This document shows, piece after piece, positions 1 through 43,417 of a stretch of DNA of 43,417 nt. Within the stretch, counting starts at the first letter, position 1; each line of letters starts with the position of its first letter. The position numbers and the translations under genes were made by a program. The notes under the pieces are model-generated. The model did no database searches. It was given only the letters and a program-made list of their open reading frames with translations, and was not told the DNA's origin. Origin of the DNA: Victivallales bacterium (lineage in GTDB: Bacteria; Verrucomicrobiota; Lentisphaeria; Oligosphaerales; Oligosphaeraceae); the NCBI GenBank assembly GCA_017535315.1, contig JAFXUD010000030.1, forward strand, positions 78,307-121,723, read 5' to 3'.

Positions 1-358
1 ACACTTCATGAACAGGCGTTTCCACTGATGGACGCCCAGGGGTGGAAGGATGGACGGATGCTTGGAGCAAAGTCCCTGCAATCGCCTCGCGTGCATTCTC
101 TATGGAACGGCGCTGCGTCTCTGGCATCTCGTCAGATGGCTTTTGGGGGAGAGCGTATTTAAAGACATTCCGCAGTGTTGCACGGTCAATCCGCAAGAAA
201 TCCTGTGGATGGATGGTTGCCAGGGCCTTGCCGCTTGGCTTGATGTAAAGCTCCTTCTCGGATTTGACGGAGGTGTTGCCCCCACCGAGAAACACATACA
301 GACTGTTGTTGCCGTAAAAACGCGAAAGTGCGGCGATTGTCTCTAGTTTCTGTTGCAT
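1..358 (-). CDS. Class II aldolase/adducin-family protein, N-terminal part (truncated by window edge)
   Basis: This is an open frame of 119 codons from the ATG at 358 that runs off the left edge. The start is supported by AAGGAA (365-370) six bases upstream. The protein shows the class II aldolase pattern: GGGNTSVK at residues 25-32 (phosphate-binding loop), IKPSGKALATI at 39-49, and GRPSVETPVH at 108-117, just before the point where the zinc-binding histidines would follow outside the window. Family members cleave sugar phosphates such as rhamnulose-1-phosphate or fuculose-1-phosphate. The spacing and the GGGNTSVK form recall the aldolase half of bifunctional rhamnulose-1-phosphate aldolase/dehydrogenases, but substrate and full length cannot be told here. 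It lies 80 bp downstream of the ftsZ-like gene and may have its own promoter, which I could not identify. Confidence 0.8.
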   Translation of the reverse strand, partial: MQQKLETIAALSRFYGNNSLYVFLGGGNTSVKSEKELYIKPSGKALATIHPQDFLRIDRATLRNVFKYALPQKPSDEMPETQRRSIENAREAIAGTLLQASVHPSTPGRPSVETPVHEV

Positions 359-438
359 GTTGGGTTCCTTGTATATGGTTGTGTGTTAGATAATTGACTT
401 TTTCGGCAGAACCGTTCCTAAATTCTCTCGTTCTCTCC

Positions 439-1680
439 TCAGGTTCCCTTGTCTATCATCTCCTTTTTCCTGCGGAATGTGGGGATATCGACATTGACAC
501 CGTTCCACATATTCTCTGGATCGCCTGCAAAAATCCCGACATCGTTTTCAACAAACGCGAATGTCAGCTGACCATTATCCTGCTTGCTGCCCTTACGCCC
601 TCCCTTGCGTGACTTGACAACGGGGTATTGGGGGACAGGCGCAACAGGAACTGCGGGATCATCAGGATAAGTCTCCTCTTCATCTTCTGGTTCTTCAAGC
701 TCAGCCTCCTCGCCGCTTTGCTGTATCGTATGAAGCAGCAGAGTCATGGAAAAATATGAAGGAATGGCCTCATCCATACAAGCAGCTACTTCCATATTGG
801 CATCAGGAAAGATATTGGAAACCGTGTTCAGCACATATTCCATCTCCTCTTCACGGCAGTTCGCGTTGACACGCAAAAGCGCAATACCCCTGTCAATCAC
901 GGTATGCGACTGCAATTCCTTGTATATCGGATCCTGCTGAATTCGATCGGCTATCTCGGATATCTTATCCGATGTCTCGCAGGCACATTGTATGAAATGG
1001 CAACGCGGGTTGCCATCTACGCTTGCCAGACTCGCCAATATTCCAGGCGTGACATTGAAAAGGTTCTTGCAGGAAAAAGGTGTTGCAATCCCTGTTGCCG
1101 CCATGGCCAAGTAGGCAGAGGCATTGCTGAAGGCGTCTGCTGCCGTATTCTGCTGATAATGAGCCAGCAGCTTTTCATTGGGGATGACCACCAACGCCTG
1201 GCAGTGCACATCCATCTGCGAGAGAAGCTGCTGAGCCGCCGCTTTCCGCTCCGCACTTTCAAAGGAAAAAGGCATCACCGCCAGCAGGACAGCGGAAACA
1301 CCCATATCATCAGCCAGACTGAGTATCTCCTCAACAGCGGCACCAGTCCCGCCACCTAATGCCGCCACGACAATGAGAAGCCTGCGGTTTTCCAGGTGCT
1401 TGGATATTTCACTGCTTGCATCCCTCAGAACGAGGACAGCCTGCTCGCTATCGGCGGAAGTGCCGTTGCCATTGACAGCCTCCTCCCCCAAAAGCAGGGA
1501 ATTGATATCATTTTTTTTAAGGTTTTGTATCTCCGCCGCATCAGTATCGATGCCAAGCAAATCTATTTCCGCATATTGTTTCAGGTATGGGAGCGAAGCA
1601 AGCACATCACATCCAGTATGTCCAAGTCCCAAAATCAGGCAGGGGGCCGTCGCCTTGTTTTTGCTTTGTCTGCTATCCAT
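439..1680 (-). CDS. ftsZ: Highly divergent FtsZ-like tubulin homologue
   Basis: 413 residues, beginning 12 bp after ftsA, with a purine-rich GGGGGAG ribosome site. Canonical FtsZ polymerises with GTP into the division ring. What is retained: a tubulin-like fold pattern with the IDTDA segment (residues 44-48), PFSFE (137-141), IPNEKLL (166-172), an acidic/proline linker (about 323-360) and a C-terminal VDIPTFRRKK peptide (397-406) like the FtsA-binding tail of FtsZ. What is altered: the first glycine box is LGLGHTGCDVL (17-27) instead of GVGGGGxN; the tubulin signature is GGGTGAA (110-116) instead of GGGTGTG; the T7 synergy loop is NVTPGIL (209-215) where FtsZ has NxDFADV, so both catalytic aspartates are gone. 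The fold call is firm; GTP hydrolysis is doubtful. Pairing with FtsA argues for a division role. Confidence 0.82.
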   Translation of the reverse strand: MDSRQSKNKATAPCLILGLGHTGCDVLASLPYLKQYAEIDLLGIDTDAAEIQNLKKNDINSLLLGEEAVNGNGTSADSEQAVLVLRDASSEISKHLENRRLLIVVAALGGGTGAAVEEILSLADDMGVSAVLLAVMPFSFESAERKAAAQQLLSQMDVHCQALVVIPNEKLLAHYQQNTAADAFSNASAYLAMAATGIATPFSCKNLFNVTPGILASLASVDGNPRCHFIQCACETSDKISEIADRIQQDPIYKELQSHTVIDRGIALLRVNANCREEEMEYVLNTVSNIFPDANMEVAACMDEAIPSYFSMTLLLHTIQQSGEEAELEEPEDEEETYPDDPAVPVAPVPQYPVVKSRKGGRKGSKQDNGQLTFAFVENDVGIFAGDPENMWNGVNVDIPTFRRKKEMIDKGT

Positions 1681-1692
1681 AATTCTCTCCCC

Positions 1693-3018
1693 CTACCAGT
1701 TGACAAGCGCGTGCATAATATCTGCCAGGAACTGACGTGGTGTCTTCTTACGATTCTCCTCATTGGCGCTTGCCTCGCGTATCTGGTAATCGTAAACAGA
1801 CATTTTGAGAAGTCCATAGGGGACGATATCCCGCGCGTCATTGTAGATGAACTTCCTGTCATTGCATTTTGGAGTCTCTGCGACGCGTACTTTCCTCCCA
1901 AAGATTTGCTCCGCCGTCTCGCATATCCCTGGAATCAACGCACCACCGCCCGACAGAATCACACCTCCTCCCAAATGGTGCCAGGAATCATTCTTCATCA
2001 ATTGCTCCTTCACCATGGAAAGTATTTCATGCACCCGAAGATACGCGACACGTTCAATACTGGAGACAGGAACCGTGCGTTGACGCTGCATCCCACGCGA
2101 ATCGCTGGACCAGCGATTCTCCACGGTCGCCTTGCGCTTGCGACCATCATTCTTGTTCACAATGTTGGCGTTCAGCTCACTTCCCATCTTGCGCATGATA
2201 TTCCTTGCCGTGTTCCATTCGATGTCAAACGCCTGCATTAAATCATTCTCAATATGATTGCAGCCGACTGGAATGTGACCAGCATGGACAAAGCACACCC
2301 CACGTGACACCACGAACGATGTCACCCCAGCGCCTATATCAATCAGCAGCACCCCATTGGCAAGGTCCTCTTCCAGATCAAGAGCATAGCCTATTGCCAT
2401 CGGCAAATAAAGCGTAATCGGTGTCACGCCAACAACCTCCTTGACCATCCCCTCCAATGTAGCCAACATGGTGCAGGAGCATAACGCCCCCTGCACATTT
2501 GCAGTGATTTCATGGGACGCCATATTGACGACATCATAGACCTCCCGCTTGTCATCAAGCTGGAAAAAACGCGTATAAGTCTGAAGCGTCCTGTTCTCAG
2601 ATGTGGCCAGAAAATCATAGTGCTCACGGACCTTTCTTGTCAGGACGGTCATGTCATCCTGTGTGATAAGGCTCTTTGAATGGACTGTTTTCAGGGTCAT
2701 GGAGGCGTTCTGAGACTGTACACCAGCGGTGATACCCAAATAGACGTTCCCGCCGCTGGTCATCGTTCCTGCCTTCAGCATGGCCTCGCCAAGAGCCTGA
2801 TGAAGCAGCTTGGTCACATCCTGAACGTTGCAGACAATGCCTTTTCGAATGTTCCCCGCAAGCTGCGCAGAATTGCCGCTGCGGTTGGAAAGCGTGTCGG
2901 AGCAACCCAATATCTTGAGGTTACCATCATTTTCCAGACGGGCAATTATCACGCGTATTGCCTCTGTCCCAAGGTCAATGATGGTAAATTGTTTATTTGT
3001 CGCAATATCTTCTGTCAT
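1693..3018 (-). CDS. ftsA: Cell division protein FtsA
   Basis: 441 residues, an actin-family ATPase that tethers FtsZ to the membrane and recruits the divisome. The actin-fold motifs are present: phosphate-1 IDLGTEAIRVIIA (residues 14-26), phosphate-2 LLIDIGAGVTSFVV (224-237) and the adenosine motif GGGVILSGGGALIPGI (350-365). Residues about 90-175 fit the FtsA-specific 1C subdomain. The C-terminus, RQFLADIMHALVNW (428-441), reads as an amphipathic helix and would serve as the membrane-targeting sequence. The start has GGAGGG about ten bases upstream. It is followed after 12 bp by the divergent ftsZ, so the two are surely co-transcribed. Unlike its partner, this protein keeps its nucleotide motifs, although a basic/serine-rich insertion (about 290-315) is longer than usual. 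Confidence 0.93.
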   Translation of the reverse strand: MTEDIATNKQFTIIDLGTEAIRVIIARLENDGNLKILGCSDTLSNRSGNSAQLAGNIRKGIVCNVQDVTKLLHQALGEAMLKAGTMTSGGNVYLGITAGVQSQNASMTLKTVHSKSLITQDDMTVLTRKVREHYDFLATSENRTLQTYTRFFQLDDKREVYDVVNMASHEITANVQGALCSCTMLATLEGMVKEVVGVTPITLYLPMAIGYALDLEEDLANGVLLIDIGAGVTSFVVSRGVCFVHAGHIPVGCNHIENDLMQAFDIEWNTARNIMRKMGSELNANIVNKNDGRKRKATVENRWSSDSRGMQRQRTVPVSSIERVAYLRVHEILSMVKEQLMKNDSWHHLGGGVILSGGGALIPGICETAEQIFGRKVRVAETPKCNDRKFIYNDARDIVPYGLLKMSVYDYQIREASANEENRKKTPRQFLADIMHALVNW

Positions 3019-3151
3019 CTTGTGTTCCCTCCGTCAACAATGGTTCCCTCTTCCATTGATATTTTCAAACTGAAATTACCTCTGAATATGCATCCTATAA
3101 CAATGTAACCTAAAACCTGACTCTCGCAAGGTGAAACCTACGATTTTTATG

Positions 3152-3177
3152 GAAATTCGAGGTGAACCTCGAATTTC
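3152..3177 (-). terminator. Perfect 11-bp hairpin at the end of the APH-like gene
   Basis: GAAATTCGAGG (3152-3162) and CCTCGAATTTC (3167-3177) are perfect inverted repeats around a 4-base loop. The hairpin begins inside the TGA stop of the gene at 3176. On the transcribed strand it is followed by CATAAAAATC rather than a U-run, so it is not a classical intrinsic terminator. It may still end or stabilise the long upstream transcript before ftsA. Confidence 0.4.
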
Positions 3178-4111
3178 AATTCCATTTTTCCCGCAGCAGC
3201 TCTGCATTGTCTAGAAGCAGCCAGATGAAATCCAGTTCCTGTACCATCATTTCACGGTCATTAGCAAAGCACCACTCCCTCATCCAGGCAAATCGCTGTG
3301 CCGCGATGGTTTCTGGAAGCCACTGCCAAGAATCCTTCGACAGAAAATCTTTTCCACGAAGGGTACGTACCAACTCCATTGCCATTCCATTCGTCAGATA
3401 TTCTGGTGCATCCATCCCAATGCATCCCAGCAAATTGGCTAGGTCGTACGCCTCTATCTTGAAACCGCAGAACTCCCAGTCTATTAGCGCATTGATCTGC
3501 TGGTTGCCCCAGATGATGTTCAACGGATGAAAATCTCCGTGGCAGAAATGGACAGGAAGGCTTGCCTCAACATTGAAAAACGGTCCCAATGCCTCCAAAA
3601 TCGGCTGCAAATCGCTGAATAAAGCAGGATTATGAGATCTGATATGTCGCATGAGATGACTGATGTAATGCCCCAATTCAAAATGCTCGATCGCAGGAAT
3701 GCCTGATGATTTTTCCTTAAGTTCCAAAAGTAGAGCAGCACAGGCCTTGCCACGCCAATCGTCATTGGCGTAGGTTTCGCGGGGCAAAGGCACCCCTGGA
3801 ATCCATTTGCGAAGTTGCCAGAAGGCATTTGCATACTGAAAACCCAAGTTGCCATCCAAAGTTGGCAACCATGCTGGAACTTCCTTGAAATGATGCACTT
3901 GAAGCATTAGAAGCATCTGTGCCTGTTTCAGGCGCGACGTGAGTTTTTCAGGGAGAAGACACTCCAGGATATAGCTTTCACCATTGGAGGCACGCAATGC
4001 CTGCCGAAAGGTCACGCGAGCAGGACTGCCTTCGTTCACAGGTACTTCCAACAGTTCAGCATCTTCTAAGCCCCATTGGCGAAGCACATTTTCGGGAATC
4101 TCTCTTTTCAT
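3176..4111 (-). CDS. APH/choline-kinase-like phosphotransferase family protein
   Basis: 311 residues. The Brenner motif HGDFHPLN (191-198) supplies the catalytic aspartate and the metal-binding asparagine, followed by IDWE (210-213) with the metal-binding aspartate and YDLANLL (222-228). This is the aminoglycoside phosphotransferase/choline kinase/homoserine kinase fold. The N-terminal lobe has no obvious glycine-rich loop but does carry a plausible strand ESYILECL near residue 45. The ATG overlaps the uvrA stop (ATGA, 4108-4111), so it is translationally coupled to uvrA. Members phosphorylate small hydroxyl compounds; the substrate here is not readable, and antibiotic resistance is not implied. 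It is the last gene of the long operon starting at 21866. Confidence 0.85.
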
Positions 4112-6951
4112 TTCTTCAGCAATGGTTTAAGATATTTTCCAGTGTAGGATTTTGAATTCTTTGCAACCTCTTCCGGCGTTCCTTCCGCGATAATCATGCC
4201 TCCCTGGTCACCTCCTTCTGGTCCCAGGTCAATGATATGGTCGGCCACCTTGATGACATCCAGGTTGTGCTCGATTACAAGCACGGTATTGCCCTGGTCG
4301 CGCAAGGCGTTCAGTACCTGCAGAAGGTGTTCAATGTCAGCTAGATGCAAACCTGTTGTCGGTTCATCAAGCACATAGAGGGTATGTCCCTGGGGCCGCC
4401 TGGAGAGTTCCGTCGCCAGTTTGATCCGTTGCGCCTCGCCGCCCGACAAGGTCGTGGCTGGTTGTCCCAGCTTGATATAGCCCAGTCCGACTTCGCTTAA
4501 TGTCTTCAATTTGTTCTTGATGCGGGGAATGGCCTCAAAAAACTCCAGTGCCTCGTCAACCGTCATCTCCAGGACCTCTGCGATGTTGCGACCCTTGAAA
4601 CGCACATTCAGTGTCTCCGTATTGTAGCGCTGTCCGCCACACTGCTCGCACTGGACATAGACATCGGGCAGAAACTGCATCTCTATTTTTCGTATGCCGT
4701 CTCCTTTGCAGGATTCGCAACGTCCGCCTTTGATGTTGAAGCTGAATCTTCCAGGCGTATAGCCGCGCACCTTGGCATCATTCGTTTCGGAATAGAGCAC
4801 GCGTATGATGTCAAAAAGCCCTGTGTAAGTGGCTGGATTGGATCGTGGAGTGCGACCAATTGGACTCTGGTCGATGACAATCATCTTATCGACATGTTCC
4901 AGACCGTCGATACTTTGATGTTTTCCTGGTGCGTCCGTCTTGATTTTCATGCGTTCAAAGATTGCACGCACAAGAATACGGTTGACGAGCGTGGATTTGC
5001 CAGAGCCAGAAACGCCCGTCACGCAGCAGAATGTGCCCAATGGGATGCGCACATCAATTTTCCTCAGGTTGTGTTCCTCTGCCTTGTGGATAACGATGAA
5101 ATTTCCATTGCCAGGATGCCTTTCTGGCGGTACCTCAATACGGCGTTTTCCCAAAAGGAATTGGCCCGTAAGCGATTCCTTGCATTTCATCACCTCCTGG
5201 GGCGTGCCTGCACAGATGACCTGTCCTCCGTTTCGCCCTGCACCAGGCCCCAGATCGACAAGAAAATCCGCCGCACGCATGGTATCAAGATCATGCTCGA
5301 CAACTATGACCGTGTTTCCGACGTCGCGCAGTTTTCGAAGGGTGTCGAGCAGTTTGTCATTGTCCCTCTGGTGGAGGCCGATGCTGGGTTCATCTAGGAT
5401 ATACAGCACTCCGACCAGGCCGCTTCCAATCTGGCTTGCAAGACGGATTCGCTGGGATTCACCGCCAGAAAGCGAACCAGATTCACGGTTGAGCGTCAGG
5501 TAATTGAGTCCGACAGATTTCAGGAAACCCAGGCGCGCCTTGATCTCCTTGCAGATTTCCGCTGCAATGGCAGTTTCCATCTTGGTCAGTTTCAGGTTTT
5601 CCATGAACTTCAAAGCGTTGTCAATGCTCTGGGAACAGAACTCGTAGATGTTCAGCCCATTGACGGTCACCGCCAGATATTCAGGCTTCAAACGCTTGCC
5701 ATGGCAGTCGGGACATTCTTCATAGCTCATCAGCTCCTGAAGCTTGTTGCGCAATTCCTCGTTTTCCGTCTCTCGGTGACGCCTGATGAGATTCGGAATG
5801 ATCCCTTCGAAGGGTTTGCGCCAGGGGTTCATCTTCCCGCGCATCCAGTAGTCGAAGACCACTATTTCATCGCCTGTGCCATAGAGCAGAATCTGCTTGA
5901 TGTTGTCAGGCAGATCCTTCCAGGGCGTTGTCAAACTGAACTTATACTGTTCGGCAAGACATCGCAAGTAATGGTTGTAAAGAATGATGGTACGATGCCC
6001 TCCCTTCCGCCACAGTGGAATCGCGCCTTTCTTGATGGACAGTGTCGGGTCGGGCACCACCGCCTCAGGCGTGAAAATAAGGTGTACGCCAAGACCATCA
6101 CAGGTGGGACAGGCTCCATACGGGGTGTTGAAGGAGAAGTTGCGCGGCAACGGCTTGCTGAAGCTCAAGTTGCAGTGGACACACGCAAGGTGTTCGCTCA
6201 TCTGCTCCTCCTTCCAGCCGCTCTTCTCGTTCTTGTCCTCACTGAGAAGCGTCAGGATGCCATCCCCTTTCTTCAAGGCTAGTTCCACGGAATCCGCGAG
6301 ACGACTTGCCTCTGTATGACCTGTGACCAGACGATCCACCACGGCTTCAAGAGTATGGCGCTTTGTCTTCGCCAAGGTGATATCCTCTTCCAGCGATTTG
6401 ATTTCCCCATCGATGCGCACACGGGAGAAACCGTCGCGACGCATCTTTTCGATGATTTCCTTGTGCTCCCCCTTCCGTCCATTGACGTATGGCGCCAGCA
6501 GCATGATTTTCACCCCATCAGGCATGGCGGAAATCTGCTCGCAGATGCTCTGCGGACTCTGGCTATGTATTTCACGCCCGCATTGCGGACAATGCGGAAT
6601 ACCTATATGCGCGTAGAGCAAGCGCAGATAGTCGTAAATCTCCGTCGTCGTGGCGACGATGGAACGCGGTGAGCTGCCTGCGGTACGCTGCTCGATGGCA
6701 ATGGCGGGGGAAAGCCCGTCGATATGCTCGACATGCGGTTTTTGAAGACGGTCCAAAAACTGCCTGGCATATGCGGAAAGGCTCTCGACGTAGCGCCTCT
6801 GCCCTTCTGCGTACAACGTATCAAAGGCCAGAGAGGATTTGCCTGAGCCGCTCAAGCCAGTAATGACTACCAGCTTGTCCCGCGGTATCTCCAGTGTGAT
6901 GTTCTGCAAATTGTGCTGCGTGGCACCGATTATCTTAATGACGCCTGACAT
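4108..6951 (-). CDS. uvrA: Excinuclease ABC subunit A
   Basis: 947 residues, normal for UvrA. It is the damage-recognition ATPase of nucleotide excision repair, acting as a dimer with UvrB. Walker A of the first ABC domain is GLSGSGKSS (32-40), followed by [25 protein letters not shown] marks the first zinc module; the next zinc finger has CVHC and CPTC pairs. The first ABC signature is [15 protein letters not shown], then [13 protein letters not shown]. The second domain has [10 protein letters not shown], the CESC...CEQC zinc finger, and [15 protein letters not shown] with [10 protein letters not shown]. All catalytic elements are intact. The Shine-Dalgarno site is weak. It sits between glycosidase genes and an APH-like gene, an unusual neighbourhood, but spacing (48 bp upstream, 4-bp overlap downstream) implies co-transcription. 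Confidence 0.98.
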
Positions 6952-6999
6952 GATGAAAAAGCGATGAATAAGGGATGAAAGAGATAAATGCGATAGGGG

Positions 7000-9873
7000 C
7001 TAAAGCTCGAAACCGAAACGGACGATGCAGGTTTTGTCGTTCCACTGGGGTTGTAGCTTTAAACAATAGTGCTTGTCCTTGAAGAAACTGGCGGGGGAAA
7101 CGCCCCAAGACTCGCCCTCTTTGAGGTGATGCGGCCCCAGTAGATTGCGCAGGTTGTTGGTCAACGTGATTTCAAGGAGATTGTCCTTTGCACGCAGAAC
7201 ACCCTGCGGGATGCCCAATTCGTAAGGACGCCAGACAATGGTGCCCAGTTCCACTCCATTCAGGCGAACTTCTGCTACGTTCGCAAAGAGCTGCGCAAAA
7301 CGCAAGACCTTGCAATCGCAATCAGCTGCATCAAAGCGTCGGGTCAGCTTGACCTTGCCAGCAAAGAAGGGAAGCCCGTCATTCTGCAGGTTGGTGCCAT
7401 CGGATTCGTGTCCCAATGTGTCAATGACGAACGGACCATCCAGCCGTTCTGCATCTCGACCGATAAGTTCGCGTTTTCCAAGATTGCGTACTGCAAAATC
7501 GCCCGCGATATAGATGGATTCCAGTTCCATGTTGAAGCTCAGCTTGTTGCGTTCCGCCTCGAAGATGCGCGCAGCCCGTATGTTCGCATAGACCTCTGGC
7601 TCCTGATGGAAAACCGTCTCTAAAGTGATGGTGTTCACACCATGCTTGCAAGGCGGCAATGGGATGGTGGCAAAGGCTTGGTCGAAGAGGAAGCCCTCGG
7701 CTTGTGAAGCAATCCTCTCCCCATTGAAGGAAATCGCATATTTCTCAGGCGATTCCACGAGAAGCGTCAAGGACTTGGAGAGATCAAAGCCTTCCGCAAC
7801 CTGGAATTCGAACTCAAGGCGCAGATTCACATCTTTTTCGTACTTCAGTACTTCCGCCATCAGGGAGATGGTTTCAATCCGCTCGGCCAGCAACTTGCCA
7901 TCAACGTAGCAGCGGCAGGTGTCCAGGGTGAGCGTGTTGGGCGTCAGAAGCTCCATCTGGTAATTTGACACAGGCTTGGTGCAAACAGCCATAGCTGCAG
8001 GACGCACCACCAGCATCAGACTTCCGCCTGGCTCGAAACGATAAGGCATGTCAAACTGTCCCGCTTCTACGGAGACGTAATCGCCAGTTTCTGGCATGAA
8101 TCGCGCAATTGGCTGTCCAGTGAAATCGAATCTCACCTCAGCCGCCTCGGCATTGCTACTGTTTACGAAGAACAGCAGTTCGGCGGGGGAACCCTGGAAA
8201 TCCTTGACAAATCTTCTGGTGGCAATGATCTTGCCACGGTCGCCCGAGATGTCGCAAAGCTGGTATTGCTTTGAGCACAGCAAGGCGACCTCCCCTTCGT
8301 CATGGCACCAATAGACCTTGTCGAGAAGCTCCTGAAGGGTATTGTCTTGTTCGCCATCAACAGTATAGGTGACGTTGATGGGTGGCTGTACGCCGATGAT
8401 GCGCCCGCCGTTCTGCACAAACTCTTCCAGAAGTAGTTTTTCTGTTGCAGAGATGTTGTTCAGCTTCGGCAAAACAATCAGTTCATAGCTCTGCTGGCCG
8501 ATGATGAAGTGGGCACCATCCACCCTGCCTTTTTCCGCGATGATGGTCTCGTCGCCATAGTGGAATGGAACCTGGTGCGCCTCCAGCAGAGCAGTCAGGC
8601 TGGCAAAGGAGCTGTAATACATGTTCAAGAGACCATTGCCGCCGCAGTTGTACTCCGTCCAGGCAGTCGATTGCCCATGCAGTACTAAAACGGGTGTCGA
8701 AGAGCTTCCGCTGGCTAGAAGCTGGCCAATGCGGGAGACGTAGTCGTTGAAGAGGCGGTAGTTGTCCCACCAAGGCTGGTGCTGGAAGAGCGAGGCGGGG
8801 TAGTCACGTTTGCGGGCGCCGCGCAAGGAGTAGCTCTCCAAGTGCTGGCAGAGAAGATTGATGCCGCGTGCCATCTGCAACTGGTACATCCAACGCATAT
8901 CCTGGAAATTGACGTTCCATCCGCAGAGTGCAAAAGTCTCTACGAGAAGTCTCTCCTTTCCCGTCTGCGCTGCAACTGATTGAAGCTGATTCAGCCCAAC
9001 TGCGTTTGGTGTGTTTCTGCCAAGCCAGTCAACGCCTGGTATGTGGTAGAACTCGTACTGAGGCATAATGGCGCCGTTGGAATACAACTGCGCCTCGTAG
9101 GTCTCCTCCAGGACGTGATGTCCTGTAAGCAGCTTGCCGTTTGCCTCGCACCAGTCGTGAATCTGGCGGAGAAAATTGTCACGGAAAAGACGTGTCAATA
9201 AAGACCAGTAGCGGACACGCACGGCGCGATACCCCTCGCACTGCGTGAAGATGGCGGGCAGTTCAGTCAGAAGATCACGTCCATAGGCGGCACGGTATTC
9301 CGCTGGCAACGTCAGCGACCATGGAACGCCATTGCGGGAGAGCTGGGGTTCATCCGTAAAGAAGCCTTTGACGGCCTTCCACGCCCTCGGCGATAGCCTT
9401 TCCTTGTAAACCTCATAGACTTGGCGGATGAACTCGCTCGTGACATCTGCATCCAAATTATCAACGTAATAAGGGTTTACATCGTAATAGAAGAGCATGC
9501 CGTCAATTTTGGCGATAACACGGTTCACAGGAATGTCGGCTGCCTTCTCTTCGGTTGTCATTCGCAGGTATTTCTGCTGGTATTTTTCGCCAAGGCCGTT
9601 GACCATACCGTTGCCAAAGCCGCTTGGCCAGCCGTTCTCGTCGTAGAGCCAAGGCTCGGAACCAACCTTAATCGCCTCATCGACAGTCGCCTCGACTGCA
9701 TCAAACCACTCCTTTGAAAAGTACTTGGTGAGAAGTCCGCCACGTGCGTGCATGAAGAAGCCGCCAATTCCCTTGTCGTGCATCTCGCGCACCTGGTGGC
9801 GCAGCTCTTCGGGGACTAGAACGTCATTCCAGCTCCAGAAGGGAACTGGACGAAACTCGGTTCGTATTTCCAT
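7000..9873 (-). CDS. GH106-like glycoside hydrolase (alpha-L-rhamnosidase-like), cytoplasmic
   Basis: 957 residues from the ATG at 9873, chosen because AAGGAA lies five bases upstream; an in-frame ATG at 9930 lies inside the previous gene and lacks this. The N-terminus carries a family pattern: PFWSWND (11-17), GIGGFFMHARGGL (35-47), WLYDENGWPSGF (75-86). Later come an ETFALCGW segment and a HLESYSLRG segment typical of the barrel of these enzymes. The C-terminal part, around the VRLNGVELGTIVWRPYELG segment, is a jelly-roll sugar-binding module. There is no signal peptide, so it acts on imported oligosaccharides. Characterised GH106 enzymes release terminal L-rhamnose from pectins and glycosides; specificity here is inference. 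It follows a GH2 gene by 34 bp, forming a glycosidase pair. Confidence 0.8.
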   Translation of the reverse strand: MEIRTEFRPVPFWSWNDVLVPEELRHQVREMHDKGIGGFFMHARGGLLTKYFSKEWFDAVEATVDEAIKVGSEPWLYDENGWPSGFGNGMVNGLGEKYQQKYLRMTTEEKAADIPVNRVIAKIDGMLFYYDVNPYYVDNLDADVTSEFIRQVYEVYKERLSPRAWKAVKGFFTDEPQLSRNGVPWSLTLPAEYRAAYGRDLLTELPAIFTQCEGYRAVRVRYWSLLTRLFRDNFLRQIHDWCEANGKLLTGHHVLEETYEAQLYSNGAIMPQYEFYHIPGVDWLGRNTPNAVGLNQLQSVAAQTGKERLLVETFALCGWNVNFQDMRWMYQLQMARGINLLCQHLESYSLRGARKRDYPASLFQHQPWWDNYRLFNDYVSRIGQLLASGSSSTPVLVLHGQSTAWTEYNCGGNGLLNMYYSSFASLTALLEAHQVPFHYGDETIIAEKGRVDGAHFIIGQQSYELIVLPKLNNISATEKLLLEEFVQNGGRIIGVQPPINVTYTVDGEQDNTLQELLDKVYWCHDEGEVALLCSKQYQLCDISGDRGKIIATRRFVKDFQGSPAELLFFVNSSNAEAAEVRFDFTGQPIARFMPETGDYVSVEAGQFDMPYRFEPGGSLMLVVRPAAMAVCTKPVSNYQMELLTPNTLTLDTCRCYVDGKLLAERIETISLMAEVLKYEKDVNLRLEFEFQVAEGFDLSKSLTLLVESPEKYAISFNGERIASQAEGFLFDQAFATIPLPPCKHGVNTITLETVFHQEPEVYANIRAARIFEAERNKLSFNMELESIYIAGDFAVRNLGKRELIGRDAERLDGPFVIDTLGHESDGTNLQNDGLPFFAGKVKLTRRFDAADCDCKVLRFAQLFANVAEVRLNGVELGTIVWRPYELGIPQGVLRAKDNLLEITLTNNLRNLLGPHHLKEGESWGVSPASFFKDKHYCLKLQPQWNDKTCIVRFGFEL

Positions 9874-9907
9874 ATTGTTCCTTGTTAGGTTTGATTTGTT
9901 CCAAATG

Positions 9908-12703
9908 CTAAACTGGCCTCCCGCCTGCATCGATGGCCTTGCGTTCCTTTTCGGTGATGGTCATGCCGATGCGTTTGGCAAGCAGCTCTGTTTTCCACTC
10001 TGGGGCTGGCGCGTATTTTCTACGTCCAAGGTAGTCGAGCAGCAGGCGTTTCATGTAGGCTGCGGCTGGATCGTCGGCGTCGAGCTTCAGTCCGCAGACC
10101 ATCAGGCGTCCATGTCCGACAGCAAACTCAGAGAGGAGCGACTTGCGTCGCACGAGCTTGAAGGAGGGAATCAGCTCGATGATTGGCGAAAACGGCGGCA
10201 TCTCAACATCGTTGACCAGCGAGGTGCAGCCATCCATCATCGGGAAGAACTGCCAGTCCGCATAGCCGTTATTTGAGAAATGGTTCCAGATTGGATGGGA
10301 GTGGAAAACCGTGCCTGCATGCCCCAGCGAGCGCCCTGACGTGTGCGTGCGGAAGTTCTCATGCTCCGTCGCTGCTGGAAAACCACCCATAAGAAGCATC
10401 GCACCACCTTGGGTAACAAAATCCAGATTCTCCTTTGTCAGGCTATTGGCTATCCGCACGCCCACAGGCAGGGAGTTGTCTGCCTTTGGGAACAACCAGA
10501 TTTTCCACTTGTTATCAATGGTCTGCCCGTTGAACTCGGCGGTCACGTACAGCGTTGCACAACAGGATTCCGAGATGTCAGGCAACTGGCATTCAATGAT
10601 GGCCACCTTCGCGATGGTGCCCAATTCGACATTTCCGAAGGAGCATGTCTCCTCTGCGAGGACTTTGCCATTCCCCAGTATGAAACTCCAGTGAAGCGTG
10701 CCCTGCACTATTTGCTCCGTTCCAAAATGTGAAAGCAAAATGTTTTCCGTAAAGCGAGTGCCCGCCATGCGGTTGCGGTATTTTCCAGCAGAACAGAGCA
10801 AAATTGACGGACCATTGTATCGGCGGACATCCGCGATGGTCTCGTCATATTTCTCCTCATAGAACTCATTGAAGATGCCACATGGATAGCCGATGAGATG
10901 CCAATGGGTATCAATTCCGCCCAGAAAATCATAGCCAGTTATGCTGTCACAGCTTCGTATGTTCTCAAAAAGTTGCTTTCGCACTGAAGAGATGAAACGG
11001 CAGTTGTTTTTGTAGTATTTGTTTGCATACTGGTAAACCCCATGGCGTTTCATATTGTCTCGCGCCGCCTCAAACATGTCGGTGCCGATGAAGGTACCAC
11101 GATAGCGCGCTTCAAGAGAGAAATCTAGGTAGCCCCCCAGGATACCTGCCTCATGCGAAAGGCACGGTCGTCCATAGATGGCTCTCTGGCGGTCAATCAC
11201 CTCCGCGCCAGGAAATTGGTCGTGACTGTAGCTGAAGCTGCCACCAATACAGCCGAATGCATCCGAAAATGCCCTGACTTTCGCAAGCCGCTCTGGATCG
11301 TAGGTGACAGGTTCACGTAAGATTTTCTGCTCTGGCTTGAATTCATATTCAATCCCGCGCATCGCCTCCTGCGGGTTGAAAAGCACGCCTGGCGCCATTG
11401 CATGAAGCATATCAGCCAACTTGCGCAGACGCTCTATGGCAGGCTCATCGATAATCTTCTCATTGCCCTCGCAGAGCAATACAGCACAGGGATGGCGGCG
11501 AATCTGGCGAATGATGGCCTTTGCCTCCTCAAAGCTCCAGACCGAAGGCAGTTCCGTCTGGACATATATGCCCAGTTCATCGCAGGCTTCATAGAAGGGT
11601 TCAGGCGGACACCAGGTGTGGCAGCGGATGAAATTGAAATTGGCACGTCGTAGCACACCCAAATCATGCAAATACTTGGCTTTGTCCCAATGCGGATTGG
11701 TGGTCTCCGCAAAGTAGCAGTGTTCCGTTACGCCACAGAAGTAACGTGGGATGCCGTTGACGAGGATGCGTTTGTCGGTAATGGCAAGTCCTCTCCATCC
11801 CCACTTGCGCGATTCGGCATCCAGCTCTGCATTCCCTTCTTTCAGAGAGAGTTCAAGCGTATATAGTTTGGGGGAATCATCGCTCCAACTACAAGGCAGG
11901 CCAGATGTTAAAAAATCAATGCAATCCCTTGCAAGGCAAATAGTCCCAGCATCGATAACCTTGTCTCCGTCTAACACTCTCCAGCAAAGATGGCAACCTG
12001 TCCCGTTTTTTGTTTCAACATGCCAGTGTGGAGTTGTTTTCTCGCAGGAGACAAACCAGTCGAACAGGCAGGCTTTGCGGGTGACTTTCAGTGAGACACC
12101 ACAGGCCACACCAGCCCGCTCGGACTGGTAACCCTGAACAGCAAGCCCACGATGCTGACCTGGACGCGCGCCAACAGCCTGTCCATCATGACTACCATCG
12201 ACCCGATGATAGGCTCCGCCATCGTCATGGCAATTGCAGATCACCAGGAGTATCTCATTCTCTTCGTCTGTTTTCAAGAACTGAGAAACGTCAAAATCCG
12301 TCGCAGTGGAATAACCCGTGAAAGCACCAACAAAAGTGCGGTTGCAATAGAGTGCACACCCCCACACAGCAGGACCGACAGTGATAATGGCGATGGGATT
12401 TTGCGGAATTTTTGGATGTATCACCTTGCGGTAAAAGCCAGTGCCGATGAGAAACGAACTGGCAGCATGCGGTGTCAATGTCGCCCCCATGGGAAAATGC
12501 GGCTTGCGGTAGTCGGGATTGAAACGTGCCGTCAGCCCGAAGAAATCCTCCTCGTCGAAGAGGTCATAGTGGTCATCCCAGTAGCCAGGTGTGACCATCT
12601 TGCCTGTAAACAGTCCTGAATCAGGAAGATTGGACTTCCCTGGAATGAATGGCTGCGGGGAGTAGAAGAAATCCCATGTTCCGTCTAAGCTATATGTCGT
12701 CAT
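9908..12703 (-). CDS. Glycoside hydrolase family 2-like enzyme, cytoplasmic
   Basis: 931 residues. The N-terminus, SLDGTWDFFY, and the FLIGTGFYRKVI and VGPAVWGCALYCNRTFVGAFTGY segments are the sugar-binding sandwich domain of GH2, followed by an immunoglobulin-like domain and a TIM barrel. ILVNGIPRYFCGVTEHCYF is the start of the barrel (GH2: LNGxxxxLRGVNxH). CEGNE (E415) matches the acid/base GNE motif and SHEAG (E518) is the likely nucleophile. A flexible segment (about residues 165-200) looks unlike standard GH2, but the flanking frame is continuous. No signal peptide. The family includes beta-galactosidases, mannosidases and glucuronidases; substrate unknown. The gene lies 21 bp after the SNF2 gene and before the GH106-like gene. 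Confidence 0.85.
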   Translation of the reverse strand: MTTYSLDGTWDFFYSPQPFIPGKSNLPDSGLFTGKMVTPGYWDDHYDLFDEEDFFGLTARFNPDYRKPHFPMGATLTPHAASSFLIGTGFYRKVIHPKIPQNPIAIITVGPAVWGCALYCNRTFVGAFTGYSTATDFDVSQFLKTDEENEILLVICNCHDDGGAYHRVDGSHDGQAVGARPGQHRGLAVQGYQSERAGVACGVSLKVTRKACLFDWFVSCEKTTPHWHVETKNGTGCHLCWRVLDGDKVIDAGTICLARDCIDFLTSGLPCSWSDDSPKLYTLELSLKEGNAELDAESRKWGWRGLAITDKRILVNGIPRYFCGVTEHCYFAETTNPHWDKAKYLHDLGVLRRANFNFIRCHTWCPPEPFYEACDELGIYVQTELPSVWSFEEAKAIIRQIRRHPCAVLLCEGNEKIIDEPAIERLRKLADMLHAMAPGVLFNPQEAMRGIEYEFKPEQKILREPVTYDPERLAKVRAFSDAFGCIGGSFSYSHDQFPGAEVIDRQRAIYGRPCLSHEAGILGGYLDFSLEARYRGTFIGTDMFEAARDNMKRHGVYQYANKYYKNNCRFISSVRKQLFENIRSCDSITGYDFLGGIDTHWHLIGYPCGIFNEFYEEKYDETIADVRRYNGPSILLCSAGKYRNRMAGTRFTENILLSHFGTEQIVQGTLHWSFILGNGKVLAEETCSFGNVELGTIAKVAIIECQLPDISESCCATLYVTAEFNGQTIDNKWKIWLFPKADNSLPVGVRIANSLTKENLDFVTQGGAMLLMGGFPAATEHENFRTHTSGRSLGHAGTVFHSHPIWNHFSNNGYADWQFFPMMDGCTSLVNDVEMPPFSPIIELIPSFKLVRRKSLLSEFAVGHGRLMVCGLKLDADDPAAAYMKRLLLDYLGRRKYAPAPEWKTELLAKRIGMTITEKERKAIDAGGRPV

Positions 12704-12724
12704 TTGCCATCTAGGTACGAAGCA

Positions 12725-15700
12725 CTAGTTTTTAAGAAGCCTGATAAGCTCTTCTTTTGTGATTTGGTTGAAGACATCCGTGCCATCCAGCAGGTCTTCA
12801 GCCAGTTTTCGCTTGCTTTTATGTAGTTCAATGATCTTATCTTCAATGGTGTTCTTGGCTATCAACCGATAGATGGTGACGGGCTTGTCCTGTCCGATTC
12901 GGTAAACCCTGTCAGACGCTTGGTCCTCGACGGCTGGATTCCACCAGGGGTCCAGATGGATGACATAGTCGGCTGCCGTCAAGTTGATGCCCATGCCACC
13001 CGCCCTCAGGCTGATAAGAAAGACATCCCCTTCCCCGTTTTGAAAGGCTTCAACGGCAGCGGTACGCTCTTTGGCGGACATGTCGCCGTCCAGATATTGA
13101 TAGGAAATGCCACGTTTTTGTATCTCCTTCTCTATCAAGGCAAGATGCTTGACAAATTGACTGAAGACAAGTATCTTGTGATGTGATTGCAGCAGTTCAC
13201 TCAACAGTTCGAAGAACGCTTCCATCTTGGAACTGGCAATGCTCGAATCAGGCGCAACCAGCTTGGGATTACAAACCGCCAGACGCAGTTTGGTGATGGC
13301 GGTGATGACGCGCATCGGCAGACGTCCATTCTCTGCGTCAATCCGATGAATCTCCTCCAGCAACTCAAGTCTCAATGCCTCATAGAAATGGCTTTCCTCA
13401 GGAGAAAGAGAGATGAGCATCGGTATCTCTGTCTTTGATGGTAGCTCATTCAACACATCCTTTTTCAGACGTCGAAGAACAAATGGCTTGACGATGTTTG
13501 AAAGCCGTTCCAGCGCCTCTTTGTCTTTGTCATTCTCAATCGGCATCGCAAAACGCGCCTGAAATCTTGCATGGGTATCCAGAAGGCCTGGATTGATGAA
13601 ATTGAACAGCGACCACAATTCATTCAGATTGTTCTCCAAAGGAGTACCTGTGGTCGCCATACGAAACTTCGCCTTCAAGTCGATGACCGCCTGTGCCCGC
13701 TTTGTGTTGTGGTTCTTGATGGCCTGCGCTTCATCAAGGACGACAACGCGCCATTTCACGGAGCGAAACGCCTTGTCCTCGCTTTGCAACAGCCCATAGC
13801 TGCATATCATAACCGTATTCGCTCCAAGCTCCTTGAAAAGCTCTTCACGGTGAAGCCCACCAAAGACAATTACAGACAAAGAGGGTGCAAAACGCTGAAG
13901 CTCCGACACCCAGTTGTTACAGACAGAAGTAGGGGCGACAACCAGCGCAGGCCCCTCGGACGCGTAACGCAACATGAAGGCTATCACCTGAACTGTCTTG
14001 CCCAGCCCCATGTCATCCGCCAGACAAGCCCCCACACCCCAGGCGTCAAGACGACATAGCCATTCAAACCCCTCTTTCTGATAGGGACGAAGGACTGCCT
14101 TGAGTTTCTTCGGCACCTCTGGCTTCAGCTTCATGGCCTCCTCTATCTCGTCCACTTTGGCATCAAGGACGGAAAGCTCCTTTCCTGAAATGCTGTCTGC
14201 AAGGAGAGAACGCATGAAAGGGGTCATTACCTTGCTGAAATGAACTCCATCATCGGCAATGGAGACAGAGGCGGCAATATCCTCCAACTGCTTGCGGAAG
14301 GATTCCGCAAGCGCAAGCACCTGCCCGTTATCCAGCAGGATGTAGTTGCCACGGCGTTGCTTCATGGCCTTCAGCATCTCCTTCATGGCAATCACCTGGC
14401 CATCGTCCAACGTCACGCTGCCTTCCAAAGAAAAAAGCCAGTCGCCTTCTGGATGGCAATGGAGTGCAAAGTCATTCTTGGTCAGGCGGCGCGATGTCTT
14501 GAATCGCTTGTTGTCAGGCCAGTGGACACGGACCTTGTCAACCATCTCCTGCAAGGAAATGGAAAAATCATAGCAGCTTTCCATGCTTTGAAGCTCCCAG
14601 GAATAGTCTCCCAATGGGGCGGCATCGCCCAACGGCATGCAATGGGCAATAAACTCCTCCACTACCTGGTGTTCCTGCGCAAAGTCACGCACAATCCTCA
14701 CAGGGTTGCCTTCCTCACAGACTATGCTCTCCAATGGACCTTGACCAGGCACGAGCAGCTCTTTGCTATTGGGAAAGGGCATCAGGAACAGCTCCACTTT
14801 CATGCGCGTGTCCATTGGTTCAAGCCGAACATGCAACTCCGTTGATGCATTCCTGCTACGTATGCCCGTGAACAGTAATGGCATTTCCGAAAAGACATTC
14901 ACTTCTAACGCCATTGCCCGTAGAAAATGGGTCATGCTGTTCAAATACTTTTCTGGTACGCGCAATCCATCGCCTATCTCAGCAGCCATCAGCGCCTGCT
15001 GTTCTCCAAAGGAATAAAGCAGAACGTCGGCCTGTGCGCTCCGCTTTGCCACAATGCCGCTCGGCTTGATTGCTGGCAAAAAAGAAACACAGGCATTTTC
15101 CCCATCCATTTGAAGAAAAAGAGCTGGTTTTTCCCGAAAACATTCAAAGTGCTGTGCGCCATTCTCCCAGAAAAGAAGCGGATGGCCTACCGCCGTCTCA
15201 AAGGCGTGCCGAGAAACGAAGCTAGTTTCTTTTCCAACTCCCTGTGCAAGTTTCAGCTCATCGACGATGATATTGCAGATGAGTTGGTCTTGAAGCGTGA
15301 AGAAGGAGGGCCACTGACGGGTCTGGGCATTCCCTCGAAGATTGAATTGCCTGCCTTTGCTCCATTCTCCATGCTTGCCCATCTTCTGCTCCACTGGGCG
15401 CATGGCGATCGGAAAATCCTCGGTGTTGGGATTGTAAGTGCAAAACCAGCAAAGGCGTCGATAAGAGTTCTCAGCATTCTGCCCTGTCATGATTTTCAAA
15501 ATGTTCTCCATGGCACGCTCCCAGACAGGACGCACATGGCAGCAATGCACAATCCCTTCAACGGGTGCATGATGAAGCGGAGTGCGATTCTCATAATAGC
15601 TCTCGATGAAACTGCACTCCTTAAACAGGACAGGATATTCTCCCTGGCATTTCTTTAGCAGGACGGCAAGCGTCTCCTTGTGCTCCCCCTCTGTCCAGAA

Positions 15701-16786
15701 GGAGGCCACGACACTCAAATACTGCCCGAAATCACAGATCTCATCCTGATATATCTCCTCTTCCGCCGTTTCCCTGGATTCCATGATGTCCGCAGGGAAA
15801 ATCCGTCTCAGGCTATATTTTACATCCTTGAAGGCATCACCCAGCAGATTGAGGCGTGTCACTTTTTTCAAAAACTGGAAAACTTTCAAACGATGCTCTA
15901 CCTTTCCCGTGGACAGCAAGGCGAAAACAGCATAAACGCCAGGAAAGGAATTCAGTAGAGCCGTGGCCTTCTCCCACTTTAAACCATCCAACAGGGAAAG
16001 ATATGTTTTTGCAGATTCCTCGTAGTTGCCAATTTGGTACTGGCACCATGCTTCCCTGGGAACCCGAAGCTCATCCTGTAGCCCCTTTATTAATTCTTCA
16101 GCACGTTCCCGCTCCCCATTCAGCAGAAAATAATCCGCCAATGCAGCCATTGAATTGGGAGAAAGCTCCTCGACCCTCCGCATGATTCGCTCAACCCCCC
16201 CTCTGATGGGTGAAAGATTCAACATGGCGTATGGGATAAAATTACTGCACAGGACATTGAGAATACGACTGTCCATTTGCTCAAGCCAAGGAGTATCCAA
16301 ATGGTAGAACATGAAGTCGAAAATCTGCCCCGGATTGGTGAAAGCCTTCTTTTCTGCATAAATGACGTTGGCTTCGCCAAAACAAGGAACAAGCGCATCC
16401 CAATTGTCCGCGTAGATGAAATTGCGTATATCCCGTTTCAATCCAATCGGCTCTGGCATCGACATACGGTTGATTTCTCTTGCAATGGCCTTCGCAAGCC
16501 TTGGCTCTTTCTGAATAGCCTCAAATGCGAGGCGTTCGCACTCCCCTGGGTCTTTAAGGCAAAAGGTTTTATCGGAAACGGAATAGTCAATCGAACTTCC
16601 CATCAAATGCAATAGACGGGCTGGCATGAGAAAATCAGGATATTGTGACTTGTGCAACTTCCCAAAAGCCTTCGCCATGACAGGATTCTTCATCAGATTC
16701 AAAACGGCGTTCCGTTCAATCGGATACCTGTTCAGCGATAGCAAAACCAGTGTTTCCTGCTGTATTTCTTCACTCAAAGTTGGCAT
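12725..16786 (-). CDS. SNF2/RapA-type DEAD-box helicase-like ATPase with a large N-terminal extension
   Basis: 1353 residues. The C-terminal 470 residues are a complete SNF2 motor: motif I LADDMGLGKT (922-931, K930), motif II DEAQ (1018-1021), TGTPLENNLNELWSLFNF for motif III and the SNF2 linker, then SLRAGGMGINLTAADYVIHL and VYRIGQ (1294-1299) for motifs V and VI. Such bacterial proteins remodel nucleic acid-protein complexes, such as RNA polymerase, using ATP. The first 880 residues are mostly helical by composition, with scattered cysteines (CHV, CWFC near residue 450), and I recognise no named domain; bacterial SNF2 proteins often carry a SWIM zinc finger there, but no clear one is seen. 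It sits 24 bp after miaB and 21 bp before the GH2 gene. Confidence 0.93.
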   Translation of the reverse strand: MPTLSEEIQQETLVLLSLNRYPIERNAVLNLMKNPVMAKAFGKLHKSQYPDFLMPARLLHLMGSSIDYSVSDKTFCLKDPGECERLAFEAIQKEPRLAKAIAREINRMSMPEPIGLKRDIRNFIYADNWDALVPCFGEANVIYAEKKAFTNPGQIFDFMFYHLDTPWLEQMDSRILNVLCSNFIPYAMLNLSPIRGGVERIMRRVEELSPNSMAALADYFLLNGERERAEELIKGLQDELRVPREAWCQYQIGNYEESAKTYLSLLDGLKWEKATALLNSFPGVYAVFALLSTGKVEHRLKVFQFLKKVTRLNLLGDAFKDVKYSLRRIFPADIMESRETAEEEIYQDEICDFGQYLSVVASFWTEGEHKETLAVLLKKCQGEYPVLFKECSFIESYYENRTPLHHAPVEGIVHCCHVRPVWERAMENILKIMTGQNAENSYRRLCWFCTYNPNTEDFPIAMRPVEQKMGKHGEWSKGRQFNLRGNAQTRQWPSFFTLQDQLICNIIVDELKLAQGVGKETSFVSRHAFETAVGHPLLFWENGAQHFECFREKPALFLQMDGENACVSFLPAIKPSGIVAKRSAQADVLLYSFGEQQALMAAEIGDGLRVPEKYLNSMTHFLRAMALEVNVFSEMPLLFTGIRSRNASTELHVRLEPMDTRMKVELFLMPFPNSKELLVPGQGPLESIVCEEGNPVRIVRDFAQEHQVVEEFIAHCMPLGDAAPLGDYSWELQSMESCYDFSISLQEMVDKVRVHWPDNKRFKTSRRLTKNDFALHCHPEGDWLFSLEGSVTLDDGQVIAMKEMLKAMKQRRGNYILLDNGQVLALAESFRKQLEDIAASVSIADDGVHFSKVMTPFMRSLLADSISGKELSVLDAKVDEIEEAMKLKPEVPKKLKAVLRPYQKEGFEWLCRLDAWGVGACLADDMGLGKTVQVIAFMLRYASEGPALVVAPTSVCNNWVSELQRFAPSLSVIVFGGLHREELFKELGANTVMICSYGLLQSEDKAFRSVKWRVVVLDEAQAIKNHNTKRAQAVIDLKAKFRMATTGTPLENNLNELWSLFNFINPGLLDTHARFQARFAMPIENDKDKEALERLSNIVKPFVLRRLKKDVLNELPSKTEIPMLISLSPEESHFYEALRLELLEEIHRIDAENGRLPMRVITAITKLRLAVCNPKLVAPDSSIASSKMEAFFELLSELLQSHHKILVFSQFVKHLALIEKEIQKRGISYQYLDGDMSAKERTAAVEAFQNGEGDVFLISLRAGGMGINLTAADYVIHLDPWWNPAVEDQASDRVYRIGQDKPVTIYRLIAKNTIEDKIIELHKSKRKLAEDLLDGTDVFNQITKEELIRLLKN

Positions 16787-16810
16787 ATTTAACTCAACAA
16801 AGGAGGCATT

Positions 16811-18151
16811 TCACATTACAACTTCCCCTGAAAGCGAGTTGGCAGAGCATCTAGTGATCCTCAGATTCACCATATCCCCTTCCTTCAAGCCAGGAACAGG
16901 AGTGAAATTGCAGGTCTTGTTCAGATCGCTACGCCCCGTCCATCTCTCTTTGTTCCGCTTGCTGACACCTTCAACCAACACCTGCAAAACCCTCCCCTTG
17001 AACAGCTGGTTGCGTTTCTCGGCAAACTCCTCCAAATCACCCAGAAGGATCTGGTTGCGCTCGTGCTTGACCTCATCGGGCACATCGTCCGCCATTGTTT
17101 CCGCCGAGCGCGTACCAGCGCGTGGCGAATAGCGGAAAATATAGGCCATGTCAAATCCCACGGTCTTCATCAGCTCGCGTGTCGCATTGAAATCCTCCTG
17201 CGTCTCTCCTGAAAAGCCGACAATAACATCGGTTGAGAAGGCCACTTCAGGCAATCTGGATTTGATGGCATCAATCCGCCTGAGATACTCATCCGCCGTG
17301 TATCCCCTGTGCATCAGCCGAAGCATTCGATCCGAGCCAGATTGAAGCGGAACATGAAACGACTTGCAGACCTTCGGCAACGAACAAATTGCCTCAATAT
17401 ACCGTTCGTTCATAAACCGCACATGAGGGGATGTAAAACGAATGCGCTCTATGCCTGGAATCCCGTTGACCGCCTCTAGAAGCTCCGCAAACGGGCTGAT
17501 TTCTGGAGTGTAGGTGCCTTTTTCACGTGCTTCAACCAGACCGTATGCCGTGATGTTCTGCCCGAGAAGAAGTATCTCCTTCGTTCCCTGTTCGGCCAGC
17601 ATCGTAATTTCATCCACAATGGCGGGGATTTCACGGCTGCGCTCGCGCCCGCGGGTGTATGGCACAATGCAATAGGTGCAGAATTGGTTACATCCACGCA
17701 TGACGGAGGTCATTGCGCAGACTCCACCAGGCTTGTGCCCAGGACACTCGTGGTAAACGGGTTCGCCTTGCCCCAGTTCCGCCAGATGACGTTTTCCGCC
17801 AAGTGCCTTTTCTATCATGTCAGGCACCTGATGCAATTGCTCCGTCCCTGCGACAAAACTGAGATGCGGAATCATCTCAAACAGCGCCTTCCCACGGTTC
17901 TGCGCCATGCAGCCGATTATCCCGATGACCAGATTCGGCTTGTCGTTCATCAACCGCTTGAGCAGCCCCGCCTTTCCAATGGCCTTGCGCTCGGCCTGCT
18001 CACGCACACTGCAGGTATTCAGAATGATGATGTCGGCATCCTCTTCCCGAAAACATTCCATATATCCCAGCGAATCCAGGAGGCAAGCTAAGGCCTCGCT
18101 CTCCCGCTCATTCATCTGGCAGCCGTATGTCTTTATGTAAAAACGTATCAT
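16811..18151 (-). CDS. miaB: tRNA-2-methylthio-N6-dimethylallyladenosine synthase MiaB
   Basis: 446 residues from the ATG at 18151 (MIRFYIKTYGCQMN). A longer TTG start at 18202 would add 17 residues unlike the family. MiaB is a radical SAM methylthiotransferase that converts i6A37 to ms2i6A37 in tRNAs reading UNN codons. The N-terminal UPF0004 domain has C11, C47 and C81 for the auxiliary iron-sulfur cluster. The radical SAM cluster is CNQFCTYC (C154, C158, C161) followed by IVPYTRGRERSR, the MiaB-specific continuation. The C-terminal 65 residues form a TRAM RNA-binding domain. All ligands are intact. It is 54 bp downstream of two U32 genes, some relatives of which also modify RNA. Confidence 0.96.
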   Translation of the reverse strand: MIRFYIKTYGCQMNERESEALACLLDSLGYMECFREEDADIIILNTCSVREQAERKAIGKAGLLKRLMNDKPNLVIGIIGCMAQNRGKALFEMIPHLSFVAGTEQLHQVPDMIEKALGGKRHLAELGQGEPVYHECPGHKPGGVCAMTSVMRGCNQFCTYCIVPYTRGRERSREIPAIVDEITMLAEQGTKEILLLGQNITAYGLVEAREKGTYTPEISPFAELLEAVNGIPGIERIRFTSPHVRFMNERYIEAICSLPKVCKSFHVPLQSGSDRMLRLMHRGYTADEYLRRIDAIKSRLPEVAFSTDVIVGFSGETQEDFNATRELMKTVGFDMAYIFRYSPRAGTRSAETMADDVPDEVKHERNQILLGDLEEFAEKRNQLFKGRVLQVLVEGVSKRNKERWTGRSDLNKTCNFTPVPGLKEGDMVNLRITRCSANSLSGEVVM

Positions 18152-18205
18152 GTATCGACAAAATCCAATGCGTCCACTTCCATGGCTACAAAGGCAGTGC
18201 AAATA

Positions 18206-19207
18206 TTACAACGGAATATAAGGTTCAAAAATGAATCTCTCGTAGGGAATTTTACCCTCGAAATAGGGTTCGCTATACTCCGTATGGAAAATCATCAGCG
18301 CTGGACCACGCTGGATAATGGGAATGTCGCTCGGCGGAATGGAGGGACTGCAGTTGTATTTCTGACAGGGCCTCGGGCAAGGCTCCTCTGTGACCTGATA
18401 GGCACGGTAGGGATTGGTGGTTCCTGATGTTGCACAGTTGCGCCCAGTGGCAATGAATCCCCAGGGATAGTAGTAGCCCAGCGTCATTCCCCATCCGTCC
18501 GCAGGACGCTTGGTACCCTGCGGCACAATGTCCATATCCACATTTTTAACTCCCATGGAATGGAGTTTCTCCACATATTCAGGATTGTTCAGACTGATGT
18601 CCGCGTAGGCATTGACCTGATTCTTCTGAACCTCCTCGAATGGCGTCTGGATATCGGTGTAGAGGGTCGGCATTTCATTCGGGGAATAGACAAAGATGTT
18701 CAAGCGGGTCTGCTTGTTGAGGATTCGCCCCAGCACTGGTTTGAAACCGGGGTAATCCCTGCGCAGGATGCGCAATACACCCCAGTCATTGAAAACCACC
18801 TCAACACCATCTGCCTCCGCACCAATCTCCTTGAGCCTCTCAAGATTCTTCCGTACCTTGTCGATGCCTGCATTGGTCAGGTAGCCGCCCGTGACATAGG
18901 TGTAGTTCCACCCCAACTGCTTGGAGTAAAAATAGGACTGCTCGATCTCATTCGGGCCTGGAATCAGGTTCTGGCAGAACTCCTGCCCGAAATAGAGGCG
19001 GGAAAACTCATGCCCCTCCCTGTAAAGCTTGTCCAGCCAGGTCAAGGCATTGGAATTAGCGACATACTCGGCTAGATTGGGGTTCATCGGAAAAATCACA
19101 GCGGCCAGACCAGACTGGATCTTCTGGATATCCACATAGCGCAGAGATTCCTCCATCTCGTCCAGGCGCTTCATATTCGGGAAATAGACGGCGAGTTCAA
19201 GCTCCAT
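18206..19207 (-). CDS. U32 family protein (second of a pair, UbiV-like)
   Basis: 333 residues. The segment VVFNDWGVLRILRRDYPGF and the following PVLGRILNKQTR match the U32 core seen in UbiV/YhbV (a VxNDxG..L then GRLLN pattern). A C-terminal cysteine set, GRNC followed by CPRPC and NC, matches the four-cysteine iron-sulfur site of UbiU/UbiV. Despite the name peptidase U32, characterised members catalyse or support hydroxylation of ubiquinone precursors or of RNA. The start codon overlaps the stop of the partner gene by one base (TAATG at 19205-19209), so the two are translationally coupled and probably form a heterodimer. Signal or membrane segments are absent. Substrate unknown; proximity to miaB permits a tRNA-modification role but does not show it. 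Confidence 0.8.
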   Translation of the reverse strand: MELELAVYFPNMKRLDEMEESLRYVDIQKIQSGLAAVIFPMNPNLAEYVANSNALTWLDKLYREGHEFSRLYFGQEFCQNLIPGPNEIEQSYFYSKQLGWNYTYVTGGYLTNAGIDKVRKNLERLKEIGAEADGVEVVFNDWGVLRILRRDYPGFKPVLGRILNKQTRLNIFVYSPNEMPTLYTDIQTPFEEVQKNQVNAYADISLNNPEYVEKLHSMGVKNVDMDIVPQGTKRPADGWGMTLGYYYPWGFIATGRNCATSGTTNPYRAYQVTEEPCPRPCQKYNCSPSIPPSDIPIIQRGPALMIFHTEYSEPYFEGKIPYERFIFEPYIPL

Positions 19208-20292
19208 TATTTGTCCTCCTCTGGAATCTCATAGTAGCAGGAAAACTTGGCGTCGCAGAAGGCTTCGCTCCCAATGAGACTGCGACAGAACTCCCTGCTG
19301 GGATTCTCCGCATTCATGACCTGGCTGACAATCTTGACCACATTCAGCTTCGTGTCTTCATCGCCTCGCAGAGGTACCTTCAAGGCCTCCACGCCGATTT
19401 TTCGCAGATACTTGATGGCGCAAAGACCGCATGTCTGGAACATCAGATGCGCTAATTCCCCATCGACACCCTGGCAGCCCGCACATTTGTACTCAAACTT
19501 GGGATATTCTGGCGGCTTGGTCCCCAGCCATTCCTTGCGGAACTTATCGACGGGGCTGCCTTCAAAAAGCGATTCCTTGGGGTGTTCAATCATATATTCC
19601 ACAACATCCTTCCAGTTGGAGGGGAAACGGTTGGCACTCATGAAATGGGAGCTGATGACATCCCCGCAGAGGTTTCTACGTTTGCCGCTGTGGATGGAAT
19701 GACAGTCCTCGTCGTTGAAGTAACAGCGATAACCGATGATCATCACCTCATATTCAAGCTTCAAATCCTTGAGGTCGTCGATGATCGACTTCATCTCGTT
19801 GATGGTCAGCTTCCTTGGGATGACCAGTCGCGTGATGTTGCTGAACTGTTCGCAAAAGAAGCGCACAGCCTCGCTGTTGAAGCAGCCGACACCCGTGCTG
19901 ATATGCAGGTCGCGTTTGATTCCCCATTTCTCCATGCAGTACATGATAGCGGGGTCGGCGACAATGTATCCGTCAGGATTCAGGGTCTCGAAGAGGTCGA
20001 ACATGTCATGGACCATCCCCATGCGGTCTGCGCCGTTGTCATGGGCATTTACGGCCAAATTGACGGTTCCGCCGCAGTCGTGGATTCCCTTGACGATGTC
20101 CCGAAGTTCAGAAACATTTGAGTAGTTGTAGGCGGGTCCCATGGTTCTGCGGTTGGGGCCCACCTCCCAACCGAACTTGTCCAACCAAGCACGCGGGACA
20201 TAGCCCATGAAGAATTCCTTTGCCCCATATTCAACAAACTTGGCAACCGTCGAGGGGGTGTCCGTGCTGCCGAGCCCCAGTGTCATGAACAT
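19207..20292 (-). CDS. U32 family protein (first of a pair, UbiU-like)
   Basis: 361 residues. N-terminal GAKEFFMGYVPRAW, NRRTMGPAYNYSN, VNLAVNAHDNG and PDGYIVADPAIMY follow the U32 barrel, with HISTGVGCFNSEAVRFF and LVIPRKLTINEM after it. Cysteines in the GYRCYFNDEDC and RRNLCGD segments, then KCAGC and CGLC, can ligate one or more iron-sulfur clusters; the CxxC pairs near the C-terminus are more than UbiU needs. Family members act in oxygen-independent hydroxylations or related chemistry, usually with a U32 partner, which follows directly here with a 1-bp overlap. The 74-bp gap before it holds only a small GTAC/GCAC hairpin (20324-20351). No transport signal. The exact reaction is unknown. 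Confidence 0.82.
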   Translation of the reverse strand: MFMTLGLGSTDTPSTVAKFVEYGAKEFFMGYVPRAWLDKFGWEVGPNRRTMGPAYNYSNVSELRDIVKGIHDCGGTVNLAVNAHDNGADRMGMVHDMFDLFETLNPDGYIVADPAIMYCMEKWGIKRDLHISTGVGCFNSEAVRFFCEQFSNITRLVIPRKLTINEMKSIIDDLKDLKLEYEVMIIGYRCYFNDEDCHSIHSGKRRNLCGDVISSHFMSANRFPSNWKDVVEYMIEHPKESLFEGSPVDKFRKEWLGTKPPEYPKFEYKCAGCQGVDGELAHLMFQTCGLCAIKYLRKIGVEALKVPLRGDEDTKLNVVKIVSQVMNAENPSREFCRSLIGSEAFCDAKFSCYYEIPEEDK

Positions 20293-20366
20293 AGTTGTTT
20301 TCTCGCGTTTTTGATGTTCGGGCGTACTCGTTGCGCACTTCGCGTGCGTACTTTGTGCCCACCAAT

Positions 20367-21866
20367 TCAGTTACGTGGTTTGCCGTGGCACTCCTTGAAG
20401 GGCTTTCCGCTTCCGCAGAAACAAAGCCCATCCACCATCTTGTGAACCTTTGCTGCACTTCGCGCGGGGCGGTTTGCAGTGTCAGAGGTCTGGCGGTCCC
20501 GCAGGGAAACCACTGGCAATGGCATGTTATCATTCATCACCTGCTTTCGCATGGAGGCAAGCCTGTTCAGCAGCGTCTTAGCAAGCACACGCCGAATCTG
20601 CCGCCAGGGATCGTATTTCTCCGTAAAGTCCATCAAGGAAAAGAATCTGGCAAAGCCGCCCTGCTCCTCGTAGAGCTTTATCAGAGAATCCTCCAGGGAG
20701 AAATAGATTCGCATGTCATGCTTCATTATCGCCATGCGGTTTACTGCTGCATTCATCTTCGTATAGGAGATTTCAGACAGGAACGGATCCGCCACAAACA
20801 ACGTGGCGGGATGCTTCTCCAGCGGTGGGGAGAACATGGTCGAAGTCATCTTTATCTCCAGAACCACATGCTTGCCTGACCCAGAGGCAAGAGCGGTGAC
20901 CATCTCCTCCGTATCTCTCACCAGAACATAGTCCTGCCCGCTCTTCCGCAACTCCTCCATGAGTTTGTTGCAGATTTCGTCATCGTTGCAGAAGACAATG
21001 GCATCGTCAGGCGTCTTCATGATGTCCGACAGCAGGGCCGCGATTCTTTCATCGCTGGTCTTGAAGGCAAATGCACTGTACTTCAACCTGTAGTTCGGCA
21101 CCACTGGCTTGGCTATGAGATAGGGATACTGTTTGTTCAGCTGCTCGGCAGACTGCTTGTTCATATAGCTTGAACTTCCGCCAATCAGGATTTTTCGCTG
21201 ACGAAGTCCCTCTGAAACATCATAAATGCTTCGGTTCCCACGCCACAGCGGAATCAACTTCTCATTTGTATTGTAAATCATGCCAGACGACTGCGGAATG
21301 CCACGGTCATAGAAGATGAGGCGGTTGCTGTAGAGAATCGAGTCGATTTCCAGGAACAGCATAGGCAAACCTTCCTCGAACAGATCTGGGGTCGAGTTCA
21401 TGGCAGTGGCAAACATGTAGTAATCGCAGATGGCCAGTTTGCATTTGCCGATGTCATTGAACTTCAACTGCGAACTGACGCCGCAGAAGCTGCCGACATG
21501 GGTGAGCGGCTCGTCCAGTATCCCCTCAATGCTGCGACCGATGTTACGGACAAGCGCCGCATCGACACGCATCATGTTCATGATCAGGCAACGACCAAAG
21601 GTCAGGACATGGAACAGTGATGCAAGAAAAACACCCTCCACCTGCGGGCCATCACCAAAACAAACAATCTCTCCCGCAATTAGCTGGCGAAGCATCTTCT
21701 TGCGCATCCCCTCGGGCACCTCAAGCCATTTGTCAAAGGCACCAGTGCGCCCTTTCTCTTCAAGCACAAACGTCTCTGTCCAGGCGCAAAAAGGCTCTAT
21801 CTGCGCCTCCTGCGACATAACCATAGAGCGTTGCTTCAGTTCCAACCATTCACTTTTTGCTGTCAT
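20367..21866 (-). CDS. Degenerate SecA-like protein with SEC-C zinc motif, motor motifs lost
   Basis: 499 residues versus about 900 for SecA. Colinear SecA landmarks are recognisable: GDGPQ (71-75) stands where Walker A GEGKT should be; FLEIDSIL (171-178) replaces VDEVDSIL; a short RGIPQSSG end of the strand follows, then ILIGGSSSY (226-234) for LAGMTGTA, KPVVPNYRLKY (253-263) for the VPTNRP-R segment, and FKTSDERIAAL for the YxTxxEK segment. IKMTSTMFS replaces the NMAGRGTDI arginine-finger motif, and IYFSLEDSLIKLY (387-399) equals RFYLSLEDxLMRLF. The end is a SEC-C zinc site with C482, C484, C493 and H494. The preprotein cross-linking domain and most of the helical wing and scaffold are missing. 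ATP binding is therefore unlikely. Role unknown; a SecA or SecB partner, adaptor or chaperone function is conjecture. It is the first gene of the long operon, behind a good promoter. Confidence 0.75.
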   Translation of the reverse strand: MTAKSEWLELKQRSMVMSQEAQIEPFCAWTETFVLEEKGRTGAFDKWLEVPEGMRKKMLRQLIAGEIVCFGDGPQVEGVFLASLFHVLTFGRCLIMNMMRVDAALVRNIGRSIEGILDEPLTHVGSFCGVSSQLKFNDIGKCKLAICDYYMFATAMNSTPDLFEEGLPMLFLEIDSILYSNRLIFYDRGIPQSSGMIYNTNEKLIPLWRGNRSIYDVSEGLRQRKILIGGSSSYMNKQSAEQLNKQYPYLIAKPVVPNYRLKYSAFAFKTSDERIAALLSDIMKTPDDAIVFCNDDEICNKLMEELRKSGQDYVLVRDTEEMVTALASGSGKHVVLEIKMTSTMFSPPLEKHPATLFVADPFLSEISYTKMNAAVNRMAIMKHDMRIYFSLEDSLIKLYEEQGGFARFFSLMDFTEKYDPWRQIRRVLAKTLLNRLASMRKQVMNDNMPLPVVSLRDRQTSDTANRPARSAAKVHKMVDGLCFCGSGKPFKECHGKPRN

Positions 21867-21908
21867 TTATTAGCCTTATCTTGTTTGATGATTTAAATGC
21901 AAGGCTCT

Positions 21909-21936
21909 AATATATACGACATTGGGCACAGTTCAA
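21909..21936 (-). promoter_or_regulatory. Sigma-70-like promoter for the SecA-like gene operon
   Basis: On the minus strand, TTGAAC (21936-21931), a 16-bp spacer and TATATT (21914-21909) form a good -35/-10 pair. Transcription would begin near 21902, about 36 bp before the ATG at 21866, with AAGG in the leader as ribosome site. It probably serves the ten-gene run down to 3176. Confidence 0.6.
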
Positions 21937-22003
21937 GATTTTATTCGGAAAATAGTATTTTTTGAGATGTTTTTCTCTATACCGACGGCAATCCCAAAAA
22001 TTA

Positions 22004-22096
22004 ATGACTAATGGGACGGGAGAGACGAGAGAGACGGAACTGAAGTTCTAAAACAATTCACTGTCCCTCCCATCTTTCTCGTCCCCCATTTGTCAT
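22004..22096. repeat. 93-bp imperfect foldback (MITE- or terminator-like)
   Basis: Arms 22004-22040 and 22063-22096 are imperfect inverted repeats, both ending in ATGAC-AATGGG/CCCATT-GTCAT and rich in GAGACGAGA-type purine runs. The 22-base middle also pairs (TGAAGTT with AACAATTCA), so almost the whole 93 bp can fold into one long stem. It sits between the FGGY kinase stop and the promoter at 21936. It may act as a transcription barrier or be a small non-autonomous mobile element; there is no transposase in the window and I saw no second copy. Confidence 0.6.
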
Positions 22097-22163
22097 AGCC
22101 ATACTCTACTCGTCAAGTATCCAGTAGGCCTTACCTGACTTGAGACCGTCGGTTGGCAACAAA

Positions 22164-23606
22164 CTACTTATATAGGCATTCTATTTGCACTGCCCACTGC
22201 AAAAAACGGCGATAGGCCTGTTCCGCGGCTTTGTCGGACGGGTTTGCCACACTCTGTGCACGCGCCATTGCCATAAGCGCTCCCCTAACATCGGGATACA
22301 CACCAAGCCCCGTAAAACCAAGCATTGCGGCTCCCAATAGGGAAGCTTCAGAATTTTCTGGAATGAGCTTTTGCTGATGGAACAATGCACTTGCCAAGTG
22401 ACGCACCGCTGTTTCACGGCAAGCCAACGCCTGCAGAGTCACCTTTTGACGCTTCCAAGTAAGTTGTTCAAGCAAATCCGCACATTGCCGCAAAGGACAA
22501 AGCACACCGAAAACCGCTGCGGTACAAAGTTTTGAAAGCGTATGCTCGGCACTCAATCCAAACCAAGCCCCCGCTGGTCTATAATCCATGGAAGGAGCCC
22601 CGCGCCCTAAAATATATGGCAGAAACACAGGCGAGTCATCGCCGACACCTCCCTGCTCCGCCATCTTAAAAAACTGCTCCATCGACAACTGATGCAGATT
22701 GGCAAACCATTCCAACGCAAAGCCTCCCGCAGGCACAGAGCCAAGATAGAGCTCACGCGTCGGATCGGCGTGCGCAAAGACAAAGAGCTGCCCCGCTAGC
22801 TTCTTTCCATCACCAGGCGCTCCTGTGGCAAGCAGCTGTCCAGCCGTGCCCAACGTCAGGGAAATCGTCTCGTCATCGACGCCACTTCCCAAAGCCGCAC
22901 TCGCCAAATCGCCGCACCCAATGACCACGGGCGTACCCGTTCGAAGCCCCGTCAAGGCAGCCGCTTCTGGCGCCACCTTGCCACAAATAGAACTGCTAGG
23001 CACTATGTCGGGCATTTTCCCGACATCAAGTCCCAACTCGTGGAAAAAATCACCATCCCACTGCCGCGTGAACAATTCCATTCCAAGCACGCCTGATGCA
23101 TCTGTCGGCTCAGTCACCATCTCCCCCGTTATACGATACGCGATGAACTCTTTGCTCTGGAGGAACTTCACGCTTTTGCGATAGAGTTCAGGTTGCTCGC
23201 GCTTCATCTGTATGATCTTCGGAAGCGTGAAAACGGGTATGGAACTGTTGCCATACTTCTCCAGCAGCAATTCTCCAAAACGGTTGTTCAGCTCGTCAGA
23301 CTCCCGTTGCGCACGGTTGTCGCTCCATAAACGCGCAGGAGCAACAGGAGTTCCCGTCGCATCGACGCCCAGAAGTGCATGCATGTTGCCAGTCAGTGCA
23401 ACAGCCTCTACCTGTCCGCCTGTCTTTGCCGTAACCTCCTGCAACAGCTTGCACACAACGGCAAACCACTCCTCCGCATCCTGCACATCGGGCGACTCCG
23501 TCCGCTTCAGGCGCAGGCTCTCCAGCACGCTCATCGTCCCCGTTTCATCGAACAGAGCACATTTGACGCGGCTGGTGCCGATGTCTATGCTAATTATCCG
23601 ATGCAT
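22164..23606 (-). CDS. FGGY-family carbohydrate kinase, xylulokinase-like
   Basis: 480 residues, normal for the family. DIGTS (8-12) is the phosphate-binding loop; GNMHALLGVD (73-82) is the substrate contact where xylulokinases have GQMH; LWSDNRA follows; TDASG (168-172) and GCGDLASAALG with the catalytic-base aspartate D233 (the same number as in E. coli XylB) are present; LTLGTAGQLLA is the second phosphate motif. The enzyme phosphorylates a ketose or related sugar with ATP in the cytoplasm. D-xylulose is the best guess; the MHxLLxVDxxGxPxxP pattern also occurs in FGGY gluconate kinases, so gluconate is an alternative. It begins 6 bp after the J-domain gene, the last of a four-gene operon. 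Confidence 0.87.
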   Translation of the reverse strand: MHRIISIDIGTSRVKCALFDETGTMSVLESLRLKRTESPDVQDAEEWFAVVCKLLQEVTAKTGGQVEAVALTGNMHALLGVDATGTPVAPARLWSDNRAQRESDELNNRFGELLLEKYGNSSIPVFTLPKIIQMKREQPELYRKSVKFLQSKEFIAYRITGEMVTEPTDASGVLGMELFTRQWDGDFFHELGLDVGKMPDIVPSSSICGKVAPEAAALTGLRTGTPVVIGCGDLASAALGSGVDDETISLTLGTAGQLLATGAPGDGKKLAGQLFVFAHADPTRELYLGSVPAGGFALEWFANLHQLSMEQFFKMAEQGGVGDDSPVFLPYILGRGAPSMDYRPAGAWFGLSAEHTLSKLCTAAVFGVLCPLRQCADLLEQLTWKRQKVTLQALACRETAVRHLASALFHQQKLIPENSEASLLGAAMLGFTGLGVYPDVRGALMAMARAQSVANPSDKAAEQAYRRFLQWAVQIECLYK

Positions 23607-23612
23607 ATTAGC

Positions 23613-24410
23613 TCACTTTAAAAGTCGTGGCGGCTTCCTGCCGTTCAACCGCCTGTTGTGCTTGTTCTGCTCCCTGTTGAAGACATCCTCCAGGGCACGG
23701 CGCATCTTCTCCTCTTCCGTAAGTTCTGGTGCCGCTTCCTCGCCAATCAGCCAGACCATGAATTTCCCGAAAATCCCCTTGTGCCGTTGCGCCGCGCAGT
23801 AATGGCGGCGCACCTTGGAGAGACGCTGCGGTGGCGTACGGCCATAGCCCAACTTCAGGCAAATCCGAAAATGGCGCACCGCCTTGGAGTACTTGCCCAT
23901 AAGCCGCGCCGACTCACCCAAGTAGTAGTGGTAGAGGATGTTCTGCGGACTGGCATCAACCAGCTTCTCACACAACTTCATGCATTGATGATAGACGCCG
24001 TTGAAGAAGCAGGTCTTGGCCTGGCGAAACATGATGAACTTCTCTGTATGCTCCAAATCGAGCATCAGCGTCATCAGCGTGGTATGCTTCTCCACGTTGT
24101 TGCCAACCACCATCTCCTCCAGGATGTCATCCGCGATGGTGTCCATGACGGACTGCGTCCGCAGCTCCACATCCGAGACGGTTATGCTCTCAAAGGAGAG
24201 CCGACGGTCGTATTCCGCGCGGCTGTCGGGGTCGGAGAGAATACTGAAGGCCTGCACAAGCGTCTGAAACTCGGCTGTCTTTGCAGGATCGTTGGCAAAC
24301 AGGTCGGGGTGGCATAGCTTCGCCAGATTTCGATATGCGCTCTTCAACTCGTCAAACGACGCATTGTGATGCACATTGAGTATCTGGTAGTATGTGCGTG
24401 GCACAGCCAT
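23613..24410 (-). CDS. J-domain protein with C-terminal TPR-like region
   Basis: 265 residues. An N-terminal J domain (residues 5-70) has the HPD tripeptide at 34-36 and the typical DPDSRAEYDRRL ending, so it should stimulate an Hsp70 (DnaK) ATPase. It lacks the glycine/phenylalanine region, zinc fingers and the C-terminal client domains of DnaJ. Residues 125-205 contain two helix pairs (FRQAKTCFFNGVYHQCMKLCEKLVDASP and HYYLGESARLMGKYSKAVRHF) that read as TPR repeats, followed by a basic tail ending in LNGRKPPRLLK. It is probably a specialised co-chaperone. The start overlaps the coaX stop by one base (TAATG at 24408-24412), so it is coupled to coaX. Confidence 0.87.
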   Translation of the reverse strand: MAVPRTYYQILNVHHNASFDELKSAYRNLAKLCHPDLFANDPAKTAEFQTLVQAFSILSDPDSRAEYDRRLSFESITVSDVELRTQSVMDTIADDILEEMVVGNNVEKHTTLMTLMLDLEHTEKFIMFRQAKTCFFNGVYHQCMKLCEKLVDASPQNILYHYYLGESARLMGKYSKAVRHFRICLKLGYGRTPPQRLSKVRRHYCAAQRHKGIFGKFMVWLIGEEAAPELTEEEKMRRALEDVFNREQNKHNRRLNGRKPPRLLK

Positions 24411-25138
24411 TACTCGCTCCTTGCAAGCGCAACACCTCTCAGCGTCAGAAGGTCTGGCCCCTTCTCCAATTCGGGAAGATTGGCTAGAAAATACGGAGCA
24501 TCCCCCCCAGCTGTGATGAAACGACAGCTTCCGCCCACGATTTTACGCGTGGAGATCACCAATTCACGCACCGTCCCAATGCAGCCAAGATCAACACCCG
24601 CAGCCATCGCATCCATCGTGTTGGCTCCAATGGCAGCAGGAAGCTCATTGCGCATCGGCAGGAAAGGCAGTTGCGCTGTATAGGTGGACAGTGCCTTCCG
24701 CAGCAGCATCCGCCCAGGCAGAATGGCTCCGCCCAAAAAACGCCCTTTACCGTCTATGACGACGGTGTTGATACAGGTGCCGAAGTCGATGACCGCAACC
24801 GCCCCGCCAGCCAGCGCGTATGCGGCAGCGGCATTGGCGATGCGGTCCATCCCCAGCGTCGTGGTATCGACCGCAGAAAAGTCAATTTGCGGAAAATCCT
24901 CGCAACTCAGGAAGCGAATGGCCTCGCCATACCGTTTGTGAAGCAGTTCACGCACTAGTGGCACAACGCAGACAGCCGATGCACGCCAAGCAACCGGCAT
25001 CTTCTCAAGGATAGGCAACTGCGCCAGCACCTTGATGTCGGCGGTATCCACCTGCTCCAGCAGGCGCACCTGTCCATCGTCGGCCAGCGCAATCTGCGTG
25101 TGCGTGTTCCCGATGTTGATGAGGATTCGCTTCTGCAT
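24410..25138 (-). CDS. coaX: Type III pantothenate kinase-like protein with altered catalytic motif
   Basis: 242 residues, the usual size. CoaX phosphorylates pantothenate, the first step of coenzyme A synthesis. ASKHA-fold landmarks: the first loop NIGNTHTQ (8-15), TLGMDRIANA (94-103) with D98, DFGT (118-121) and FLGGAILPG (134-142). Two changes stand out. The DxGNT motif has asparagine in place of the first aspartate, and GTATTxD is GTCINTV, so the second motif aspartate is also missing. Either the enzyme tolerates this or it has lost activity and another pantothenate kinase serves the cell. No other copy is in the window. It begins 5 bp after the PHP gene and ends in a 1-bp overlap with the J-domain gene. 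Confidence 0.85.
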   Translation of the reverse strand: MQKRILINIGNTHTQIALADDGQVRLLEQVDTADIKVLAQLPILEKMPVAWRASAVCVVPLVRELLHKRYGEAIRFLSCEDFPQIDFSAVDTTTLGMDRIANAAAAYALAGGAVAVIDFGTCINTVVIDGKGRFLGGAILPGRMLLRKALSTYTAQLPFLPMRNELPAAIGANTMDAMAAGVDLGCIGTVRELVISTRKIVGGSCRFITAGGDAPYFLANLPELEKGPDLLTLRGVALARSE

Positions 25139-25143
25139 AAAAG

Positions 25144-26016
25144 TCAGCGATATTGCGGCAGACGGTCAAGTATCTCTTCCAGCCAGACATCGTCGCCGAT
25201 AATAGTACCCAGTTTGCACTCTGGCCCACAGGTATGGGCATCGCAGCCGCTGGAGGAGAGCATTCCATACTTCACGCAGTACTCACGGTAAAAGGCGGTC
25301 AGTTCGGGCGTCATGTCCGTCTGGTTGCACTCCGCGCCATCCAGTTGGAGCATCTCGCGCAGGGCATCCATCCGCTCCACGTCCTTCTCACGGAAATAGG
25401 ACCTTGGATGGGCGATGAGCACCAGGGCGCCAGCCTTCTTGAACACGGGGATGACCTTCGCAGCTTCTGGATAGTGCGGAACGGTCTTTGCTTTGGAAAT
25501 CGCCGCGCTCATCTCCTGCGCATCCTTGAAGTAGTGCATCTTGTCCACGAGATATTCCCTCTGGACGCAGGCACGGACATGCGTGCATCCTTGCACGTCG
25601 ATAATATGCTGCGGACGATAACTCTTCAGAAGCTCCATGCGCACTTCGCGTGTGTAGGGGAAGCCAGCCATCTGGACTGCCTTGCAGAAGCCGTCGCCAG
25701 CGTCCCGCTGCCACTGGTGGTATTCGTCAAAGACAGCCTGCAACTCGGGCGTTGGCACCTCGGGCATTCCCAGACAGACCAGGTCGTAGGTTCCCAGCGG
25801 GCACCACACCGTCATTTCAGCGGCAGGGATGTGCTTCACTTCGGGGTACCTTGCCGCAACTTCCTTCACCTCGGGATAGGAATCCATGTGGTGATGCTCC
25901 GTGATGGCGATGTACTTGACACCACGCTCCTTCGCCAGCTTGAAATAGTCCTCCACCTTCGACAGAGCATCATAGCTCCACTGCGTGTGCAAATGAAAAT
26001 CAAACTTGGAATACAT
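25144..26016 (-). CDS. Cytoplasmic PHP-domain metal-dependent phosphoesterase
   Basis: 290 residues. PHP metal ligands appear in order: FHLHTQWSYD (H8, H10), TEHHH (39-43), AAEMT (65-69, E67), LIAHPRSY, and SSGCDAH near the C-terminus. This trinuclear-metal site hydrolyses phosphate mono- or diesters; members include histidinol phosphatase, nucleoside 3',5'-bisphosphate phosphatase and DNA polymerase proofreading domains. No signal peptide. The ribosome site is strong (AAGGAG 26023-26028, six bases before the ATG at 26016). It is the first gene of the PHP-coaX-J domain-FGGY kinase operon, with a sigma-70-like promoter about 240 bp upstream. The true substrate cannot be read. Confidence 0.9.
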   Translation of the reverse strand: MYSKFDFHLHTQWSYDALSKVEDYFKLAKERGVKYIAITEHHHMDSYPEVKEVAARYPEVKHIPAAEMTVWCPLGTYDLVCLGMPEVPTPELQAVFDEYHQWQRDAGDGFCKAVQMAGFPYTREVRMELLKSYRPQHIIDVQGCTHVRACVQREYLVDKMHYFKDAQEMSAAISKAKTVPHYPEAAKVIPVFKKAGALVLIAHPRSYFREKDVERMDALREMLQLDGAECNQTDMTPELTAFYREYCVKYGMLSSSGCDAHTCGPECKLGTIIGDDVWLEEILDRLPQYR

Positions 26017-26067
26017 TGTTCACTCCTTGTGTAAATGCTCTGTTCCTCAAGAGGGTTGTTTATGGAA

Positions 26068-26193
26068 GCCGCGAAGCGGCAGCGCCCGTAGGGCGCAACC
26101 ATGCGTAACCCCACGCAAGCGCCCGCAAGGGCGCGTAGCCTTGCTTGCTCGGGGGAAGGATGCCCCTCCTGAACTTAGCGCCCGCAAGGGCGC
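26068..26193. repeat. Four short GC-rich hairpins in the leader of the PHP operon
   Basis: Perfect small stems: GCCGC-GAA-GCGGC (26068-26080), GCGCCC-GTA-GGGCGC (26082-26096), and GCGCCC-GCAA-GGGCGC twice (26119-26134, 26178-26193). Stem sequences differ while the loops are of the GTA/GAA/GCAA type also used in the arrays at 34699-34976 and 42634-43417. They lie downstream of the promoter at 26285, so they would be transcribed as a structured 5' leader of roughly 235 nt. They account for much of the 378-bp gene-free stretch 26017-26394. No riboswitch class is recognised. Confidence 0.7.
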
Positions 26194-26382
26194 AACAAAA
26201 AACGTTACCTACCCTCTCGGGGAACATAGCGTATCCTAAATCACTAGTGTTCCATTAAAATACACCTAAGATTTCTTTTAGTCAAGCAAAACTGATATAA
26301 ATGGTGTAGTTGGAGCCTCAGACTCACCAATTTCTCTCTTCTCAAACCAGAGGGTAGGTATTGGTAAGTTTTTGTTGCGCCT
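26189..26382. repeat. 194-bp element bounded by inverted repeats
   Basis: Left arm 26189-26217 (GGCGCAACAAAAAACG...TACCCTCT) and right arm 26349-26382 (AGAGGGTAGG...TTTTTGTTGCGCC) are imperfect inverted repeats of about 30 bases with two small gaps. The right arm begins just after the stop of the exported CBM9 protein at 26395. The interior holds the promoter for the PHP operon. It could be a MITE-like insertion that brought a promoter, or a paired terminator and operator; no coding sequence inside. Confidence 0.5.
26257..26285 (-). promoter_or_regulatory. Sigma-70-like promoter for the PHP-coaX operon
   Basis: On the minus strand, TTGACT (26285-26280), a 17-bp spacer and TATTTT (26262-26257) match the consensus in spacing and -35. 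Start of transcription would be near 26250, leaving a leader of about 235 nt that includes the GC hairpins at 26068-26193 before the ATG at 26016. Confidence 0.6.
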
Positions 26383-26394
26383 TAAGATGTCATG

Positions 26395-29300
26395 CTACTT
26401 GATAAACCGCCTATCCACTGGTGGAGGGGTTAGCATTTCGCCGTAATCCTGCGAGCCGACGAATACAAAGCGGTATTCGCGCTGCGCCACTTTAAGCCTG
26501 CATTCGGGTTCCCAGGACAACTTTTCCCCAGTCATTGCATCCATAATGGCGGCATTTTTATCAATGGAAAGGGAGCTTCTGTCAATGGTTAAGACAGTTT
26601 CCGCCTCATCGCCCAGATTTGTCACAATAAACAGCATGCTGTTTCCACGCTTGTATGCCCCCACGATAAAATCGCCAGATACGGAGAACTTCTTGTCCTT
26701 CGAATAATAAGGTATGAAATCACAGTTCTCCTTGTGGGTGCCAAATGCCCATAGAACATACCGTCCCTTCCAAGCCTCGGTGTAATCGCCAAATATCTGC
26801 TGGAAACTTGAGATTTCATGCTGATACATCAATGCCAGACCTGTACGGTATATCCGTTGATACTCCGTAAGATACTCCTGGTTTGAGATTTGCGGTGGCT
26901 TCTTGGGAAGCCTTGGCCTGACAATCGTCATTGGAACAAAGCCAGCCTGAAGACCTGTGGAATGGGCGCGTATGTGGTCCAGGGGGACATAATCCAACAT
27001 ATTCGTCTCAATATTATACTCCCAGTCCAGACCGATCGTGGCAAATGCCAATATAGGCACTATATTCGTATTGGTAAAGTGAATGACCAAAAGCTGCTCA
27101 GGACGCTTTCGCGAATCCAGAAGATATGCCATTCTCTTGATAAGCTCGCGTGTCTCCAGAATATTCATCTCTGGTATGACGCGGTCCTTATAGTCGCGGA
27201 CGAGCGAAAGCTCGGGATTGGTCTGTGGAAATACGTATGCCTCATCAACATAGAAGCCATCTATGCCTGCATCCAACTGCTTGTCATAGCACCATAGCAG
27301 GTAATCTATGTAGCGTTTTGAAAGGAAGCACCTGTCTGCCACCCCCACCCAATACTGCTTCACAGTTGCCCATTCAGCCTTATGATACTGATATGCCTCA
27401 TCCTCTATTGGGATAATGGATGGGCAGGAATAGGGAACAAACCTGTCCCCCGTCATGGCATGCTGCCCCAGCGACATATCCAGCATGCGCCAGCGATGCA
27501 ACGCAATGTATCCATCCACATCCCTGCCAAAGCGCTGCTTCATAAAGCCAGCATGAGAGAGATAGTACTCCCGCATCTGCCCGCTTTCCACCTCCTCAAA
27601 ATGCTTGCACAAATTAAATTGTGGAATGCGGGTTTTCATCGTCTCCTTAAATGCCTTGACGTATGAATAATCACCATTGGGCGGCACCTTGGCAAACCGC
27701 GTCCAAAGCCCAGCTGCGCTATCATGTTCCAATGGCAGGATATGAAGCAGACCAGGGAAACGTTCACCAAAGTTGAATGCCCACCTCTTCCACCCCGCAT
27801 GCCTAGGCTTCACTGGCGTCGCCTGGAAGCAGAATTCAAATTCCACTGGCTTGCCTGGCGTGCCCTTGCGACTGACTATGTCGCATTCCGCCAGCACCGT
27901 ATCTCCCTCCCTATTAAGCCTAATCATCGGCACTCCATCCAGCAGATCAAATCCCCTGGGAGAATTAAATGTCAGCGAAAGCCCACGTTCATCACCCCCA
28001 ACCCAGATATACGGGGTGAACTCACCTGGCACAACAGGCAGCCCCTTGTTGTTTATGCGCCTTGGCAGCGTGGAGGAATCCCAAACCTTGCCTATGCCCT
28101 CTGGTATGGCACCAGCTGGATTGTCACGCCCCATATCCACCAGTGAATTGAAAAATGGCGCTTCCTCTTTTTTGAAATGAGCGCAAAGTGTCAGCTTCTC
28201 CGCCACCTCATTGGCAGGGGGGACAAACCTGACAATCACTCGAGCAAAACCATCGTACTCCCAAATGGTGTGCGCCTGATAACGCCACTTGCCATAGCGG
28301 GCAACTGCCTTGGTGCGAACTATGTTGGGCCTTGCATCCGTAATTGTCAGGGACGCATCGCTCTCCTCCAAACGCTTTCCATCAACCACAAGATTAAACT
28401 GCAATGGCTTTGACAATAGCTCCATGCCCTTGCTGGTAACCTGCTTCAACAGCCCATTCTGTGCAAGGGAGTGATTGCGCAGGACTGTCTTTAGCTCCGT
28501 GCCATTTGTAACTACAATCGGCTCAAAGGGCGGGAGTATTCTGGAGGAAACGCCAAGACTCTTTTCCATAAAGGGGAAGCTCTTTTCCGTGAAGCCAAAG
28601 GCATTGTCATACTCGCGGCTCTTGCCATCCGCATCCACGACAGCAATCCTGCCAATCCAATCGCCAAGGGCACGCTTTTCAGGCAAATTCACCATTGCAA
28701 GCCAGGTTCCGCCCGACATAGCCTTGAACTCTCCGCTATATGAAGCCCCATCTGGCGACTTCACCTCGGCATTGCCAGAGACAATCTTGTCCACAGAATC
28801 CAGCAGCACGGAAATCTTGTCATAGCTAGGATAATAACGCAGGAAGCAATACCCAAGTCCCTCAATCTTACGCTTGTCGGTCACAGGACCATCCGTCAAT
28901 GTGCCCCCCATCTCAAATGGGACTCCCCCACGCCTTAGAACCACCCCTAGTTTTGGGTCGCGTACAGAAAAAACCAGCGATTTATAAGGGAATTTTGGCT
29001 CAGGCAATTCGACAACCTTGCCATCAGCTATGGGCACATCATCGCTACCATTTTCGCGTACAGCGCCACTTAGCGTGCCGCCCTCATATTCCATGCGAAG
29101 GCAAACCCGACCTGAAATAAGAGTTGTGTCCGCACCGCGTACCTTCACACCTGGAAATCCCTCCAGCGCCTTGACCTGTATCAGCCTTTTTGCATCCAGC
29201 GGCGAATCCGTCCCCGTCAAATTAGCATATCCAATGTTGGCTCGCACAAAATTCCTTGCCACATTGCAATAGAAATCCAGCGGATCTATATCAGGCATGC

Positions 29301-29808
29301 CCGACCAAGGAATGGCAACCTCCACATCCCATCTGCCATCATGAACCTGCGACGCGCTTTGAAACGGAATATCAAACTTTGATGCCCTACCATCATTGCG
29401 AATAAATGTTACAACCGCATTGGTGACATTCACAACAAACTGATAACCCTTGTTTACATCCTTGTTGATAACATAAAATTCGACGCAATCATCGGCAAAA
29501 ACACGACCGCCACTCTTTGCCTGGACGATGAAACCGCCAAGGGCATCCGCCTCCTCCACTGGGGTGCTCATGGTCATGTAAAGTGCCTCCTCAGTGCTGG
29601 TGACATACACTGATACGTTGCGATTGACCAGACGGTGGTTAATCGCATGCACCATTCCTTCAAGGAGCGAGGCACGGGTGTATTCCTCCTCCCCAACAAC
29701 ACCGTCAATCTTTATGGATGTATTCTTGTCTCTAGGAATAAAAATGTGTTCGGCGGCACCAACACAGGCAACTAAAACCATCGCCAAAACAAAAAAACTT
29801 TTATTCAT
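26395..29808 (-). CDS. Exported CBM9-like plus putative glycoside hydrolase barrel (DUF6067-like)
   Basis: 1137 residues. A signal peptide (residues 1-19, hydrophobic core FVLAMVLVACVG) leads to export; LVAC also fits a lipobox, so a lipoprotein is possible. Residues 25-215 resemble a CBM9-type domain (IDGVVGEEEY, ADDCVEFYV, GRWDVEVAIPW). A long middle region of beta domains follows, then a barrel-like domain with LDAGIDGFYVDEAYVF near residue 850 and GLDWEYNIETN further on, the type of acidic strand ends seen in glycosidase barrels. This arrangement is found in large Lentisphaerae and related proteins of uncharacterised hydrolase function. Catalytic residues cannot be fixed, though DGFYVDEA is the best candidate. 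It is preceded by a palindrome at 29823-29839. Confidence 0.7.
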   Translation of the reverse strand: MNKSFFVLAMVLVACVGAAEHIFIPRDKNTSIKIDGVVGEEEYTRASLLEGMVHAINHRLVNRNVSVYVTSTEEALYMTMSTPVEEADALGGFIVQAKSGGRVFADDCVEFYVINKDVNKGYQFVVNVTNAVVTFIRNDGRASKFDIPFQSASQVHDGRWDVEVAIPWSGMPDIDPLDFYCNVARNFVRANIGYANLTGTDSPLDAKRLIQVKALEGFPGVKVRGADTTLISGRVCLRMEYEGGTLSGAVRENGSDDVPIADGKVVELPEPKFPYKSLVFSVRDPKLGVVLRRGGVPFEMGGTLTDGPVTDKRKIEGLGYCFLRYYPSYDKISVLLDSVDKIVSGNAEVKSPDGASYSGEFKAMSGGTWLAMVNLPEKRALGDWIGRIAVVDADGKSREYDNAFGFTEKSFPFMEKSLGVSSRILPPFEPIVVTNGTELKTVLRNHSLAQNGLLKQVTSKGMELLSKPLQFNLVVDGKRLEESDASLTITDARPNIVRTKAVARYGKWRYQAHTIWEYDGFARVIVRFVPPANEVAEKLTLCAHFKKEEAPFFNSLVDMGRDNPAGAIPEGIGKVWDSSTLPRRINNKGLPVVPGEFTPYIWVGGDERGLSLTFNSPRGFDLLDGVPMIRLNREGDTVLAECDIVSRKGTPGKPVEFEFCFQATPVKPRHAGWKRWAFNFGERFPGLLHILPLEHDSAAGLWTRFAKVPPNGDYSYVKAFKETMKTRIPQFNLCKHFEEVESGQMREYYLSHAGFMKQRFGRDVDGYIALHRWRMLDMSLGQHAMTGDRFVPYSCPSIIPIEDEAYQYHKAEWATVKQYWVGVADRCFLSKRYIDYLLWCYDKQLDAGIDGFYVDEAYVFPQTNPELSLVRDYKDRVIPEMNILETRELIKRMAYLLDSRKRPEQLLVIHFTNTNIVPILAFATIGLDWEYNIETNMLDYVPLDHIRAHSTGLQAGFVPMTIVRPRLPKKPPQISNQEYLTEYQRIYRTGLALMYQHEISSFQQIFGDYTEAWKGRYVLWAFGTHKENCDFIPYYSKDKKFSVSGDFIVGAYKRGNSMLFIVTNLGDEAETVLTIDRSSLSIDKNAAIMDAMTGEKLSWEPECRLKVAQREYRFVFVGSQDYGEMLTPPPVDRRFIK

Positions 29809-29822
29809 GGTACACCATTAAA

Positions 29823-29839
29823 GGAAAACATTGTTTTCC
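29823..29839. promoter_or_regulatory. 17-bp palindrome upstream of the CBM9 protein gene (operator-like)
   Basis: GGAAAACA (29823-29830), one base, TGTTTTCC (29832-29839) form a perfect palindrome 14 bp before the ATG at 29808 in the 68-bp gap after the PHP gene. Size and symmetry suit a dimeric repressor such as a LacI- or GntR-type regulator, or a small hairpin hiding the ribosome site. No regulator gene is in the window. Confidence 0.4.
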
Positions 29840-29876
29840 AGCCATTTGTGAGACAGAGCATATTGCTAATAAAGCC

Positions 29877-31118
29877 TCAATCCAGCATGAAGGGCTGCGA
29901 GAAGATGATCTCGCCGCTGTCGTCCGTGGCGAACGCCTTGATACGCAGGAAGATGTGCTTAGGGTAATCAGCCTTGGCGACTGTGAACGCCAGCTTGTCG
30001 CCAGTTGTCTCGGAGATCACACCCTCCTTGGAGATGACCTGGAAGCGCGCAGGCTTGTCGGTCGTGGCCAGCAGTTTCGCGCCATCGAAGCCGATGTAGG
30101 TGAAGTTGAGGATGCCGCGCCCCTTGATGGCCCCGAACCAGTTGCCCTGGCGGTAGGCCTTCAGGCACTCATGGACGCTCTTCTCCTTCACAATCAGCAC
30201 ATTCGTCCCCTGCTTGAGGCTCCAGTCTGGCACAAAGAATCCAAAGCACTGGCGTCCCAGTCCAAGCGCGTGGTCCCAGTAGTCCTCGCTGTAGGAATCG
30301 CTCCAAGGGTACTTCTCCTTGTTGCCTGCGCTCTCGTTGAAGACCTCGATGCCCAGCACTCGCGGATCATAGTCCAGTATCTCCATCATGTGGTCCATAT
30401 TCAGCCTCGTCCACGTCGGATGGTTGATGGTGACACCGCCGCCATCCGCAAAAATCAGTCCGTCGAGCATACGGTCGATGGCTTTACGCCAAGGCTCGCC
30501 TGTGCCGAAATGATAGCCGTGTGACTTGGTCTTGAAGAAGTCCCGTGCATCAAAAGTACCTGAAGCGTATGCGGAACCAGGCGCGCACATATGCGTGGGG
30601 CTTCCAACAAAGCTGTGGTGTTCCGCGTTCGGTGCCTCCAGCACGCCTTCGGGTAGCGGCTTGAAGAGGGGACCGCCCTCCACGAAGGGATACTGGCTGC
30701 GGTATTTCTCCTCCAACTCGTCAACCCACGGCGCAAGAATCTTGTTCCAGTCGAACGGCCCGTCCGTGCGAACGCCATTGACCATTACGGGGAAATCATG
30801 GTGAACACGGTAGTAGTTGACCGTCATCTTGCTGGCAGGGCAATACGGAGCCGATGGATAGTAGTTGGAGATGGTTAGCAGACCAAAGCCGCGCTCAAGA
30901 AAGGCGTTCAACCTCGTCTGGTTGGTGCAGTGCCCATGTGTTGTCGTGTGTACCTGGAAGGAGTGTCCCCAATCCACGTTGCCATATGGTCTTCGGTTGC
31001 GTTCTGGAACGTTCACTTTTGCCTCCTTGTTGCCCTTTGCTTCATCCGCAAACAATCTACTTCCTGCGGCGACAACCGCCGCAGATGCCATCAACTTGAT
31101 AAACTCGCGTCTGTCCAT
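29877..31118 (-). CDS. Tat-exported PHP-like metal-dependent hydrolase
   Basis: 413 residues from the ATG at 31118, chosen because GGAG lies about eight bases upstream and it places RRxFIK at the N-terminus; an ATG at 31133 lies inside the preceding gene. MDRREFIKLMASAAVVAAG is a twin-arginine signal (R3, R4), implying folding, probably with metal, before export. The body keeps PHP-like landmarks: GHSFQVHTTTHGHCTN near residue 50, LLTISNYYP, ITINHPTW-like VTINHPTW and GIEVFNES. Such proteins occur beside glycosidases, but no reaction is proven; phosphoesterase activity is the simple guess. The C-terminal 80 residues look like a beta domain. It starts 4 bp after the GH42-like gene and precedes the CBM9 protein, giving a three-gene exported set. 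Confidence 0.8.
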   Translation of the reverse strand: MDRREFIKLMASAAVVAAGSRLFADEAKGNKEAKVNVPERNRRPYGNVDWGHSFQVHTTTHGHCTNQTRLNAFLERGFGLLTISNYYPSAPYCPASKMTVNYYRVHHDFPVMVNGVRTDGPFDWNKILAPWVDELEEKYRSQYPFVEGGPLFKPLPEGVLEAPNAEHHSFVGSPTHMCAPGSAYASGTFDARDFFKTKSHGYHFGTGEPWRKAIDRMLDGLIFADGGGVTINHPTWTRLNMDHMMEILDYDPRVLGIEVFNESAGNKEKYPWSDSYSEDYWDHALGLGRQCFGFFVPDWSLKQGTNVLIVKEKSVHECLKAYRQGNWFGAIKGRGILNFTYIGFDGAKLLATTDKPARFQVISKEGVISETTGDKLAFTVAKADYPKHIFLRIKAFATDDSGEIIFSQPFMLD

Positions 31119-31122
31119 CGTA

Positions 31123-34100
31123 TTACTCCACATAGACCAGCGTATAGGTCTTCAGCGCGGTTTTCGGCAGCGTCACCGTCACCTTGCCACTATCCAGTTT
31201 GTATGCCAGCGGAATGCGCCCCTCATAGTCAGGCGAGACCGCATAGACTTGCTTGACGCTGTCACGCGCCACGCTGAACACAATGTCCTCCGCCACCTGC
31301 GGGAACATGGGCTCAGCGGGGTCGCCTGGCACTACGTCGCCGACTTTCAAGTTGGAACCCGTGCAGTTCAGGAAGTGGATGACCTTGCTGCCGTTCACGT
31401 CGAAGACGCTGGTCAGCACCGCCTCAGGCGTATTTCCTGGCTCCCAGGCGTTCTCCCCGTTCAGCACCAAATCCAGCAGATAATTGCCAAGCGCCTCGCA
31501 GTTCGGCTTCCGTTCGAAAGAAATCTTGGTCCCAGGTCCCACTTCCACCTGTCTATTTGGCGCGCCAAAATCCACAGGCGTATAGACGATGCGCCCCTTG
31601 CCGTAGGCGACTTCGTAGGCGGCGGGCATTGTCACCTTGCCGCCAGCCAGCGTCACCGTTCCGTGCGTCTTGAGTTCCTTCGGCGCATTTTTCACATTGA
31701 CCAGGATGACGGGCTCCTCGGTCTCAACCTCATCGCCGCCCAAGTTGAAGCGCACGCCCTTCTCGCTCTTCGTCATGACAGGCGATAGTCCGCCGAAGAC
31801 CTCCGAATAGGGCCATTCCTGGCGCAGCATGCATGTGCTATCCCCCTGTGCGACGCGGTGCGTCAGGAAGAGCGTCCCGCCATTCCGCGCGAACTCCAGC
31901 GAGGCGGCCACGTGCTCGTCGGAGAGGTTCTGCGTGCAGTCCAACATCAGCACCTTGTAGCCAGCCAGTCCCTCCGCCGTCAGGCTCCGCTCCGCAATGA
32001 ACTCGTGCTCGATGTGGCGGTTGCTCATCAAAAGCGACGTGCCAAGCACCTCGGCGGTGAAGCTGATGAAGCGCGGCCAGTCGCGCGAGATGGTAGAGAA
32101 GACGATGGCGGTCTTGCCCGCAGGCTTCGCGATGCGGTGGTCCATGTTGCCCACCTCCTTCACGAACTTGCAGTAGTTGGTCTTGCCCTCGGGGCACTGA
32201 ATGCCGCTGATGCCCCAGGTCGATTGCCCGTTCATGCTGTTCAGCGCCCAACCGAAATACATCACGTCCCAGTTGCGCGTGCTTGAATAGACCAGCCCGA
32301 AGGTGGGGATGTCAAAGCTGTTTTTGATATGGTTCTTCATCTTGCGGTAGGCCTGCATCGCGCGGTAGCACGCAAAGCCGTTTCGGCTCATGATTTCCGT
32401 GCCGATGTAGTCCCAGCCGCGCGCCGACTGCTCCAGAGCCGCGCCATGCTCCTTCGTGGCGTAGGTGGAGGTCATGCCGTAGTGGGTGGTGTACCCCATC
32501 GCCACAAACTTCTTGTTGTGTGCCTTCATGCGCGATTTCATCTTGAACCAGAAGTCGCCGATGTGCTTCTGGCGCCACGCAATCCAGACATGCCACAGCG
32601 CCGAGTTCTCGTTGAAAAGCTCGGGCGAGGTCTCATCGACGGGCAGATACCACCCCGTGTCTTCGTGGAACCGCTGGCGGCACTCCGCGCAGCCGCAGAA
32701 GGTGCCGCCCTGGTAGCACGCTTCGTCAATCATGATACCATCCAGCTTGGCAGTCACCACCTTCTCTTCCAAGTTGTTGAGGAAGTGCTCAATGGAATCG
32801 CTGTTGCCAACGCAGAAACCGCGGTTTGGCAGATGGTCAACAATGGACATCTCCAGGTGCGGCAGCCGCTCCACCAGCGCGCGGAAGCCATCCTCGCAGT
32901 TCCAAAGTATCGAGTAGTCGATGTGGTCCATCACGATGAAGCCCTTCTTGTGCGCTTCGCTGACGATGTTCACAATCGCCTTTTTGATGCGCTCCTTGTG
33001 GGCAGGATAGGTGTGGCGGCTGAGGAAGCCGCTGAGCATGATGACGTCCGTGCGGTCATTCTTCATCTCCTGGAGGCGTTTCTCCAGATGTTCAGGATTG
33101 CTGAATTCGTCGAAGGTTCCTGTGTTGCCTGGCCCCAGCGAGGAAACCATCTTGCCCCAGCGCCAATCCTCTTCGGGATTGTCGAACTCCGCATGGCTCT
33201 GCGGATACTCCATCTTCTTCAGCGGAGCCGCCATCTCCTGCCCAGGCACAGGCCGCTCATAGCTCTCGATTTTCACCGCTGGCCTGGGCGAGGGCTTGAA
33301 GTTCTCGCTGCGAAGCATGACGGCTGGGTGCGGCCCCTTCTCGCTAACCCAGAAGCCACGGCGGAAGGAGTAGTCCTCGTAACTCGTCTGGAGCAGCTGG
33401 TCGCCGATGGTGGAAACACACCACTGCGGTCCCTCGAAACCAATCTCCGCCACGCCATCCTCTATCCATGCGCAGAAGGTGACGGTCTGCACGCTGTTCG
33501 TTTTCAGCACAGGAGCCGTCGCCATCTTGACGCCATTGCAGCTGATGTCAAAGGCTGGCACGGCCTCCTCGCCCGAAGCAGATGCGACGGTGACAATATG
33601 CAGCCCTTTCCGCATCCCCGACATCGCAAAGAGTTTCTTGCCGCTGCCAAAGATGGCGGAGTAGAGGGAGCCGCTCGGCGCATAGTTGACCGCCTTCAGC
33701 CCCGTTGCATCCCGCCAGCCAAATCTCGCTTTTTCGCTAAACAAAGCGTCATGCGCCGCCTTGAAATCCTTGCCAAAGGTTTGAGCGCCAAAGACATAGT
33801 TGCGCTCCGCCTCCAGGACTGAGAAGTAGCGGAAGGAACGATGGGAATGCCGCATGTCAAAGTCCTTGGCATTCCCCTTGTACAACACCAGCTTGCCGTT
33901 GATGCTGCCGCCGAAGAAGCGCGGTGTGTATAGCAACCTGAGAACAATCTTGTCCTCCACGCGCTTAATCTCCCACTGGCCCACAACCCCCGTCGGGCCG
34001 TAGTCGCCATGCGAATTGACGCCCTTCGGGTCGCAGTCGATGCACAACTCGCCATAGTCGCCGCCAGACAAAAACAGGCAGCGCACCTTGTCGCTGAACA

Positions 34101-34557
34101 ACGCGCCGACCTCATTCGGCTTCAGTGCACCGCTGAACTGCGTCAGCTTGGAGGCGCGTCCCCTGAGCGCTGTATAAGAGCTGCCGTCAAAGGTCGCGTA
34201 TGGCAATTCAATCTGGTAATTCATCCCCTCCTCAGGAACCTTCTCCGAATAGGCAGGGCAGTGGGTCTGCACGTTGATCTCTATCTCGCTGCCATCCTTC
34301 TTCATGGCGATTTCGCGGCGGAACTTGAAGCCGTCCTTTTCGCCAAACACGTTAAAGACCTTGGCATCCGCCGTCTCTTCCTCGCGCGTCTGCTGTCCAG
34401 GGAAACCACCGTCGGGGAACAGGCTATGACGCTCGCCAGAGACAATCACCTTGCCCCCCTGCTCAACCTTCAGCTTGCCGCTGTCCAGTAGCTTGAACTC
34501 CTGCGCCATCACCATGCACACACTTGCCATCAACCAAACTATGCCAATTCTTTTCAT
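31123..34557 (-). CDS. Exported GH42-like putative glycoside hydrolase
   Basis: 1144 residues from the ATG at 34557 (AGG eight bases upstream); GTG 34566 and ATG 34563 are alternatives. MKRIGIVWLMASVCMVMAQ is a signal peptide with a type I cleavage site after VMA. An N-terminal beta region of about 450 residues is followed by a barrel with TDVIMLSGFLSRH, FIVMDHIDYS and KLDGIMIDEACYQGG (about residue 605), then CGCAEC within CGCAECRQRF, the cysteine cluster seen in some putative glycosyl hydrolase-like barrels. Residues about 840-980 resemble the flavodoxin-like trimerisation domain of GH42 beta-galactosidases (GYKVLMLDC, FARNGGTLFLTH). The tail is a beta domain. Substrate unknown. It is the first gene of the exported set, with no convincing promoter seen in the repeat-filled upstream gap. 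Confidence 0.75.
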   Translation of the reverse strand: MKRIGIVWLMASVCMVMAQEFKLLDSGKLKVEQGGKVIVSGERHSLFPDGGFPGQQTREEETADAKVFNVFGEKDGFKFRREIAMKKDGSEIEINVQTHCPAYSEKVPEEGMNYQIELPYATFDGSSYTALRGRASKLTQFSGALKPNEVGALFSDKVRCLFLSGGDYGELCIDCDPKGVNSHGDYGPTGVVGQWEIKRVEDKIVLRLLYTPRFFGGSINGKLVLYKGNAKDFDMRHSHRSFRYFSVLEAERNYVFGAQTFGKDFKAAHDALFSEKARFGWRDATGLKAVNYAPSGSLYSAIFGSGKKLFAMSGMRKGLHIVTVASASGEEAVPAFDISCNGVKMATAPVLKTNSVQTVTFCAWIEDGVAEIGFEGPQWCVSTIGDQLLQTSYEDYSFRRGFWVSEKGPHPAVMLRSENFKPSPRPAVKIESYERPVPGQEMAAPLKKMEYPQSHAEFDNPEEDWRWGKMVSSLGPGNTGTFDEFSNPEHLEKRLQEMKNDRTDVIMLSGFLSRHTYPAHKERIKKAIVNIVSEAHKKGFIVMDHIDYSILWNCEDGFRALVERLPHLEMSIVDHLPNRGFCVGNSDSIEHFLNNLEEKVVTAKLDGIMIDEACYQGGTFCGCAECRQRFHEDTGWYLPVDETSPELFNENSALWHVWIAWRQKHIGDFWFKMKSRMKAHNKKFVAMGYTTHYGMTSTYATKEHGAALEQSARGWDYIGTEIMSRNGFACYRAMQAYRKMKNHIKNSFDIPTFGLVYSSTRNWDVMYFGWALNSMNGQSTWGISGIQCPEGKTNYCKFVKEVGNMDHRIAKPAGKTAIVFSTISRDWPRFISFTAEVLGTSLLMSNRHIEHEFIAERSLTAEGLAGYKVLMLDCTQNLSDEHVAASLEFARNGGTLFLTHRVAQGDSTCMLRQEWPYSEVFGGLSPVMTKSEKGVRFNLGGDEVETEEPVILVNVKNAPKELKTHGTVTLAGGKVTMPAAYEVAYGKGRIVYTPVDFGAPNRQVEVGPGTKISFERKPNCEALGNYLLDLVLNGENAWEPGNTPEAVLTSVFDVNGSKVIHFLNCTGSNLKVGDVVPGDPAEPMFPQVAEDIVFSVARDSVKQVYAVSPDYEGRIPLAYKLDSGKVTVTLPKTALKTYTLVYVE

Positions 34558-34698
34558 TGTCATCACCTGAAAACTATATTACCACTCAGTTTTCTTCCCA
34601 AGAAATAACCTAATACAACTATTCTATTTTACAAGCTATTTTTCCTTAATCTTTCCCCCTTCGCTTCCAACGTTGTAATACCTCAGCGATTGATATGA

Positions 34699-34976
34699 GC
34701 CGCGGCGGCAAGAGCATAGCCGTGGGAAGAGCGAAGCCGCGTAAGCGACGGCAAGAGCATAGCCGTGGGTGAAGCGAAGCCGCGACAGCGGCGAAGCGAA
34801 ACCCACGGTCAGATGCCCACCCCAGTCCCCGTGCGCCTTGCCGCGTAGCGCAGCGAAGCGGCAAGGCGCATCCTGGATGAGAGATAATGTCATCAGGAAA
34901 CTTAAGTATATAATTCCCCCAAAAAAGCGGCGTAACCGCGAACAAACAATAGCCTTGGGCAAGCGAAACGCCGCTA
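34699..34976. repeat. Degenerate copies of the nested-hairpin repeat family
   Basis: Fills much of the 529-bp gene-free gap 34567-35095. The copy at 34763-34808 has an outer stem CCGTGGGT/ACCCACGG and inner stem GCCGC-GACA-GCGGC (34779-34792), preceded by GCATAG as in the right-edge array. Next comes a perfect 13-bp stem 34832-34844 with 34858-34870, and then 34926-34975 with ends AGCGGCGT/ACGCCGCT around a diverged unit containing TAGCC-TGGGCAAGCGAA. The remainder of the gap (34567-34698, 34977-35095) is AT-rich and I see nothing definite in it. Not coding. Confidence 0.75.
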
Positions 34977-35095
34977 CGAAGCTTATTTTTTCTACCGCCC
35001 CCGCAGGGCTTTATACAACCAACCCTTGGGGAATATAGAGTTCAAATTTAGAGCACTTTTTTCACCCAAATGTATTAGAGGTCATATTCCATCCC

Positions 35096-37321
35096 TCACA
35101 GTGCGTTTTTTACCGTGAAGGAAACGGAGGAGCTCTCTGCCTCGCCATTGGGGGAGACGGCAATGATGTGATGCCTCCCAGGGGTAAACCTCATCCTCTC
35201 CTCCTGGTTGAACCGTCCCATGTATTTGTTATCGACAAACCAGGTGGCTTCGCTCATATCCGCATGAATAGGTAGCTCGACGCCGCGTCCGTCCTGTGAG
35301 AGGTAAACCGTTGACCGTGGGGAAAATATCTGAATGGATTTCGTTCTTTTTTGTACACCGCAACTCTCGCAGCGCGCCAGCGCAAAATCCTTCAGGACAA
35401 AGCCAGGACTCGTCTCCGTACAATGGGGGCCTGGCTGAAGGCCTGTGCGCCTGCAAAGGGGAACTTTGTCCAGAAGCCCCTCCTTCACTGGCCACACAGG
35501 CGGCTCGTGCGTGGCATACAGTGCGGAGAAGATGTGTCCTGCGGCGGGCGCGGCAACCTTGGCCCCAACCAACTTGTTGTTGCCTTCTGAACCACTCTTG
35601 TCCCCAAACCAGACCCCCAACGTAAAGTCAGGCGTGTAGGCGATGCACCAGGCATCGCGACAGCCGTTGGAGGTGCCCGTCTTCCAGGCCACATCCACGA
35701 CGCATCCAGGAAGCTGGCGGCGACGAAGGATGCTGCTGATCATGCAGGCCGTTCCTTCCGTGCAGAGGCGTCTATTGGTAACAGTCTCCTGCGTCTCCTC
35801 CATGTTCAGGATGGGCTCGGTGTAAATCCCGCCATTGGCGAAGGCATTATAGGCGCGAGTCAGTTGGTACAAGGTGGTGCCAGTGGTGCCAAGAGCCATG
35901 GGCAGACCATAGCATCGTTCATTATTGTCTTGTGAATAATGCTGAATATCGTACCTGAACTCCACCATATCGACCAGGCCATAGCAGCCAAGATAGGAGT
36001 ATGTGTTGGACACCCCCAGTTGGGAAAGTAGCCTCACGACAGGGGTGTTCAAGGAAAGGCTCAAGGCCTCTGCCACCGACACATCCCCGTAGTATCTGCC
36101 GTCGAAATTCCCTGGGGAGTAATCGGCAAAACGCACGGGCGCATCCTTTAATATGGTGCTTTCTGTGATGCGTCCGCCCTCCATCGCCTTTGCATAGATA
36201 AACGGCTTCATCGTCGAACCTGCATCACGCAGAGCCAAGGCGCCGTTCACCCAGCCGTCAAATTCGTCACTGTAATCCAAGGTCCCCACCAGCGCAAGCA
36301 AACGATTTGTGCGCGAATCAATTAGGACTGCAGAGGCATCCATGCCATACAGGTCCAGCTGACTTAGCGTCTCGTTGAGGACGCGCTCGATCTCCCTGTG
36401 ATAATCGGTGTTCATGTAGGTGCGGCGATCTGTTCCGTCCTGCTCATTTCCACCTGCAAAATCCGCATCAAACAAAAACATGTCGTATTTGAGAGTGGAA
36501 TGTCGCTTGAAGATGGAGGCCTGCGTGTAATCCCGCAACGCCAGAGGCATCCAATAATAGTGGGCCGCCCCACCCTCCTCCAGAAAGCCGTACTTCTCCA
36601 TCGCCTGAAGCACCATCAGCTGGCGGCGTTTAGTCGCGTTGAAATCGCTCCTGGGGTTCTGTTTGTTGGGACGCTGTGGTATTCCCGCCAGCACCGCAGC
36701 CTCCTCAATGGACAACTCCGATGCGTGCTTGTCAAAATAGAAAAGGGAAGCCGCCTCAACACCATAGAAACAATCCCCGAAGTTGATGCGGTTGACATAC
36801 TCCTCCAGTATCTCCTTCTTCGTGTATTTTCGCTCCAGCAGATAGGCCTTGAAAACCTGCTCTATCTTCTGGATGTAGTTCTTGCGGCGCCCGCACTTGG
36901 AAAGATAGGCTAGCTGCATCGTGATGGTCGATGCCCCAGAAAGTATCCTGCCACTTGCGATGTTCCCTATCGCCGCCCGCACAACCGACTTGTAGGAAAC
37001 CGCGCCATGCTGGTAGAAATCCCTGTCCTCAATCGCAAGAATTGCGTCGATGAAGTGCGGGGAAACCTCCTCCAGCTTCACTGGCACGCGCCACCCGTAA
37101 TCGCTGGCGCGCTGGTATTTCATCAGACGCCCCTCGCTGTCGTAGAAACGGACGGAGGGTGGCTGCGTTTCACGCAAAAGCTCTACCTCATCGTCAAACG
37201 CATAGATGAAAACGCGTGTCAGCAGAAAGGGCACCAGGGCAAGTATGCTTGCAACAAAGCACACCCGCCCCAAAAGCCCTCTGTGTTTTTTTATTACTCC
37301 TTTCAAATCAATCCTTTCCAT
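35096..37321 (-). CDS. pbpC: Penicillin-binding protein 1C
   Basis: 741 residues from the ATG at 37321 (GGAAGAGA just upstream); a TTG at 37366 would add 15 residues of doubtful value. One membrane segment at residues 20-40 anchors it, with the rest periplasmic. The GT51 transglycosylase has EDRDFYQHG (E98) and GASTITMQLA, then KYTKKEILEEYVN. The transpeptidase has the nucleophile motif STMK (S368), SLN and KTGTS with intact catalytic residues. The C-terminal 90 residues match the BiPBP_C beta domain. PBP1C polymerises glycan and is usually encoded beside alpha-2-macroglobulin, as here; the pair is proposed to repair damaged envelope and trap proteases. It lies 87 bp after the macroglobulin gene. 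Confidence 0.96.
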   Translation of the reverse strand: MERIDLKGVIKKHRGLLGRVCFVASILALVPFLLTRVFIYAFDDEVELLRETQPPSVRFYDSEGRLMKYQRASDYGWRVPVKLEEVSPHFIDAILAIEDRDFYQHGAVSYKSVVRAAIGNIASGRILSGASTITMQLAYLSKCGRRKNYIQKIEQVFKAYLLERKYTKKEILEEYVNRINFGDCFYGVEAASLFYFDKHASELSIEEAAVLAGIPQRPNKQNPRSDFNATKRRQLMVLQAMEKYGFLEEGGAAHYYWMPLALRDYTQASIFKRHSTLKYDMFLFDADFAGGNEQDGTDRRTYMNTDYHREIERVLNETLSQLDLYGMDASAVLIDSRTNRLLALVGTLDYSDEFDGWVNGALALRDAGSTMKPFIYAKAMEGGRITESTILKDAPVRFADYSPGNFDGRYYGDVSVAEALSLSLNTPVVRLLSQLGVSNTYSYLGCYGLVDMVEFRYDIQHYSQDNNERCYGLPMALGTTGTTLYQLTRAYNAFANGGIYTEPILNMEETQETVTNRRLCTEGTACMISSILRRRQLPGCVVDVAWKTGTSNGCRDAWCIAYTPDFTLGVWFGDKSGSEGNNKLVGAKVAAPAAGHIFSALYATHEPPVWPVKEGLLDKVPLCRRTGLQPGPHCTETSPGFVLKDFALARCESCGVQKRTKSIQIFSPRSTVYLSQDGRGVELPIHADMSEATWFVDNKYMGRFNQEERMRFTPGRHHIIAVSPNGEAESSSVSFTVKNAL

Positions 37322-37378
37322 TCTCTTCCACTCCCTCTCGTTTAGCCTATTCTGGGGTGCGCGCAACGGCAGGCTTTT

Positions 37379-37398
37379 CGCCGCGCTGAAGCGCGGCG
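37379..37398. other. Small GC hairpin between macroglobulin and pbpC genes
   Basis: CGCCGCGC (37379-37386), loop TGAA, GCGCGGCG (37391-37398), a perfect 8-bp stem in the 87-bp gap. No U-run follows on the transcribed strand, so it probably stabilises the upstream message or attenuates rather than terminates. The loop sequence TTCA on the RNA strand is the same as in the hairpin at 3152-3177. Confidence 0.4.
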
Positions 37399-37408
37399 CC
37401 AGAACAGG

Positions 37409-40400
37409 TTATTTCACCTCAAGTATCTCTTCTGGCACAAAAGTACCAGTTAAGTCGGGGTTGTACATATCTTCCAGACGCACTGGGGGGACTGCGAAGT
37501 GCCCAGGCGCGATGGCGCGTATGCGGTATGAGATGTAAAACGGTTCCTGGGTGGTCAAGGCTCCCATCACCAGGAATCGGTCATCGTGGCGTTCCTTGTG
37601 GCGCACAATAACACTTCTGCTCTCCTTTGAGGAGGCCGTCGTGTCGCTTTGCCGTGTAGCGAGCGTGCCTTCCTCGATGGCAAAGCCACCAGGCAGAAGG
37701 TCCAGTAGCACGAAGGAATCAATGGCAAGGGTATTTTCCGCATAAATGCGGACGGTCAGCAAATCGCCCGTTGAGACGGTTGTGACGGGCTTCCCTTCAC
37801 TGTCATACAACTCCTTGCGCAGACGCATCTTCGAAGTGTCGTTTTCCAGTTTTTTCGGCATTCCCTTTGTAAGCAGACGGACAAAGAGATCCGTCTTGCC
37901 CGTATTCTTCAGCATCGCATTTTGCTTTTCATCAACGGGCAGGACGCGTGTACCAAGGAACTTTCCTTCGCTGTTTTTCTCACCTACCAGCAACGAATAG
38001 GATGATTCCCCGACGGGGTGGCCGCTGGCAAAAGCCCCTAATCCCATTGCAGCCCAGGCATTGTCGCGCGTGCTTCCCCAGCCATTTCCGTCCTCGCGTA
38101 TCTTCTGCGCCAGCAGGAAAGCCATCTCGAGCGTCGCCGCATGTTTTGGGACGGTCTTCATGGCGATGGAGAGAATCATGCCGATACGTGTGCAGTCCGC
38201 TGACAGGAACCAGGCCTCGCTTGACGATTGCCAGCATCTGTCGTCCAATGCCTTTGAGATGACGTCCGCCCCATCGGCGGCATGTCCCGCCTGGAACATG
38301 GCGGCCCCCAGAAAGAACTCGGCCAGAAAATACTGTTTCGGCTTTGGAGCTGACACCGCTGATTTTGTCGCGGGCGCAGGTACCGTAGATGGAACTGCGG
38401 GAACAACCTGTTCCTGTGGCGGAATCAGCGGAAGCGGCAAGTCGTTGTTGCGCACCGTGGTCGTTACCGTTGAAGCAGGTTGTTTTGTCAGAATGGCCAG
38501 CAGGGCCTTTGCCTGACGGAAGATTGCCTCTGAACGACGCGATGCAAGACTCTGAACATAAAGCGCGTAGGCGGCCTGTGTCCAGTTATTGCCGTTTGAA
38601 TTACGCGCCACCTCCTCAAGATATTGCAAAATCTCCTTCTTGCTCTCCGTGTTCAATTCCGATGGGTTGGCAGCAAAGAGGAAGTGAGCCGCGTATGGCC
38701 CCACCTCCTCCCAAATCCAGGTGGATTCAGGCCACATGCTAAAACCGTTTTTGCCACGCTTCATCATTAGCACACGCGCAACCGCTTCCTTGATTTTCGC
38801 CTCGGTCTGCGCCGCGAAGGCCTTATCGACAAGATTCGCAGCAATCAGTTCATCCACATACAGGAACGGGAAGGCGGTGGAGACAGTCTGCTCCAGGCAG
38901 CCATACGGATATTTGTTCAGCCAATCCAGTGCATCCGCCACAGCGATGGCGGGCGATGAAGCGAGCTTCACCTCGCAGGATTTCAGTTCATCCCAGTCAT
39001 CCGCATTGGGCTGAAGTTCAACGCTTTCACCAGGCTTCAGGATGAAGCTGCGCGACTGGTTCACATACTGGAACCTGGAACGGCAATTGATGATGCAACT
39101 ACCAGCATAGCGTTTGCCGCCAATCAGCAGTTCGTGGCGGATGGTGAACGCCCCATTTACCTTGCCTTCCAGTGGTACTCTTACCGACAGCTGCTCGCCC
39201 TTCGGCAACGACACCTTGTATTCGGCCTGGCTCCCTTCTGCCTGAAGCTCCTTGGGTATCTCCAGCTTCAATACCGCCTCCGTCGCATCAAGCTCGTGGT
39301 TGATCAGCTTATAGATACCACTGAAACGGTCGCCCTTGGAGACAAAAAGGGGCACCATCGGAAGGGCCGACGCCTTATGTCGCATCCTGATGCACGCGGA
39401 TTCGGAGCCGACGGCCTCCTCACCAGCCGCCACCGCCATAATGCGCATGGCACCCGTGTGTTCGGGGAGCTCAAGCTCAACCTCCGCCGTGCCGATTGCA
39501 GGCACGGAGACGGCGGCCAAAACGACCACAGCATCTTTGTCGTGCTTGATGTCCCCTAGACGCGCTACACGCTCGCCCATTGCAGAGGCGTCGCCGCCAA
39601 TCTTCTCCATTCCCTTGATGGTCAAATGTGGGAAGAGCATCCCGTAGAGATCGTAACTATTCAAGGTGCAACCATAGCTGCCATGGAAGAAACTAAAGAT
39701 ATCTGGAGTCTTGTAGCCAGTCAGAGCGAGTATCCCCTCATCGACCGCGAAGAGGTGAACGGTCGCCGCCATGGGCTTGCCATCCTGTGTGGCTGCAGAT
39801 AGCTTGACTTTCAGGCGGCTGGAGGGTTCCGCCAGTTCGGGCACCTCCATCGTCAGCTTCATACGATGCGCCTCCTGCTCGACTGGCAACGATACCAGCC
39901 CAAATGAACGGCTGAGGTTGTCGCCAACCTGCGTCACCACTGTGACAGTCGCATAGTAGCGGGCAGTCTGAATGCCTTTCGGAACCACGATAGAGAGGCT
40001 GTTTTGTCCCTTTTTCACAGTAGAGGCAGCCTGGTAGTCCAACCCGTTCTCGCCAGCGGCAACGAAACAGTTTCCTTCACCCGTTGCGTGGAAGGTGATG
40101 ACCGCTGTATCGCCAGGCAGGTATTTCTCCTTGTCAGATTGCACCGTCAGAATATAGGGATGTTCGCTGTGAATACTCCCCGCCTCTCCCTTCTCATGCC
40201 AGAACTCAATCGAAGTTTCGATGCCGCTGCCGTTGGAGGCATGGAGGCTGTAATGACCATCCTCCATTTCAGGCAGCTCCAGTTGGACATGGTCGGAGTC
40301 CATCAGCAGGATTCGGTTCAGGCGTACTGGATGCTTCGTAAGCTCCCACTTCATGCGCCTAACTCCGTTCTCCTGCACCAGGACATGTTCCCAGGTCAGA

Positions 40401-42487
40401 CGCGTCAGCGTCAGGGCAAACGCTTGTTTGTACGCGTCCAATGTCGGCTTCGAGCTGCTCTCCCAGGCAAGAAGACGGCAGTCGAAGAGCGCGGAATCCC
40501 CCTTTGCTCCGACATGCTTCATTCCAAGGAAGCATGTTGTCGGCAGGATGACGGCGGATGTGCGGGCGGTAACCGTGTGCGTACCGCTGTCCGTCACGCC
40601 GACTTGGGCTGAGATGGCCAATGGCCTGCTCCAACCACTGATTTTGCCTGCCTTCTTCAAATCCTCCAGCAGCTTCCTGAAAGGGGGAAGGCTGTGGGTG
40701 TTCTCCAACAGCCCTTCCTTTTTATATATGGGAACTGCCCTGACAAGACTGCCTTGCCCCACGGAATACCCCTTCCAGTGAGGTGGCTGCGTCTCGGTAA
40801 GCGAGACATCCAGGCTGTATTTCGCACCACGCACTGTTCCGCCGAAGAAATACTCTCCAGAATAGGTGAGTATGGCGGAATCATCCTGTAAATAGATATC
40901 CTTGTCAAATGCTGCCTTGGCGCGGATGCGGTCTGGTTCAAACGCCCCGACCTGGAAATGCGTCCAACTCTTGTCTTTTCCACAGGTAAACTGAACGGAA
41001 TAACTGCCGTGGAAGGCCTGTTTCGAAAGGCGGTACTCCATTTGCGTGAAGCCATTGGCGTCGGTCATCTTTGTCTGCTTGAAAACCATTGTCCCCTTCG
41101 GGTCAGACACCTCGACCTCCAGGGGGATGGCAGCCGCCTTCAGTTCCGCATCGTCCCGCTCGCGCACAAAGGCCCCGATGAAGACGCTGTCCCCCATGCG
41201 GTAGATGCCGCGTTCTGTATAGCCGAACGCATAGTAGCGTTCCTTGAACCCATTGTCAGCATCGGGGTATTCATGATCGCTATTGAGATAGTTGTTGTCC
41301 AACTTAATGTAGGAGATGTCGCTGCCCTTGCTCACCAACACTATGCAGGGGGGCTCGTGTTCAAGGAAACCATCGGCACCAGGCGTCAAGAGGAGCGTCC
41401 CGTCCTCCCCTGTCTTCCCTGTGGCGACGATATTGCGTTTGGCGGTGACAAGCGACACCTCCGCCTCCTTTACAGGTTCAAAAGTGTTCAAGTCCCTGAC
41501 GCAGACGGCGACCTTTTCATCCCCGTCCTCTACAGCGGAGATGCCAAGACTGCTCAAAATGACCAGGCGGCTGCTCTGCCCCTTCTGGAAAGAATAAGAC
41601 TCTATCTCATAGTTCTTTTCATTCCCTTTTTCGCAAAACACCTCCACACCATAGAGACCAGGCGTAAGCCCAGGGAAGATGCTCCCCAGGTCCAGCAGAA
41701 CATCCCTGCTGACATTCCGCACGACAGTCACAGGAACTGATTTTTCCGCCTGTTTGTTCATCATCCTGTACACCGTCTCCGCATTGTTCCAATACCCCAT
41801 GACGGTCTCAGTGATGATGTCCAGGTTGCGGTTGTTCTGCTTCCAGAGAACGACCTTGAGCAACTCCGCATTGGTCACCCTGACAGGCAGTTGCCAATCG
41901 GTCACCTTGCCGTCCTGGATTTTCACAGGGAAATAGGGACCTTCGGTCAGGCATTTGACGGATGGTTTTGGCCCTTCCACCGTAAGGACGTAAGCAAAGT
42001 CGTTTTTCAGGACAGCACCGCGTTCCAAGACGGCACCCGCCTTGATGGTGACCGTATAGGTCTTGCCTATCTCAAATGTGCCATTGATTCTGACATAGTC
42101 GCCATAGTAACTTGCATAGATTCCCGAAAGGCGTACTGGCTCGGGAGATACTGAAATCTTATAATGCTCCGCCTCCTGTCCAAGACCGTCAATCGAGGCA
42201 AAAATGGCTCCCGTCAGCTCACGACCGTTGCACTCGTCTGCTCCCCGAAACTCGACTTTCCGCAGGCGCAGCATACCCTCGTTCACTGGCATTACGGGAG
42301 GAGGGGGGACATTCACATTACCGACGGTCTTTGGGCTCCCCTCCCCTTTCCTGTCCTCCGCACGTTCAACTCGTTCTTCCTGTTTCAGATGCGCAATCTG
42401 TTTGATGAACAGAAAGTTGCACATCAATGAAACAACCAGCACAAAGATAATGATGAAATGACACATCCCCCTTACAAACGACAACAT
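37409..42487 (-). CDS. Bacterial alpha-2-macroglobulin, membrane-anchored
   Basis: 1692 residues from the ATG at 42487, which has GGGAGGAGG five bases upstream; a start at 42568 is unlikely. It traps proteases through a thioester-activated bait mechanism in the periplasm and is encoded beside pbpC, as in E. coli. The thioester motif is YGCLEQ with cysteine near residue 1196. N-terminal MG beta domains precede it (residues 60-900), with a bait-like region upstream of the thioester. It is anchored by a transmembrane segment (FIIIFVLVVSLMCNFLF, residues 12-28), not by a lipobox as in the E. coli protein. A proline/alanine/valine-rich insertion (about 1336-1384) interrupts the thioester domain, an unusual place for a linker. 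The C-terminal domain is intact to the stop. Confidence 0.93.
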   Translation of the reverse strand: MLSFVRGMCHFIIIFVLVVSLMCNFLFIKQIAHLKQEERVERAEDRKGEGSPKTVGNVNVPPPPVMPVNEGMLRLRKVEFRGADECNGRELTGAIFASIDGLGQEAEHYKISVSPEPVRLSGIYASYYGDYVRINGTFEIGKTYTVTIKAGAVLERGAVLKNDFAYVLTVEGPKPSVKCLTEGPYFPVKIQDGKVTDWQLPVRVTNAELLKVVLWKQNNRNLDIITETVMGYWNNAETVYRMMNKQAEKSVPVTVVRNVSRDVLLDLGSIFPGLTPGLYGVEVFCEKGNEKNYEIESYSFQKGQSSRLVILSSLGISAVEDGDEKVAVCVRDLNTFEPVKEAEVSLVTAKRNIVATGKTGEDGTLLLTPGADGFLEHEPPCIVLVSKGSDISYIKLDNNYLNSDHEYPDADNGFKERYYAFGYTERGIYRMGDSVFIGAFVRERDDAELKAAAIPLEVEVSDPKGTMVFKQTKMTDANGFTQMEYRLSKQAFHGSYSVQFTCGKDKSWTHFQVGAFEPDRIRAKAAFDKDIYLQDDSAILTYSGEYFFGGTVRGAKYSLDVSLTETQPPHWKGYSVGQGSLVRAVPIYKKEGLLENTHSLPPFRKLLEDLKKAGKISGWSRPLAISAQVGVTDSGTHTVTARTSAVILPTTCFLGMKHVGAKGDSALFDCRLLAWESSSKPTLDAYKQAFALTLTRLTWEHVLVQENGVRRMKWELTKHPVRLNRILLMDSDHVQLELPEMEDGHYSLHASNGSGIETSIEFWHEKGEAGSIHSEHPYILTVQSDKEKYLPGDTAVITFHATGEGNCFVAAGENGLDYQAASTVKKGQNSLSIVVPKGIQTARYYATVTVVTQVGDNLSRSFGLVSLPVEQEAHRMKLTMEVPELAEPSSRLKVKLSAATQDGKPMAATVHLFAVDEGILALTGYKTPDIFSFFHGSYGCTLNSYDLYGMLFPHLTIKGMEKIGGDASAMGERVARLGDIKHDKDAVVVLAAVSVPAIGTAEVELELPEHTGAMRIMAVAAGEEAVGSESACIRMRHKASALPMVPLFVSKGDRFSGIYKLINHELDATEAVLKLEIPKELQAEGSQAEYKVSLPKGEQLSVRVPLEGKVNGAFTIRHELLIGGKRYAGSCIINCRSRFQYVNQSRSFILKPGESVELQPNADDWDELKSCEVKLASSPAIAVADALDWLNKYPYGCLEQTVSTAFPFLYVDELIAANLVDKAFAAQTEAKIKEAVARVLMMKRGKNGFSMWPESTWIWEEVGPYAAHFLFAANPSELNTESKKEILQYLEEVARNSNGNNWTQAAYALYVQSLASRRSEAIFRQAKALLAILTKQPASTVTTTVRNNDLPLPLIPPQEQVVPAVPSTVPAPATKSAVSAPKPKQYFLAEFFLGAAMFQAGHAADGADVISKALDDRCWQSSSEAWFLSADCTRIGMILSIAMKTVPKHAATLEMAFLLAQKIREDGNGWGSTRDNAWAAMGLGAFASGHPVGESSYSLLVGEKNSEGKFLGTRVLPVDEKQNAMLKNTGKTDLFVRLLTKGMPKKLENDTSKMRLRKELYDSEGKPVTTVSTGDLLTVRIYAENTLAIDSFVLLDLLPGGFAIEEGTLATRQSDTTASSKESRSVIVRHKERHDDRFLVMGALTTQEPFYISYRIRAIAPGHFAVPPVRLEDMYNPDLTGTFVPEEILEVK

Positions 42488-42492
42488 CACAA

Positions 42493-42501
42493 CCTCCTCC
42501 C
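42493..42501 (-). promoter_or_regulatory. Strong Shine-Dalgarno that fixes the macroglobulin start
   Basis: GGGAGGAGG on the minus strand (42501-42493), five bases before the ATG at 42487. It is one of the best ribosome sites in the window and excludes the upstream in-frame start at 42568. Confidence 0.8.
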
Positions 42502-42538
42502 TTAAAAATATTAAAATGATTTTCAGGGCAACACTACC

Positions 42539-42568
42539 CCTATACATACGCGTTAACGCTCTTAACAA
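42539..42568 (-). promoter_or_regulatory. Possible promoter with palindromic operator for the macroglobulin-pbpC operon
   Basis: TTGTTA (42568-42563), an 18-bp spacer and TATAGG (42544-42539) make a weak -35/-10 pair, putting the start near 42532 and a leader of about 45 nt. The spacer contains GCGTTAACGC (42550-42559), a perfect 10-bp palindrome that could be an operator. Confidence 0.35.
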
Positions 42569-42633
42569 TCAGTTTATTTGAAAGAGAAAAATCATTTGCG
42601 CATTTTGCATGATAATCAAGCAGTAGCAGACAA

Positions 42634-43417
42634 GCGGCGTTAGCCGCAAAAGACAAGCGGCGTTAGCCGCAAAAGACAAGCGGCGTAGCCGCGGCAGAGT
42701 ATAGCCGTGGGCAAGCGCAGCGGCGTAGCCGCGACAGAGTATAGACGTGGGCAAGCGAAGCCCTGTAAGGGCGAGCGTTGCCCACGGGACAAACGACAAT
42801 TATGTTTTCAAGCGGCGTAGCCGCGGCAGAGTATAGCCGTGGGCAAGCGAAGCCCCGTAAGGGCGAGCGCAGCCCACGGGACAAACGACAATTATGTTTT
42901 CAAGCGGCGTAGCCGCGGCAGAGTATAGCCGTGGGCAAGCGAAGCCCCGTAAGGGCGAGCGCAGCCCACGGGAAAAACGACAATTATGTTTTCAAGCGGC
43001 GTAGCCGCGACAGATTATAGACGTGGGTAAGCGAAGCCCTGTAAGGGCGAGCGTAGCCCACGGCAGGTAAAATATTTATAATTTCAAGCGGCGTAGCCGC
43101 GACAGATTATAGACGTGGGTAAGCGCAGCGGCGTAGCCGCAAGCGTAACCCACGGAACACGCGCAGCCCACAGTTTACATCACCCAGTTGGGTTCAAGCG
43201 GCGTAGCCGCGACAGAGTATAGACGTGGGCAAGCGAAGCCCTGTAAGGGCGAGCGTTGCCCACGGCAGGTAAAATATTTATGATTTCAAGCGGCGTAGCC
43301 GCGACAGATTATAGACGTGGGTAAGCGCAGCGGCGTAGCCGCAAGCGTAACCCACGGAACACGCGCAGCCCACGGGGAAAACGACAATTATGATTTCAAG
43401 CGGCGTAGCCGCGGCAG
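42634..43417. repeat. Tandem array of 92/110-bp nested-hairpin units
   Basis: The anchor GCGGC-GTA-GCCGC recurs at 42720, 42812, 42904, 42996, 43088, 43198, 43290 and 43400, giving steps of 92, 92, 92, 92, 110, 92 and 110 bp. Shorter GTTA-loop versions at 42634-42647 and 42657-42670 and a truncated unit at 42680 lead in. Each full unit contains the anchor hairpin, a 14-base spacer, an outer stem GTGGGC/GCCCAC, a symmetric internal loop (AAGCGAA/GAGCG..), an inner hairpin (GCCCTGTAAGGGC or GCGGCGTAGCCGC) and a linker ending TTTTCAA or ATTTCAA. It continues past the right edge. Open frames exist in it but are artefacts of the repeats. Positions 42569-42633 before it show nothing definite. Confidence 0.92.

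Follow-up and report, generated by a model that had tools for sequence, protein, structure and literature searches.

To our knowledge, no SecA-derived pseudo-ATPase has been established, and our search of the literature returned no SecA pseudo-ATPase, no connection between SEC-C and U32 proteins, and no named family or model for the protein reported here. YecA and YchJ, which carry a SEC-C finger, lack a SecA core and have no link to U32 genes that we know of. The secondary SecA_DEAD proteins of Planctomycetes and Verrucomicrobia are proposed to be working ATPases and are encoded beside type I secretion genes (PMC4452313). Among U32-family proteins, UbiU and UbiV form a heterodimer that carries one 4Fe-4S cluster in each subunit and performs O2-independent hydroxylation, the ligands of the UbiU cluster including C169 and C176 (PMC6747719). 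Anaerobic ubiquinone synthesis reportedly draws its oxygen from prephenate, other U32 oxidases modify 23S rRNA and tRNA, and the substrates, chemistry and partner proteins of anaerobic U32 hydroxylation are described as open questions of the field (PMC11574389).

The window, by which we mean the whole stretch of DNA analysed, comprises 43,417 nucleotides of contig JAFXUD010000030.1 of a Victivallales bacterium (GCA_017535315.1). It encodes a SecA-like pseudo-ATPase to which we give the working name SecL (Table 1). The coordinates and the intact 499-residue frame given in a preliminary description of this DNA proved correct, the gene being read on the minus strand from an ATG at 21866 to a stop at 20367, while the plus strand of the same interval is interrupted by stops in the same frame. 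The promoter attributed to the gene in that description is weak: it consists of one site (21936-21909), and the region holds three such promoter-like sites against 4.7 expected by chance. A gap of 297 bp on the upstream side and close spacing of the genes downstream fit the proposal that SecL heads a long operon. An imperfect inverted repeat with 14-nt arms (22024-22083), situated between an FGGY kinase gene and SecL, is possibly the terminator of the gene upstream. No RNA families were found in the region. Elsewhere in the window, a gene for a tubulin/FtsZ-family GTPase adjoins an FtsA/MreB-like gene (439-3018, minus strand).

Table 1. Features of the SecL locus, in window coordinates.
Feature	Position	Strand	Remarks
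SNF2-family helicase	12725..16786	minus	adjoins the cassette in several genera only
MiaB, tRNA methylthiotransferase	16811..18202	minus	adjoins the cassette in several genera only
U32b	18206..19207	minus	333 aa; no Pfam/NCBIfam match
U32a	19207..20292	minus	UbiU-like U32-family protein, 361 aa; PF01136
SecL	20367..21866	minus	SecA-like pseudo-ATPase, 499 aa; opens the conserved cassette of three genes
SEC-C metal finger	20382..20423	minus	residues 482-495, CFCGSGKPFKECHG; best-conserved stretch of the SecL family
SLED segment	20688..20699	minus	residues 390-393; common to SecL and SecA
Walker B-equivalent	21342..21353	minus	residues 172-175, LEID; aspartate lost, E173 nearly invariant, D175 invariant
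Walker A-equivalent loop	21642..21656	minus	residues 71-75, GDGPQ; lysine in 0/17 aligned homologues, Q75 invariant
Promoter-like site	21909..21936	minus	TTGAAC-16-TATATT, 5' of the cassette; within chance expectation

In each of the 15 genomes where the sequence extends far enough, SecL is followed by two U32-family genes in the same order and on the same strand, and this order also holds at a locus (L083) where the SecL homologue is 25% identical. Across 48 genomes of the order, SecL and U32b are both present in 17 and both missing in 29, a joint presence with a Fisher P of 7e-11 (kinship ignored); in the two discordant genomes (G022 and G045) the contig end cuts the neighbour within U32a, and a partial U32a is present. 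The three-gene cassette, which the preliminary description overlooked, is compact enough for co-expression. One genome (G003) possesses the MiaB-SNF2 pair without the cassette, and in two others (G005 and G015) the cassette lies apart from that pair, which indicates that the cassette is separable as one unit. The notion that MiaB and the SNF2 protein are functional partners of the cassette is weakened accordingly, since the pair occurs without the cassette and the cassette without the pair, and MiaB is probably a neighbour and not a partner.

The U32 pair itself occurs in further arrangements. In genome G035 (L081, 5782-9869) U32a and U32b are duplicated in tandem directly behind a single SecL, and genome G029 contains a second U32a-U32b pair (L111, 6830-9102) with no SecL in the 18 kb examined. 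Distant pairs resembling U32a and U32b are also present in G256 and G338, members of two other families of the phylum, where SecL is lacking as well. SecL is therefore not required by every such pair.

U32a has eight invariant cysteines (190, 197, 209, 288, 291, 336, 346 and 352) and aligns with Escherichia coli UbiU at an hhalign P of 6.5e-18, with C190/C197 placed on C169/C176, so that homology is accompanied by the CX6C cysteine pair of UbiU. Its score against the NCBIfam UbiU equivalog, at 61.7 bits, falls far under the cut-off of 440, and U32a is consequently a relative of UbiU and not its orthologue; among NCBIfam models it is nonetheless closer to UbiU (E 6.5e-17) than to TrhP (6.3e-11). 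U32b possesses four invariant cysteines (78, 258, 277 and 281) in a CXnCX18CX3C arrangement, which resembles the CXnCX12CX3C of UbiV but differs from it in spacing; the same cysteines were recognized by eye in the distant pair of G338. The comparison of U32b with UbiV gave an hhalign P of 0.27, and a fold search of the PDB with a U32b model yielded no match at E<=0.001. Gene position and cysteine pattern are the grounds on which U32b may be termed UbiV-like.

Since SecL always lies beside two U32 genes, it probably assists an enzyme of O2-free hydroxylation and not protein export. The more specific reading, in which a UbiUV-like O2-independent hydroxylase has SecL as its non-motor subunit for scaffolding or targeting, has in our judgement an even chance of being correct: we infer the complex, from gene linkage, as well as its chemistry and the scaffold role, while the fold, the motif loss, the purifying selection, the invariant linkage, the co-occurrence and the relationship of U32a to UbiU are directly supported. 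As to the substrate, UbiA-family genes are common, and the window's genome and G008 (a single contig) each yielded only one such protein, which is EboC/SCO3242-like and not MenA/UbiA, on which account a quinone substrate, and hence quinone hydroxylation by the cassette, is unlikely. Tentatively, and with distinctly less conviction, one may suppose that an export motor stripped of its ATPase was recruited as the targeting subunit of an O2-independent Fe-S hydroxylase whose substrate is new and not a quinone, and is perhaps located on RNA, ribosomes or nascent protein.

A different use of the same three genes would be an RNA modification route, in which SecL, as a pseudo-helicase, would attach to RNA or the ribosome and bring a base within reach of the U32 proteins for hydroxylation, in analogy to RlhA and TrhP. 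This explanation accords with the known action of U32 oxidases on 23S rRNA and tRNA (PMC11574389), with the SF2 helicase fold of SecA (DEAD-box proteins being the next-best fold matches to SecL) and with the adjacency of the tRNA-modifying MiaB in several genera. We consider it unlikely, however, since U32a is closer to UbiU than to TrhP, the MiaB linkage is lineage-specific, and the distant pairs of G256 and G338 occur amid genes that resemble small-molecule biosynthesis. By eye, the latter (L109, 3486-8067, and L110, 6005-11827) include FAD-dependent oxidoreductase-, radical SAM- and DegT aminotransferase-like genes, neighbours that favour small-molecule chemistry in those two genomes and form another conserved setting of U32 pairs without SecL.

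Of the 48 genomes of the order, 18 contain a SecL homologue, and the remaining genomes sampled from the phylum contain none, in a survey of mostly draft assemblies whose search beyond the phylum was shallow. The conservation in related genomes on which the preliminary description had staked its case is thereby borne out. When genome contigs were scanned with the single SecL protein, only one near relative emerged, its gene broken across two contigs; among named records the closest comes from a Victivallales bacterium of the goat rumen, and viral contigs contained no homologue. SEC-C matches elsewhere in the class (L060 and L064) were discarded as SecL relatives because they belong to radical SAM proteins that end in a SEC-C tail, and other weak matches outside the order involved SEC-C tails only. 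These two radical SAM proteins (L060, 313-1584; L064, 343-1611) resemble, by eye, anaerobic sulfatase-maturating enzymes with a C-terminal SEC-C.

The SEC-C tail of SecL (residues 481-496) matches PF02810 at 22.1 bits, above the cut-off of 20.4, and the finger is intact, in keeping with the full zinc motif noted earlier; SecL thus retains the metal-binding tail of SecA. The form of its finger, CFCGSGKPFKECHG, holds 12 invariant positions and departs from that of the local SecA, where the finger is of the CPCGSGKKYK type (CPCGSGKKYKNCCG). Being both the most conserved part of SecL and unlike the finger of the local SecA, the SEC-C finger suggests a specific contact. The window's genome encodes a third protein with SEC-C, 293 aa long (L145, 1366-2247, minus strand), whose finger is the ordinary CPCGSGKKYKKCCG. 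Membership of SecL in a defence system was rejected, as the PADLOC model concerned matched the SEC-C tail alone.

It may also be asked whether SecL acts in the Sec pathway, either on SecA itself, as its regulator, chaperone or partner, or, comparably to YecA, as a ribosome or nascent-chain factor that operates through its SEC-C finger. The SecA fold and the SEC-C finger would suit such a role, an accessory function in the Sec pathway has been suggested for other SEC-C proteins (PMC8076867), and the window's genome does encode one normal full-length SecA, whose separate existence the preliminary description had wished to see verified. This explanation is nevertheless doubtful, and somewhat more so than the RNA route: SecL is always linked to U32 genes and never to recognized sec genes, its invariant finger is not that of the local SecA, and it is missing in 30 of the 48 genomes of the order, while SecA was detected in 15 of the 16 tested. 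The earlier suggestion that SecL regulates or partners SecA is therefore not upheld, the invariant neighbours being two U32-family genes and not Sec genes, and neither is that of a SecB binder, as no SecB was found above the family cut-off in the 48 genomes; SecL may yet bind ribosomes through SEC-C. One further protein with a SecA_DEAD domain was encountered in genome G029 (L037, G029:C213:31510-32580, protein at 913-3450); it has intact GEGKT and GRGTD motifs and, by eye, an N-terminal stretch resembling an ECF sigma factor, and it may be related to the secondary SecA_DEAD proteins of PVC bacteria.

Outside the SEC-C tail, no Pfam or NCBIfam model matches SecL (for Pfam, also at relaxed E-values), no SecA_DEAD match was found in the SecL family, and a single-sequence HMMER search of the PDB recovered essentially the tail alone, leaving the SecA core invisible. 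As only the finger was recognized by these searches, an independent test of the SecA assignment was needed. For this purpose, an alignment of 17 sequences, gathered within the same order, served as the basis of an AlphaFold2 model (pLDDT 83.9, pTM 0.83). A Foldseek search of the PDB with this model placed SecA or SecA2 at ranks 1-26, with E-values down to 1.3e-11, followed by DEAD-box and other helicases; the TM-scores on the query were 0.47-0.59 for SecA/SecA2 compared to 0.22-0.43 for the other helicases listed, and overall sequence identity in the fold matches was approximately 10-14%.

In profile comparisons, the SecL family was aligned with 15 full SecA proteins of related genomes. The whole-profile hhalign run reported the tail alone, and the core was then compared without it. 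Residues ~227-422 of SecL align in register to SecA NBD2 (P=6.5e-4), with MTGT of SecA opposite GGSSS of SecL, KTxxEK opposite KTSDER, and SLED opposite SLED; none of 100 column shuffles (mean 14.6, maximum 25.1) reached the score of 32.5, and neither did an SNF2 helicase control, at 21.9. Against the PDB, the family profile gave weak SecA matches (E 0.04-0.13). The NBD1 profile match (P=0.046) falls short of significance by itself, and the likeness of this domain to that of SecA is a prediction of the model, in which a strand (67-69), a loop (70-74, FGDGP) and a helix (75-90) occupy the place of the P-loop and a strand at 168-172 runs into E173/D175. SecL accordingly displays the two RecA-like domains and scaffold helix of the SecA fold, NBD1 by model.

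These results agree with what the preliminary description had proposed: the order of the SecA core is supported by the model, the fold ranking and the colinear NBD2 match (with NBD1 by model), the retained SLED segment falls on that of SecA NBD2, and the two tests by which it could have failed, a SecA match beyond the SEC-C tail and homologues conserved in related genomes, both turned out in its favour. Most likely, SecL derives from SecA and serves in a different context. The alternative, that a generic SF2-like protein gained a SEC-C tail, could explain the low overall identity and the non-significant NBD1 profile, but is improbable given that the 26 best fold matches are all SecA, that the colinear NBD2 and SLED alignment surpasses every shuffle and the SNF2 control, and that SEC-C sits at the same end as in SecA.

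In contrast to the fold, the catalytic motifs have vanished. Walker A (GEGKT in SecA) reads GDGPQ, Walker B (DEVD) reads LEID, in which the glutamate and the second aspartate are retained and the first aspartate is gone, and GRGTD and RGRxGRQGD (motifs V and VI) are replaced in the family by, for example, RGMPST or KMTSTM. At 499 aa, compared to ~1010 aa for the local SecA, SecL has no room for the preprotein cross-linking domain and the helical wing, and no profile match to either was obtained. With several defining motifs absent, SecL is not a SecA in the functional sense. The claim that the ATPase motifs and the preprotein domain had been lost thus holds, and for Walker A, the Walker B aspartate, GRGTD and the arginine-finger segment the loss is family-wide.

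Selection on the gene is strongly purifying. The Nei-Gojobori dN/dS between SecL and its nearest relative is ~0.08, with synonymous sites near saturation; the tail, separately assembled in that relative, gives 0.05, and three other, closer homologue pairs give 0.10-0.15. SecL evolves faster than the local SecA (dN 0.115 vs 0.031). The family has 27 invariant columns, an intact frame and a similar length across many genomes and several families, and its first residues line up in nearly all members, pointing to the same start. Although every ATPase motif is gone, a decaying SecA paralogue or annotation artefact is scarcely credible in view of the intact frame, similar length and shared start in many genomes of several families, the 27 invariant columns and the dN/dS of ~0.05-0.15. 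Taken together, the dN/dS values and the motif loss identify SecL as a maintained pseudo-ATPase, one in which, reading from the sequence, ATP binding and hydrolysis are predicted to be lost. The preliminary description had thus rightly preferred a conserved, SecA-derived pseudo-ATPase to a decaying gene, and had proposed the dN/dS comparison that bears this out; of its proposals, the Sec and SecB roles are those that find no support.

Returning to the hydroxylase reading, we envisage that a SecA ancestor lost the preprotein domain and helical wing, while its two RecA-like domains, its SEC-C finger and the beginning of its scaffold helix were kept. The resulting protein, devoid of ATP binding and hydrolysis, would serve U32a and U32b as a non-catalytic subunit. 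The latter two would constitute a UbiU/UbiV-like Fe-S pair, probably hydroxylating without O2, and SecL may keep the two joined or bring them to their substrate, one point of contact being the SEC-C finger. If so, the SecA fold would be used outside protein translocation, as a passive scaffold, and the tie to a UbiU/UbiV-like pair would point to an uncharacterized anaerobic hydroxylation system in Victivallales-type bacteria.

Compared with SecA, SecL shares the order and fold of two RecA-like domains, the SLED segment, the start of the scaffold helix and the C-terminal SEC-C finger, but it is half the size, lacks Walker A and B, GRGTD, GRxGRxGD, the preprotein domain and the helical wing, and is linked to U32 genes. 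Like SecA2 and the secondary SecA_DEAD proteins, it is a second SecA-derived protein beside a canonical SecA in PVC bacteria (PMC4452313); unlike the latter, which have a recognizable SecA_DEAD domain, it has no SecA_DEAD match and resides in a different neighbourhood. It resembles YecA and YchJ in being a non-SecA protein that carries a SEC-C metal finger (PMC8076867). The cassette differs from UbiU-UbiV-UbiT of E. coli in that neither of the two hosts examined gave any hint of a quinone prenyltransferase, and resembles it in its adjacent U32 genes, of which the first is UbiU-like, in the conserved cysteines of each, and in a third, accessory gene (PMC6747719), which is SecA-like in the cassette and the SCP2 lipid-binding UbiT in E. 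coli.
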